Below, one piece after another: positions 1-64,000 of a stretch of 64,000 nt of DNA. Position numbers and translations under genes: made by a program. Each line of letters begins with the position of its first letter. Within the stretch, counting starts at the first letter, position 1. The notes below the pieces were generated by a model, which worked only from the letters and a program-made list of their open reading frames with translations, did no database searches and was not told where the DNA came from. Source of the stretch: Diprion similis (lineage: Eukaryota > Arthropoda > Insecta > Hymenoptera > Diprionidae); NCBI RefSeq assembly GCF_021155765.1, contig NC_060112.1, positions 26,440,001 to 26,504,000 on the forward strand. Reading direction: 5' to 3'.

Positions 1-3000
1 ATTACTCGATTCTCCCCCGGATATCCCAAAGTCGTTTCTCCTTCCTTCACTTTGTTCGAAATCAAAGTGACTCGAAAAATCGAGGAACTCTTCTTTGGCG
101 AATATTACGTAACAACCAACGCATCCAACGTCCAACATAATCGATCAATTTTTCAAGGATTAGTGATTAAAAAAAAAAGTTTTCAAGCGTATAAGGTATA
201 TATATATATATGTACGTAGTCCGGAGAGTAGAATAAAAAAGAGAAAACAAAAAGCAAAACTTTCCCCGACCTTGGCCCGAATAAAAAAATATAAGTATCT
301 GCGAAATCGTCTGTGGTCAGTAAATTTCTTTCCAATGGAATAACGCGTTGAGCGGAAATTGACGACAAACTTCTTGGGGCAAATGCAGAACAGCGTGAAG
401 TCTGAACAGCAAGTCGACCGTTAAAGACGTTGCAACTCATAGTTGTGAGGTAAGCTGACTGCTTTATGCAGGCAACCGATGCCAACAAGCGTTACAGGTA
501 TTAATATTCCTGCTTGTATCATTTATCTTTATTTATACGATCTACGAGGACTTTCTCACCGGTCGATTAGCATCTCTTGAACGAATTTTCACTCCCGCTT
601 CCGCTCTGCAGACTACAGACTTCAGTTGAAGGGATTTAAGTATGTATCCGTTTATCATTTTCCTCGATAAAAACTATTTCACGCAAAAGCGAAACCGGGT
701 CTTTGGGCAACGATCTTGACGGTAACAAGCATTTCGCGTGTGGAAGACCTTTCTCACGACTTCTTCATGGCTTCTTAATCCATTACGAAACTAATAGCAT
801 CACTACATGCTTCCGATCATTTCAACTTCCGATCTTTCGCCAAGTCGAGATTCGACGTTGACCTTTACCGTGATCTTGGATCGGTTGTGGAAAGTTTAGA
901 TGGTCAGGTTAGAACATGGAAAGAATAGCCAAGGTTCGTGTGATTAGCCGATCTAATCCCGGAGTTGAAAGGTGTTTTAAATTCTGAAATGAATATTCAA
1001 CCCGAAAAAAACGCGTGAAAAAAGCTTTGAGTAAAAAAACTGACGGAATTTTGCAACGTCCAGAAGTATGGTTCACGCTAGTGACTCAACGGACTTGACC
1101 CACAAAGAATTTTCATGACTTTGCGGAATTCTGTCGTAACTTTTTGCCTCGATTTATATTGATGACGATCCACTCGTTACTACGGGTTTAAAAACTTTAG
1201 CCACAGAAATCGAGATTCTAGTTCACAGTTTTTGTTATGACTATGCGATCCGGCTCAATAAATCGTGAATAACTTTTTGCTTTTGTTTTATCGAAGCGGT
1301 AATCGGTCGAAGTGTAAAATAATTCGTCGCTTCAAGATTCGGTAAGGTGAATGTGCAAGTTGTTGACAATGTCTCTATTACTGACCTTTCTTGCTTTAAT
1401 AAGTTTGATACTTATTTCTAAAATGAGAAAAAAATAAATTTGTAAGTATCTAAACCTCTAGCAATTGGTTTTACTCATCGAAAAATTCAATATTTTTACC
1501 GTCGATTTATAAGTTTGTCAAATTAAAGAGTCAGTAATTGGCTCTAAACGTATCAACAACTGGTACACTTACCTTATGAACTGTAGAAATCAAGATCGGC
1601 TGTTACCGATCGCGCCAAGTTCGTTAAAAACATGAAAGCACGCGAGCTGCAATGAGAAGCTTTCTCATTTCTCTCCTCTCACGATAAGATTCTACGTTTC
1701 AAAACTTTTATAGGTCTACAAATTTTAAGAGCTTTCATTCAAGTCTTATATCAATAAGATCCACCGAGCACTGATGATTTCCTCACAAAATAATAAGACT
1801 AAAATTACTCTTGACAATTTTTTTTTAAAGCAACGGTTTTTGAGTTAAAACCGTTTGAAGTCCACCAATCAAGGCGCAGATGGGACCGAGCACGCGAGCC
1901 ACGCGCGAGGCTAGTGTAGCTGAGTTCGATGCATTGCACGCTAGCCTCGCGTTGGGCTCGTGGGTCGTAATTGTCTATTTACAGAGAAAAAAAAATTGAA
2001 TTGAATTGAAAAATAATTAGTCGAATTGTAAGAAATTAATTTAAATTAACAAAGAATACAAGAGAATGAATTTATATTCTTTTGAAATCACTTGAATTAG
2101 AGTGAATTGTCGAGAATTGTTAAAAAAAAAAGATAGAAATTCTCGAATCGGAATAAATTGACTTAAATTGAAGAAAAAAAATTTATGTGAATAAGAAAAA
2201 AAAAGTAATTCGAAATAATATGATTAAGTTGAATTATCCGATTGAATTTAAAATGTTTTAACTCGAAAAATCATTGTGTCACTAACAGACTGATTCTAAA
2301 CTGATCCAACTACAGGAATAAAAAATGGGATAACCTATAAATTCATGAAAATCCAGAAAAAATCAAATCAGTATAAGTAATGAAGAAACTTTCTTAATTA
2401 CAGTGATTGCACAATTGTCCGCGTAACGATATTCAAATATAACTCGCAACCAACCAACTTGAGATGAGCCATAAACGCCAAGCAATCAGTTTGTAGTTAC
2501 GAAAATAACGAGCGTGAGTGAAAAGTATTGGTAAAGTAACACGAAAGCGATGATCGAGCAATGATATAAGGACAATGCCTGCCTGTTCCGTAAATAAAAC
2601 ACTTTCTTTACAGCCAACTGTCACTGACGCTTATACGTCGATTACATCAGCTTAAGTCGTTGGTTCATGAAACTCGACGTTGAACCAGTAAATATCAAAC
2701 CGTCTTTAATTGGATAACGATACGTGTACCACTGTGATGATTATAAGTACGATGTGGATCGAGGAATTCAAGGGAACTAGAGCGACTCGAGTACTTTTTA
2801 CATGTCATGAACAATCCAAATTGTCGGTGTCGTTGTAAAAGTGTATAGAGGAAAATCCTCCAAGTGCACGCTTTACACTTTCTCGACTTCCAGCTATCAA
2901 GAAGACTCCACAGTTTTTCTTGTTTCCCGGAAAATCGATGTTGGATAAAATTTTTTTACATATTCGACGCTGAGTGTGATAAGAGGAAGCGGATTTTGTG

Positions 3001-3318
3001 GATTGTTTTAATTAACTACCACCAACAACCTTTTATACTTTGTATAAAATCATTTATTACAGCTAAGAAACGAGAACTGTTTGACAATTAGATACTAGAC
3101 TAATTATACACCTTAATCAACTATTTACAACAATTCGTCAAATATTTAATATATTATTTTGCATATAACGAGGTAGAATAAATTACGAAATAAAATACGA
3201 AAATCTATGCAAAAAGAAACAAAGAAACTTATGTTCATTGGTATAAATACTACATTCACTGAAAATGATTACCGCGAGTCCTTGAGGTACTTGTAAAAAC
3301 AACTTTGGACGTGTCCGC
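1..3318. other. Intergenic, AT-rich, no gene supported
   Basis: No open frame here shows family features or a splice-compatible partner. The stretch holds a GC-rich imperfect palindrome near 1888-1966, an A-rich block at about 1980-2240 rich in the word GAATT, and a TTTATT (AATAAA on the minus strand) at 3053-3058. That last site could serve the pentraxin gene that ends at 3319, giving a 3' UTR of about 260 nt. Confidence 0.5.
1888..1966. repeat. GC-rich imperfect palindrome
   Basis: The left arm (about 1888-1913) and right arm (about 1938-1966) are imperfect reverse complements sharing the core GCGAGGCTAG, around a loop of about 24 nt. It stands out because the surroundings are AT-rich. Transcribed RNA could fold into a hairpin, but no function can be assigned. 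Confidence 0.55.
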
Positions 3319-6300
3319 TCAAAAGTTCCCGCAGGAGCTCTTCGCGTCCTTCAGAATCGCCCCTCCGAAAACTTTGACCGGAGTCCTGGTCCAGGATATC
3401 AGCATCTTTGATCCTCCGATGAAAGGACTGCCCCTACCGATCTCGCAGTGACTGTAAGTCAAGTGCATCAGCTGTAAGCCGAGAGGCTCTTTTCCTCCAC
3501 GTCGCTTTGTTCGATCCCGCATCGTTTGCCTCGCCTCCCTTTTACTCTTGTGAACAAATTTCACTGCCAGAACTGGCCGTTGCCTGTCGCTCGTCTTCAT
3601 CAGGGTCCCAGGAAGCCCTCCGTCATCTCCGAGATACTCCCTCAAGGTGCTTTCGAAAGCCCCCTCCCGTCTTGCGTTGACAATTTTCATGGGATAGTCG
3701 ATGAACCGGTTTGCTACCGGTTTTGCGGTCAGCCTCTGACTGGTTTCGTCTGTCCTCCTCCGGAAGTGACCGACTTCCGGACTTCTCTTGAACGCGAAAT
3801 TCGAGTTCAACGATCCTGCTTCAGTCCCGTAACCCAAAGAGGACAGAATCGAGTCTCGCTGGTTATAAAAATTCTTCGATCTCTCGAAGGCTGAGACCAG
3901 GAGAAGGTTGAAGCCCACCACCGCGCCCTCGATTCCCTCTTCGAGTCCCTTGTCGAAGTCGGTGTACTCCTGACCCACGACTATGTCACCTCCACCCGGA
4001 ATCACGTGGCCCGCCAACTACAAGAACAGAAAAAATGCGAATGAGAAAAGCCAGGAAGTATTATACCTCCAGGCCATCTGATAATGGAACTTTCAATCGT
4101 GGTCTCGCACTAAACACTGCCAAGACATGCAAGTTACAGTTTACCAACCAGCTGAGCGAGCGATTGTTTCTTGAGAACGTCTGCGAACCCGACGAACCTT
4201 TACACCTCCATAGATCAGGACGAAAAGCATCTTGAGACGGTTAACTGAACCTTTTGGAACTGCGGGGTGAAGCTTTTCTAGCAGCACCTCAACGTCAAAG
4301 TTTCGGATCTAAAGTGCACCATCGCAGGCCACTGATCCTTTGATCCTTGGTCTGCGAGGATCTAAGTTCGCTGGGTTCTGAAACGACGTCTCGAAGGAGG
4401 AAGAGGAAGAGGAGGAAGAGGAATAGCTTAACCCCAATGGACGGAGAGTATGCTGACCTGAACGGCTTGGCCCTCGGTCGCCTTCTGTCCATCGATCCAG
4501 GCCGCGTACCGTCCGATCTGGTTATCCCAGCTCTGACAGACGTGGTACCATCGATGTTCCTCGAGGCGGATGGGATGCGCCATTATCTCGAGTCCACCGA
4601 TCTCGAGATGGAGGCTGCGGCCAAACGGCGATATCCAAGAGCGCACCAGACGATCAGTCTCGTCCTCTGTTTTTACAGAGAAAATACAAGGTGTAGACAG
4701 TGAGGAGACAAATATGCTTCTCACGAGGAAGGTGTTTCAGATCGACATCTCCGATTTAATTTCTTTTTTAACATCTTATAGTAGACTAAAAACTAAGCGA
4801 CACGTATTTTTTTTTATCTGCCATTAAACACTTTAAGGGGGTGAAACCGCACTCCAAAGTATCATAAGTGTCAATAGAGACGATTTGGCGGTTTCATCCA
4901 CAAGAACACGGTACTTGTCAACTAATCCAAGTACAAAAGTTTTCTTATAACGAAAAATGAAAAATGATGTCTTTTCAATAAAGAAACAAAAGAACGCCTT
5001 ACTTTGGAGATGCAGTTTCACCCTGTTAAGTGTTTAATGGCAGTTAAAAAACAATACGTGTTGCTTAGTTTTTAGTCCACTATAATATATTACAAAAGAA
5101 ATCAAATCAAAGAGATCGACCTGGGACACCTCCCTTGTCAGTGATTCACGACATTGCAGCAACGCAAACTCCGTGCTCCGAAAATGTTTGACTGGTCTAT
5201 TGTTCCAGCCCATTCTCAGTCAAGGCTGTGCTATATTAAGCAATTTAGAGCCGGACTTAAAAGGCACTCTTACTACATACTGGCCGACACCCACGCGAGG
5301 TCAGGGCTTGGAAACAGAGCGCAAGTTACTTCTCGTTAATCACCTTAAAGCAAATCTTGTCATCTATATTTGGACCCCACTATTTCCTCGCTAAGCTCAT
5401 GAGCTCAGTTGTCTAACTGGCAAATAGCTCTTTTTGAAGTAGCAATGGAACAAAAGGAGATCTAATTAAGCACCGTTAAGTCCTGATACTATAATTCATT
5501 TTTCTTCTCCTCTTGTGACGGCGCGTTTTCCTTGCTTTGCAATTCGTGACTCACAGTAATCGATAATACATGTGTTATATATTTTATCACTCACTTGAGT
5601 ACGAAAATATCGAATGAGCGTATGTCAAGTTGAAGGACTTGATCCACAAGCAGAAGGTAAATTCTTCGATTTCTGGCACCGGAAGCTCCCATCGTAAGAA
5701 CTGCAATTACATTACAATCAATTTATTATTATACGAACAGGCTTGAAAAAAAGAAACACACCGATCTTCGTGTTTGGTTTTTTATCTTCTACAATCCAAG
5801 TACATAAAATCGTCAACATATATATATATACAGTGAATGTTAGATGGAGATAATTATTACTAAATGAAATTATTTGACTTGTTTGTTTTTTGTGCCTCCA
5901 TATCGCGTCACGAAACGAATGACTTCTTTTGTTCTACTAAAAAATTCATTACACGAGAGTAATGAACGTTTCTGATCGACTGGAGATATGAATAGGCCAA
6001 CCCGTTGCGTATTTTGAATCAGATAAACGCCCTCACACGATCAAGTAATGGATTTCGAAAAGACCAGGTGTCTACATCTATAAAGATAAAAATCTGCACC
6101 TGCATTCCCCGTTTATGAGAAGGTACACGTGGGTGTCATTCAGATTTCACAACTCCGTTAAAATCGTCTCGTAATCGTAAAATCTCACCGCAGTTACTCT
6201 CAATATAATCTGCATATAAACGGATTTCCCACATTTTTTTTCCGCCGGTCGAAGATCAATCAGCTCACCTGTATGTATCCCCTCTGGGTGAAGAGCACCT

Positions 6301-6463
6301 TGTGCATCGGCGTTTCTCGCTTCGGGACGCCAACCGTGAAAACGTCGGTGATTAAAGTCGACGGACTGTAAAGGTGGTCGAATTGTCCCTCGACTGGGTA
6401 GCAGACGATCACGATCAAGGTCTGCAATACCAGGAGCCAACTGGCGAGACGAAACTTTCGCAT
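3319..6463 (-). CDS. Secreted pentraxin-domain protein (four exons)
   Basis: Exons on the minus strand are 6463-6269, 5700-5595, 4666-4458 and 4017-3319; all join in phase to give 402 residues. The start ATG at 6463 opens a hydrophobic signal peptide (core ASWLLVLQTLIVIVCY). Exon 2 carries a typical pentraxin opening (FTFCLWIKSFN...HSIFSYS). Exon 3 carries HVCQSWDN, close to the pentraxin signature HxCx[ST]Wx[ST]. Exon 4 begins with GGGDIVVGQEYTD...GAVVGFN, the usual late pentraxin strand region. The pattern predicts a secreted, jellyroll, probably ligand-binding protein. Oddly, about 130 basic, low-homology residues follow before a last conserved-looking block ending ISWTRTPVKVFGG...SSCGNF. 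The ligand is unknown. The family call is secure; orthology to a named gene is not. Confidence 0.82.
4018..4457 (-). other. Intron 3 of pentraxin gene
   Basis: This 440-nt intron lies between a CAG/gtcagc donor and a ttgtag acceptor on the minus strand. Frames open on the plus strand here are incidental. Nothing else was seen. Confidence 0.7.
4727..5135. mobile_element. Foldback (long inverted repeat) element in pentraxin intron 2
   Basis: Arms of about 135 nt (4727-4861 and 5001-5135) are imperfect reverse complements. Shared blocks include TGCCATTAAACACTT and GACTAAAAACTAAGC. They surround a unique loop of about 139 nt. There is no coding capacity for a transposase, so this is best called a foldback MITE-like element. 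It sits wholly inside intron 2 (4667-5594) of the pentraxin gene. Arms this long would make a long hairpin in the pre-mRNA. Confidence 0.75.
5701..6268 (-). other. Intron 1 of pentraxin gene
   Basis: It is bounded by donor CAG/gtgagc and acceptor ttgcag on the minus strand. It contains a short TA run near 5818-5830 and no recognisable gene. Confidence 0.65.
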
Positions 6464-6566
6464 CTTTACACCGCTTTGATCCTTTGTCTACTCTTCAATA
6501 TTCCGACTCGATGACGACACGAAACACCCGGTGTTTCGACTCGTGGCCAATCAAGTTTGGACTAAA

Positions 6567-6593
6567 ACTGAACTCGAAAGTCGGCAGTTATAA
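6567..6593 (-). promoter_or_regulatory. Candidate core promoter of pentraxin gene
   Basis: Read on the minus strand, a TTATAA box (6593-6588) is followed about 20 nt later by TCAGT (6571-6567), the arthropod initiator consensus. This lies about 105 nt upstream of the start codon at 6463. The spacing is slightly short for TATA-to-initiator, so it is only a candidate. Confidence 0.3.
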
Positions 6594-9500
6594 TCGCGGC
6601 CGGAACTCCCAACGTGTCCAAATATCTCACCAATTTCCAGCTATGGCATAGAAAGTCTATAGTGAAAATAATTGATTTTTTTTTTTTTTTTGTTTTTTTT
6701 TTTTATTCTCTTCTTATTCAAACACGCCGACTTATTTATGACATTATATTTTCGTCAGATTCGAACATTTGTATTTGCATAAACCAACGGCGATATATTA
6801 ATATTATATTCACTCGCCAGTGGTCATCGTCCACCTCGTTGATGGATTTATAAAATAATCGATGCAATTTATCTCAGTCAGTCACGTTTCGCGATCAGGA
6901 TCCAATGTCCTTGTTTTGTTTTAGTCCTCTTTAAGTCAGATTCACGTCCGTTATTTATTTATTTATTTATTTTTTTACGTATACGACGCACGAACCAAGC
7001 CTTGTTTATCCTCCGTTGATATTCTCGTTTCACTCTCGAGGCACGTCGATTGCTTTTCCAAAACGATATGTCAGGCCAACCAATTATTTCCGCTTTCCAT
7101 CATTCGATTCGAAGCTCCGTCGTCTCTCGCTGCGATACTTCAGGATGAAAATATCAGACGCGTTGATCACCTGTCAGAACACAGAGTTGGAAACTGAAAC
7201 ACGGTTACGATATGCTAAATACGTCTAGAGTGACGGACGGTATGGAGGTGCGCGATTTTACGAATCGGGATCGGATGTTGGCCGATTTGTCAATTGTGGC
7301 AACTCAAGGCGCCGGTTTCCGGTCTCACGGGTTACTGAGGAGATCGACAATTCTCCAACGAATTGCGAAGCTAACTATTCTTTGGCGTGGGATCATATTT
7401 CTAAGGTAAATTGAGCTCTAAAGAGCTCATCTGATGCTGGGACGGTCCTCGGACCATTTACTATTGGACCCTGAAAAATGACCCGTGCTAAGAAACCGAT
7501 CAACGGGATTAGATCACGACGCCTTGATTTTCGATAATCTCCCATCGATTAGAAAATTGAGCAATTTTATAAGGCGTGGCCGAATCGGGGTCGTGAGAAC
7601 TGGGAAAAGGTGGACAGGAGTCGTAAGTCAAATCGTTGGCCCTAAACTGATGTCGAAATTCGTGACCATGTCATTGGGGGCCAAAATTAGAGCCAATGTT
7701 ATTGGAATACGATTTGGAATCTAGAGAAAATTTTTTAACCAATACAATAAATCTATCGTTATCATATTTTTGTGAAACGCGCTGCAGGTGAAATTCTTTG
7801 GACACCCAAAATTCGCGGTGATATTTTTTTCACAAAGAAATGAACGAGCAGTGAAATGAATTGACATAAAAGAGAAAAAGAAAGTCGACGTATTACACAG
7901 CGGATAATTCTTGGAACCTGACCGAATTGCCTAAACTTTCCAAATCTTATGATGTATTATTATAGTCAGGATTTATTGGGTTGAAATGAGTGAAAACTGG
8001 TGACTTATACTTCTTACCAATTTTCAAATTCTCCAAACTTTGGAGACAGCTTAGCGGATTAGCCCGAGTTGGCAAAATTGAGGCAAGTATATTCTAGGCT
8101 AGTTTTGGCAGACGGAAAAGTCGATTGCTGCTCGCGCAATGCGAGTGCAAAACAACTCAGTATTGCTATTTCCTCTTGCTCGATTCACGCTTATGATATT
8201 GCGTGGTTTCCTTCCCAGTTTAATAAAGCCGCGACCCTTGGCTAGATTACGAAACATTTTTCTAAATCTCTCTCTTAAACACCTCGACCCAGTCTTTAGC
8301 GATGATGAAATATCGTCTATAGTTTAACGCGTGTAAATATTTACGAATATTATAAATTCTTTCGCCAAAAATCAAACTTATATGTTCAGAATAATATTAC
8401 ATTGGTAGACAAATTGAATGAATGCTTTTAAATTTTTTAAATTACGTTACTCAATCGTCTCCCAAAATGAAAGTTTACCTACTTTAACGAGATACGGTTT
8501 CACACTGCATCTCAAATGAGTCCACTCTTCACCGTTTGTTTACTTGCACGTTCGATTCTAGTAAAACCAAACGACGTAGGCATACCAATACATACCTACA
8601 CATCCCTCTCTGTGTTTGTATATTTATATTACAGAATCCTCATTACGCAAATGATTCGTGTCACCCGATTCGATCGGTTTTCGATTTCGATGGAAAATAC
8701 TTGCCAAAAGAATGTTGAATGAAGAAAAAAAAGTACGCGTATATCGACTAGGGCAGGATCACGGTGTTCTAATCGCAAACTAGCCACTTAAGCGGGACGT
8801 GTCCCAAGCCGTAATCGATAACTCGCGGCTAAAGTGCCGGAGGCAGTGGAATCGAGACTTGCTGCAGCCGGCGCGTGATTACATGCCTATAAACGGTGAT
8901 CGATTCGACCAGATTGCAATATCGGCCTGGCAGAACAGATCAGTGGACGGAAGTGATCGATTTGCAATAATCTGCGCATACCCATAACGCCTTGGCAGTA
9001 TGTGAATACGCGCAGTGACCCTTGATCACGAGGTTCTCAGTAATCGGAACTCTCCAAGTCTCGGAGGAAGTGACAAACTGCACAAGTTTTTTATCCTACT
9101 GTTTCTACAGATTTTTATTCACTGAAATCGGGGAGAATACTAAAAAAATTTCACCGCGTCAGGGTTTTTCTTCATTGGCTCATTTAGAATGAAACTCCCG
9201 TTTAAATGGAAATCTGGTAGGTATGCTATTCTTGATTCAAAAATCTTATGCAAAAGTGATTTCCTATTTTCATTTAATATGTATTAGAGAAAAACTCAAG
9301 AATAAATACAAACAGGGAAACAGAAAATGGAAAGCGGAAACGTGTTTGGAGAAATATCAACAAGAATGAACATGGAATGTGAAATACTTTTCATGAAGAA
9401 ATTGTTTGTGCAATTTTACAAGAAATATTCTTTAGTTTATTGTAATAAAACGGTGGTTTTTTCACTATTGTTTTCATGCAAACGCCATTTTGCAACAAAA

Positions 9501-12500
9501 ACTCTGCGTGATGGAGGGAAATGGAATCATTTTTGGATTCAGCAGACTCCAAAACATAACATTTACGAAAATCCATTCCATGCGGGTGATACAAAAAAAT
9601 TTTTTTGCAGTCTCGTATTATTTCAGATGACCGTGTTTCGGTGATCAAAACCAGGGTACATAATTATGTCGAAAACTGTTTATAACGCTGTAATCGAAGT
9701 GAGTGACGAAATTCTAAAACGGCGGTATATCCTCAAAGGGTTTCATTCTTGCGAATAATAGTGTATACATACCATTTGATAATTGGCACCGATCGCAACT
9801 TGCTTCGGTTCTCCGTCACGAGTGAGCCAGCCGATCGTAATTACGCCTTCCTAACAAGAGCGTCAAATTGGCAGGCCGCGTTGATCGTATAAACAACTCG
9901 TTCCTATATACGTACGTACCTTCATACCTACGTAAAGTTCTCCTAACCTATAATCTGGGACCGCATGCAGCGAGCCGTTATTGTATAATTATATGGAACT
10001 CGAGTGCGCCGCGGAGCTCATATTAGCGTGAAAAAAGTGAAATTTTATCCGATTGATCTCTTAATGGAGTGCCCTGCTCGATTTCGACGATGACGTGTAT
10101 ATCGAAGCCCACGTATTTCAAATTCGAAAAAGGGCTTAAGTCTACGAAATTCTGAACAAAAACTACGAATTTTTTATAGTGATTTCGTGGGTTTCGTGCC
10201 ATTTTTTTTATTTCTGCAACAACTGAAAATGTATCGGAGTGTTTTTGTTCAGAATTGCGTATAAAATGGCGCTCTTAGGCTCTTTTTTGTGTTTGAGATA
10301 CGTGGATTTCGATATTTCGAGATATAAACGTCAACGTCGAAATCGATCCGGGCATCCGCTTAAGCATAATACCCTGAATTATACGCTCTTCCGAAACTTT
10401 GCTCTTCGTCCTTGAATTAAACGAGCCTTGCTCTTGCTCTCGAAAAAAAATTATGTACTCACGCAGCGTTGTGAGCTCTGTTATACGGATATAAAGTATA
10501 GTATAACTATGACGACGTTACCGCCTAGCCGAGTAAATAACTTCTGTTGTAATCGAGTGTGTTTTTTCGAATACTATTTAAAATTCTCAACTTCCCGCCC
10601 CTTTCGTACTTCCAATAATATTACTCCCCTCCGTCGGTAAAATCAACTTTGCGCCAAAAATTGACCCTGCATGCCGATTCGGCGGGAGTTTTAAACTCGC
10701 CGAATCGTCGAAACATCACGCGTCACATCGTACGCATCAATCAGCCGTTAAATTTTATATTTTAATTTTTGTTCACGTTCAGTTGACTTGTCTGATAAGA
10801 TCGAAATCATCTCTCTACACTCTGTAATTCTCCGAAAACTGTGTAACTTTTAACAATAATAATGAAAGTATTATATACGATACCTACTTGTAGTATCAAC
10901 GACCGAAGAACATTGGCAGTGGAATCGAGAGGTGTCGCGATCGAATGCAGATAGAAAGATATCCGACCCCAGGACAATGACACTGAACTCCATTAAATAT
11001 TGACCAATAATCGTAGATCCCGATTCCAAATGGTATGCAATTTGCCCGGGTAATCTCACCTTTCAAATCTCAATAGAGTATATGGAGTGCAGCTTTCTTC
11101 TCGGCGAGGAAACGGACACGACGAATGGGTGTGTTCGTTCAAGCGACGAGTACAAGCCGCAAGTATGTGATCACGTGAACGCACTAGCTCGGAGCACTCG
11201 ATTTTCACCTCCGTCGAATCACGGAGCTATTCTTCAACTAAACGGCACAAATTTAAGGCAGGACTGGTTCAGCCTCGACAGTCTAGGCCATGTCTGACAC
11301 TCCAAGGTTCGAGACTTCGTGGATTAGCCGAGGCTATCTTGCCGGGGATGACCGGCAGCTTCAGTGGTGGGGTTCGCCCACTTGGCTTTGAAAACCTGCT
11401 CTGGTGGAAAAAAATGAAAAAATTTGAACGAAATGATATTTGCTGATAATAACAACAACTCATAACGAAACTAACGAGTGACAAGTGACTTTGAGAGCTT
11501 GTCAAGTGGGCAACTCTGGTTGTAAGCCAAGCTCGACCAGCTCTTGCCCATGGTCCTGTCATTAACCAGAAAATTAAATGGTCTCCGAACTCCAACAGCG
11601 TGACTCTGGAGAAACCGCATTTTATGAAGTTATAGAGTAATCATTATGCCGATGGGTGCATGCATGCCGGTTGTTGCTCTCAACGTCACTGAACATGATA
11701 TTCCATTTCGTAATCCTTTTGTTCTGCGCATTATCGCAGTCTTGGCCAAACAAAATATCCTTTGAGCTGTGCAGTGACGTGCTCAAAAGATCGAAGTATG
11801 AACTCGGTTATAGTGCGAAGGATTGACGAAATTACAGAAGGGGAGAAACCAATTGGTCAAACTTCGAATAAGAGGCGAGAGTGCTGACGAGCCTGCAGAT
11901 CCAACTGTGAAATACTAGACCTGTTTTCCATAAAATTTTTGAACGTGCCTTTCGAAGTTCATTTCATTATCAAGTTCAACGGTTACTCAGTATCTCGATT
12001 CTGAACTCGCCAAAAATCGTCGCATTAGAAAAGAAGAAATCGTTTCGCTCCCGGAGATCATCGACTCGCAACTAATCACTAGATTTACTGATTTTTACGC
12101 AACGAACCATCAGATCATTATTCAGAAACACGTATTATGCTGTCTCTGATTCATTGCAAAATTCAACCGATGTGGACAATAGTTGAGATTTCATCTAAAT
12201 AGAAACGGCGTTTGTCATTGGTGTGAGAAATTGTCTCAGGCCCACGCGATATGATCACAAACTATGCAACAGAAGCAAGACGTCAATGAATAATAAGAAA
12301 ATTTCAGAAGAGTTTTTTACCCGGATTTACACTACGTGTGTTTTATTCTACAACAAATTCGTTATAGCGATTCGGAGTTATTCAATTTGGACGTTAGAAA
12401 GTACGGTGAATAATACAGTAGATACTAGAACTCCGTACTCTTACGTAATTTAAATTAACTAACAGCATGTACGCTGCGAGGGATTAAATAACGCAAACCA

Positions 12501-13448
12501 ATAATTCATACACCCACGCATATTTATTTACATCAATCCTTCAGAACATAAATTCTTACCCTCCAATCTCCGTTGGATTAATATTTATATATGATATATC
12601 GTTAAGGAGCATCGACAACGATCACATGCTTGAGCTGTTAACATTGACACATTATCATTGATACACAGCCGTGATTTTATCGTAATAAATTGCTCCCTGA
12701 CCCTGACTACATATTAGTTAAGTAACACATCGTGCAACAAATGAACGCAAGTCGCGTGTCTGACGCTTAACAATAAGACCAGTAACGCAAACATTGTAAA
12801 TTAATGCGCATATACTCAAAGCATGGAAAGTTTCCTGGATTACTTTTTTAATCATCGCTCTTATACCGCCCATTAAAATAATGCCGATATCACTGAACAA
12901 ATTATGTAACAGATTATTGATTGGTTGAAGGTATAATGATTCTTTTTTCATAATAAGTTGAAACAATTGCAAACTACCTACAGTTGGATGCACACATACT
13001 GAGTACTGACTGAATAAGGTGGGAGTAAGTCTGTTTCAGTAACTAATGACAAGTCTAACCTTGAATCTTGATGATTAACCGATCAATAAAGTCAAATCAC
13101 AATCCGTGATATTAATCCTTGACCTGTCAGAAGTGACAATTATGAAATTAGTGGAAAATTAACTGGGTATTTAACTATATTTATTATTCGGCAAGGTCTA
13201 TACGCACGAAATTGCAGGAACACGAACCACACCTTCGAAACTCCAGATCCTGATACCAAATTAGTTCTGTTTCGATAATCACATCTGGAATGATAATTTG
13301 TTTACAACGTGTTGTTGTACACATATCTATATGCATATGCATGCAGCCTTGCGGGAAGGAAACGCTACATTCCATTCCTCGATCACATTGGAAATAGATA
13401 TTTTTATGTTAACCTGTCACTTACTTACACAGTCCTCCTTTGTTTCAG
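6594..13448. other. Long non-coding stretch upstream of the Aip3-domain gene
   Basis: Many short frames occur but none has family resemblance, a splice-compatible partner or a composition unlike the background. It may hold 5' UTR exons or intron sequence of the plus-strand gene whose first recognised coding exon is at 13449. The only structured item identified is the foldback repeat at 10071-10353. There are T-rich tracts near 6678-6703. Confidence 0.4.
10071..10353. mobile_element. Foldback / MITE-like inverted repeat
   Basis: The left arm (10071-10163) and right arm (10241-10353) are reverse complements with small gaps. Shared blocks are TCGATTTCGACG at the outer end and ATTCTGAACAAAAAC at the inner end, with a loop of about 77 nt. 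There is no coding capacity. The outer ends (GCCC..TCGATTTCGACG) behave as terminal inverted repeats. Confidence 0.65.
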
Positions 13449-16400
13449 ACTGCGAAAAATTCTACTTCCGGTAACGGGGGTTACTACATGGGGGGTAGCA
13501 GCACTCTGCCTCGAGGGGGGCCCTTGCTCAGGGCCTACAGCCCTGCTGCTTCTTCAGCTGTCTCAGGCCCAAATGTGAATTCAACGCAGTCAAAAGCCCT
13601 AGGAACTCCAGGTATAGACATCCTCGTATTTTCGATTAAATTACAAGCCGTTTGTGACCGTGTTGTTGGCAGCTGACAAGCTTGGACGTACATATTATGC
13701 TATTTTATTGTTTTATTATTTTTATTATTTACACATTTTTGTTATTAATATAACCGTACTGCGTGCATGCGGGTTGTATGACATTTGCCATGACGTGTAG
13801 CAATTATAATATCCAACCCAGTTTCATCTCTTGCAGCTCTTTTTTAACCAAAAAAAAAAAACAAAGAAAACCTCTCGATACATCATGCAATCATGTTTAC
13901 TTTAAAAATTGATGTAACTAACCACCGGAAGAACCTCCTATCAGTGGTCGAGTAAACCATTCTAGTGCGCAGTCGCCACATTTCTCGCATCCCGTTGGTC
14001 CGCCGAACCACCAACGGGACTTCATCATCCTACGCATGCGCAGTTGAGCGTTGACTTTCACTGAAAATTCGTTCTACAATGGTGTTGAACTAGTTTTGCG
14101 TAATTGAACGGATATTTTTTCTTGACAGTTATGTTTGATGGTAGGTTATGAACAATCTTATTGTTGGTGTAACACGCTATACATTTAATGATTCTTCGGC
14201 CTTGCTAACGCCGGCAAATGGCCAATTAGTTAAACTAAACTGAAATGCACGATATAATTAACCGTTGACTAACCATGGGAAAGATTGATGGTTCACCAGC
14301 GTCGTTACGCTAATTTATTAGATCCTGGCAAGTGGAATGATTGTTGAGACTTTCAATGAAAGATCTAATTAGACCGCTCGGTATTTTAGTCTACGCAATG
14401 ATCAAGTGATGGCGTTGATCGTTTCATTGCGGGTTCCTAAACCCGCGTGTAAGGTAACAATTCGGTGTGCATGACGTGTTATACAAACACAATTTTTATT
14501 CAGACGAAAATTACGGAGACTGATCATGTAAGGCAATTTATATTGCGGTGGTGAGAAATGTAGACTCGTGACGCAATTAATGCCCCGGCACTTATTACAC
14601 CCTGTTAATTCCGTACGAATTTACGTCACGCATGATGTTATCAATCACTTTTACTGCGGTTTCATTTGAAAACGAGGATATTATACTGTCACCTTATACG
14701 CGCTGAAATACCCAAAACACTATCTGCAGTGCAATTCCTTCACTTTAATTGTTTGTAAAAAAAATTCAAACATTCAAATTTTTTAATGTCCTGCAGAGCT
14801 ATTAACATAGATATGGAAAAAGTTTATTTAGGCTTAGTAATGCATGGTACAATTTTTTTATTCTAACCTGCATTGCATGATGATTCACATTATCGCGTCT
14901 GTGGTAAGTATTGCGAAATTTCCAGACGATTTCGAATTCGAGTTAATACTATATACGCCATTTAGACTGCGATATTATAAAGTCCACTGTGCAATTAGAG
15001 CACAAAATTTAAGTGATTGATGTTCCGTCGGTTTTGATGTTGACCCCAATGCGTCGAGTATAATAAACTCTGTTCGTTATGACGCGTAAGTCAAGTTGAA
15101 GTTACCTACTTCTGCACTTACGTAAAGATGATGTAGGTACATACATAATTAAAAGCAGTATTCGCCAGTTTTTAACACCTTTCAGCAAAATTTCACAACG
15201 TTTTCAACTAACTTTTAAAATGCGTGAATGCCCATAGCTACATGATTTGTTCCAACACGAATAACGCCGTTATATGTATACCAAACGATGCAACTAAATT
15301 AGTTGTAACATTTTATTACTGCTAATTACTGTCTTGTGCCTATGTATATCGAGTTGGTTAATTAATTCTAGTCAGTTTTGCATGGAGTTACCCAAAACGC
15401 ATGCCTGGTAATCGAATGTTATAACCTTACGTTGAACAGGTTCTCTAGAAATCTATAGAAATAAAAAGAAATATGAGGAATAGACCCGCTTGTTTTTATT
15501 TTATTTTTCATCTTTTTGTAGTTTCTACCGTGCGATGTTGAACATATTTTCAGTTTTATTGCCATTTTTTTTCTTCTCGTTCATATGTCCCATACTTACA
15601 TCATAATTTGCAGGCCATTAACCGCGACATGAAAGCATCACCTGACAAGTCGGTTTTAGAATTATCAATGACCATCGTATAGTAATGTTAAACCTGAATT
15701 CTGAACCCAATCGGTTCATTTAGAGTGAACCATGTACCCAATTTCCCACAAACACAAATACGCCTTATTCAAAAGTTGATGACTCAAAGTGAAATTAAAT
15801 ATTTAAATGAAAACTTGACGAAAGTTATGAACAAGATGAAAATTTCATCAAATATTTCAAAAACGAACTCAAATACTGGCGCAAAAGTCAATATGGCCGC
15901 CATCGCGATCCGCTTGGGGTTATATTTTAACTATTATTTTATTATCAGCTCTCAACAGTTAATGAACGAAATTTTACGCGCAAAAAAATTGCGGCAAGGA
16001 TGATTTCATCAAAATTCTAACTTCAAAAAAAATAAAAAAAATGAGAATTCAACCTTCAAAATTCTCTCGTACGTGTGTGTAGGTGTTGCCTATGGTTCAC
16101 TCCCAACGTCAGGGATAAAGAATCAACAATACTGGTTTAAAATTATCCTTAGACACCGCTGTTTCCCTCACATTGAGGTGCATATTATGATTTTGAGTTT
16201 CGAATTTGCATACATCTAATCCATGACTTTAGCAGATTATTTTTAAATACTATAATATCACCGAGCCTAAAACAAATTTTCTTTGTAAACATTTTATCCT
16301 CAACATTTCAAGTACCAAATTCTTCTCTAAGGCTTCATATTTTTTTCAATTCTAGTACACGTTACAGAATCCTTGGATAAAATTTATTGCGAAAACCGTT

Positions 16401-19400
16401 CTGCCAGGTTCATAATTTCAATATATCTATGCCCACATCAGACATTTTTTTGGCGATGATAATATTCATTCAGAAGTGTACATGCTTACAAGGAAAGCAG
16501 ATTGTGATGTAACAAACCCTTGACTAACCAGAGTGTAGCCATCCTGACAATGAGAATAACTGAGCTTTGGGTGACGGTTATTGGATACAATGGTTTTGGT
16601 TTTGATGGGTTGGCTAGGTGGAGGCGGGGTGCCACCTGCAAAGCCGCTTCGCAGCTACCAATGTGGTAAGAGTCCCCTCGGCAGCCTTGGGGGCTCAGCA
16701 CGCTTCTCTAGAGACAGCTCGGTCTCCCTCTATAGTATACCAGGTCAGTGAAATCCCTAGCCTAGGACAGCGACTGGCTTGAGGTGTGCCTATGACTTAA
16801 CGCCCATTAACATTATAATTTCAATTACCAACATGCTATTCCAGACCCAGATCACTATTATAGTCCATAATCAAAGCTCGGCATTGGAAATTGGTGATAG
16901 CTGTATGCAACCATACTGAATTGATATTATCTTATAGTTTTTATTTCTATCCCGATGGCAAAGGAAAGGTTGCAATCAACTTGATTCAATACAATCTCAA
17001 AACCAGTTTCATCTCATAAAACATGGTATAATTTATATTGCCAAGAGATATTTTCGAACGACTATAATATAGGATGTAAGATTATGTATAATTGCTTTAT
17101 TTGACTTTTGCTCAAATGAGAAGACGCTATCTGGCTAAGAATGAGAAATTAGATTCGAAATTAGATTCGAAATTTAATACAGTGCGTACGTCTTATACAA
17201 TCATCTTCAAGGATCAGGACACGTATAAAAAATTCATACATTCAATTGATTCTTCATGATTTTGTTGGTATATTGTATATCACTGTGTGATAATTGGAAT
17301 TTATTCATTATTAATTTTTGTGCACGTTCACAATGGATATTATTATTATCATCATGATTATTATTGTTTTGGTGTCGGTAAAAATATATAAATATAGACA
17401 GTAGTGATGTTCAACTTTTGTTACAGTAGATTTTTTTACAAGTCTTCCAAAATTCCTGTACAAGCTTTTCGCTTAGATAATTCGATACCTAGCTATAATT
17501 ATATACTCAACACACGTAATCGAACAAACATATTATTCTTTCATTAAACATGTACGTACACCCATCAAAAGACAAATGGGATACAGGTAAAAGTCATCGA
17601 TACTTGAACAACTAGTGTCTGAAACCTTCCAAAAGATTTCAAATCAATATCACAGTTCCAAAAATTGGTACCTAACTGGAAGTTTTCGACAAACGTGGAT
17701 AAAAATAAATTAATAGGAACAATTCAGCAGGAAACAAAAAACATTGTCTCACTACTACTATGAAACCTTTCTGCAGATCGACTCCACGGAGAAAGCGGAT
17801 ACATGAGCAGTCCAGAGAGGACGGGTGTAGTCGGTGCTGGATCCGGAAGGTATTCGGCAGGGCCGTACAGCACAGGTAGCAGCTATGAGGATCCATACTA
17901 CTCCCAATACTCAGGAACCGTAACACCAGTTATTGACGAAGAAGCTAGGTAGGCTGAAGCGAATTTCCACTTTTCACATGAATTCTATTAAGAGTAAAGA
18001 GCATTATCATCATATAATGCACAACACACCGTGCCGAGTGGCTTTAAATGTTTAATCAACAATCGATATCAGACGCATTGTTTTAGCATTAAAGTTTATA
18101 ATTGATTAAAACTGTCTGGTATGGCTATACGAGGCATGCATATGCACATACCTCCTCGCTTTCGCTTCACCCAAAAATTGCACGTTCCAAGTTAGCCACA
18201 GTGTTATTACTCTTGGTTCCACGTATTCGGAAAGAAAAAAAGTAAACAGACACGAGGAATGATTCTGGCAGAATTAAAAAATTCTTTTTATCCAATAATC
18301 GAGTAGATCATCGACGAATAACATCCTTCACGTAATCGGGATGGTAAAAAAGAAAAAAGAAAAACAAACAACAAAAACAAACGAACAAACAACCTCCGTA
18401 TAGTATTCTGCATCACCTTGGATGAAACTATAGTATTAGGGAAAACGGATTACTTTTGGAACTCTGGATAGCTGATAGTATGGGTGTGTGTTTGTTGTGG
18501 GTGGTGCAGCGATACGGAGCTATTGGAGGAATCTTACAGCCTTTACGGTGTGAAGCCACCTGGTCGCCCTCCGACTGGCCCCCCACGATCCCCATTTCCC
18601 CCCGGGGCACCTGCTCTGACCCCCGGTGGACAGCCTTACGACGCTACCCGGTACAATGATAATTAAAAATGACCTCATTTTATGCGATGCCTATGATGCC
18701 TGTGCCTGTTGCATAATATTAACATACCTCTACTTATTCTATTACGTCCAAAAATGCATAGTCTTGCTTGGCTCTTGTGTTTGTTTGTTTTTTTTTTTTT
18801 TTTTGTTTTTTCTTTTCTCCGTTTTGAGGACGGCATGCGATTTATTTTTCCTTGTTAATCGTAATATATGACTATATATGCATACACGTAACATGGAAAA
18901 AAAGATCGTGAAACTATAACGAAGAAATGTAACTCCATAGCTACTTTACTTTTTTAACTTTGCCTGTTGTGCATTGTGGACGTTGTTCTTTGCCCAAATT
19001 GCGTAAAATTAATTGGCAAAATCATTTGGAAGCTTCCGAAGTGTAGGTGCATCGTCGACTATCAATGGATGGAAACGTATGAAAGTTTAGTGAAACCTTT
19101 TCTAGCCTAGATAGAAAAGGAGGGAGTTTGCATCTTAGTGTCTGCTTAGCCAGCTTGCAAAAATATATTTATATATGTACATTGTACATGTAATGTAATG
19201 TGATAATGACTGCCTGGATCGATGCCTTAAATTTGCTACAATTTTACAATTTATTGTTGAAAAATAACCATAGATGATGCCTCAACGTGTCTTGAGAACG
19301 CATGTACAAAATAGGTTTTCCGTTAAGGCAATTGTAATTCAACGTCTGATTTTTAACAGGATAAGGGTGGAGCACATGGAACGACAACTCGCTAATTTAA

Positions 19401-22400
19401 CTGGACTTGTGCAGAAAGCTTTAACTCATGCTCCTCATGCCAGCCCTTCGCCGAGGGATTATTTGCAGGTTCCTGCACCTCGTGATCCCTACAGAACACC
19501 AGGTATGGCTCCATTCAGTATCATTTGATATCAGTACATGCTAAAAAAACTGATTACAAAGTTAAGATAATTTCTCACGGGTCTCATGATCCTTTCAAAC
19601 TAATCGTCGAAGTGAAAGATGCTGACGATAAAGTTGTTACTAGCATGTCGTATAATTTGAAACTACCTCACTCATTTTCCATATCAAAATTAGACACTCG
19701 TAGCTCACAATTAGTAAGATGATATCTCCTGGCTTGCATTTTAAAATGACAATAGCCGCTTCCACTCATCTTGAGCACAAATTAGCTATTGACTATAAAA
19801 TATGCGAACATAGTTTACCACGCACATGAGGATGTTAGAAATAAAAACTAAATAATATGAGACATTGACAATTTAGTCTAATAGCATATCATAGATATTT
19901 TTACAGTCCATAATAATTGACACGAAAATTCCTCACTATAAAATATTCGACTTCCCAAGAGCTGAACTTAACTAAGCTGAGGCATTAATTTACCGTATAT
20001 TTTGATTTATTCTTACTTCATAACTGCCCAGCGTACGATAGTGTGGCTCTTTCGGCGAAATCTTCTTAATACCCTGCTGTACAACTGCTTTATTATTCCC
20101 ACTAACGCACACCAGGCGCAGGAGACGAGTTCGACAAACATTCTAGCTCCAGCTCAGCCTCATTGCCAGGTGTGTCTCTAATCTCTAAAACTCTGTTCTG
20201 TCACCATATCTTTATCATTATCATCGCTACCTTATTACATTATACGTATTATTAGTATCACCGTCATGTATCTTTGTCAATAAGTGTGTCTCACATCGCA
20301 TTACAGATGACTCATACTTAAGGACTGATGTTAAGCCGCCAAAATTAGGCAAAGGTTCGCTTATAAAAATTTTCTGCGTAAGCATGATTATTCTTCCAAA
20401 TACAAACCTTTTTTTCAACTTTTTTTACTCTCCTCCCCCTCCGATTTTTTCAGCTTAAATATATGTCTTCGTGTTTCAATATGTTACCAAACTGATTGAA
20501 TTACGCCCCTTACTTGAGCATGACGATGGTATAATTTCAGACAGTGTTTAAACTTTTTTTCTTCCTTCCAGTTAATATTATTTCTACGCAATAATACAAA
20601 AGCTGATTTTTCTTTGCATCGATTTATTCTTACCGACTTATAGTCCACGATTGAAAAATCCTGTTACTACAGACTAATTGTCGTACCATCAATGTGAACA
20701 ATGCACAATTCGACATTTTCATTAATCATTATCGATTTTATTTCGATATACAATTTTTTCTTTTTGGCATGATCATATTGCGGCTTATCGACGTCGACAT
20801 ACACTTGATTTTTTTCTTTGATTCATAATGTTATGGCACATTATTCAAAAGCACAATATGGATGTTGTTGATTTTATATCGAATAATCAACCATCGCAAA
20901 ATGCGAAAGAGAAAGATTCCCAAAGAAAATAGTATTCAAAATTTATTCCAGACAAGTCGGTGTCATTTGAAAAGTCAGTCTCCTTCAGTGACGAGCCACC
21001 AGATATGAACTCTCCTAAACAACACTCCCCGCAACACGCAGGTAAAAAAACTGGCCGGCTTCTCACTGCTAACTAGTCTAAATCACCTTCATTTCAATGG
21101 GAAAGTAGCAATAAGCAAATTATTATTTAAAACTTATGATCAAGTTATGGTATTTTCCCTTCAACCAAAGAGGATGGGTTCATTTCTCCAAATTTCTGCT
21201 ACTTTCCACTTGTTCGATAACCGTAGTAACCCAAGTGGTATTGAGTTCTATAAATGGCTATGTAAAAAATCTTACAAAATATATTTACGTTTTTTGTGGC
21301 ACTGCGCGCGGCCAATTTGTAAATTGTATTTTATATTTAACACGCTGTTGTATGATTGTGTGCAATGCTACCACACTAGCGGACACAAAGCCTACAAAAC
21401 CAGCTATAAAATCATCCACACTGCCAAGGATGTCATCACAAGGTAACATGTATTTACCAAATTTGTTACCGCCTCATTTTCATTTATCGTCACTCAACAT
21501 TTTGCATCAACACTTATCGCTGCTCGTCGTCAAACGATAATTAAACTGTCAGGGACTTGCGCCAAGACTACAGAGAAATCTGTGATTAGACTTTTTTGCT
21601 CTCAATTTAATAGTTCCAGAGAATTCACAGCTATAGAGATACAAATGGTACCGATTACCCATTGGAATAGTTTGAATGTGTAAAAAATCGATTCGTGTAA
21701 ATTGATGTATAAATTATGACTCCGGTACAAACGGACGGATGCATATTCACTCTCTTATGCTTCGTGGATGCTTTGGACTTTTACTTGAATCTTACAAATA
21801 GTCAATAACGGTCAATTGATGATTAGGTGCATTCACTGCACTTCGTAACGGGTTGCAATGCGAACAATTTACGGAACAACAATTTGTCCTTGTAGCGCAT
21901 TGAAATTTACACCGTTCCCTTATCTCACTGGTTTTTAAAAATATATTTACAGAAAGGGAAAGGCATAAGCCAACGCCACCACCAAAACCAGCAGCTTTGG
22001 CCGCTGGTCAATACGTTTACAGAGACTTGACTCTCACTCCAGAAATGTATAACCAGCTTAGAGGTCTGCAGAAAAAAGCAAAGGATCTACGCCAAGAAGT
22101 TCGGAACCTTAGACGCATGTCGCAAGCTCAAGCGCACACAGTCAGAGAAACTATCAGGGATACATTTATCACCATCAGGTAATTGGTTATTGATTTCAAT
22201 TCGTGCGAATTTACTTTCTTTACGTTACAAATGCCTCGCTTTTTCCAGGGCTGTACTGCTGTCTGGTGGGGACGCCGCCTGGGCTGCTGGAGACACAGAA
22301 AAAGCCAGATTGAACCGAGAAGAAGACCTCTACAAGCAGGAAATGATTAGGCTGGAAAAAGATCTCACGTGAGTGAGATCAATATCATACGTATAATTGG

Positions 22401-25400
22401 CTACAAATATATGTAGGGAATGGTGGGGCAAAGTGGGCACCTTAAAATTTTTGATACCTCAAAAAATTTGGAGGTAAAGCGGGCCTCCAAAAATTTTTTA
22501 AATAACAAGGGACAGAATTAACCACCTGAAATTTATATTGAATATGAATTATTCGGAAATCGTTTACTCGAGTAATTGCACAGCTCATAACGCAAAATGT
22601 TTGAAGTTATGCTTTAGTCTCAATTCGTCAAAGTGAAATAATTGTTACAACTTGAATTTATGATTATTTTTTCTCGAGAAAACTAGATCATAATTTAACA
22701 TAATTTTTCGTTTGAAAACTAAAAATTTTATTCTGATTATAGACATTATTTTCTTAAGAGGACCACTTTGCCCCACCCTTTCCTACCTTTGAATTCACGC
22801 TGGTAAAAAATGCATTCAATTGAATTAAATGTTCACAGCGAGCTAGAGAGCACAGTAGAGGAGCTCCGGGGCAATGTCATAAACCGAAAAACTAGAGTAA
22901 ACATGTCCGATGTAGAAAATATGGCGCTTATACTGAACAAATCCAGGTACTGTTCTACATTTATTGAATATAAATTAGGACGAAGGTAATCATTCTTCAG
23001 ATATTCTATCGTGATATTTTTTCTGAGTGTAATCTTACATGGAAGATTCATCGAAATCTCTTCAATAATTTTTTTGAACAGAGTTTACTCAGAAATATTT
23101 ATAATATTCCTGAAGCTTTTTTTTTTTTTTTTTTTTTTTTTTTGTCTTACAAAGTTTTTGTGTCTAATTATGACGTAACAGAGACAGCTGGACTGAGATG
23201 TCATGTATGTTTTCTTTGATTGCAATGCTGTAGTAAAACAGTGGCAGATCTAAAAGTCCGCTTCCCGAGTCTCCAGGAAGGCATGAAGGGCCTCCTGAGT
23301 TCCGAAATGGAAAAAGTTGTACGCGAAGAAAAGTTCCTTAAGGAAGAACCAGAACGACTAGAATCTGCACTGAGACGCTGTAAGAAGCTTACGGGAACCC
23401 TCGTCACGCTCAAACGGTACAACAATTGTTTAAACCCACGTTCTCGGGTGGGGGTAAAAAACTGGATCTTTATTTTTATATTTTATATTTTAATTTAACG
23501 ATTGAAAGAAGTATGAGAATATCGAATTTTCATAGACACGAAAATCTTAGTCGTAGAATTTGAAAATGTGGGAAGTCTAAGCATAGAAAATTGAAAATAT
23601 TGAAAGTCGGAATACGGAAGGAGAAAATATAGAAAGTTCAAAATATAGAATTACAAAATCGAGAATCTGTATATAATTCTATATTATCGAGAAGAATCCT
23701 GGTGATTCTAGAGTTCGGCTTTCTAGGCTTTTACTATTCCATACTCTGACTTTGAACATTTTGAAATTCTATAAATCGCGTTTCGACTTCTATAAAAATT
23801 CGATATTGTGTCCCTTAGATTTTTTGATCTTTCTATATTTTTATCCCCACCTCATGTGGCCATGTTTTCTACGAATCTATTTGCATTTCTTCCATTTAAT
23901 ACACTTCTTCGTGGTACTGCAGAATAATTGAGGGATACTTGAGGGTGAAATTTCAGAGTGAAAATGAATGTCTTGCATTTCCCTCCAGCTTGGCGTCGGT
24001 GCAGGAGCAGCGATTACCGAACGCAGCGAGCGCGGAGGCTGAAGAAACCCCGCCGATAACACCAACATCGGGGCAACACTCTAAGGTAATCGAAAGCCCT
24101 GCTTGCTATCCTAGAAACCCACGATTCACACCCAACGCCTCGCTGATTCCTTGTGTGCAAGAACCTTGTTGCATGACGATTATCCTGTCTCCGATAGCTT
24201 GCGTAACACTTAATTATTCACTAATAATTATCTAATATGAAGATGCTTCAGATAAAGTTATGTAGACACATTATATTATATTGTAAATAAGTATATTGTC
24301 ACCGTGTTTTGTGATCATCACCTAAAAAATAATGCTACGAAACAATAATTATTATCGCGTATTTTAAAACAGTAATGAATACGTAAGTAATTATTCTTAA
24401 AGTATATGTTTTACGTTTCGTCTTACATGCATAACTTTTATACACACGTAATACTAGGTTTCTCACATGTCGTAAAATATATTTTTATCGTCATTGTTAC
24501 ACTTGGGATTATTCTCGTTACGTCAATCAAAATTTAACCGTACAAACCGCAGCGGTATATTATACTCTTTTTATCAGTGTTATAGTTATTGTATATTATC
24601 AAAGTATCGGCCAAAAATGCTGCACGTAGCTGTAATTAATATCATACTCTGGATCATGAAATTTTGCAACAATTTTATAAAGGCTATTTTCGCAGTAATA
24701 AAAAATACGAAATTTGTCTCTTTAAAATCATTGAAAGGAAAATTATGAAGATCCAAGTAAAAAAATTATGAGGAAAGTTGGAAAAATTTTCTCACGCATA
24801 ATTTTTTTCTTATTACATATCCCAAATCTTAAAAATTTTACAATAATATCCATAATCGCAGATTTCATTTCATTTCCGAAGTAGTCCGCCTGAAGCACTG
24901 ATTGTTTCACCCTGCTTAGCTGTTGATCATATTATAATAAGAAGCCTGAAACAAAGTATTAATAATGGAACCACATTTTCGTTTTGTACATGTGTTCTTT
25001 ATCTTTGTGAGTACAATACATCAGAATCCATAATTAAACGTTTCTAGTTCCAACAATCGTACACAAGATAAACCTTCGTAATGTAATCATGAGGAGATCC
25101 CCGATTATTTTGGCATGATATCTTACTGAATACTACGCGACAATTCTTAACCAAATTATGAACTCAATGTAACACCTGGCATTTACAAATATTACAAATT
25201 TCATAAGCTCTTGCTAGTTTCTCGAACGTGTAACTCATAAAATAAATAGTTGAAGGCGAATTTTCCTGTAATGTTTATCATTACAAGCTCAAATCCTTCA
25301 TGTCGAAAGGGAATGAAGTACAAAAAAGAAGAAATGCTTGGTTTATATTGAAGATACTGTTATTCTATGCAATTAGACAAAGCGTGTAAATTAACTATGG

Positions 25401-28400
25401 TATGAATAAGCGATGCATATAAAAGCAGAAAGTAAATATCGAACCTCTGCAATCTGTAATGATAATAATTCAATCAGAGTCTAGGATCAGATGTATATGT
25501 ACACGAATAATTTTTATTAAACATTCGGTTATAATATTTTCATTACAATTCTGATAAAACATTTATTACCTCATACTTGGTTAATTAAAAACAAAACGAC
25601 GAGTAACTTCATAGCGTATTGATTAATTGAGTTTAATTTTATCCCATGCATTATTCAGCACCTTATCTTATTTAACATAAATAATACATAAATACGAAAT
25701 CTAATGTAAACCTTTTTAGATGAAATCCCCTGTGATAAAGAATTTTTTATTTTCATTTCCTTCCCCATTAGAATAAATCGCAAAGGTTGGGCACTTTACG
25801 CACAGTTATATTATCCGTTACATTGAAATTTAGATTTTAACATTATGTTTTTCTTCAGATCTTATTTAATTATCTGGCTGCCGCTTAGCCCCGCCACTAA
25901 ATCTATGTAAAGCCTATCCTGAAAATTAGCGTTAAATAAATATGAACCTGCTACCACCTAATTTCTAATCTGCAGCAGATGAACGAACCCTGTAGAATAC
26001 ACAATTGAAATTGAAAATCCAGAAATTACTGACGTTTCATCTACAGGTGACTAATTTCATTCGATGAAGCCGTTCTTGTTTATATTTTTCATTGTAGTAT
26101 ACTTGACTATAGGTCAAGAAGTTATTCACAAATGACACTTGCGATGAACGTTCACACCTTTTCTGCATCAGTTATACTATCTAGGGATTTTTTTTCAAAC
26201 CTCCACATATCAAAAGAGCATATACAAGACCTTGTTTTTTCATTATTACCCAGTGGAGTTGGTGTCTCGAATTCCTGCAACTTGTGTCTCGGTCAACTTT
26301 CCCACCCCCGTACCTCTGACTACCAGTTTCAGTGTTTGCTGTCTCCCTGATAGAATAGACATGTTACGCCTGGCCCAGATAGCAAAATGTCAGAAAATAA
26401 AACATATTTCATGTCTCAGAGACATCGTAAAGTCGTGCAAAGTTCTTGGACATCGTACCTGTAACGGGGCCGCTTTTGCTATCTGAAAGCCTACGATTTG
26501 ACAAAATATTTTATCAATCAAATTCAGTATTATTTGAAATGAACGAACGGTATTCATCGTCAATTATTGTATCAAGTGTTTTGTAACATTGATAAATCTG
26601 AATGCAAGAGAGAATATTTTTATCCGAGTACTTATGTATCAAATTTATTGAGAAAACTATTATTTGTTCAGATCAATCAAAGTTGAAAATACATATTCGA
26701 TTACATTGACAGCGATTTTAAGTAATTGCTAATTACTACGCAGTAACTACGTAGTAGCAAACCGGATGTTTTGTCAAATCAATCTGTGTTAGTTGTGCCC
26801 CCCCCCCCCCCGTCCCCCCGCCCCTGGAAATTTAATCTATGTAATACATTCTAAGACCTAATCGTCAGCAGCAGCAAAAACAACAGCAGCAGTGCTTTTG
26901 TATATCGCAAAATCACTTTTGCTGATCGTCGATCAGCCTGTACTACAGTATAATATGACAATTATATGATGCAGAGATATAATGAAACAATATTATATAT
27001 ATACATATATCACATTGTTAGAGAAACCTGAACGTGTATAATAATTTAATAAACTCGAATCAATCCAATTATGGCAGACAAACGAGGTACATGAACGTTT
27101 GTTAATTTTTGTAGTATGGCTGGATGTGGAGTACTAACTTCAAGGAGGCCATACAGACCAGTCACGAGTAATCTTTAATAATTCATATTAATTTATTATT
27201 ATTACTCTATACTACTCTTTATATATATTATATATATACTTCTCATCATTCGATATGTCTGATTCATAAATCATATACAAAATCATGATTCATCGTTCGT
27301 AAGCTCATATATACAAACCATTCTGGTTAATGGGTTGAATCCAGTTTGCAATTATATATGCTACAGAATTGTCTTCAAAGATTTGAAACATCTTCAATTT
27401 CATTACTTCGTCTCAAATTGCAAACAAATATTAGTTGCGCTTGTAGTTGTCTCATTTTTGTTACTTAATAAGAGAAAAAAGAAAAAACTATATCAGTGTC
27501 AGCTTTCGTCATTGTTTCCAATGGAAAAAAAAACACAAAATGTATGCTTGAAATACAAATGAACCATAGTCACGATTTCCTTCACCACTAAATAATGCTG
27601 TGAATATCATATCAAGTCCGAAATTGAAGTTGGAGTGTCAAAGTAAAAAAATATCAACTTAATTAAGCATCTTCTCCCATTTAACAGAATGATTTGAGTC
27701 ATTTTTTACAATAAATTGTACATTACACATGCTGCAGTTATTTTCATATCTTTACATTTTTTATTCCTGCTTGTTCCGAAATTTCTTTTCTAAAGGTCTT
27801 TATTTTTCTCTCAATTTATCCAATAATCGAATAATTTTTTAACTTTTGTATCAATTAATATCCTCTCGATATCGCTTTGCTACATATATAATATATATAT
27901 ATATATATTTACTGAAAAGTTCGTTTACTGATCACGAGCATTTTAACGTTTCGCTGCAGCGACGAATGTTGCCGTTTTTTAATTAAATCTGTGTAATAAC
28001 TATAATAATAATATCAAATTGCATAATAGAACAGTCGAACTGTGGAGCTACTTCTCCAATTTACCGATACCATTTGTTAAACGGCAACATTTGTGCTGAT
28101 TCTTTGGATTCAAAGTTTTTCACCAATGTGTTATAAATAAAATTTCTTAATAAAAATCTTCACTCTATATATATAATCTACTTTCACGCAATACTTTATA
28201 TATGTTTATATAAGAAAAAGAAACAGTAATTCTATATTCTTTGCCACATCTTCAATTTTTTGCTATCTCTCTTGGTTCGCCTGTTTTCCATGAAAAAAAA
28301 AAAAAAAAATTGCATTATCTCTTCCATTTCGCTGTCAACTATTATATCTTGATCAATCGTGCAATTATTCACGTTTTGCAACACTTTTTTACACACATAC

Positions 28401-31400
28401 ACACACACCTTATTACTTCTATGATATTAATTTGCTAGTTGGCGATTCTTTACCTAATTTTTATTACCTAACACTGCTATCGATCAACCGAAAATCGGGT
28501 CTTTCTGGATTGCAGTTACTGATCGCTGGAACTTGGATAATGAAGTGTGCAGTTCTCTGCACATATCCATTATCCGTTACATCTCTCATAACGTCATAAC
28601 TTTTAACAATCCAGAAGAACCTCCACCAAATCAGTATACATTATACTATTCTCTTTCACTAAGACACACGCTCCAATCCACTTCTTATAGTAAGGTTCCG
28701 GGACGTTAAAGGTTTACATTGGATTTCCCAAATTAATGGCAAAAATCCCATTATTATTATTACATTATCAATTATTATTGATGCGTTTTAACCTGTCATA
28801 CCGATACTACGTATTCCTCCTTCTCTTCTATCCATTCTGTATCTCTGTGCTCTCATTGACAAACGAAAAAAAAAAAAACAATAATAAGAAAGAATCAAAA
28901 AAATTGGCATTATTTAACACCTATTGTACAACCTTCATGATTAATATGAGAGTATCAAATGGGTGGCTAATAGAAATATCGTCGTTTACCATCGGGTAAG
29001 CTTTCACGTAGAAAAGTTGACAACGATGATGTTTCTTGCTGTTCACACCCTAATTGTTACAAAAAGAAAACGTATCTAACTATTCTATATTATTATACGA
29101 ATAAATACTGTAAAGCTGTAGAGTAATAGTATAAATTATTGTGATTAATGATTAATAATTTAATTGATCTTGTAAAGTTTATTCATCGATTGATTTCCCT
29201 GTATGATTTTTATTATTTATTTAAGTTTCTTTTATAGCTTCTCATGTCTCTCAGTTACTTCACCATAATCCACTGTCTATAATATATTAATTTACAGTTA
29301 GTATGTATGTACTACTATACTGTCACTTAATTTTCCTCGTAACTCGTGTGTATATTTTGCTCTTACGTATAATTACATTTATACCTACCTGTATATTAGT
29401 TTGTCAGTTTTCATTTTTGCAGTACATATATATATGTATAAACTTTTTCGTCTTTCGAGTAACTATTGCAAACAACATAAGTAATATTTATTTCACATAT
29501 GCATATGTACTTATATATCGTAACACTTTCATTTGGATTAATATGTACTATATACTCTTTTTTTTCTCTCTCTAATTCCATAACTACTGCCTTACTATAA
29601 GGATTGGACTGAAGGTTTTGTCTATGTATTTTTTGTTGGCAAATTTTTTTTCGAATGTTTTTTTTTTTTTTTTTTTAATTAATTTTCTTCAAATTTCATT
29701 CGGTTATTGATGAACTTTGCGCACGTCTGTTACAGCATGTCGTATTTTCAACCTAGATTTAGTATTCTGTATTGTGTTGTGAAAAAGTGATAGAACGTTA
29801 TTACCTCGGCATGAACGTATAATATAATATCTATCATTCTGTTTTTCAAGCAAATCTTTTGTACCAAAAGCATGTAAGAGTTAATGAGAGGAATATTGTT
29901 TTCTTTTTAACAAAGTTTACAGGGTACGTCAATGAAGGCATTTTCAAATATCCAATTTGTCGCACTTTTTGACAATTTCTATCTATTTGTAATTAACAAG
30001 TTTCATCTGTCAGACTTCTTTGCTACTAATACAATACGTCTTTTCAAATTCACTTCTTATCTGCTAAAAGTTTTCTTATAAGATCAGCGAGATTATAGTA
30101 TCCAAATTGTTAACATAATATTATGTCATCTAATCTCTGACCTCGTGTTTTAATTATAGATTGCAGGTCAGGATGAAGACGAATTTAGTAATCTGCTCAG
30201 TTGAAAAGATTCAATCCAAGCAAATTTAACGAGTGTGCTAATTACTGTTGTGCGTCTTTCATTAATGCCCTGTAAACGAAAACCCATAATTCCTCACAAA
30301 ACTACCGACTGACAATATCATAGGGCTGAATTTAATAAGACTGAAAATAGAAAATTTGGGATTTACAATTATATTTTAGAAACGACTTGAGTTATTCTAA
30401 TTTTGGTTTTTTGGTTTTTCATTTTTTAAGTTGACTAATACCGGACAACAATCGATGCCAAAAGTAAAAGAGCACCATATGAGTACTGACTTGTAACACG
30501 CACAACACACAAAACATGATAACGTACCACAGGTAACTATCTAACCGATGTTTTTTTTCCATGCATATCTTTTTTTTAGATTTTTTTTTTCTCATCCTTT
30601 TCGATTTAAGCAAACCATTAATTTCACAATTTATCTAATTTCTCTAACTATGCCTCCGTTTTTGATGCATGTGCGTTTGCACACAATTCGTTTTCGCATG
30701 GTCATTAAAATGTTGTCATATAACAAAAAAAAAAAAAAAATCCGCGATACATAAAAGGTGTTGTCGATACTTCACTTTGCGGAGCCAAAGATATTTGTGA
30801 AACCTATGCTAAAAGTAAAGACTGTACTAATTTTCATATAATATACTCTTTTATTTATCGCAAATACAAATTACCTCAGGGGCAAAATATGTATAATAAA
30901 AAAATCTTCAATATCATGTCTTTCGCTAGTTTAAAGTAACAATTAAATCTATCATAGAAGGATAAAATTACAGAAAGATATTATCGATACGTATAACGAA
31001 CCTGATAAAATGTTGAAATGTTTTGCCTCTAACGATGGTAAATAAAATTGATGAAATAAAATGAAGGCTAATGCAGATTTATCGTTACAACAAGTTTTTG
31101 TATGAAAAAATTGGAAAACTTTTTGGATTTTTGTAAAACAGACAACTACCCCTACGCCAGCGGAGCGCACTGTCATGGGGGCAGCGGGCGTCGTCGGGGG
31201 AGGGTCCAACGCTCTCGACTCATCCGCCTCCTATCAGCAGCGTCCGGAGAACGCACTCGACGCTCTGCTAGATGAACTCCAGACATTTTCGAGGCCCGCG
31301 TCGCAGCTCAGTCAAACGTCCAGCATCGGCTATACCCCAAATTTAACCGATATTGGACGATCGACGAGCCAGATGTCGCAGATGAGCCACACCCCCAGCA

Positions 31401-32224
31401 TGTCGGACATCGGTAGGAAAGGCAGCATAGATTCATCGACGAATTTATCCATCGCTACAACCCCTGGACACACGAGTACCCTCAGGAGGCTGCACTCCTA
31501 TCCTTCCAGCTCCGACACGGATACTTCTCCACCCATAGCGAGGCTGCAAGTATCCGACAGCTCGATGCCACCCCCACAGAAGCCCCCAGTACCGGAAAGA
31601 AACGCCGAATTACTTCAGCTGGCTACAGCGAGACGAGTTCCTCCACCCCCACCGCCGAGGACGAGTTCCAGATCCCCTTTGGCAAGTCCGACGAGTCCTC
31701 AACTACCACCGAGAAATCCTACAGGTACATTGCGCAGAGGACGGGGCAACTTGAAGGAAAGCGGGAAACCACCCATGGCGTTGCCCTCGAATGCGAATGA
31801 AGTTGAACAGCCTCCGCCAATGGCACCCAACAACATATTATCAGCGAGCAATTCCAGCTCTTGCGAAAGTATTAATTCCCAGGAGGGTCTGCAGAACAAA
31901 AAGGGGCGGCAGGAACAGTTGGAACAACGCCATCAAGAGCTCCTTAGAAAACAAAAAGCGCTTCAGGAACAGTACGCCAGGCTCCAACAGCTGCAGAGAA
32001 ACGCATCAGGATTAACGACGGTCCCACCAGCGCCGCCTGATCTTCTCAAGAAAACTGGCTCTGAAAGTAATCTGTTAGCTAAGATGGGTCTTGGATTAAG
32101 CACGGCCAGTTCTGGCTCGCTAACCAGTCTGGCGACCAGACCAGAATTGAGCACCGCTCCGGCACCGAATGCATCTGCCAATCAGACAACAACGAATAAG
32201 ATTTACGAGACGGACATTCTGTGA
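13449..32224 (+). CDS. Aip3/Bud6-domain coiled-coil scaffold protein, CG32809/SRCIN1-KIAA1217 family (5' partial)
   Basis: Recognised exons: 13449-13611, 16618-16743, 17777-17948, 18510-18650, 19360-19502, 20116-20169, 20307-20354, 20952-21041, 21380-21442, 21953-22178, 22249-22368, 22839-22946, 23234-23416, 23989-24085 and 31142-32224 (stop TGA). They join in phase for 938 residues; the first has no start codon, so upstream exons are missing. The N-terminal part is Ser/Gly/Pro-rich (YSIPDRLHGESGYMSSPER). Exons from 21953 to 23416 form a charged coiled coil (LTPEMYNQLRGLQKKAKDLR, EVRNLRRMSQAQAHTVRE), which is the Aip3/Bud6 homology region. The last exon is Ser/Pro-rich with proline runs, a Gln-rich helix and a short conserved-looking tail (YETDIL). 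Family members are cytoskeletal/Src-linked adaptors. I infer a cytoplasmic actin- or junction-associated scaffold. The name rests on remembered family sequence, and the exact orthologue should be treated as likely. Confidence 0.85.
13612..16617 (+). other. Intron after first recognised Aip3-gene exon
   Basis: The 3.0-kb intron contains a perfect 10-bp stem hairpin (13990-13999 with 14010-14019) and, 20 nt on, TACGCATGCGCAG, which resembles an NRF1/Ewg-type palindrome. No coding exon was recognised within it. Confidence 0.45.
16744..17776 (+). other. Intron, Aip3-domain gene
   Basis: It lies between the phase-1 exons ending at 16743 and starting at 17777. It is AT-rich and no embedded gene was seen. 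Confidence 0.5.
18651..19359 (+). other. Intron with poly-T tract, Aip3-domain gene
   Basis: The intron contains a T tract at about 18789-18804 and a TA/GTA-rich patch near 19160-19200. No gene was seen. The introns 17949-18509, 19503-20115, 20355-20951, 21042-21379 and 21443-21952 of the same gene were read in the same way and hold nothing recognisable. Confidence 0.5.
20116..21442 (+). other. Block of four symmetric phase-1 cassette exons
   Basis: Exons 20116-20169 (54 nt), 20307-20354 (48 nt), 20952-21041 (90 nt) and 21380-21442 (63 nt) are all multiples of three and all begin and end in phase 1. Any subset could therefore be skipped without shifting the frame. They encode Ser-rich or Lys/Pro-rich linkers just before the coiled-coil region. 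The 126-nt exon at 16618-16743 has the same property. Confidence 0.7.
22413..22786. mobile_element. MITE-like element with about 33-bp terminal inverted repeats
   Basis: The left end (22413-22445) and right end (22753-22786) are inverted copies sharing GGTGGGGCAAAGTGG. The interior (about 305 nt) is AT-rich and non-coding. It sits in the intron between exons ending at 22368 and starting at 22839 of the Aip3-domain gene. A target-site duplication longer than TA is not evident. Confidence 0.65.
23117..23143 (+). repeat. Poly-T tract of 27 nt
   Basis: This is an uninterrupted T run inside an intron of the Aip3-domain gene, about 90 nt upstream of the exon that starts at 23234. Confidence 0.9.
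23434..23861. mobile_element. Degenerate foldback repeat
   Basis: The two halves of this intronic block are imperfect reverse complements: the outer ends share a CCAC..GTGGGG-type start, and an inner block contains AATATCGAATTTTCATAG on the left against AATATCGAATTTTTATAG on the right arm read backwards. The centre is rich in tandem-like GAAAATATAGAAAG words. It is older and more diverged than the other foldback elements in this window. Confidence 0.5.
26798..26824 (+). repeat. Poly-C tract
   Basis: Runs of 14, 6 and 4 C residues are separated only by GT and G. The complementary strand is a G-run array of the type that can form G-quadruplexes. It is the only such GC homopolymer in the window and may be a sequencing-error hotspot. 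Confidence 0.85.
28500..28618. repeat. Hairpin of about 120 nt in intron
   Basis: The outer stem TCTTTCTGGATTG (28500-28512) pairs with 28607-28618. The inner stem around GGATAATG..GTGCAG (28535-28552) pairs with 28557-28575. The arms are otherwise mismatched. The terminal loop is only a few nucleotides. It could be a small MITE remnant or a long hairpin RNA. Confidence 0.5.
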
Positions 32225-32657
32225 CCGAGAAATATGATATTACCGTTCGAAAAAAGTCTTGAATGTATATTCTCGGGAGGAGCAGCTGCGAGTTAACGTC
32301 GCTACTGGGATTGTCACTTTGCAATGCGTCATCTGGTGGAAAAAAATCAAACTAATGTAACCAGGCTGACAGCTGACCATTAACCGTGTTTTTTCAGCAG
32401 GTATATTATTCATTATGTTTCATTAATTTATGTGACACGAGTAATTTGAAAACCCAAGAATTACCATTTGCCTCTATTAAAATGAAATACTTAGGTTATG
32501 TGGTGATAAAATGGCGCCGACAACCAGTCTCTGACGTCATGAGGACATTTTTCAATACGAAATAATTCTCTCATCGCGCTGATAATATTGAGTTTATCTC
32601 TTAAGGAAAACAACTTTGTAGTGTATGGTTGTCCTTATTTATTTATTTATATAAATT

Positions 32658-32688
<31 letters not shown>

Positions 32689-35528
32689 TTATGTACACGT
32701 ACGTGGAATATGTATACGTGTTCTAAATATCGGTTGAAACTATTTCTCAACACTGGGTTCCAAGTGTCTTGAGCGGTGAAATAATGGCAGCGTAATCTGC
32801 ACTCTTATCTCAGATATTCTTTGACATGGTGATGTGAAATGGTGAAAATTGATAACTTGAACGCTCTGTATCCGTTATCTTCGTCAGGTAACCGTACCGC
32901 GGAAGCAATGACTGAATATATTACCGTGCCAAGGTTTTAATTCAGAACACTGTGGTACATGAAGGTAAATTTTCAAATTTATGGAACGATGATTAGTTGA
33001 TTTTTTACTTACATGTAAATATCTCATGTGCTTATTACGTTGGCATCGCGCTGTTGAGAAATATCGTTGTATGCTGTTCAAACTGACAATGAAGCGTAAA
33101 ACTTATGTGTGAAAATTCGAGTGGAAATGAATGAGGCAATATTATATTGACAGTTTGGTGAATGCCAAATGATCGATTTGCGATTTTTATTACTAGTATA
33201 CATATATATAAAACATTGAAATTGTGCACGAGTATTTTAAATATATAAAACGAAATAAGCGTATACATTACAGAGCGATCGAGCTGATATTGCGAAGTAT
33301 TATTAAAATTGAAAGAGATGACTGGATATTGAGATTCAAGATTTGGAATTGATGCAATGATATATAAATATATACATATATATATTATATTATACATATA
33401 TAATGAGCCAACACGTTGAAATACGCGATAAAATATTTCCGATATCAAATTGATATTGATGTTAATGATGTAAAACACTCCTCACGTAAATAATAAAAGC
33501 ACATACGTTATACACAAGAATTCTATAATACCCTAGAAATTAGCAGATCATGCTTGGTAATGAAATTGAAACAAGTTAGAAATATTTAATATACACAGTA
33601 ATCGTAACTCTAAATAACGAATTTAAAAGAAGAAGAAAAAGAATGAAAAAAAAAAAAACGTAAGGTGTTTAGTGTAAACCATCGCAAAGAGATATTGCTC
33701 GGTTTTGGCTGTTATATTATTAGGTACATATAATACAATATATGTCATAAACAGAAAAGAACGTATTTCGTATTAACAAGTTAATTCTTTTAAAAAATTA
33801 ACCCACATGAGTTCGTAATACCGTGTCTTAATATCAACGAGGATACTTACAAGAATATTTCCCTCCAGACGCTAATGCGAGAATGGACTTACTCTTCACA
33901 CTGATGCATCAAAAAAAAGATTACACTTTGTTCAGCCTCTAAATGAATAAAAATTGCAACAAATCTCGTAACCGCGTATAATTTTCGTACATTTCTTAAT
34001 TATGATTTAAGATTAAGGATCGAACATTTACAAGTTGCTAATACTTAATGACTTCATTGTATTTGTTAATGTATAAAAGTAACAACTGCGCAACCTGAGC
34101 CGCGAGATAATGAGAAACATTTAAAAGAACAGAAAAAAACTTTGTCTACAGTCAAAATTTAATTTCAACAACAGTCTCACTTGAGTAGGAGTAAAAGAAA
34201 AAAAAATATGAGAGAAAAAAACATATACAGATTTTATTAAAAGTTTACAATTATTACTCTATACATTTATTAAAAGTTATTGAAAAAGAAGAAAAAAAAT
34301 GAAAAGATATTTGATAAAGTAAAACCACTGACTTGAGTAAATTCGAGAGAAGAAAATGAAAGAGAAACGAAAAAAAATTGATCCACGGTTAGGTAATACT
34401 TGAAAAAAATATTTATTTAGGTAATAAAAAACAAGTATAGATCAGTGAACTCGCAATAGGCATATATATATATTATATATACCTATAAATCTATACACAC
34501 CACACTTTCGATGTATCGAAAAGAATTATTTAGCAGTTTTATGAAAAACATATACACTCAATTATATTTCCTGTCATTTGTTAGTCCTATTGTGCCAAGA
34601 ATATTATTCTATATTACTGTTTTAATTTTGTTCTTTTCTTTATCGAAGGTCTTCTATAGCTGTTATCACAAACTGCTGATTCTTTCGCGATTTTTTTTTT
34701 TTTTTATTATGTTATAGAGAAGATAATTATAATAAATTAAGGACAATTAAGATAAATATTATAAATATGATATAAAAACAAATTATACATATATACTTAT
34801 ATAGATTACAATGTCAAAATCGCGACTTTATAATATACATTTACATATTAAAATTGATGACTGAGCGCGCTTTAGGTTTACAAATGCATTTTTCATGTAA
34901 ATTAAATATATTATTCACTTGTGGTTTATTGATTGTTTTAAAAGACTTACGACTACTACGTGAAAACCGTTGTGGATGCGTCGTTTGAGGAAAATTTTGC
35001 CAAACCGAACTTATATTGTATACACACAGATAGTATAAAATCTTTCTCAGCGTTTCTACGGAAAATTATATCAGTAAAATTCACCTGGCCAATTATTACA
35101 CCTGGAGGTGAAAATCTATCTTACGCAACAGAAGAACTCTGAGAAAGAATGCATCATCAAGGACATCAATTCCAACTATTTAATAACGTTGTCTACACCC
35201 AAGTATGTTGGCGATGAGCTTAATTACTAATGCTGTTGGATCTACTCAAAAGGCAATAAAGAAGAAAATTTTCCTAGCTAAGAAATAAATTGGATGAGTA
35301 AAGAAAGTGAAAATTTAGCTTTAACTGTACCGTAATATAAAGATAGGCGTTGTCTTCGTTTTAATAACAGTTGTCAAACGTTGAATGGGGCATGGAAATT
35401 GTACGAACACGTGGGATAAGTAACTAACAATTTATTCATGATGGTTTTGTCATGGCTAGTAAAGCTTGTAAATACTTTTTAAACAATAATAATATTGTAT
35501 ACGTATAATTTATTTTTTCTTTTCTGTT

Positions 35529-35566
<38 letters not shown>

Positions 35567-37659
35567 TTTTTTTTTTTTTTTCTTCAATTGCTAGACTTGA
35601 GTACCATTTGTCATCCAGCACGTACACTTCTATTACAAACCATGATCGATCACACGATATCTATAATTCATATTGAGTCATCCTGCAAGCGTCAAACAAT
35701 AAATTGCGTATAATAGGCAAACTGCATTTGCTCAATAAAAGTAACAACCGAAACGCAGCAAGTATTATAATAATATATAATTACCCTACACGTATGTATG
35801 ATTGAGATCGCTCGTCGAATTTATTGATTATGTATGTTTAATAACGAATTAATATATGTGTGTGTGAACTCTGCAGCGGATTGCCCGGATGAACTTTCGT
35901 CATTTCCGGGAATTAAGTATAGTTATACTGTGTATACATCGGAGTTTCACACCGCGAAGTCGCAAGTATCACGTATCATGAATATACAGAATTATTAACT
36001 GTCGTTGAATGCACTAATTTGTATTATACATTAATAAAGAAAAAAAAAAGAAAAAAAAAAAAAAACACACACATATGTATATGAATGAAATTTTCATAGA
36101 ACAATTAATTACTCGTAATTCATTTTTAGCAAAATAAAAGAAAAATTGATTGAAAAAAACGTAAAAAAAACAAACACACACACACACACACACGCAAAAA
36201 AAAAACAAAAAAAAAAAACCTGATAAGAAATATATGTAGACAAATTTTTAGCTCAATTCTCAAAGGCCATTTTAATTACATGCAATGAATCGCATGATAA
36301 TATATATAATCAAGTATACTGATGGTTACAGAATTTAAAAACGTTTTTAGGTAAGAAGTTTAATTCGAATGAAAATTCATATTTTACATTTTTAAACATC
36401 CTTTAACGATTTGAAGTATTTGTTGCACCCGTTATTAATTTTTTGCATTTATAATACTATTAGCAATGTTAATCACTTCGATTTCGTTACATGGAATTGT
36501 CAAATTATTATACGTACAATACGTATTTGCCATTATAAATCCTGAGCAACGCAAAAGCTCTTGAGCTTAAATGACGATGAATCGAACAAAGGACAGAATC
36601 CAAAGCTGTCCAAGTCCCGAGACTTATATTATTTACAATTGATTTGTATTTGACATTGGCAGAACATTGAACTTATTTCCTTTTGAATAATCAAACACCG
36701 TCACTGAACTTATAATATCGTATTATACGTATGTACAAGCATAGCAAGATTCATTTGATTTGAAAGGCCTATACCTAATGCACAATAATAATAATTCTTA
36801 CTTTGAGAATCATAGCTGAACATTTTATGTTTCATGTTTCTATGATCGTTATTCGTCGTTATCACAAATTTCCCTCTGTATCAATCGACGTTCAATCGTT
36901 AAGATCGTTGATAACATAATCATCAACTTGAAGAAGTTGACTGCAGTTGTAACAAATATTTATGAACAAATCCGGCGTATTAATATGTATAATATAGGTA
37001 ATTTGGTTCTCTGTATGAAAATTGTAAAATATTTCAATTTAGAAACTTGTTATTCATTGATATTTACCTTGTACAAAGATAATTTCTGGTGCAGGCCTGT
37101 TTGCTCCTCGAAACAGGGCTAATACCCAACCATTATATTTAATTATATTCCGTTTATTTATTGGTAAACAATTTATACAGAGACATCCGGCTATCGGAAG
37201 ATCAGTGTAGGTATTCACATGAATTTGTGAGTTTCAAGTAATTAGCTAAATATTAATAAGCAATTAAACGTTATGTAATGAACAGAGAAGTTTTTTCTTT
37301 CCCCTTATGTTGTTCATATTCGAATTGATTTTTTCTTTCTATCGTATAATTAATAATCATTATATGCATTGTAATTTTTTCCGACTATCATATACGCCAA
37401 ATATGAATTGACTTGTTACATTTGTAAATGTTTGTAAGTAATATATAATAAAATAATCAAGTAATAACCACTACATTGCATTGTTGATGCGTATCTGTCA
37501 TCAATACTGAAACACACCTTACATACAACGAATAAAGAAAATCGTGTCATTGTCAATTTAACAATGATGTTCTCATTCCTTCCTTATTGAAGTAAAGTTT
37601 CGTTCGTGAATTCCTCTGCTGTTGGTTATAGGCTCTGTTTTATGGATTTTTTGCGTTCC
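32225..37659 (+). other. 3' UTR and AT-rich spacer downstream of the Aip3-domain gene
   Basis: No coding frame is supported. The region holds simple repeats: an AT run at about 32659-32684, another at 35534-35560 followed by poly-T, and a CA run at about 36172-36193 flanked by A tracts. Several AATAAA signals (for example near 33490) could end the upstream transcript, so some of this is probably 3' UTR. Confidence 0.5.
35534..35560 (+). repeat. AT dinucleotide microsatellite
   Basis: An uninterrupted AT run is followed within 10 nt by a run of about 16 T. It lies in the spacer downstream of the Aip3-domain gene. Confidence 0.9.
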
Positions 37660-40600
37660 GATTAGTCAAGAACAGGTAGTACAGATCGATTGCCGGACAA
37701 GCGATTTTTAACCAAATAAAAAATCAGGCTAACCCTTTTGTATTTTCGGTGAAGATATGGTAGACTTTAAAAAATAATGCAATCAATTCTTTGAGGCACT
37801 ACTCCGACGTAATTTTGCGAGAGAAATCGATTGGGCGCAGTCCCAATACGCTGCGAGCAACGCATCGAGAGTTACAGCCGAAAAACTGCAGATTTTCATC
37901 GTCATTTCTCTCCTGTTGGTCCGACGCTCTTTTTCATGAGTTTTCTGAGTTCCTGGGGGTCCAATTACCCTAGAGATAGTCATACAAATCGATTCCGAAA
38001 CAAAAAATTTTTAGCTCCGAAAATGACCAAAAAAGTAAGGCTAACCCCTTTGGATTTTTGGCGAAAATTTCGACGATTTCGAAAAGTGCTACAATCAATT
38101 CTTTGAGGCACTATTCCGACGTAATTTTGCGAGAGAAATCGATTGAGCGCAGTCCCAATACGCTGCGAGCAACGCATCAAAAGTTACAGCCAAAAAAATG
38201 AAGATTTTCATCGTCATTTCTCTCCTGTGGGTCCGACGCTCTTTTTCATGTGTTTTCTGAGTTCCTGGGGGTCCAATTACCCTAGGGATGGTCATACAAA
38301 TCGATTCCGAAACGAAAAATTTTTGGCTCCGAAAATGACCAAAAAAGTGAGGCTAACCCCTTTGGATTTTTGGCGAAAATTTCGACGATTCCGAAAAGTG
38401 CTGCAATCAATTCTTTGAGGCACTAATCCGACGTAATTTTGGGAGAGAAATCGATTGAGCGCAGTCCCAATACGCTGCGAGCAACGCATCAAAAGTTACA
38501 GCCAAAAAACTGAAGATTTTCATCGTCATTTCTCTCCTGTGGGTCCGACGCTCTTTTTCATGTGTTTTCTGAGTTCCTGGGGGTCCAATTACCCTAGGGA
38601 TGGTCATACAAATCGATTCCAAAACGAAAAATTTTTGACTCCGAAAATGACCAAAAAAGTAAGGCTAACCCCTTTGGATTTTTAGCGAAAAGTTCGACGA
38701 TTCCGAAAAGTGCTGCAATCAATTCTTTGAGGCACTATTCCGACGTAATTTTGCGAGAGAAATCGATTGAGCGCAGTCCCAATACGCTGCGAGCAACGCA
38801 TCAAAAGTTACAGCTGAAAAACTGAAGATTTTCATCGTCATTTCTCTCCTGTTGGTCCGAAGCTCTTTTTCATGTTTTTTCTGAGTTCCTGGGGGTCCAA
38901 TAACCCTAGAGATGGTCACACAAATCGATTCCGAGACGAAAAATTTTTGGCTCCGAAAATGACCAAAAAAGTGAGGCTAACCCCTTTGGATTTTTGGCGA
39001 AAATTTCGACGATTTCGAAAAGTGCTACAATCAATTCTTTGAGGCACTATTCCGACGTAATTTTGCGAGAGAAATCGATTGAGCGCAGTCCCAATACGCT
39101 GCGAGCAACGCATCAAAAGTTACAGCCAAAAAACTGAAGATTTTCATCGTCATTTCTCTCCTGTGGGTCCGACGCTCTTTTTCTTGTTTTTTTTTGAGTT
39201 CCTGGGGGTCCAATTACCCTAGAGATGGTCATACAAATCGATTCCAAAACGAAAAATTTTTGGCTCCGAAAATGACCAAAAAAGTAAGGCTAACCCCTTT
39301 GGATTTTTGGCGAAAAGTTCGACGATTCCGAAAAGTGCTGCAATCAATTCTTTGAGGCACTATTCCGACGTAATTTTGCGAGAGAAATCGATTGAGCGCA
39401 GTCCCAATACGCTGCGAGCAACGCATCAAAAGTTACAGCTGAAAAACTGAAGATTTTCATCGTCATTTCTCTCCTGTTGGTCCGACGCTCTTTTTCATGT
39501 TTTTTCTGAGTTCCTGGGGGTCCAATAACCCTAGAGATGGTCACACAAATCGATTCCGAGACGAAAAATTTTTGGCTCCGAAAATGACCAAAAAAGTGAG
39601 GCTAACCCCTTTGGATTTTTGGCGAAAATTTCGACGATTTCGAAAAGTGCTACAATCAATTCTTTGAGGCACTATTCCGACGTAATTTTTCGAGAGAAAT
39701 CGATTGAGCGCAGTCCCAATACGCTGCGAGCAACGCATCAAAAGTTACACCCAAAAAACTGAAAATTTTCATCGTCATTTCTCTCCTGTGGGTCCGACGC
39801 TCTTTTTCATGTGTTTTCTGAGTTCCTGGGGGTCCAATTACCCTAGTGATGGTCATACAAATCGATTCCGAGACAGAAAATTTTTGGCTCCGAAAATGAC
39901 CAAAACAGTAAGGCTAACCCCTTTGGATTTTTGGCGAAAATTTCGACGATTCCGAAAAGTGCTGCAATCAATTCTTTGAGGCACTATTCCGACGTAATTT
40001 TGCGAGAGAAATCGATTGAGCGCAGTCCCAATACGCTGCGAGCAACGCATCAAAAGTTACAGCCAAAAAACTGAAGATTTTCATCGTCATTTCTCTCCTG
40101 TGGGTCCGACGCTCTTTTTCTTGTTTTTTTTTGAGTTCCTGGGGGTCCAATTACCCTAGAGATGGTCATACAAATCGATTCCGAGACAGAAAATTTTAAG
40201 CTCCGAAAATGACCAAAAAAGTGAGGCTAACCCCTTTGGATTTTTGGCGAAAATTTCGACGATTCCGAAAAGTGCTACAATCAATTCTTTGAGGCACTAT
40301 TCCGACGTAATTTTGCGAGAGAAATCGATTGAGCGCAGTCCCAATACGCTGCGAGCAACGCATCAAAAGTTACAGCTGAAAAACTGAAGATTTTCATCGT
40401 CATTTCTCTCCTGTTGGTCCGACGCTCTTTTTCATGTTTTTTCTGAGTTCCTGGGGGTCCAATTACCCTAGGGATGGTCATACAAATCGATTCCGAAACG
40501 AAAAATTTTTGGCTCCGAAAATGACCAAAAAAGTGAGGCTAACCCCTTTGGATTTTTGGCGAAAATTTCGACGATTCCGAAAAGTGCTGCAATCAATTCT

Positions 40601-43145
40601 TTGAGGCACTAATCCGACGTAATTTTGGGAGAGAAATCGATTGAGCGCAGTCCCAATACGCTGCGAGCAACGCATCAAAAGTTACAGCCAAAAAACTGAA
40701 GATTTTCATCGTCATTTCTCTCCTGTGGGTCCGACGCTCTTTTTCATGTGTTTTCTGAGTTCCTGGGGGTCCAATTACCCTAGGGATGGTCATACAAATC
40801 GATTCCAAAACGAAAAATTTTTGACTCCGAAAATGACCAAAAAAGTAAGGCTAACCCCTTTGGATTTTTAGCGAAAAGTTCGACGATTCCGAAAAGTGCT
40901 GCAATCAATTCTTTGAGGCACTATTCCGACGTAATTTTGCGAGAGAAATCGATTGAGCGCAGTCCCAATACGCTGCGAGCAACGCATCAAAAGTTACAGC
41001 TGAAAAACTGAAGATTTTCATCGTCATTTCTCTCCTGTTGGTCCGACGCTCTTTTTCATGTTTTTTCTGAGTTCCTGGGGGTCCAATAACCCTAGAGATG
41101 GTCACACAAATCGATTCCGAGACGAAAAATTTTTGGCTCCGAAAATGACCAAAAAAGTGAGGCTAACCCCTTTGGATTTTTGGCGAAAATTTCGACGATT
41201 TCGAAAAGTGCTACAATCAATTCTTTGAGGCACTATTCCGACGTAATTTTTCGAGAGAAATCGATTGAGCGCAGTCCCAATACGCTGCGAGCAACGCATC
41301 AAAAGTTACACCCAAAAAACTGAAAATTTTCATCGTCATTTCTCTCCTGTGGGTCCGACGCTCTTTTTCATGTGTTTTCTGAGTTCCTGGGGGTCCAATT
41401 ACCCTAGTGATGGTCATACAAATCGATTCCGAGACAGAAAATTTTTGGCTCCGAAAATGACCAAAACAGTAAGGCTAACCCCTTTGGATTTTTGGCGAAA
41501 ATTTCGACGATTCCGAAAAGTGCTGCAATCAATTCTTTGAGGCACTATTCCGACGTAATTTTGCGAGAGAAATCGATTGAGCGCAGTCCCAATACGCTGC
41601 GAGCAACGCATCAAAAGTTACAGCTGAAAAACTGAAGATTTTCATCGTCATTTCTCTCCTGTTGGTCCGACGCTCTTTTTCATGTTTTTTCTGAGTTCCT
41701 GGGGGTCCAATTACCCTAGGGATGGTCATACAAATCGATTCCGGAACGAAAAATTTTTGGCTCCGAAAATTACCAAAAAAGTAAGGCTAACCCCTTTGGA
41801 TTTTTGGCGAAAAGTTCGACGATTCCGAAAAGTGCTGCAATCAATTCTTTGAGGCACTATTCCGACGTAATTTTGCGAGAGAAATCGATTGAGCGCAGTC
41901 CCAATACGCTGCGAGCAACGCATCAAAAGTTACAGCTGAAAAACTGAAGATTTTCATCGTCATTTCTCTCCTGTTGGTCCGACGCTCTTTTTCATGTTTT
42001 TTCTGAGTTCCTGGGGGTCCAATTACCCTAGGGATGGTCATACAAATCGATTCCGGAACGAAAAATTTTTGGCTCCGAAAATTACCAAAAAAGTAAGGCT
42101 AACCCCTTTGGATTTTTGGCGAAAAGTTCGACGATTCCGAAAAGTGCTGCAATCAATTCTTTGAGGCACTATTCCGACGTAATTTTGCGAGAGAAATCGA
42201 TTGAGCGCAGTCCTAATACGCTGCGAGCAACGCATCAAAAGTTACAGCCGAAAAACTGCAGATTTTCACCGTCATTTCTCTCCTGTTGGTCCGACGCTCT
42301 TTTTTATGTGTTTCCTGAGTTCCTGGGGGTCCAATTACCCTAGAGATGGTCATACAAATCGATTCCGAGACGAAAAATTTTCAGCTCCGAAAATGACCAG
42401 AAAAGTAAGGCTAACCCCTTTGGATTTTTGGCGAAAATTTCGACGATTCCGAAAAGTGCTGCAATCAATTCTTTGAGGCACTATTCCGACGTAATTTTTG
42501 GAGAGAAATCGATTGAGCGCAATCCCAATACGCTGCGAGCAACGCATCAAAAGTCACAGCCGAAAAACTGCAGATTTTCATCGTCATTTCTCTCCTGTTG
42601 GTCCGACGCTCTTTTTCATGTGTTTTCTGAGTTCCTGGGGGTCCAATTACCCTAGAGATGGTCATTCAAATCGATTCCGAGACGAGAAATTTTTGGCTCC
42701 GAAAATGATCAAAAAAGTAAGGCTAACCCCTTTGGATTTTTGGCGAAAATTTCGACGATTCCGAAAAGTGCTGCAATCAATTCTTTGAGGCACTATTCCG
42801 ACGTAATTTTGGGAGAGAAATCGATTGAGCGCAGTCCCAATACGCTGCGAGCAACGCATCAAAAGTTACAGCCAAAAACTGAAGATTTTCATCGTCATTT
42901 CTCTGCTGTTGGTGCCACGCTCTTTTTGATGTCTCTTTCGTATTCCTGAGGGTCGAATTAGTGGAAATAGCCTAGAGTCCTGTCAAACGATTCCGAGGCA
43001 AAAAGTTTTCGAGCTCAGCAAATCGTAATAAAGGAAGACTACAAATCCCTTTGGATTTTTTCGGTCTAAATTCAGCCGCAATACTTGCCTGCATTGTATC
43101 GAAGTAATTTTGCGAGAGGAATCGATTACGCGCAGTATGAATACA
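37660..43145. repeat. 312-bp tandem satellite array (about 16 full monomers plus decayed edges)
   Basis: Taking the word GAGGCACT as phase marker, copies begin at 37793, 38105 and so on every 312 bp (occasionally 313) up to 42787, giving 16 full monomers and a truncated seventeenth. The edges are diverged: 37660-37792 on the left and about 42925-43145 on the right still align to the monomer with many changes. Central copies are nearly identical. Private variants (for example CACTAATCCG with GGGAGAG) recur at an offset of 2186 bp (seven monomers), and another set recurs at 1561 bp (five monomers). This indicates recent unequal exchange or conversion. Frames of 60-96 codons recur on both strands in every monomer; I read these as by-products of the period being a multiple of three, not as genes. 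Confidence 0.95.
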
Positions 43146-44093
43146 CCTTTAGCTGCTTCATTTCGCTTCTTCATTTTCTATGTATTTTCGTATATTTAAT
43201 CGACAATGCTAGTTTTCCAAATTATTTGAATAAAAATGTAATCAATCGATTGTAGGATCAATTGATCTCACCACGTGGGACTCGACACGCGTCATTTTGC
43301 CGTTGCGTCAGCACCCGTTTTCATCAGCTATTTTTTCCGCCAACGGAGTGACGTTTCCGCGAGAAATTACCGTCGCTAATTTGCGTATCCACGTAAACGT
43401 GTGGTACAGTGAATATGAATCTATTGCATTCCGAATTCCGACGTGAAACTTAGAAATCGTTAGTGCTATCAAACTTGATCGGAATCTACTTGCAGGTAGT
43501 GAACCCATTGATCATCGTATCTGACTTGTTGTTCAAAAAACACATGAGTACACATTTTTTACGAAACATATCTTTATTCATTTATTCAGAATTCACACTC
43601 CATGTAAATAAATTTATGATACCGCTTGCAAGATCCGACATGGTAAAGCTGGAATAAATTGTACAAAACTATAATTCCAGAGCACAGCTCTTTTTAAAAG
43701 TTTTATCACATCAGGTAATAACATGAAAAAAAAATAAATAGTATAAACGTAATGTTCCGTACGTATGTGCAATACACCTATATTATTCGTATCGCACAAC
43801 ATATCACACACCCAACTGAATCGGCTGTTAGAATTATAGTGTAACTAACTTATCACAAAACTAAACGTTGCCCGAAATGTTACATCGCCGTATCGTAAAT
43901 ATTTACCGTGTAGAAAATCTTTTGTAACCGATAGTTTTGTTATAATGGTAAAATTGAAACATACGTCATCATTCAATAATCTCAACTTATAACAAAGTAC
44001 AGTCCTGATATCAAAGTGTAAAAGTTTCGACCATAGTCTTTCAAGTAGGATAACATTTATGATCTATTATACCGTATATACTAATTCTATATT
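43146..44093 (-). other. Spacer and likely 3' UTR of DDX19
   Basis: No gene was seen. Minus-strand AATAAA signals (TTTATT at 43573-43578 and 43581-43586) lie about 510 nt past the DDX19 stop codon and could end its transcript. Confidence 0.5.
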
Positions 44094-46780
44094 TTATGCG
44101 CCGATTTTTTCAATCTCCTCCGCATCTTCTGCATCGAGATAGTGTATCTTCTTCCCGAAATGTTTTTCTATATCTTGACAGACTTGCATCGCATGCGATG
44201 AATCGACTAGATTGATAGCGATACCAGATTTTCCAAATCTGCCCGTTCGCCCGATCCTGTGCAGATAAGTTGCACAATCTGCTTGCCGTTCTTGGTCAAC
44301 TGGCAGGTCGAAGTTCACAACGATTGTTACTTGCTCGACATCAATTCCTGAACATTGAAAACCGGTTACTCACATGAAACAAAGTCTTGCCGAACTCAAA
44401 AGCGATATGATGACTAAACGGGCGGTTCTATTCTCTTACCTCGAGCCAAGACATTTGTGGTAATTAAGACCTTTTCAAGACCTGCTCGAAATCTGTCTAA
44501 AACAGCAATGCGTTGCTCGACGGTCAGGTCACCAGATAAAACTGCCACAGCGTGACCGTCTTTGCTCATCTTTTCTGCTAGCCAGCTGGCTGTTTTTCTT
44601 GTCTGTATAAAATACAATGTTATATAAGTATATATTTCAATTTGAGAATATTTATATAGGATGTCTGAGCTGGACTTAACTGACGAGTCAGAAATTTCTT
44701 GATAAAAGAGGAACATGATTAGAAAAGATAGTACGAAACTAAAGTAAAAAAAAGTAAAATGCAATTGTGTGCACAATGTATTTACATGACAGAAAATGAT
44801 AGCTTGTCCAATGGTGATCACGCCATAAATATTGGTGATAGCTGTGTACTTTTCATCCATGTTCTTGCACTTGACGTAGTACTGTTTGATGTTCTCCAAA
44901 CTTTCCTCCTCTTTTAGCAAACGTATTATCAACGGATTGCTCACGATTATCTCAGCAAATTCCATCACTGCCGTTTCATACGTTGCAGAAAAAAACATCA
45001 TCTGACAAGTACGAGGCAACATTCTGAAATATATGAGAGAGAATTCTGCTATGACGCTATTGCACTTGGTCAAAATAATAGAAGAAATGTCTTTCAGGTT
45101 TGGCTTGTGATCTTACTTGTGGATCCGTATGCACTGATCCTGGTGTCCTTGAGTGGCAATCATTACATCTGCCTCATCCAAAACAAAGACCGAGATTTTT
45201 CTCAGATCAAAAAATCTGAACTTTATAGCCCAATCCAGAACTTTTCCTGGAGTTCCAATTATTATATGGTTAGTGATTTTCGATCCTCGAGCAACTGAAA
45301 TGAAAATTCATAGATTTGATGTAACTAGCAGAGTCAGTGACCAAGTTGAAAAGAGAATATATTAAATTCCTAATTACTTTCTTCTCCTCGAACAGCATAT
45401 TTCAGCTTAATTTCTGGACAAAATTGAGACATTTTTGCCGCAACTTCGCCCGTTTGAATGGCCAATTCGTACGTAGGTGATAGACAAAGAACTTGGGGAT
45501 AGTCCTTGTTGGGGTCTACTCGGCTCAGCATAGCTAAAACAAAGGCTGCAGTCTTTCCGGTACCAGACTGCGATTGCGCAATCATATTTTGTGGTCTAAA
45601 ACACATAAAAAACTTGATCAATTCTTTGTACCATCAAAAAATCAGATTGCATGTTTAGGCTTCTTATCGAAACTTACGGATCTGCAAGTAGGGTTGGAAG
45701 AGCAGTCTCCTGAATTTTTGAAGGCGCATTGAACCCCATTGCATAAACTCCTTTCAAGAGTGCTGGCTTCCTAAAAAACCACAAGTTACCGGTTATTTGC
45801 GTTATCATATATGTAACTATAACTATTGCACATGGTAGTTGTGGCATGTACTATAATACGTACTCTAATGACAGGGATCAACTTTACTACATAGTACATA
45901 TTCTCAACTGCAACATGTAAAAGATTGATACCAAACAATACTAACAAATGGAGTGCTTCGAAGGTCTTAATGCTGTACAAAGGGGATGTGGGATCTTTTC
46001 GTTGAATCTCTATATCCTTAGTGGTCTCAACTAGCCCTTTTCTGATAATCTTCTGCAGCAATGATTTTTCTGCAGGTGATATCTGATCATCAGTTTCATC
46101 GCTTTTCGACGATTCGCTTCCTTCTTGTGGTGGTGTTGTAGGTTGAGATATACCCAAATTTGTCACCTTGATGATAAGTAAAAATAAGAGTAATGTATAA
46201 AATAAAACAAAGAGAAAGAAAGTATTTTATTCCAAATAACTGGCAAGAAAAAAAAATTATTCATTAATTATTCATATAGCAAAGTTGCCAGTTCCTCTAA
46301 CATTTACTGCTTTAGTTTGCATATTCGTATGACACTGAACCTGGCAACTGATCTGCTAGATTGTCATTAGATACTAGTTAAAGTTTGTGCGTCGGACCTG
46401 CTTATCTACTAGTTGAGGTATTTAGAATCATGGTGAACATTAGTGGTCAGAAATTCAATACTTGGTGAAAGAATAAGCAGAGTATACGGATTTAGAACAG
46501 AGTGACAAAAAATATTCAAATGTAATATTTGCAAATACCCAGAGTGAAACTATTTTGTATATTAGACAATAGTATCAAAAGTATTTACAGGAGAAAAATG
46601 TTGATTGTGAAAGTTTATTGACAGATGCTGTGTATCAAAATAAAATTTGTTGCGATATCTTTGTCAAGCAAGTAAGGTTTTTAGGTTATGCCGGAGTTGA
46701 AAATATTCCTACGTTACCTTGGAGGCGAGGCTTTCTTGCTCGTCGGTATATTTCGCCCAGTCCACTTTAGGTGTAGCCAT
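44094..46780 (-). CDS. DDX19: DEAD-box RNA helicase DDX19/Dbp5
   Basis: Eight minus-strand exons, 46780-46718, 46166-45946, 45770-45678, 45595-45378, 45294-45117, 45023-44786, 44602-44440 and 44347-44094, join in phase for 475 residues, close to the usual length of about 480. All helicase motifs are visible in order: Q motif (GFNAPSKIQ), I (SQSGTGKT), Ia (PTYELA), Ib (TPGK), II (VLDEADVMI), III (SAT), IV (IIFCH), V (TTNVLARGIDV) and VI (HRIGRTGR). The family-specific VLDEADVMIATQGHQDQ and the N-terminal SPLYSIKTFEAL segment separate it from eIF4A-type helicases. Dbp5 acts at the cytoplasmic face of the nuclear pore, where with Gle1 it remodels mRNPs during mRNA export. It is divergently arranged with the CENP-K-like gene at 47661. 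Nothing appears broken. Confidence 0.96.
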
Positions 46781-47660
46781 AATTAAGAAAAACCGTTAAT
46801 AATGCTTGGAAAAATCTGCTTCCTCCTCTTTCGATTCAAAAGCACTATTTTATCTTATTTTTTTTGTCACTTGCAAGCGTGCTCGCAAAGATCGGCCGAA
46901 CAGCGACCTATTGCGACCTATCGCCACAACTATCGTTTCATGGCGTATCGTGTTCAAAAGTGTTCACAGTTTTTTTTGTTTCATTTTTACACTGTTTACC
47001 AAAATTTTAACCGACTTTGGAAAACGATAGCACCAATTTATTCACCACTGCATCGGAATACAACTAGACAGAAAAAAGTTAGAAATATTTCGTAGTATTT
47101 TGCCAACCATTGATGCTAGGTCGTTCTAGATACTTGTCTGAATTCTTCAGTCTACAATTAATGGAACACGCGGCCCCTGAAAGTCGATTCCAATGATTTG
47201 TTTTAGGCTCTAGAAATTACAAAGAAAGGAGGGTTAATCCCTTAAAAATTTTGCGGCTCACTTTCTACGGATTTTTCAAAATCCTAGAAATGATTCAGTC
47301 AAACGTTTTATTAACGAAATTTACGACATCAACTGATTGCTCATTGTCAGCTGTCGATTACCGACATGCGTTAACCCATGAACCCAACGTTGACTCGCCA
47401 TGCGTGCATGTCGAAAATTAATTCCAAAAATCAATTTTGGTTAGAGAGCGCTACGAAGTCGGGCAGAGCTTAACCCAGAGATCTGACAGAAAGAAACTTA
47501 CTTCCGTTCTAATGTGAGTGCCATGCGTATATGGTGTATATTTGGCGGGAACAGAGCAGAAGCTGAACGCAAACTGTATAACGCTACTCCAATTTTCATA
47601 TTGTTAAATTATTTAATACGCCAGATTAATCGTTAGATTCACAGGAATACATAGAAAGCC
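46781..47660. other. Divergent promoter interval between DDX19 and CENP-K-like gene
   Basis: The 880-bp interval separates two start codons pointing away from each other and should hold both promoters. No clear TATA box was identified. It also contains a relic satellite monomer at about 47155-47340. Confidence 0.5.
47155..47340 (+). repeat. Isolated degenerate copy of the 312-bp satellite monomer
   Basis: It aligns by eye with part of the monomer found at 37.7-43.1 kb: GTCGATTCCAATGA against ATCGATTCCGAGAC, then AGGAGGGTTAATCCC against AAGTAAGGCTAACCCC, then a stretch matching the GCGAAAATTTCGACGATTCCGAAAAGTG region and the ending before GACGTAATTTT. It has the same orientation as the array and many substitutions. 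Confidence 0.55.
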
Positions 47661-48936
47661 ATGGTAAGAAATTAGTCATTGAATAACCTTACTAACCACA
47701 TAGTAGTGCACTAGAGTGTGTAATTTCAGAGTGTAATCGCACAGCAACACAAAATGAAACAATACAATTCTATATTTTCACCATATCCACTTGATATTGA
47801 ATTATGATAATTGAGTACCTTCGAAGTGGTTCTGTGTATAAGTACCGACAACTTTAATGCAAAGAGGAATTATATACTTATTAATACCAATTTACTTACA
47901 TTGCCGCAGGATGATTCAGGTAGCTCGGATTTCTCGATACACAATGCAAACCCCCAGGATTTTACTTTGGAAGATACGTTGGGAGTATTGACGGATTTGA
48001 AATCGGAACGAGATCAAGAACTAGAACAATTGTACGATGTACAAATAAATAACAAGTTTTTCTGTTCGATCGATGCATCGAGAATCTCAGAAAGACACCA
48101 TCAATACGTATCGAGTTTCTTAAAACAGATATCCAATGATAAACCTGACGATTATCCCATACCACGTACTCTGGATATGTTTTCAACCACTGTTGCAGTG
48201 TTGACTGAAGAAGTTCAAAATGCGCAAGAGCAAGTTGAAATTCTCACTGAGGACCTTGAACGTACAGAGAAAGAAATCAGCCGGTATACTCCTTTACAGT
48301 CTTCAATTTCACTCAAGTTTTCCATATTTACATAGGGTATCATATATATGTATAAAATACATTAGACAGAATATCAATTAATTGTAGATTGAAGGAAAAG
48401 AAGCAGGGTATTGAAAAAATGAAAGAATCCTGTTTAGCAGCCAATAACATCATAGCCAGTAAAACTTGGGCAGAAGAACTTCGTATAACACATGAGATAT
48501 TTAAGGAAGTTAAACAAGAAACGGTGAATATAATTTCCAATAGATTTGTCATTCTGTAATTCTTAAAGATATATTGTCAAGTAATGATGATTTTTTTTGT
48601 TTTTCAGCAAAGAGTCGTATCAGAGATCTTTCCAGATAACGACCATGTGAAGAATTTTTTAGCAGTAATATTCTCATCTTTATCAAATAATATAGATCTC
48701 CTTTATTATCTAACCTTAAAGAATAATGCTGATTTTGTACGTTCCAGGAATTGTGTTCCGCGTATTTCTCCAGCGGTGACGACATATATGTAGATTTATT
48801 ACCCGAAGTTACAGATGCTGCCAATTTTCTACTTGAAGCAGATTTAATTGTACGTCATCGATATGATGAAAATAAAGTTAGACTTGTTGATCTGTATGTG
48901 ATCTCAAATTATTTTCACCTTCCTTTAACCCCCTAA
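47661..48936 (+). CDS. CENPK: CENP-K-like kinetochore (CCAN) protein
   Basis: Exons are 47661-47663 (the ATG alone), 47910-48283, 48388-48523, 48608-48664 and 48748-48936, in phase, 252 residues (human CENP-K is about 269). The ATG is followed directly by gtaaga, and the next exon opens after ttgccgcag. The protein is mostly coiled coil (LTEEVQNAQEQVEILTEDLE; LKEKKQGIEKMKES). It ends in a segment with the CENP-K C-terminal layout: a short acidic SEIFPDND stretch, then GDDIYVDLLPEV, then ANFLLEADLIVRHRYDENKV RLVDL (compare the family pattern of an LLRNGIALRHPEDPTRIRLE type end). CENP-K joins CENP-H/I/M in the inner kinetochore. The call rests on this tail and length; a different coiled-coil kinetochore or augmin protein is possible. 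Its 3' end converges on Arp8, and AATAAA is at 49262. Confidence 0.6.
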
Positions 48937-49355
48937 TACATATAAAGCAACGACAACTCCATTCTTTCGTCATCGTCGACAAATGTATATCCCAACTTAA
49001 CACTAAGGGGTAAATACAAAATCTTCGCTCAATGCAAATAGCCAGTAACATTCACTTCTTAGATTTAACGAATATTACAGTAGTTATAATTATGAAGAAC
49101 TGCGATCCCTACGTATTCCAACAAAAAAAGTAGTTTGGCAAAAACCTAGCATGTCAAGTATTTATACACAACGTGTGGTCAGTAAGAAGTGGAAAGCTTA
49201 CATAAACTTATCGTAAATATGTACAACGTTTTATAAAAACGAATATGCTTATCACAGACTCAATAAAATTATTTGAATCCAAGCAGAATAATTGTTCAAC
49301 TGATCTATGGGTGCTGTGTTGACCAGAACGAACTCTGTCAGTCAGTTACAAGTTT
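48937..49355. other. Convergent 3' interval between CENP-K-like gene and Arp8
   Basis: It has no coding content. An AATAAA at 49262-49267 on the plus strand is a candidate polyadenylation signal for the CENP-K-like gene and lies within 100 bp of the Arp8 stop codon, so the two transcripts may overlap at their 3' ends. Confidence 0.5.
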
Positions 49356-51979
49356 TCACCACATAAATGGGGCTCTCTCTCTTAAAATTCTGACACCAAT
49401 TTGCTCCCATTCTTGACGACCAATCCACAACTCTTGTGCTGATTCTAAACAACTCAATATCGCAGCACCCTTCCAAGCTGTCATCCCTGGGTCCATTTCC
49501 TTGGGTTGTGTTATAATGTCGAGTTGCTCTATAAAGAGATAACAACTATTAAAACCGAATATTTAAATTCGATGACGAATATTTGTCATGCAACGCACCA
49601 GCCCTGTACATGTACGGAATTTGCAAGGATATTCTATTGTGCAGCCACATTCCTATTCCCTGGAACTTCATTCCAGATCCAACTACCAATATGCAACTGT
49701 ACATTTTACGTTTCAAATCATCAGTTGCTGCAAATGAAATTTTCCGGTAAATTAACGACATTAGTATTATTTTGAAAGAAATCAATTGCCAGATATGCTT
49801 TATGGCAAGTGGTTGTAGACTTACGGCATCGATCGATACTTTGTAGAACAGCATGATCGAGCCCCAAAAGTTGCTGGGGACCAACAACGAAATCTCGTGG
49901 GGTATCTAAGTCGCGAATCCCCAAACTAATCGGCGCCGAATCAACGGCATCAACGACGACCTCTTCCTCGCCTGTCACAGCTGGCGTAGCAACTTCCTCG
50001 GGCATTTCTAATGTCTGCTCCAAATTCTCCTTTGCTCCACGTCTCTAGAGAAGATGAACATGTTGAAACAGACATTTTGTAAATGGATGCTATTATTCTA
50101 TACTTTATGTAAAAATTGTCTCTCATCTTCGAACAATCTTACAATTCGTTGCAAGCAAATCAGAATAATATAGGACGGTTCAACTTGCTTACGCTTGTCT
50201 CTCGTAAATAATTTTCATCATGTGGATCTTCTGAATCTCCCATCGAGCGTTTTTGTGTATGGACAGTGTGCATTCCAGTAACTTTAAACAACTCTGGTTG
50301 AAATAAACTCAGAGGTGCCACTAGGCATTCATCGCCAACCTGCAATGGGATTTATGGAAAGATTGAATATTTGTTTAAAACAAATTTTATCCATGTACAC
50401 TACAATAACATCATGCGTACATTCTTTCAACATTTTTTGCATATTACCTGCAATGTGTACTTCTCGGTTGGGATTTTAGGTTGTCGAACAATGAATGTCT
50501 TTTCTTGGGATCCACAGACATTCAAATCGACGTGACAAAAATCCCTCTTCAATTGGTCTAGAAGCAATGCATCGAGCCTGTTGGATGCATTGCAAGTTTT
50601 ATAGGGAAATGCACACTTTTGTAAGAGCCAGAAAAACGTTTGTGTAATATCTGCGCCTCCAAAGTCCATCCGTACTCGCGTATTTCTGTGAGAAATTCCA
50701 TCTTCTACACAGGAAACTGACGTTTTTTGATCTCCAACATCAACAACGCAGGCATATCCTAAACCAGCACCAAACGTAGCTGCAACGTGATCCTAGGAAC
50801 ATTTGAATGCTCTTAAAAGATGGATTTCCGATGAATCGTAAAATTGTACATAAATGGGTTTTCATATTGTATGCCAAACTGAAATTATAGAAACCTGTAA
50901 CAGAAAACATCCTCCGAAGCCCATTTCACACAAAAGAAGGGTTGTCAACTCTTTCAAGTAATGTCTGTTGTAAATATCGGGGACAACAAGCACTGCTCGA
51001 TAATGGCGTAGATCTTTCAAGGGGACGTTCATTTTTTTTGTTAAAACATGTTCCCAGATTATCTTTAGATTTGCTAAAACAGCTCTAAGGCTTCCTCCGG
51101 GTCCCGAGTGAACATTCAATTCCCCTCTCTTGTATGGGAAATGAATATTGAAATCTGCCTCTGGATTGAGGGATAGAATATCATCACCCACAACCACTTC
51201 TTCATCGGTTTTTATCCATTCTCCGCCGGACGGTGAAAGGGTTTCTGGATTCGATCTTCGATTGAAAGCAGCTATTTGCTGTGGAGGTGTTGCGTATCTT
51301 CTTCTTCCGTCAGACTGCAGACAGGATTGTAGAGTGTGAGAAACTTGAAGACGAGATTCCTCCATTGCTTGCGTGAGCTCCTTGGTCTACAAGAAATGAA
51401 TAGAATATCAATAATGTAAATTCGATCAATTTATTTCTAATTTAACGTTGATGGGCAAAATCTTGATTGAAGTCACAGAAAATGTTATAAAACCAGGAGG
51501 AACAAAATGCAGCTTTTTTGAATGTAAACAGCCTTTTTTTTTGGAATGATCAAGGCGAAATTTTAATTTGCACAAATAAGCTTAACTCTAGGAATCCGTT
51601 TCCAAACTGATAACTTACTTTAGGAACCTGAGATGGAAAGAAGGGATCTTTATATGCCAATCCTCCTTGCAGCCTCTTCCTTGCGACGGCATTAAGGAGA
51701 ACATTGGGATTTAGATCAGAGGCTCGACCCATGCGAAGATTCATCGATCCTGGATGTATAATTATTATCGTCTGCGCCTGTATTTGCTATGGTAATAAAA
51801 AACGGGTTGTCAGTATTTTCTCAATTATATAACTAAAAAAATCTACTGATATAACGATCAATTTTACGCTTCTCTCTTAAGGAATAATAGATCCATAATA
51901 AAATCGTAATGCACATTCGAATACGTAAATGGTCATATCGACGAGTTACCTCGGCACATGATTCCTGGAAAACTGGCAT
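49356..51979 (-). CDS. Arp8: Actin-related protein 8 (INO80 complex)
   Basis: Eight minus-strand exons, 51979-51950, 51786-51619, 51386-50895, 50792-50448, 50339-50193, 50044-49825, 49727-49599 and 49528-49356, join in phase for 567 residues. Hallmarks are QAQTIIIIHPGS near the N-terminus, FPYKRGELNVHSGPGGSL, LKDLRHYRAVLVVPDIYN, VVDVGDQKTSVSCVEDGISH, GDSEDPHDENY, the subdomain SILVVG-type strand (CILVVGSGMKF), ITQPKEMDPGMTAWKGAAIL and the C-terminal MW. It is somewhat shorter than human ACTR8 (about 624), mainly at the N-terminus and in the acidic insert (EEEVVVDAVD). Arp8 is a nuclear subunit of the INO80 chromatin remodeller that helps contact nucleosomes and linker DNA. It shares a divergent promoter of about 520 bp with VPS37A. 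The first coding exon is only ten codons long. Confidence 0.95.
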
Positions 51980-52499
51980 AACTGCTGTATAGTGCTAGAT
52001 CAATGTTGTCCATACACGGAATATAATTTCTGTATATGTATTGCAAAAGGTTCATTCGATAATTACGAACACCTCGTTGTGAGGTTATGTTTACTTTGAT
52101 GTTTGAACGCCGTCAAATCCGTCAACAATGATTTTGAGAACATAACATGTGTTTCTGCGCAGCCGCCTCTATGGACCAATCCTTAAGTGCCGACCATGTG
52201 AAAGTCATCTTGGATTTTGAACCAATCGCATTCAGGGTCATCTAAAAAATGGCTTTCGCACGGTCGGCGCAAAATGAAACGAAGATGCGCCTGCCGGAGG
52301 AACAGAGCTTACGTTCTTATGCCGTCAACTATGCCTCGTAATGTCAAGGAACTCGAAACGTGCATATCGATATTCGACAGACTCTCGCAGGGTGAAGTTG
52401 GTCACCATTGCAAAACATATGTTCCGGATGGTTGGTTTGACGGTTTGACAGTGGGATTGACGGATAAGCGAATGATTTATCCGATATCAAGGCATTTAA
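51980..52499. other. Divergent promoter interval between Arp8 and VPS37A
   Basis: These 520 bp lie between start codons on opposite strands. The interval holds an open frame on the plus strand with no family resemblance. The VPS37A start at 52500 is preceded directly by an in-frame TAA, so that frame is not its N-terminus. Confidence 0.5.
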
Positions 52500-54982
52500 A
52501 TGTTATCGCGAATATTCCGTGGAGAAAATGAGAATGCCTCTGTTAAGAGAAAGCGGCAAATTGACACCCTGAAAATCTTTAACGATAAGTAAGAGGAAAC
52601 TTGACTAGATAAATAACGTAACCTCGGGTTAACCTCATCTATTATTTTCTTATCATCCGCTGCGATTCGTTAACAATATAATGCTTAACCTTTTATTACG
52701 ATATATTGTCATCATTACTCAAAGAGCTTTATTTCAACATTTGCATTTCCTCCGTCATTTCATTTTCCGAGTATCGCTAAATTCCCGTAATATTTCATAT
52801 CCCCACTTACCTCCTAGTCGTCATTTCAATTGACTCATTGTTCCAGTAATTGGCTCAAACATTTTCAATTTATCAATCGATTTCAACTATGATATATATC
52901 ACAGCATCTAGCTAAACTTATTCTAATTCCGATTCTTTGTAAAATAATCCAATCCTGATAGATATACCTCCTATGAAAAATGGTTTAAAAATAAATAAGT
53001 AAAAAATAAACGAAACCCAAACAAAAGGTAATGTCAAACCATTGAATTCTGCTTTTAGATTAAGAAAGTCTATCATACAATGGAACCTACTTTCTCAATT
53101 CTAGCCCCTGTTCTTTCGAAAAACTCGTGTCTGGAATAATTGAATTTTATCATCACTATCTTTTTGTGTGCAGAAAGCTTGTATTGTTTAAACCTAAGTA
53201 AAAAACAATGTTTACTTAGAGTAATCAGTTCACTTATTAGCACATACTGAGTTCAGTTCACTGAATAAAAGTCTATATATATATATATATTAACCTTGGT
53301 TGAAGTTCTTGGGATAACTGTTGGGATTGTGAATTTTCAGTGTAGTCGAGCTAAGAGAGGATGTGGAGTACCAAGTTCAGTTTGATGCAGGGGATAGGCG
53401 AATGGCTATCATGGTCTCCCTCTCGCCTGAATTTCCCCTAGAAAAACCTGTTCTCAGAGTATCTCCTCCGATTAATCATCCATGGTGCAATGAGCACAAT
53501 GAAATCATCAGTGCTCCGGGACTACTAAATGTAAATTATAAACTGCAATTTTTATATCTAATCCATTAGGAATTTAGCATTGAATAGAATTAAACTATTT
53601 CTATCTTTTATCCAGTTTACGGTACACAGCGACCTTGGCAGGGTGGTCCAAGCCATCATTAGAGAGTTCAGCAAAAACCCACCGAAACTTATAGAAGATA
53701 GTCCACCGCCGGTCTCTTCCGTATGCCACAGAGGTTTGTGCTCATCGCTTATCATCAATTTGGAATCTAAGTCATGAATTTGCTTTGCATAAATCCAGTC
53801 ACCACTGTTACCCTTTCGGTTTTTCTATTTGGTACCTAATCAAAAACAATAGCGTTACAGCACTGATTAGATTAACAAACAATGCATGCATGATAAAGGT
53901 TTCTGTTTATAGTGCACAAAGAGGCCAGGAATAAATCAAGTAGTTTAATATCTTCAATGGCAATGATAAATTGTGAAACTTTAATAACAATGCTGTTGCA
54001 GATTTGAATGATAGAGTATCGCCGTCCTATGCCCTACAACAACAGTACCCCGAGATACCGTCGACTTCGTATAATTCTTATTACAACACCCACTACCCAC
54101 AATATTCGTCGTCAAGTACAAATACGAACAACACGGTTTACAATTATAACTACACAAACTCGGGTAACACATATGCGATAGAGAGTCAAGCTAAGTCCTT
54201 TGCTTCGACTTCCCATCTTTCTACTTACTCACCAAGTTCAACCAGTAATTCTTTACACAGTACTAAAGCTCCGTGTTGTTCCTCCAATCAATATGCCAAT
54301 ACCCCTTATCTCAATTCGCATTATGGTGGTACAAATTATGGACAAACGACACAGACTAACGTCAGGTCCAAAACACCTCAGTGCTCAGAATTTCCAGAAT
54401 TGAATGATATGAGTACAGAGGAATTGCAAAAACTCGGTGATGATGTCGATAGATTAGACGAATTTTTGGAGAAGCATTCCCAGATAAAGGATCTCAATAC
54501 CACAGTAGAAGACGCCATCGATTGGGTTGAAAATACAGCTAGTAAGTTGAAATGAATAATACAGTTAATGGTATATCTCATAGGTATTTGCATCGTAGAC
54601 TGTGAATATTAATAACCTGCCGAATTTTTTCTCAGGGGCAAACCTGCTAAAGGAATCTGAACTCGAAGAACTTAGAAATCAAGTAGCGGAGAAAGCTGAA
54701 AGAGTAACGATTCTAAAAGCTAGATATGACCAGCTTAATCAGAACTACAATAAATTGTCAGAAGTGTTCACGCCAGACCACATAAAGAACTGCTTAAAAC
54801 ATGCGGCTGACGAAAGCCATGAAAAGAGTGAAGCGATTGCTGAAGATTTTTTGAACAGAAAAATTGACGTCGAACGTTTTTTGAGCACTTACGTAGAATG
54901 TCGAAAGCTTGGTCAGGCGCGCCGAACTAAGGAAGAAAAGTTAGCTCACCAATTGAACGAACTGAAACGGGCTGGTTACTAA
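52500..54982 (+). CDS. Vps37A: VPS37A, ESCRT-I subunit
   Basis: Exons 52500-52588, 53341-53530, 53616-53733, 54002-54541 and 54636-54982 join in phase for 427 residues. The start ATG is preceded by in-frame TAA and opens MLSRIFRGENE, then KRKRQIDTLKIFNDN leading into a UEV-like domain (LREDVEYQVQFDAG, SPEFPLEKPVLRVSPPINHP, TVHSDLGRVVQAIIREF). A linker of about 100 residues is rich in Tyr, Asn, Ser, Thr and Gln. The C-terminal Mod(r) domain follows, with coiled coil (LEELRNQVAEKAERV) and the family-typical SEAIAEDFLNRKIDVERFL and RRTKEEKLAHQL. VPS37 joins TSG101 and VPS28 in ESCRT-I, which sorts ubiquitinated cargo into multivesicular bodies. The UEV-like part marks the A paralogue rather than B, C or D. 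Intron 1 is 752 nt and carries a short TA run near 53274-53291. Confidence 0.93.
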
Positions 54983-56518
54983 TAATGCTATTGACAAAAG
55001 TGTAAAATTCCGTTTTCTATCTAACCGAATGAACTGTACATAATATTTAGTTAAATTAAATGATAATTGCAAATTTGAAATTGCCTGTGCATTTACATAC
55101 TATAAATCATACTTGTCACTGCTGCTACGATCAGCTAAAAGAATTCTAAAATTATCACACACACCATGTGCTATGGAAGGAACGTTACCATGTTATGTGA
55201 TAGATTTCAAATTAATTTGATTCAACGTCGCAAGCAATATATCACTGCGTAAGCTTATAAGTAAGCTAAGTCTACATGTTCGACAATGATAAGCTAATCG
55301 CTGCTGCAAGTTATTTCTTTGCAAGAACAATTTTTTCACAGTATTTACACAGAACATGAAAAATAAGTATGGTGAAAAAAAATTTATAATCATCGATTTG
55401 AGCATCAAATTAATTTGAAACGTAATTTTGCGATGGCTTGCAATGTGTTTTTTACTACATAAATATCACGAAATACGACAGTCAATTTTATTGCATTGCA
55501 AGCTATGTCGTTTGGTTTTGTACATGTTCCTAATATTGCAATAGTATTAGCTAATGCGAAAGGATGTTAAAACACGTAGGTCGGAACAACTTGAACTTCG
55601 CTTTGATAAATGTCAAGACGAGAAATAAAGCAGAAACAGAGCTCTGATATCAGCATTCATTCGTTCAATATACTCATTTCATATCTAGTGTATCAAGTGA
55701 AGTTAGGTGAGAGAAATTAATCAACTTGTAACACAAGTGACTCATTCCTTCATTACTTACATCGAATTGATAATGATCATCCGAAAGATTTGATAGTATT
55801 CAGTTATTTACCTGAACTTCAAACAGCACTGCATATCTGTTGATACTTCAAAAGTAATAAAATTTTCAACACTAGTTGACTGTCTGCAGGGTATGTTGAG
55901 CTGAAAAATGTGCATTCTTCAAAGACGTGTTGTGCTTCACATTGGTATTGCATTGCTGTGTCTACTATAACGATTGAAAATCTTTAGTGATAATTGTATC
56001 ATACTAGGATTTCCGAAAATATAAACGATTATTTATACTAACTAGTGTATTCATTTCTTCGACAAAAGTAGGTTCAACAGACACCCAATTAAAACTGTAA
56101 AAAACAAAATTTCGTATTTTTCTGGTTAGTTTTATTTGTGTATTTAATATTTACAATATAAGTCTGTATTGTATAATTATTTGGGTAAATAGATTTGTAG
56201 ATTTTGATACAAAATGCATATAAATATAAAAATAATATATTGGGACCGGTCAAGTTTATATTTGATATTATTACCATAATATCAATTCATAAGTGGAGTA
56301 TTTTCTTCACGTTCTATTTAGATATCAAATAATTAATCGAATATTCTTCTATACCATTGATTGCTCATCCAGAATGATATACTTGAGAATCGAAGGATTG
56401 ATTAGTTACTATCACGAATAAAAAAAAGTTTTCACTTAATATTATCGCTTCCCAGATCTTTTATATAAGTGTTTAACAATCAGACTTCGTAATTGATAAT
56501 GACAGAAATTCGATATGT
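54983..56518. other. Convergent 3' interval between VPS37A and PLOD
   Basis: AT-rich and without a supported gene. An AATAAA near 55624 on the plus strand could end a long VPS37A transcript. Sequence before 56519 should hold the PLOD 3' UTR. Confidence 0.5.
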
Positions 56519-59500
56519 TCAAGGATCGACGAAAGATATCATAATATATCTTGTACCTTTAGTAACCAGTAAACCTTCGTGATAATGAGTGAGTCTTCCA
56601 GGATGCATTAACATCCACCCAGGCTTTGTATCTGTTACGGAACAGTTGTAACGAATGAATCTGCAGCCTCCTCCCTCGTAGTCGATTCCTGCTCTGTTCA
56701 GAGCAATGTTTATTGTATAAGTTGAAGAATCGTGATGAGGACGTAGTGACGGCTGCTCATCGGGACGATATCTGACCATGAAATTCATCAGGGACCTTGG
56801 TGGCTGTATATTAGATGATAAAATGTAATTAGATTTGCCGAAGAGGAAGTAGAGCTTCAACTGAGTGCATGTGCCAGGTTTTTCACTAATCCTACAAGTG
56901 CCTACAAAGTAAAATCTTCGAGTTCTATGTGGAACTAAGTATTAAATCGCAATTAACAGAGAAGCCCAGAGTCCATTTCACCAGTACAACCAAAACCGCA
57001 AGTCCCTAATATCCTATCGCTTACGTAATCCTCATATCCCAGATAAACCATTGTCTGGAGGGGACTGACATATTCCTTAAGAAATTCTAGCCACGTCTCG
57101 TCAAGACCAACTTGATTTGCATGAATGTCACGCGTCGGCACAGCCTCGTAACCCCCATCGAGTCGTGGGTCCTAAAAATATGTAACATGTTAAATGTGTT
57201 CTTACGTCGTGAAAGTATCCTGTAAAGACGAGTTCCTGTAACGGCCTGACATATTCCTTAAGGAAGTACAGCCATTGAGGTTCAAGGTTGACTTGATTTG
57301 TGTGAATGTCCCTCGTAGGTACATTTTCATAACCACCTGATAATCTGGGATCCTAAATTTCGTACAAGAACAATAATCAGTTGAAAATGAAAGTAGACTT
57401 AGCCTTCGCATACTGGAAATTGAATAAATTTTGTTTTGTAAATATAATACTTAGGTAATTGTAAAATAAATTGCCTGTTTAACTTACAGAATTTGTACCA
57501 TCTGACCATTGACCGAATGCTTCCATTATCTCGATCAGTTCCTTTGTAAATCGAGTTGTAACAATTGGAAACCAGAATACGTCTGGACAGGGCTGTTTGA
57601 AACGAACAGAATTGAATAGTATGAAAGAGTACAAGTTATTCATTCAAAGAGCAAATTTAACAGCCGTTTATATAAAATATCCTTTAATCTTAATTCCAAT
57701 TTATCGAAAAATACTAGCATGAAGAACTTGAGTGTTACCTGAATTGGAGTCTTATTGGGATTGAAATTTTCCGTGTAATTCTCGTGAATGTATCTCTTTT
57801 GCCAGTCTAATTTGTTCTCGAATATTTCATACATCTCTGGGTTCGTTAGCTTGGTATCAAAGCTATCAGAGCTAACGAGATGCCCAAATTCAACCCTGTT
57901 ACTGACATACATGAAGATATCTTTCTCCCTGTTGCTGTAAGCGAAGGACATGCTCACGTCCAAGTCTCCCACGGAGTACGATGGCCTGGTCTCCTTATTA
58001 TTTATAAGAGAAGCATTAATGAGATAGCAGTTGCTGACAAATGGTACGTTCCACAAGCCTCTGAAAATATAGAAAAAAAGCCATTGAAAGTATTTATTTT
58101 TGTAATCGTTCTTCAAAAAATCTGGCAACAGATTTGTTGGCAATGTGCGCTGCTCGTGACATAAATTCTGAAGATCCGAGATTGCTTGCCATGATTTAAA
58201 AATAGAAATAGCCGTAAACAGTGTGTGTATGCGATCATAGAGTGCTTTTATATGGAGAAGTACAGACAGCTATTACGCTGTTTTTCACAGGACGTTATTT
58301 AATGTTTTGGCGGGCAGCAGCCCTGATATCATGATTGGCCAATGGAGTTACTGGTGATAACTAATACATAATTATCCAATTGAGATTCATAACTCTTGAC
58401 ACTCTGGTGACCGCGAGTCTATCGCGCCTGTCGCTCATTCATATTTTTGGCTGGAGAGGCGGAGAGAACCTTTCTCCAAAAGGATTAACATACAAGCTGC
58501 TTAAAGGTCGACAAAATATTCTGGTAAGAAAATCTCCAATATATCTAATTATTATTAACACACAGTTAATTGTTCCCTCGATTCTATTAATTTTCATAAT
58601 TTTCATATCTTGTTATGATGAAAGGATATTCCGTTTGAAATGCGATCAAGCTTGCTGCTAAATAAATAAAACTTCATGAACTTGAAGTTGAAGAGTGTAT
58701 GTAATTAATAATAATATTTTCAAGTACAATTACTGGTCAAGGTGGCAAAATATGTTTACATCGGTTAACATAATGAATGACTTAGTTATGTAATTTAAAT
58801 TACAGCACTCAAATGAGGCAATGGTGGTTCATCCATTTATTCCTATTGATGACAGTCTGTACTGTAGGCTTGAACGCGGCGAAAGGTGGTGGTGGAAGAA
58901 GGGGTGGCAGGGGACGTGGAAGATTGTATGGTTCCCGTATGCCAATCCTAATTCCACACCAAAACACCGCCAGTACTAATTATTACGAGAACAAAGATGT
59001 GGGTATTTTCTAGTATTAAGTTGTAATATCTTGAACAGTAGTAATCTGCTGGATTTTTAGGGGGCAAAAATTGTGAAAGCTTCGCATTTTGAGCTGGACT
59101 ACATGCTGGGAAGAAAAATAACTTTCTTTTGCATGGCAAGGGGTTTCCCGAGACCAGAAATAACTTGGTTCAAAGATGGTATTGAGCTCTACCACCACAA
59201 ATTCTTCCAGGTAACTTGAACCTTTTTTCTTCCCAGTAGCATGAATAATCTTACACTCTAATATTTTAATATATTAATTTGTTTTTGCGTTCTGTTTGAG
59301 GTGCACGAATGGCCGATGGGGAATGACACGATGAAGTCAAAAATGGAAATTGATCCTACGACACAGAAAGATGCCGGTTACTACGAATGCCAAGCGGATA
59401 ATCAGTATGCCGTTGACAGACGTGGATTCAGAACAGACTATGTTATGATCACCTACTAAATATATTTATTTATTGAGTATAAGCCAGTTTATGTGAAAAA

Positions 59501-62500
59501 GATTTGTGAATATCGCTTGTGAGACAAAGCTTTTCCAAATTTGTAGCTTACTTCAATATTTCTTTGAACCAAGTCATTTTAATTATATATATTATATATA
59601 TGCATATGTACAAATGACGATATTCCATTCAGTTCATGTCTCTGTACGTACATCTTGGCTTATATTCAAAAATAGTACATTTATGTATAAGAGAAGAAAA
59701 TAAATTATTTCTGCATTACAGTGACCCAAGAGGCAAAATACATATTGTTTCAAAATTCGCACAATGAAGAAAATTTGCCCTACGTGAGATAGACGCGCAT
59801 ACAGAATTGCGACGTGTGGAGAATGATTGAATTTTGTAAGACTGATTCGTTCCAATTACTAGATTATTCGTGTTTAAAGTGTTTCATCTGATTTACAGTT
59901 GATTTGTATTTACTATGATTAATGTAATTAAAAACTCTGTCAACATTATTCAAATTCAGAAATAATATGTAATGTACGTAATTGAAACAATTCAAAAATA
60001 TGGTACTGCAAATACTATAACTATAAACCAGCTACATTTGTTTACTTTTAAATAATTAAAACTGTAATTAAACAATTGTTAATTTATTCTCTTGACCTTA
60101 TTGCCATTGTGAATGCAAACAGTTACAGAAAAAATAAAAACAATTCTAGAAATATTTATTCTCACATTCCAAGTTCTACGAACGGTAGCTATAGGACGTA
60201 CCAATTCCTGTTGCTCGATAGGTCCCCCTATTCCCGTGTTATTAACAAATAATTGGCCTGGATGAGGGTGATATCATTATGACTTGAACAGTTGCGCGAG
60301 TATAGCTGCCTACGATTTGTTTCAGTTATTTTCCAGAGCAATTTTTTAATCCGCGACAAATGATCCGTACAAAGTAATCAAAATTATCATAAAATACAAT
60401 GTTGTGAAATATGTAATGGAAAAATGATATGTCCTAGAGTGATATCGAGCGATTCAAAGTTAGGGTAGATGAAAGTTTTCTTCCCATAGTAACGAGAGAT
60501 CGTTTCACCAACCCTGAATTAATCGGCGTAGTCAATTTCGTTGCCGCATTCAATTTTACCGTGATTATTAATTGAGAAGAATGTTATGTAAGACCAAAGC
60601 AGAGATTATGCACATAATATAGTTAGATACTATCTGGAATAAGTATGTAATAGATAGGAGTGGACACTGGGGGAGTAATGAGGAGGTGAGTGGCTGTCAG
60701 TTGCATTGCTGTTCTGTACCATCGCTAAACGTTTCTTTTGCACAGTGAGTAGATATTTACCAACCGACTTAACTATTTGTTCCAAAACGATATAAAAAAT
60801 ATTGCAACATTGTAACTCTAAAGATTAATTACTCTCTTCCTAGAGCATTTTTAAATTGCTTTTTGTCCCTTGTAATTTACCATTTCCTTTATCTTGTTAA
60901 TTTATTTGGCAATGCGCCACGGATAAATTATCCAACTTACGATTATTACTTTACAGGATACAATGAATTATTCAAAAGCTGTAATATTACTAGCAATCAT
61001 TTTTCTACATTGTTATGAAATATCTGCAAGAAGAGGTCGAGGAAGAAGCAGAAATAAATCGCGAGTTCAAATTGGCCTGCCAATCACCGGAAAATATCGA
61101 GATCAAGAAAGTGATCAATATTACAACAACAACAATGTGCGTATTAGAAAATATCCACACTACAATTGACAGACTCTCGAACACAGCAGCGAACGGATCA
61201 ATGTATACTCTACGGTCAGTTATTCGATGTCAGCGGTAAGAATTAACCATAATGTCATTATTTCAGGGTGCCAAAATCTTATCGTCATCCCATTTTGACT
61301 ATGAATATGTTTTGGGGCATAAAATCGCATTTGTATGCTCCGCTCGAGGTACTCCGCGCCCTCACATTACATGGTTCAAGGATGGTACAGAAATTTACAC
61401 TCACCTCTACATGAACGTTAGTACAAAGAAGTTGTGTACAGTAATACGAGGAATGAAGTTAGATGAAAATTAATGTTCATTCAAGACTTTTCTACTTTTA
61501 GATACATGAATGGCGAACAGGAACTGACAGAGTAAAATCGAAACTGGAAATTGATCCAGCAACACAAATGGATGCCGGGGTTTACGAATGCACAGCAGAT
61601 AACATGTACAGTATCGACAGGCGATCCTTCAAGACTGACTTTTCTATTGCCTTTGATTAAAGTTTTGGGTAAGGTGGAATCAGATAATGTATCATTTGCT
61701 CGTCACGTTTGACGTTAAAGAAACCGTTTTCAATGATCTTCACCAGTATGCAGGACGTGGAAAACACAAATGTATCGTAGTTTTTAACAATATTAACATG
61801 CGAGGATTAATTTTCATCCCTTGTCCCATCAATCAAATTTTATTTCCTATTAACACAATTCTTTTCGTCCATCACATCTGTAATCCAACGTGTGCAGATT
61901 TTGAATCTTACCTTCGTTCGTTCTGTACGATTTCCATGTAATCCGAACTTCTGGCGTAAAAGCCATCGTTTGTAAGAGCGCCCCAAAAGTTGCTCCAAGC
62001 TTTGTAAGGCCTGACGAGTAGTGGAGCTACTATTCCTCGCTGTTGTTCTACCAATAATTTGATTGTATTCTTGTTGTCCAAATGAGCTTCCGAGTCGATT
62101 GAAAGTAATCCGGAACATTTTTTTAGCAGACAGTGATCACTATTTGAGAAAATAAATTGCATTTAATGATGTGTATCTCTTCAGATAAATGGCAGTATAG
62201 ATGATCTGTTCCTATCAAAATTTGTGTTCTGTATATCAATTTAAAGCGATCCAGTGTGAATGAAGATGACGTTTTCATAAGCTCATGTCAGTTTATTAGA
62301 AATGATTTGGTAAGATTTTAAATTGAGTCTCGATAATATCACTGGTTGTTTTCGACCATTCGAAAAATCGGGTTCTCCAAAAAATAATTTAAATGTAAAT
62401 TAAATTTGTGATTCCCCTAGATTCACCAATAAGTAATATCCATAAGGTGAATAAAAAGATAGTAACAAGTAGTGTAGATTTGAAATTAAATATTTCATGC

Positions 62501-63858
62501 ATACTTACAAAGCGAAATCTCTAGCTCTGACTTCGGATATATCGTCCTGTGGTAATATTTGTTTTATGCTTTTGTACTCGTGTGCGTAAGATTCAACGAA
62601 CTCGTTAATAAGTTCGGAATGATAAGGAACATTGTTGTATATGAACAAATGAAGCTTAGACTTAGGGTAGCCCTGCTTATAAATTTTCTCAAAAAACTCC
62701 TCTAAAAACGGTGTTGGGTTGACCAGGAATATAGAGATCAGTATCACAGGATAATTCTCAACTTTCACCACACCTAATTCGATCGTTTCATCCCAACAGT
62801 TTAAACACCCTTCTTCAGGGCTCCAAGCCTTTGCTAAGTAATTACCAAGGGCATTTAATACCAATTTGCTGTGACCATTCCCATGAAGAATAAGCGGCAC
62901 AGTGTTGTAAGCTATGTTCTGTAGATACGCGTCATTTCCTTTGAATCTCAACTCAACGTCAGCTGAAATATAATATTGATGAATACTTTTTCAACAATTC
63001 AATTATTCTGTCTTTTGCTTGTTTCTCATGATTGCTAATGTTACATTGCTACATTAGATGCTCACCAACTGCACCGTTAAGATTCTGGAATATTTCCGAT
63101 CTGTGATCTAATTTCATGTTATGTTTTTCCCTGAAGTCAGGATCTAGGTACAACTCAGTATAAAATCTTTGATCGTCATCTCCGTCATTGAGCTCGGATG
63201 TTGTTAAAATTGCATAAATATTTGATGCGTAGCCAATAAATCCACCAGAATTTAAGTACCGTTTACCACGACCCACACTTGGATATTTTGACTCAGCGGA
63301 TCTATCAGGCCAGCAATACCCCTCCGCAGAAAAGAGAACTCTGGCGTTAAATGTCTTGAATTTTGCTACAATAGCCTCAAGACTGTTGAGAAAGAGTACG
63401 TCATACCTGGAAATAATATGCTGGCTAATCGTTTCGTTTTTGTCTCAAGAAAGTGAGAAAATTGTTGTTTAATTTCATTGATAATTACCCGTCCGTAAAT
63501 AAAATTATTTTATTCTTATCATCCTTGTAAGGGCGCAGCTGTTCCTTAAACAAATTAACCTTAAACCCTCCACCAATAGTGCGATGTACATCGCCTCCTT
63601 TCCATTTTTCACCTAATCCAAGCACATGGACCTTGTCTCGAAAGCCATTGACAACGGCTGATCGAATGTACCTCTTGTAACCATCAGTCTCATTAGTTGC
63701 CACAGTAAATACAAGGACATCTGAAAGAAAAGATTAAAATATATTAAGTTAAAAAAACTCCTCAGTGTGGTAAATTCAGTTTTGTGCATACTACCTAGTA
63801 TGAAAGTTATAATAATAATAATAATAATAACAACAACAACAATAATAATAATAAGCAT
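56519..63858 (-). CDS. Plod: Procollagen-lysine 2-oxoglutarate 5-dioxygenase / glycosyltransferase (PLOD)
   Basis: Minus-strand exons: 63858-63795 (putative first), 63720-63489, 63406-63066, 62962-62509, 62139-61912, 58060-57739, 57592-57488, one of two alternatives (57352-57206 or 57171-57025) and 56803-56519. They join in phase for 725 residues, matching vertebrate PLODs (about 730). The N-terminal glycosyltransferase domain keeps FTDGYDVLF (DxxD). The middle domain has SIDSEAHL where vertebrates have a DxD, and then [17 protein letters not shown]. The C-terminal dioxygenase has [12 protein letters not shown] (HxD iron ligands), [11 protein letters not shown] (distal His), GTRY (2-oxoglutarate Arg) and the standard VDP ending. 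PLOD hydroxylates collagen lysines in the endoplasmic reticulum, and some members add Gal/Glc. The 3.85-kb intron 58061-61911 contains two genes on the plus strand. The first exon is the least certain part. Confidence 0.92.
57025..57171 (-). CDS. Plod: PLOD alternative exon 8b
   Basis: This exon is 147 nt, phase 0 to 0, and encodes 49 residues starting [20 protein letters not shown] and ending LGYEDY, with acceptor tttttag and donor gtaagc on the minus strand. It aligns without gaps to the upstream exon 57206-57352 (33 of 49 residues identical by my count). Either can join exon 7 (...SDGTNS) to exon 9 ([12 protein letters not shown]...) in frame. It encodes the start of the dioxygenase domain, just before the iron-binding motif. 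Confidence 0.85.
57206..57352 (-). CDS. Plod: PLOD alternative exon 8a
   Basis: This exon is 147 nt, phase 0 to 0, and encodes 49 residues starting [20 protein letters not shown] and ending TGYFHD, with acceptor aatttag and donor gtaaga on the minus strand. Only 34 nt (57172-57205) separate it from exon 8b, too short to be removed as an intron, so a mature mRNA should carry one or the other. Vertebrate PLODs have GGYENVP here, so 8a looks nearer the ancestral form. Confidence 0.85.
58813..59459 (+). CDS. Secreted single-Ig-domain protein A (OIG-4-like)
   Basis: Exons 58813-58998, 59061-59210 and 59301-59459 join at phase 0 for 164 residues. A signal peptide ([17 protein letters not shown]) precedes a Gly/Arg-rich basic stretch ([13 protein letters not shown]) and then one immunoglobulin domain. 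Its features are ITFFCMARG with first Cys, ITWFKDG with the core Trp, and [11 protein letters not shown] with the second Cys. There is no transmembrane segment, so secretion is expected. The arrangement matches the one-Ig-domain OIG-4 family, which in nematodes is secreted at neuromuscular junctions; function here is inferred only by family. An AATAAA is at 59699. The gene lies inside a PLOD intron on the opposite strand and is a tandem paralogue of the gene at 60963. Confidence 0.88.
59460..60962 (+). other. Spacer between the two nested Ig genes
   Basis: No gene is supported. It includes the likely 3' UTR of the first Ig gene (AATAAA at 59699) and the presumed promoter and 5' UTR of the second. 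All of it is intronic to PLOD on the minus strand. Confidence 0.5.
60963..61660 (+). CDS. oig-4: Secreted single-Ig-domain protein B (OIG-4-like)
   Basis: Exons 60963-61136, 61267-61416 and 61502-61660 join at phase 0 for 160 residues. A signal peptide ([17 protein letters not shown]) precedes a basic [12 protein letters not shown] stretch, a linker ([17 protein letters not shown], then YYNNNN) and one Ig domain. Its features are [16 protein letters not shown] and [11 protein letters not shown], with closing [12 protein letters not shown]. Exons 2 and 3 have exactly the same lengths (150 and 159 nt) as in the neighbouring paralogue. Its sequence resembles what I remember of insect OIG-4 more closely than copy A does. 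Its stop codon is about 250 nt from a PLOD coding exon on the other strand, so the transcripts may overlap. Confidence 0.88.
62140..62508 (-). other. PLOD intron
   Basis: A 369-nt intron between the donor after 62509 (TT/gtaagt) and the acceptor before 62139 (caaatag). A plus-strand AATAAA at 62150 could end a long 3' UTR of the second Ig gene. Nothing else was seen. Confidence 0.6.
63811..63853 (-). repeat. Trinucleotide microsatellite (AAT)n(AAC)n(AAT)n
   Basis: On the plus strand this reads as about six AAT-type units, four AAC units and four AAT units. On the minus strand it is in frame as ATT/GTT codons within the putative first coding exon of PLOD, where it would encode Ile and Val runs. 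Confidence 0.8.
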
Positions 63859-64000
63859 TGCACATGCAACAAGATATAGCAATAAACCCACGTGCAAGTT
63901 GTGTAGGAGGACATTAATATGAGAGTATAAGATGTAAGTCCACGCACGGATATTTATTCTGATATTAAGGATAAGAACTTGCGTTGAAAAACTTGGCCGA

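Follow-up and report, generated by a model that had tools for sequence, protein, structure and literature searches.

A tandem-duplicated and probably mutually exclusive exon pair in the lysyl hydroxylase domain of the PLOD gene of Diprion similis

The window (the whole 64,000-nt stretch of Diprion similis DNA that was analyzed) carries a PLOD gene on its minus strand, for which we placed nine coding exons from 63720-63489 to 56803-56519, including two homologous alternative exons, here termed A and B. All exon borders are GT-AG and the reading frame is continuous across the nine coding exons; the map begins at the first coding exon placed, 63489..63720. The features are listed below, with LH3 residue numbers where the exon was aligned to that enzyme, and with the basis of each placement in brackets.

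63489..63720, minus strand: first PLOD coding exon placed in the window (exon placing by frame and splice borders)
63066..63406, minus strand: PLOD coding exon (exon placing)
62509..62962, minus strand: PLOD coding exon (exon placing)
61912..62139, minus strand: PLOD coding exon (exon placing)
57739..58060, minus strand: PLOD coding exon (exon placing)
57488..57592, minus strand: upstream constitutive coding exon, 105 nt, with a phase-0 end (exon placing)
57206..57352, minus strand: first alternative exon (A; 147 nt; phase 0), which aligns to LH3 597-645, with R632, E636 and the tail FHD (sequence)
57172..57205, minus strand: spacer of 34 nt, with the donor of A, a single yUnAy match (its A at +16) and the acceptor of B (sequence)
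57025..57171, minus strand: second alternative exon (B; 147 nt; phase 0), which aligns to LH3 597-645, with S632, T636 and the tail EDY (sequence)
56519..56803, minus strand: final coding exon, downstream of the pair, containing the HHD motif and the stop codon (exon placing, LH3 alignment)

The coordinates, 147-nt lengths, phase 0 and 34-nt spacer of the pair agree with the first-pass annotation of this DNA, as does an identity of 33 of the 49 residues; its label 'exon 7' for 57592-57488 was wrong, this being number six among the coding exons that we placed. The protein resembles PLOD over its full length and contains the catalytic LH domain, with identities of 659/703 to the Neodiprion lecontei protein and 592/703 to that of Athalia rosae. 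Apart from the A-B spacer, the introns range from 82 to 3851 nt. Inside the 3851-nt intron lie two small genes in the orientation opposite to PLOD (plus strand, 58786-59459 and 60927-61660), each with one immunoglobulin domain (Pfam Ig_3, E 3e-13 and 8e-15), which by eye resemble copies of each other.

A and B are neighboring homologous exons of equal length and phase, identical at 93 of 147 nt. By codon position their identities are 32, 40 and 21 of 49 (positions 1, 2 and 3), so that B is neither a recent copy of A nor a product of haplotype collapse. Both exons have AG/GT borders, and the donor of each matches the consensus at six of nine bases, a score shared by three of the gene's six other donors (the remaining three have 7, 8 and 7). 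An LH-domain query of the 269-Mb, 60-contig assembly returned four exon matches, every one in this same PLOD gene, and no second PLOD gene was found; a second gene or a haplotig as the origin of B was rejected on these grounds. That the pair might itself be an assembly artefact or a collapse, which the first-pass annotation had allowed for, now has a negligible probability: the exons differ at 54 of 147 nt, the 328-bp stretch holding them occupies a single place in the assembly, and similar exon pairs are present in other arthropods.

Isoforms built with A or with B both remain open through to the stop codon. Joining A to B would add 49 residues in frame and skipping both would remove 49 in frame, while retention of the spacer breaks the frame. 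Because the frame is kept with two of these exons or with none, surveillance of the frame would be blind to either outcome, and exclusivity must come from splicing. The spacer contains one match to the branch-site consensus, TTAAC, with its A at position 16, that is, a predicted rather than a mapped branch site. Work with human extracts reported a requirement of about 50 nt from donor to branch site: at 46 nt splicing was lost, and at 35 nt so was assembly (PMC6692369). Should this human requirement carry over to insects, the spacer can supply the exclusivity; the limit of about 50 nt is a human measurement, and insect spliceosomes may tolerate less. At a distance of 16 nt the donor of A and the branch site of B would never both be occupied, so that splicing of A to B is very likely barred and each mRNA would carry A or B. 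The earlier argument was that 34 nt is below any plausible intron size; the decisive length is rather the 16 nt from donor to branch site. Control of the choice by RNA structure was rejected: there was no Rfam match in 56400-58200, and 56804-57487 folded no better than shuffles (z +1.22; 18 of 20 shuffles at least as good).

Similar arrangements are described in alpha-tropomyosin and at OGDH 4a/4b, where homologous neighboring exons are likewise separated by a branch site too near the donor (PMC6692369, PMC7969005), in other genes and another lineage. The intervening intron of OGDH is given as 118-131 nt in birds and mammals (PMC7969005), against 34 nt for the PLOD A-B stretch, and human OGDH has distant branch points reported at 25-41 nt from the donor, whereas the A-B branch site is a consensus match only.

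We collected 196 different proteins containing the segment, among the matches listed (best 120 of 1860, 5 of 5, and best 120 of 389). The 49-aa exon B query yielded only five proteins, so a termite B segment with its flanks was used as query; clustering at 90% identity hides the second isoform of most species. This search for the duplicated exon in relatives, proposed by the first-pass annotation, found that A- and B-type segments recur and that the pair is not confined to sawflies. A lies directly before B in at least five complete gene models (P0006, P0007, P0036, P0043 and P0072), which represent the bee Dufourea, the ant Camponotus, the stick insect Timema, the copepod Tigriopus (P0072) and the ostracod Darwinula, and in a sixth, from Trachymyrmex (P0008), in which A is cut. 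Elsewhere kindred species present one type each: Cryptotermes A vs. Zootermopsis B, Neocloeon A vs. Cloeon B, Daphnia magna A vs. D. pulicaria B, and Frankliniella A vs. Thrips palmi B. The types tend to differ at positions 606, 621, 632, 636, 640, 643 and 644; outside the gene-order lineages we assigned types from the motifs at 632, 636 and 643-644, and diagnostic scores there are therefore partly circular.

The gall wasp Belonocnema kinseyi has beside P0020 a second, divergent PLOD-like protein (P0099), with an A-like segment and a changed tail. In a PLOD gene model of the flatworm Fasciola gigantica (P0003) two copies of the capping-loop motif occur, of which the first breaks off after HMRQ and precedes a second LH stretch; this may be an effect of annotation or assembly. 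Aphids (P0104 and P0108, isoform X1) and their kin Adelges and Daktulosphaira (P0088 and P0113, isoform X2) show two segment types that carry distinct isoform names; that of Adelges groups with B, and the Rhopalosiphum segment is unplaced. The pair may have diverged faster in aphids and their kin.

The six gene models with A followed by B are written as a single protein holding both, one of them as a named isoform X1 (P0072, Tigriopus), and such joining stays in frame; they thus speak for inclusion of both exons in a single mRNA, whose enzyme would have the 49-residue segment twice. We consider this very improbable for the sawfly gene, and take the six models as annotation joins. It would need a 34-nt intron with a branch-site match at +16; both types occur together in none of the 37 relatives without an organism label, among the matches listed (23 of the 37 are transcript-like, with contigs under 3 kb and more than 650 aa); and it is hard to see where the LH fold would accommodate a second gate and helix. 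Were the spacer longer, an mRNA with both exons would be possible, and in frame.

The same 37 relatives bear on whether B is used at all. A clear B-type segment is joined to the following segment in four of them (P0060, P0141, P0152 and P0183). Of these, P0060, P0141 and P0152 come from contigs of 2.5-2.6 kb with ORFs of 727-732 aa, and are therefore intron-free, and P0183 is a TRINITY transcript. B might nevertheless be chiefly regulatory or decaying, either rarely used or yielding a truncated, inactive enzyme: its identity from lineage to lineage is lower than that of A (means of 30.3 vs. 34.3 of 46 residues), and one bee gene model (P0123, isoform X2 of Xylocopa sonorina) reads past the end of B and stops 13 residues on. 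Against this, B in the window has an open frame and GT/AG borders, the gate residues are invariant in all segments listed, and most B rows, transcript-like contigs included, have B joined to the following segment; we judge a chiefly regulatory or decaying B improbable. As written, the P0123 model would encode a protein that lacks the Fe-binding part.

The first-pass annotation's proposal of mutually exclusive use is thus supported by the spacer, by the logic of the frame and by relatives that join either type to the flanking segment, and for D. similis itself it is a prediction from the genome sequence. We consider it likely that PLOD exons A and B arose by tandem duplication, exclude each other in splicing and are both in use, which suggests that one PLOD gene yields two versions of a collagen-modifying enzyme.

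To place the swap in the enzyme, residues were numbered by LH3 chain 8zgc_A (match from 562), which reproduces the published H595, D597, R599, D611, H613, F639 and Y642. Both isoforms match LH3 strongly (E 1e-80 for A, 1e-77 for B; 178 of 178 query residues aligned). The exon corresponds to LH3 597-645; it takes in the capping-loop residues 597-610, a helix at 618-639 and the greater part of the loop 640-646. In the published LH3 descriptions, the capping (gate) loop spans 590-610, with R599 plugging the active site; F639 and Y642 line a pocket for L715 of the other subunit; and residues 640-646 contact the gate loop of the partner monomer. For L230, Y798 and Y801 are described as making the equivalent pocket, and K804 as lying in the cleft, in which charge reversal cuts activity on collagen while sparing a short peptide. 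L230 Y798, Y801 and K804 align to LH3 639, 642 and 645, of which position 645 is uncertain because the insect loop is one residue longer than that of LH3.

Of the 16 residues that differ between A and B, three fall within the 21 positions 597-617 and 13 within the 28 positions 618-645 (Fisher P = 0.03, for a split at the helix start that was set after the differences had been seen), seven of these within the final ten. Every one of the 206 segments compared (LH3, the window's two, and relatives taken from the matches listed) has the gate residues D597, R599, D611 and H613. Position 595, just before the exon, is Asn in the window protein, with D597, D611 and H613 kept in A and B alike; among the 196 relatives listed it is Asn in 184, His in 10 and Ser in 2. 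H595 of LH3 is a second-iron ligand, assigned in the literature to a set called fully conserved across the LH family (PMC6082870). AlphaFold models of a B-type and an A-type ant protein (P0013 and P0029) are alike, with mean pLDDT of 86.0 and 85.7, a helix at 619-637 in both, and low confidence at about 591-610 and 641-650; the closest solved structure to both is LH3 (TM 0.90/0.95 for P0013, 0.89/0.94 for P0029).

The two isoforms had been said to differ beside the catalytic site, with differences clustered at positions that looked substrate-facing, and a mapping of the differing residues on a lysyl hydroxylase structure had been proposed. In our mapping 13 of the 16 differences lie in the helix and loop (618-645) that the LH3 and L230 literature locates beside the gate, at the dimer interface and collagen cleft; the gate residues are identical, and 'substrate-facing' is only partly right. 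By alignment, then, the swap is one that spares the gate residues and mostly alters the adjoining surface. With high confidence, and as the sequence shows, both isoforms keep the frame, the likeness to LH3 and D597, R599, D611 and H613. We hold more tentatively, at slightly less than even odds, that what sets them apart is mainly the helix after the capping loop and the loop 636-645, that is, the aromatic pocket, the dimer cleft and the contact with the partner's gate. These features together suggest that both are probably active lysyl hydroxylases, which would differ in the strength of the dimer, in how they bind the collagen chain or in gating that depends on Fe.

The age of the pair was approached through a tree of 50 chosen rows of the 206 segments (49 columns), from which the two copies of P0008 and the first, broken copy of P0003 are absent. 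A starred clade (97/84) unites B segments of bee, stick insect, termite, mayfly, thrips and damselfly, thus of six insect orders. The B of the window lies outside this clade, in a second, unstarred B group (82/86) with two ants, Phymastichus, Leptopilina, Planococcus and Adelges. The tree is weakly resolved, with three starred and 32 open of its 46 branches and the bootstrap unsettled; all B rows together need three changes, and A and B of Darwinula group with each other at low support. When six lineages were labeled by gene order alone, identity between segments in the same gene-order position exceeded that of all other labelings (2/64, counting the mirror); three of the six are Hymenoptera, and with one hymenopteran kept the figure is 2/16. 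Mean identities, of 46 residues, were 34.3 for A-A between lineages, 30.3 for B-B between lineages, 30.4 for A-B within lineages and 29.7 for A-B across lineages, and crustacean B exons showed no greater likeness to insect B than to the insect A exons.

AU tests rejected neither a single B clade (P = 0.51 for insects, 0.37 with crustaceans) nor lineage-specific sets of A plus B (lowest P = 0.094, Timema); nine sets went without rejection, and the tenth already formed one side of a branch. With an exon of 49 columns, phylogenetic proof of a single origin was not reached. The AU tests are thereby compatible with independent tandem duplications in several arthropod lineages, such that the sawfly pair would be real and exclusive and yet unrelated to the pairs of other orders. 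The position of the window's B outside the starred clade and the B-B identity between lineages, no higher than A-B within them, point the same way, and convergent exon duplication in orthologous genes has been documented (PMC9741552). Independent origin is countered by the starred clade itself, by the gene-order labels, which beat every other labeling, and by the higher identity of A-A between lineages (34.3) than of A-B within lineages (30.4); we consider it unlikely. The supported B clade of six insect orders indicates instead that one pair probably predates the winged insects; that it is common to winged insects is probable, and that it is common to insects and crustaceans is possible. We lean toward an origin before the winged insects, which may reach back to the ancestor of insects and several crustacean groups, with a history in flies, moths and beetles that may include reduction to one exon.

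Lineages with a single type fit into this scheme as follows. All six named chelicerate and centipede rows among the matches listed are A-like. A single hybrid form that begins with EAV and ends like A was found in 19 of 20 flies, 17 of 18 beetles, all 23 moths and butterflies and the one caddisfly, counting named rows listed, behind which a second isoform may be hidden; the exceptions were the fly Glossina (P0125) and the beetle Agrilus (P0101). Drosophila Plod (CG6199), another insect PLOD and single in its genome, makes one protein only, its two annotated transcripts being described as differing by 86 nt in the 5'UTR (PMC3044864). This single form may be why the pair went unnoticed.

Tandem-duplicated, mutually exclusive exons are a well-known and, by published account, mostly ancient kind (PMC9741552). 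Human P4HA1, the collagen prolyl 4-hydroxylase, offers a functional parallel, as a collagen-modifying Fe/2-OG hydroxylase described with mutually exclusive splicing (PMC9189910), in a different gene family from PLOD. Among the literature matches listed, none named the PLOD exon pair, by gene or by kind, in its title or the start of its abstract.

In humans, lysyl hydroxylase work is split among three genes, and vertebrate LH1-3 arose by gene duplications. Human PLOD2 also has a cassette exon, 13A, which is included or skipped to give LH2a and LH2b and lies outside the catalytic domain. The A/B pair resembles it in producing two lysyl hydroxylase isoforms by splicing, and differs in that a stretch of the catalytic domain itself is supplied by either of two homologous exons. 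The PLOD gene of the window seems to divide lysyl hydroxylase work by splicing. The most far-reaching interpretation, to which we assign a probability of roughly 50%, is that arthropods have obtained two collagen lysyl hydroxylases from one gene since before winged insects arose, or even since an ancestor shared by insects with several crustacean groups, through a swap of the exon for the gate and for part of the dimer pocket and collagen cleft, an arrangement lost in flies, moths and beetles.

The PLOD pair adds to a known kind of exon pair, in a gene where it touches on a structural question that is still open. With two natural enzymes differing at 16 positions, the parts played by the dimer cleft and the capping loop can be put to the test, and comparison of A with B separates residues that differ by type from the invariant D597, R599, D611 and H613. 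If this far-reaching interpretation is true, the exon swap would be an old alternative to the gene duplications behind vertebrate LH1-3, missed in Drosophila through loss.
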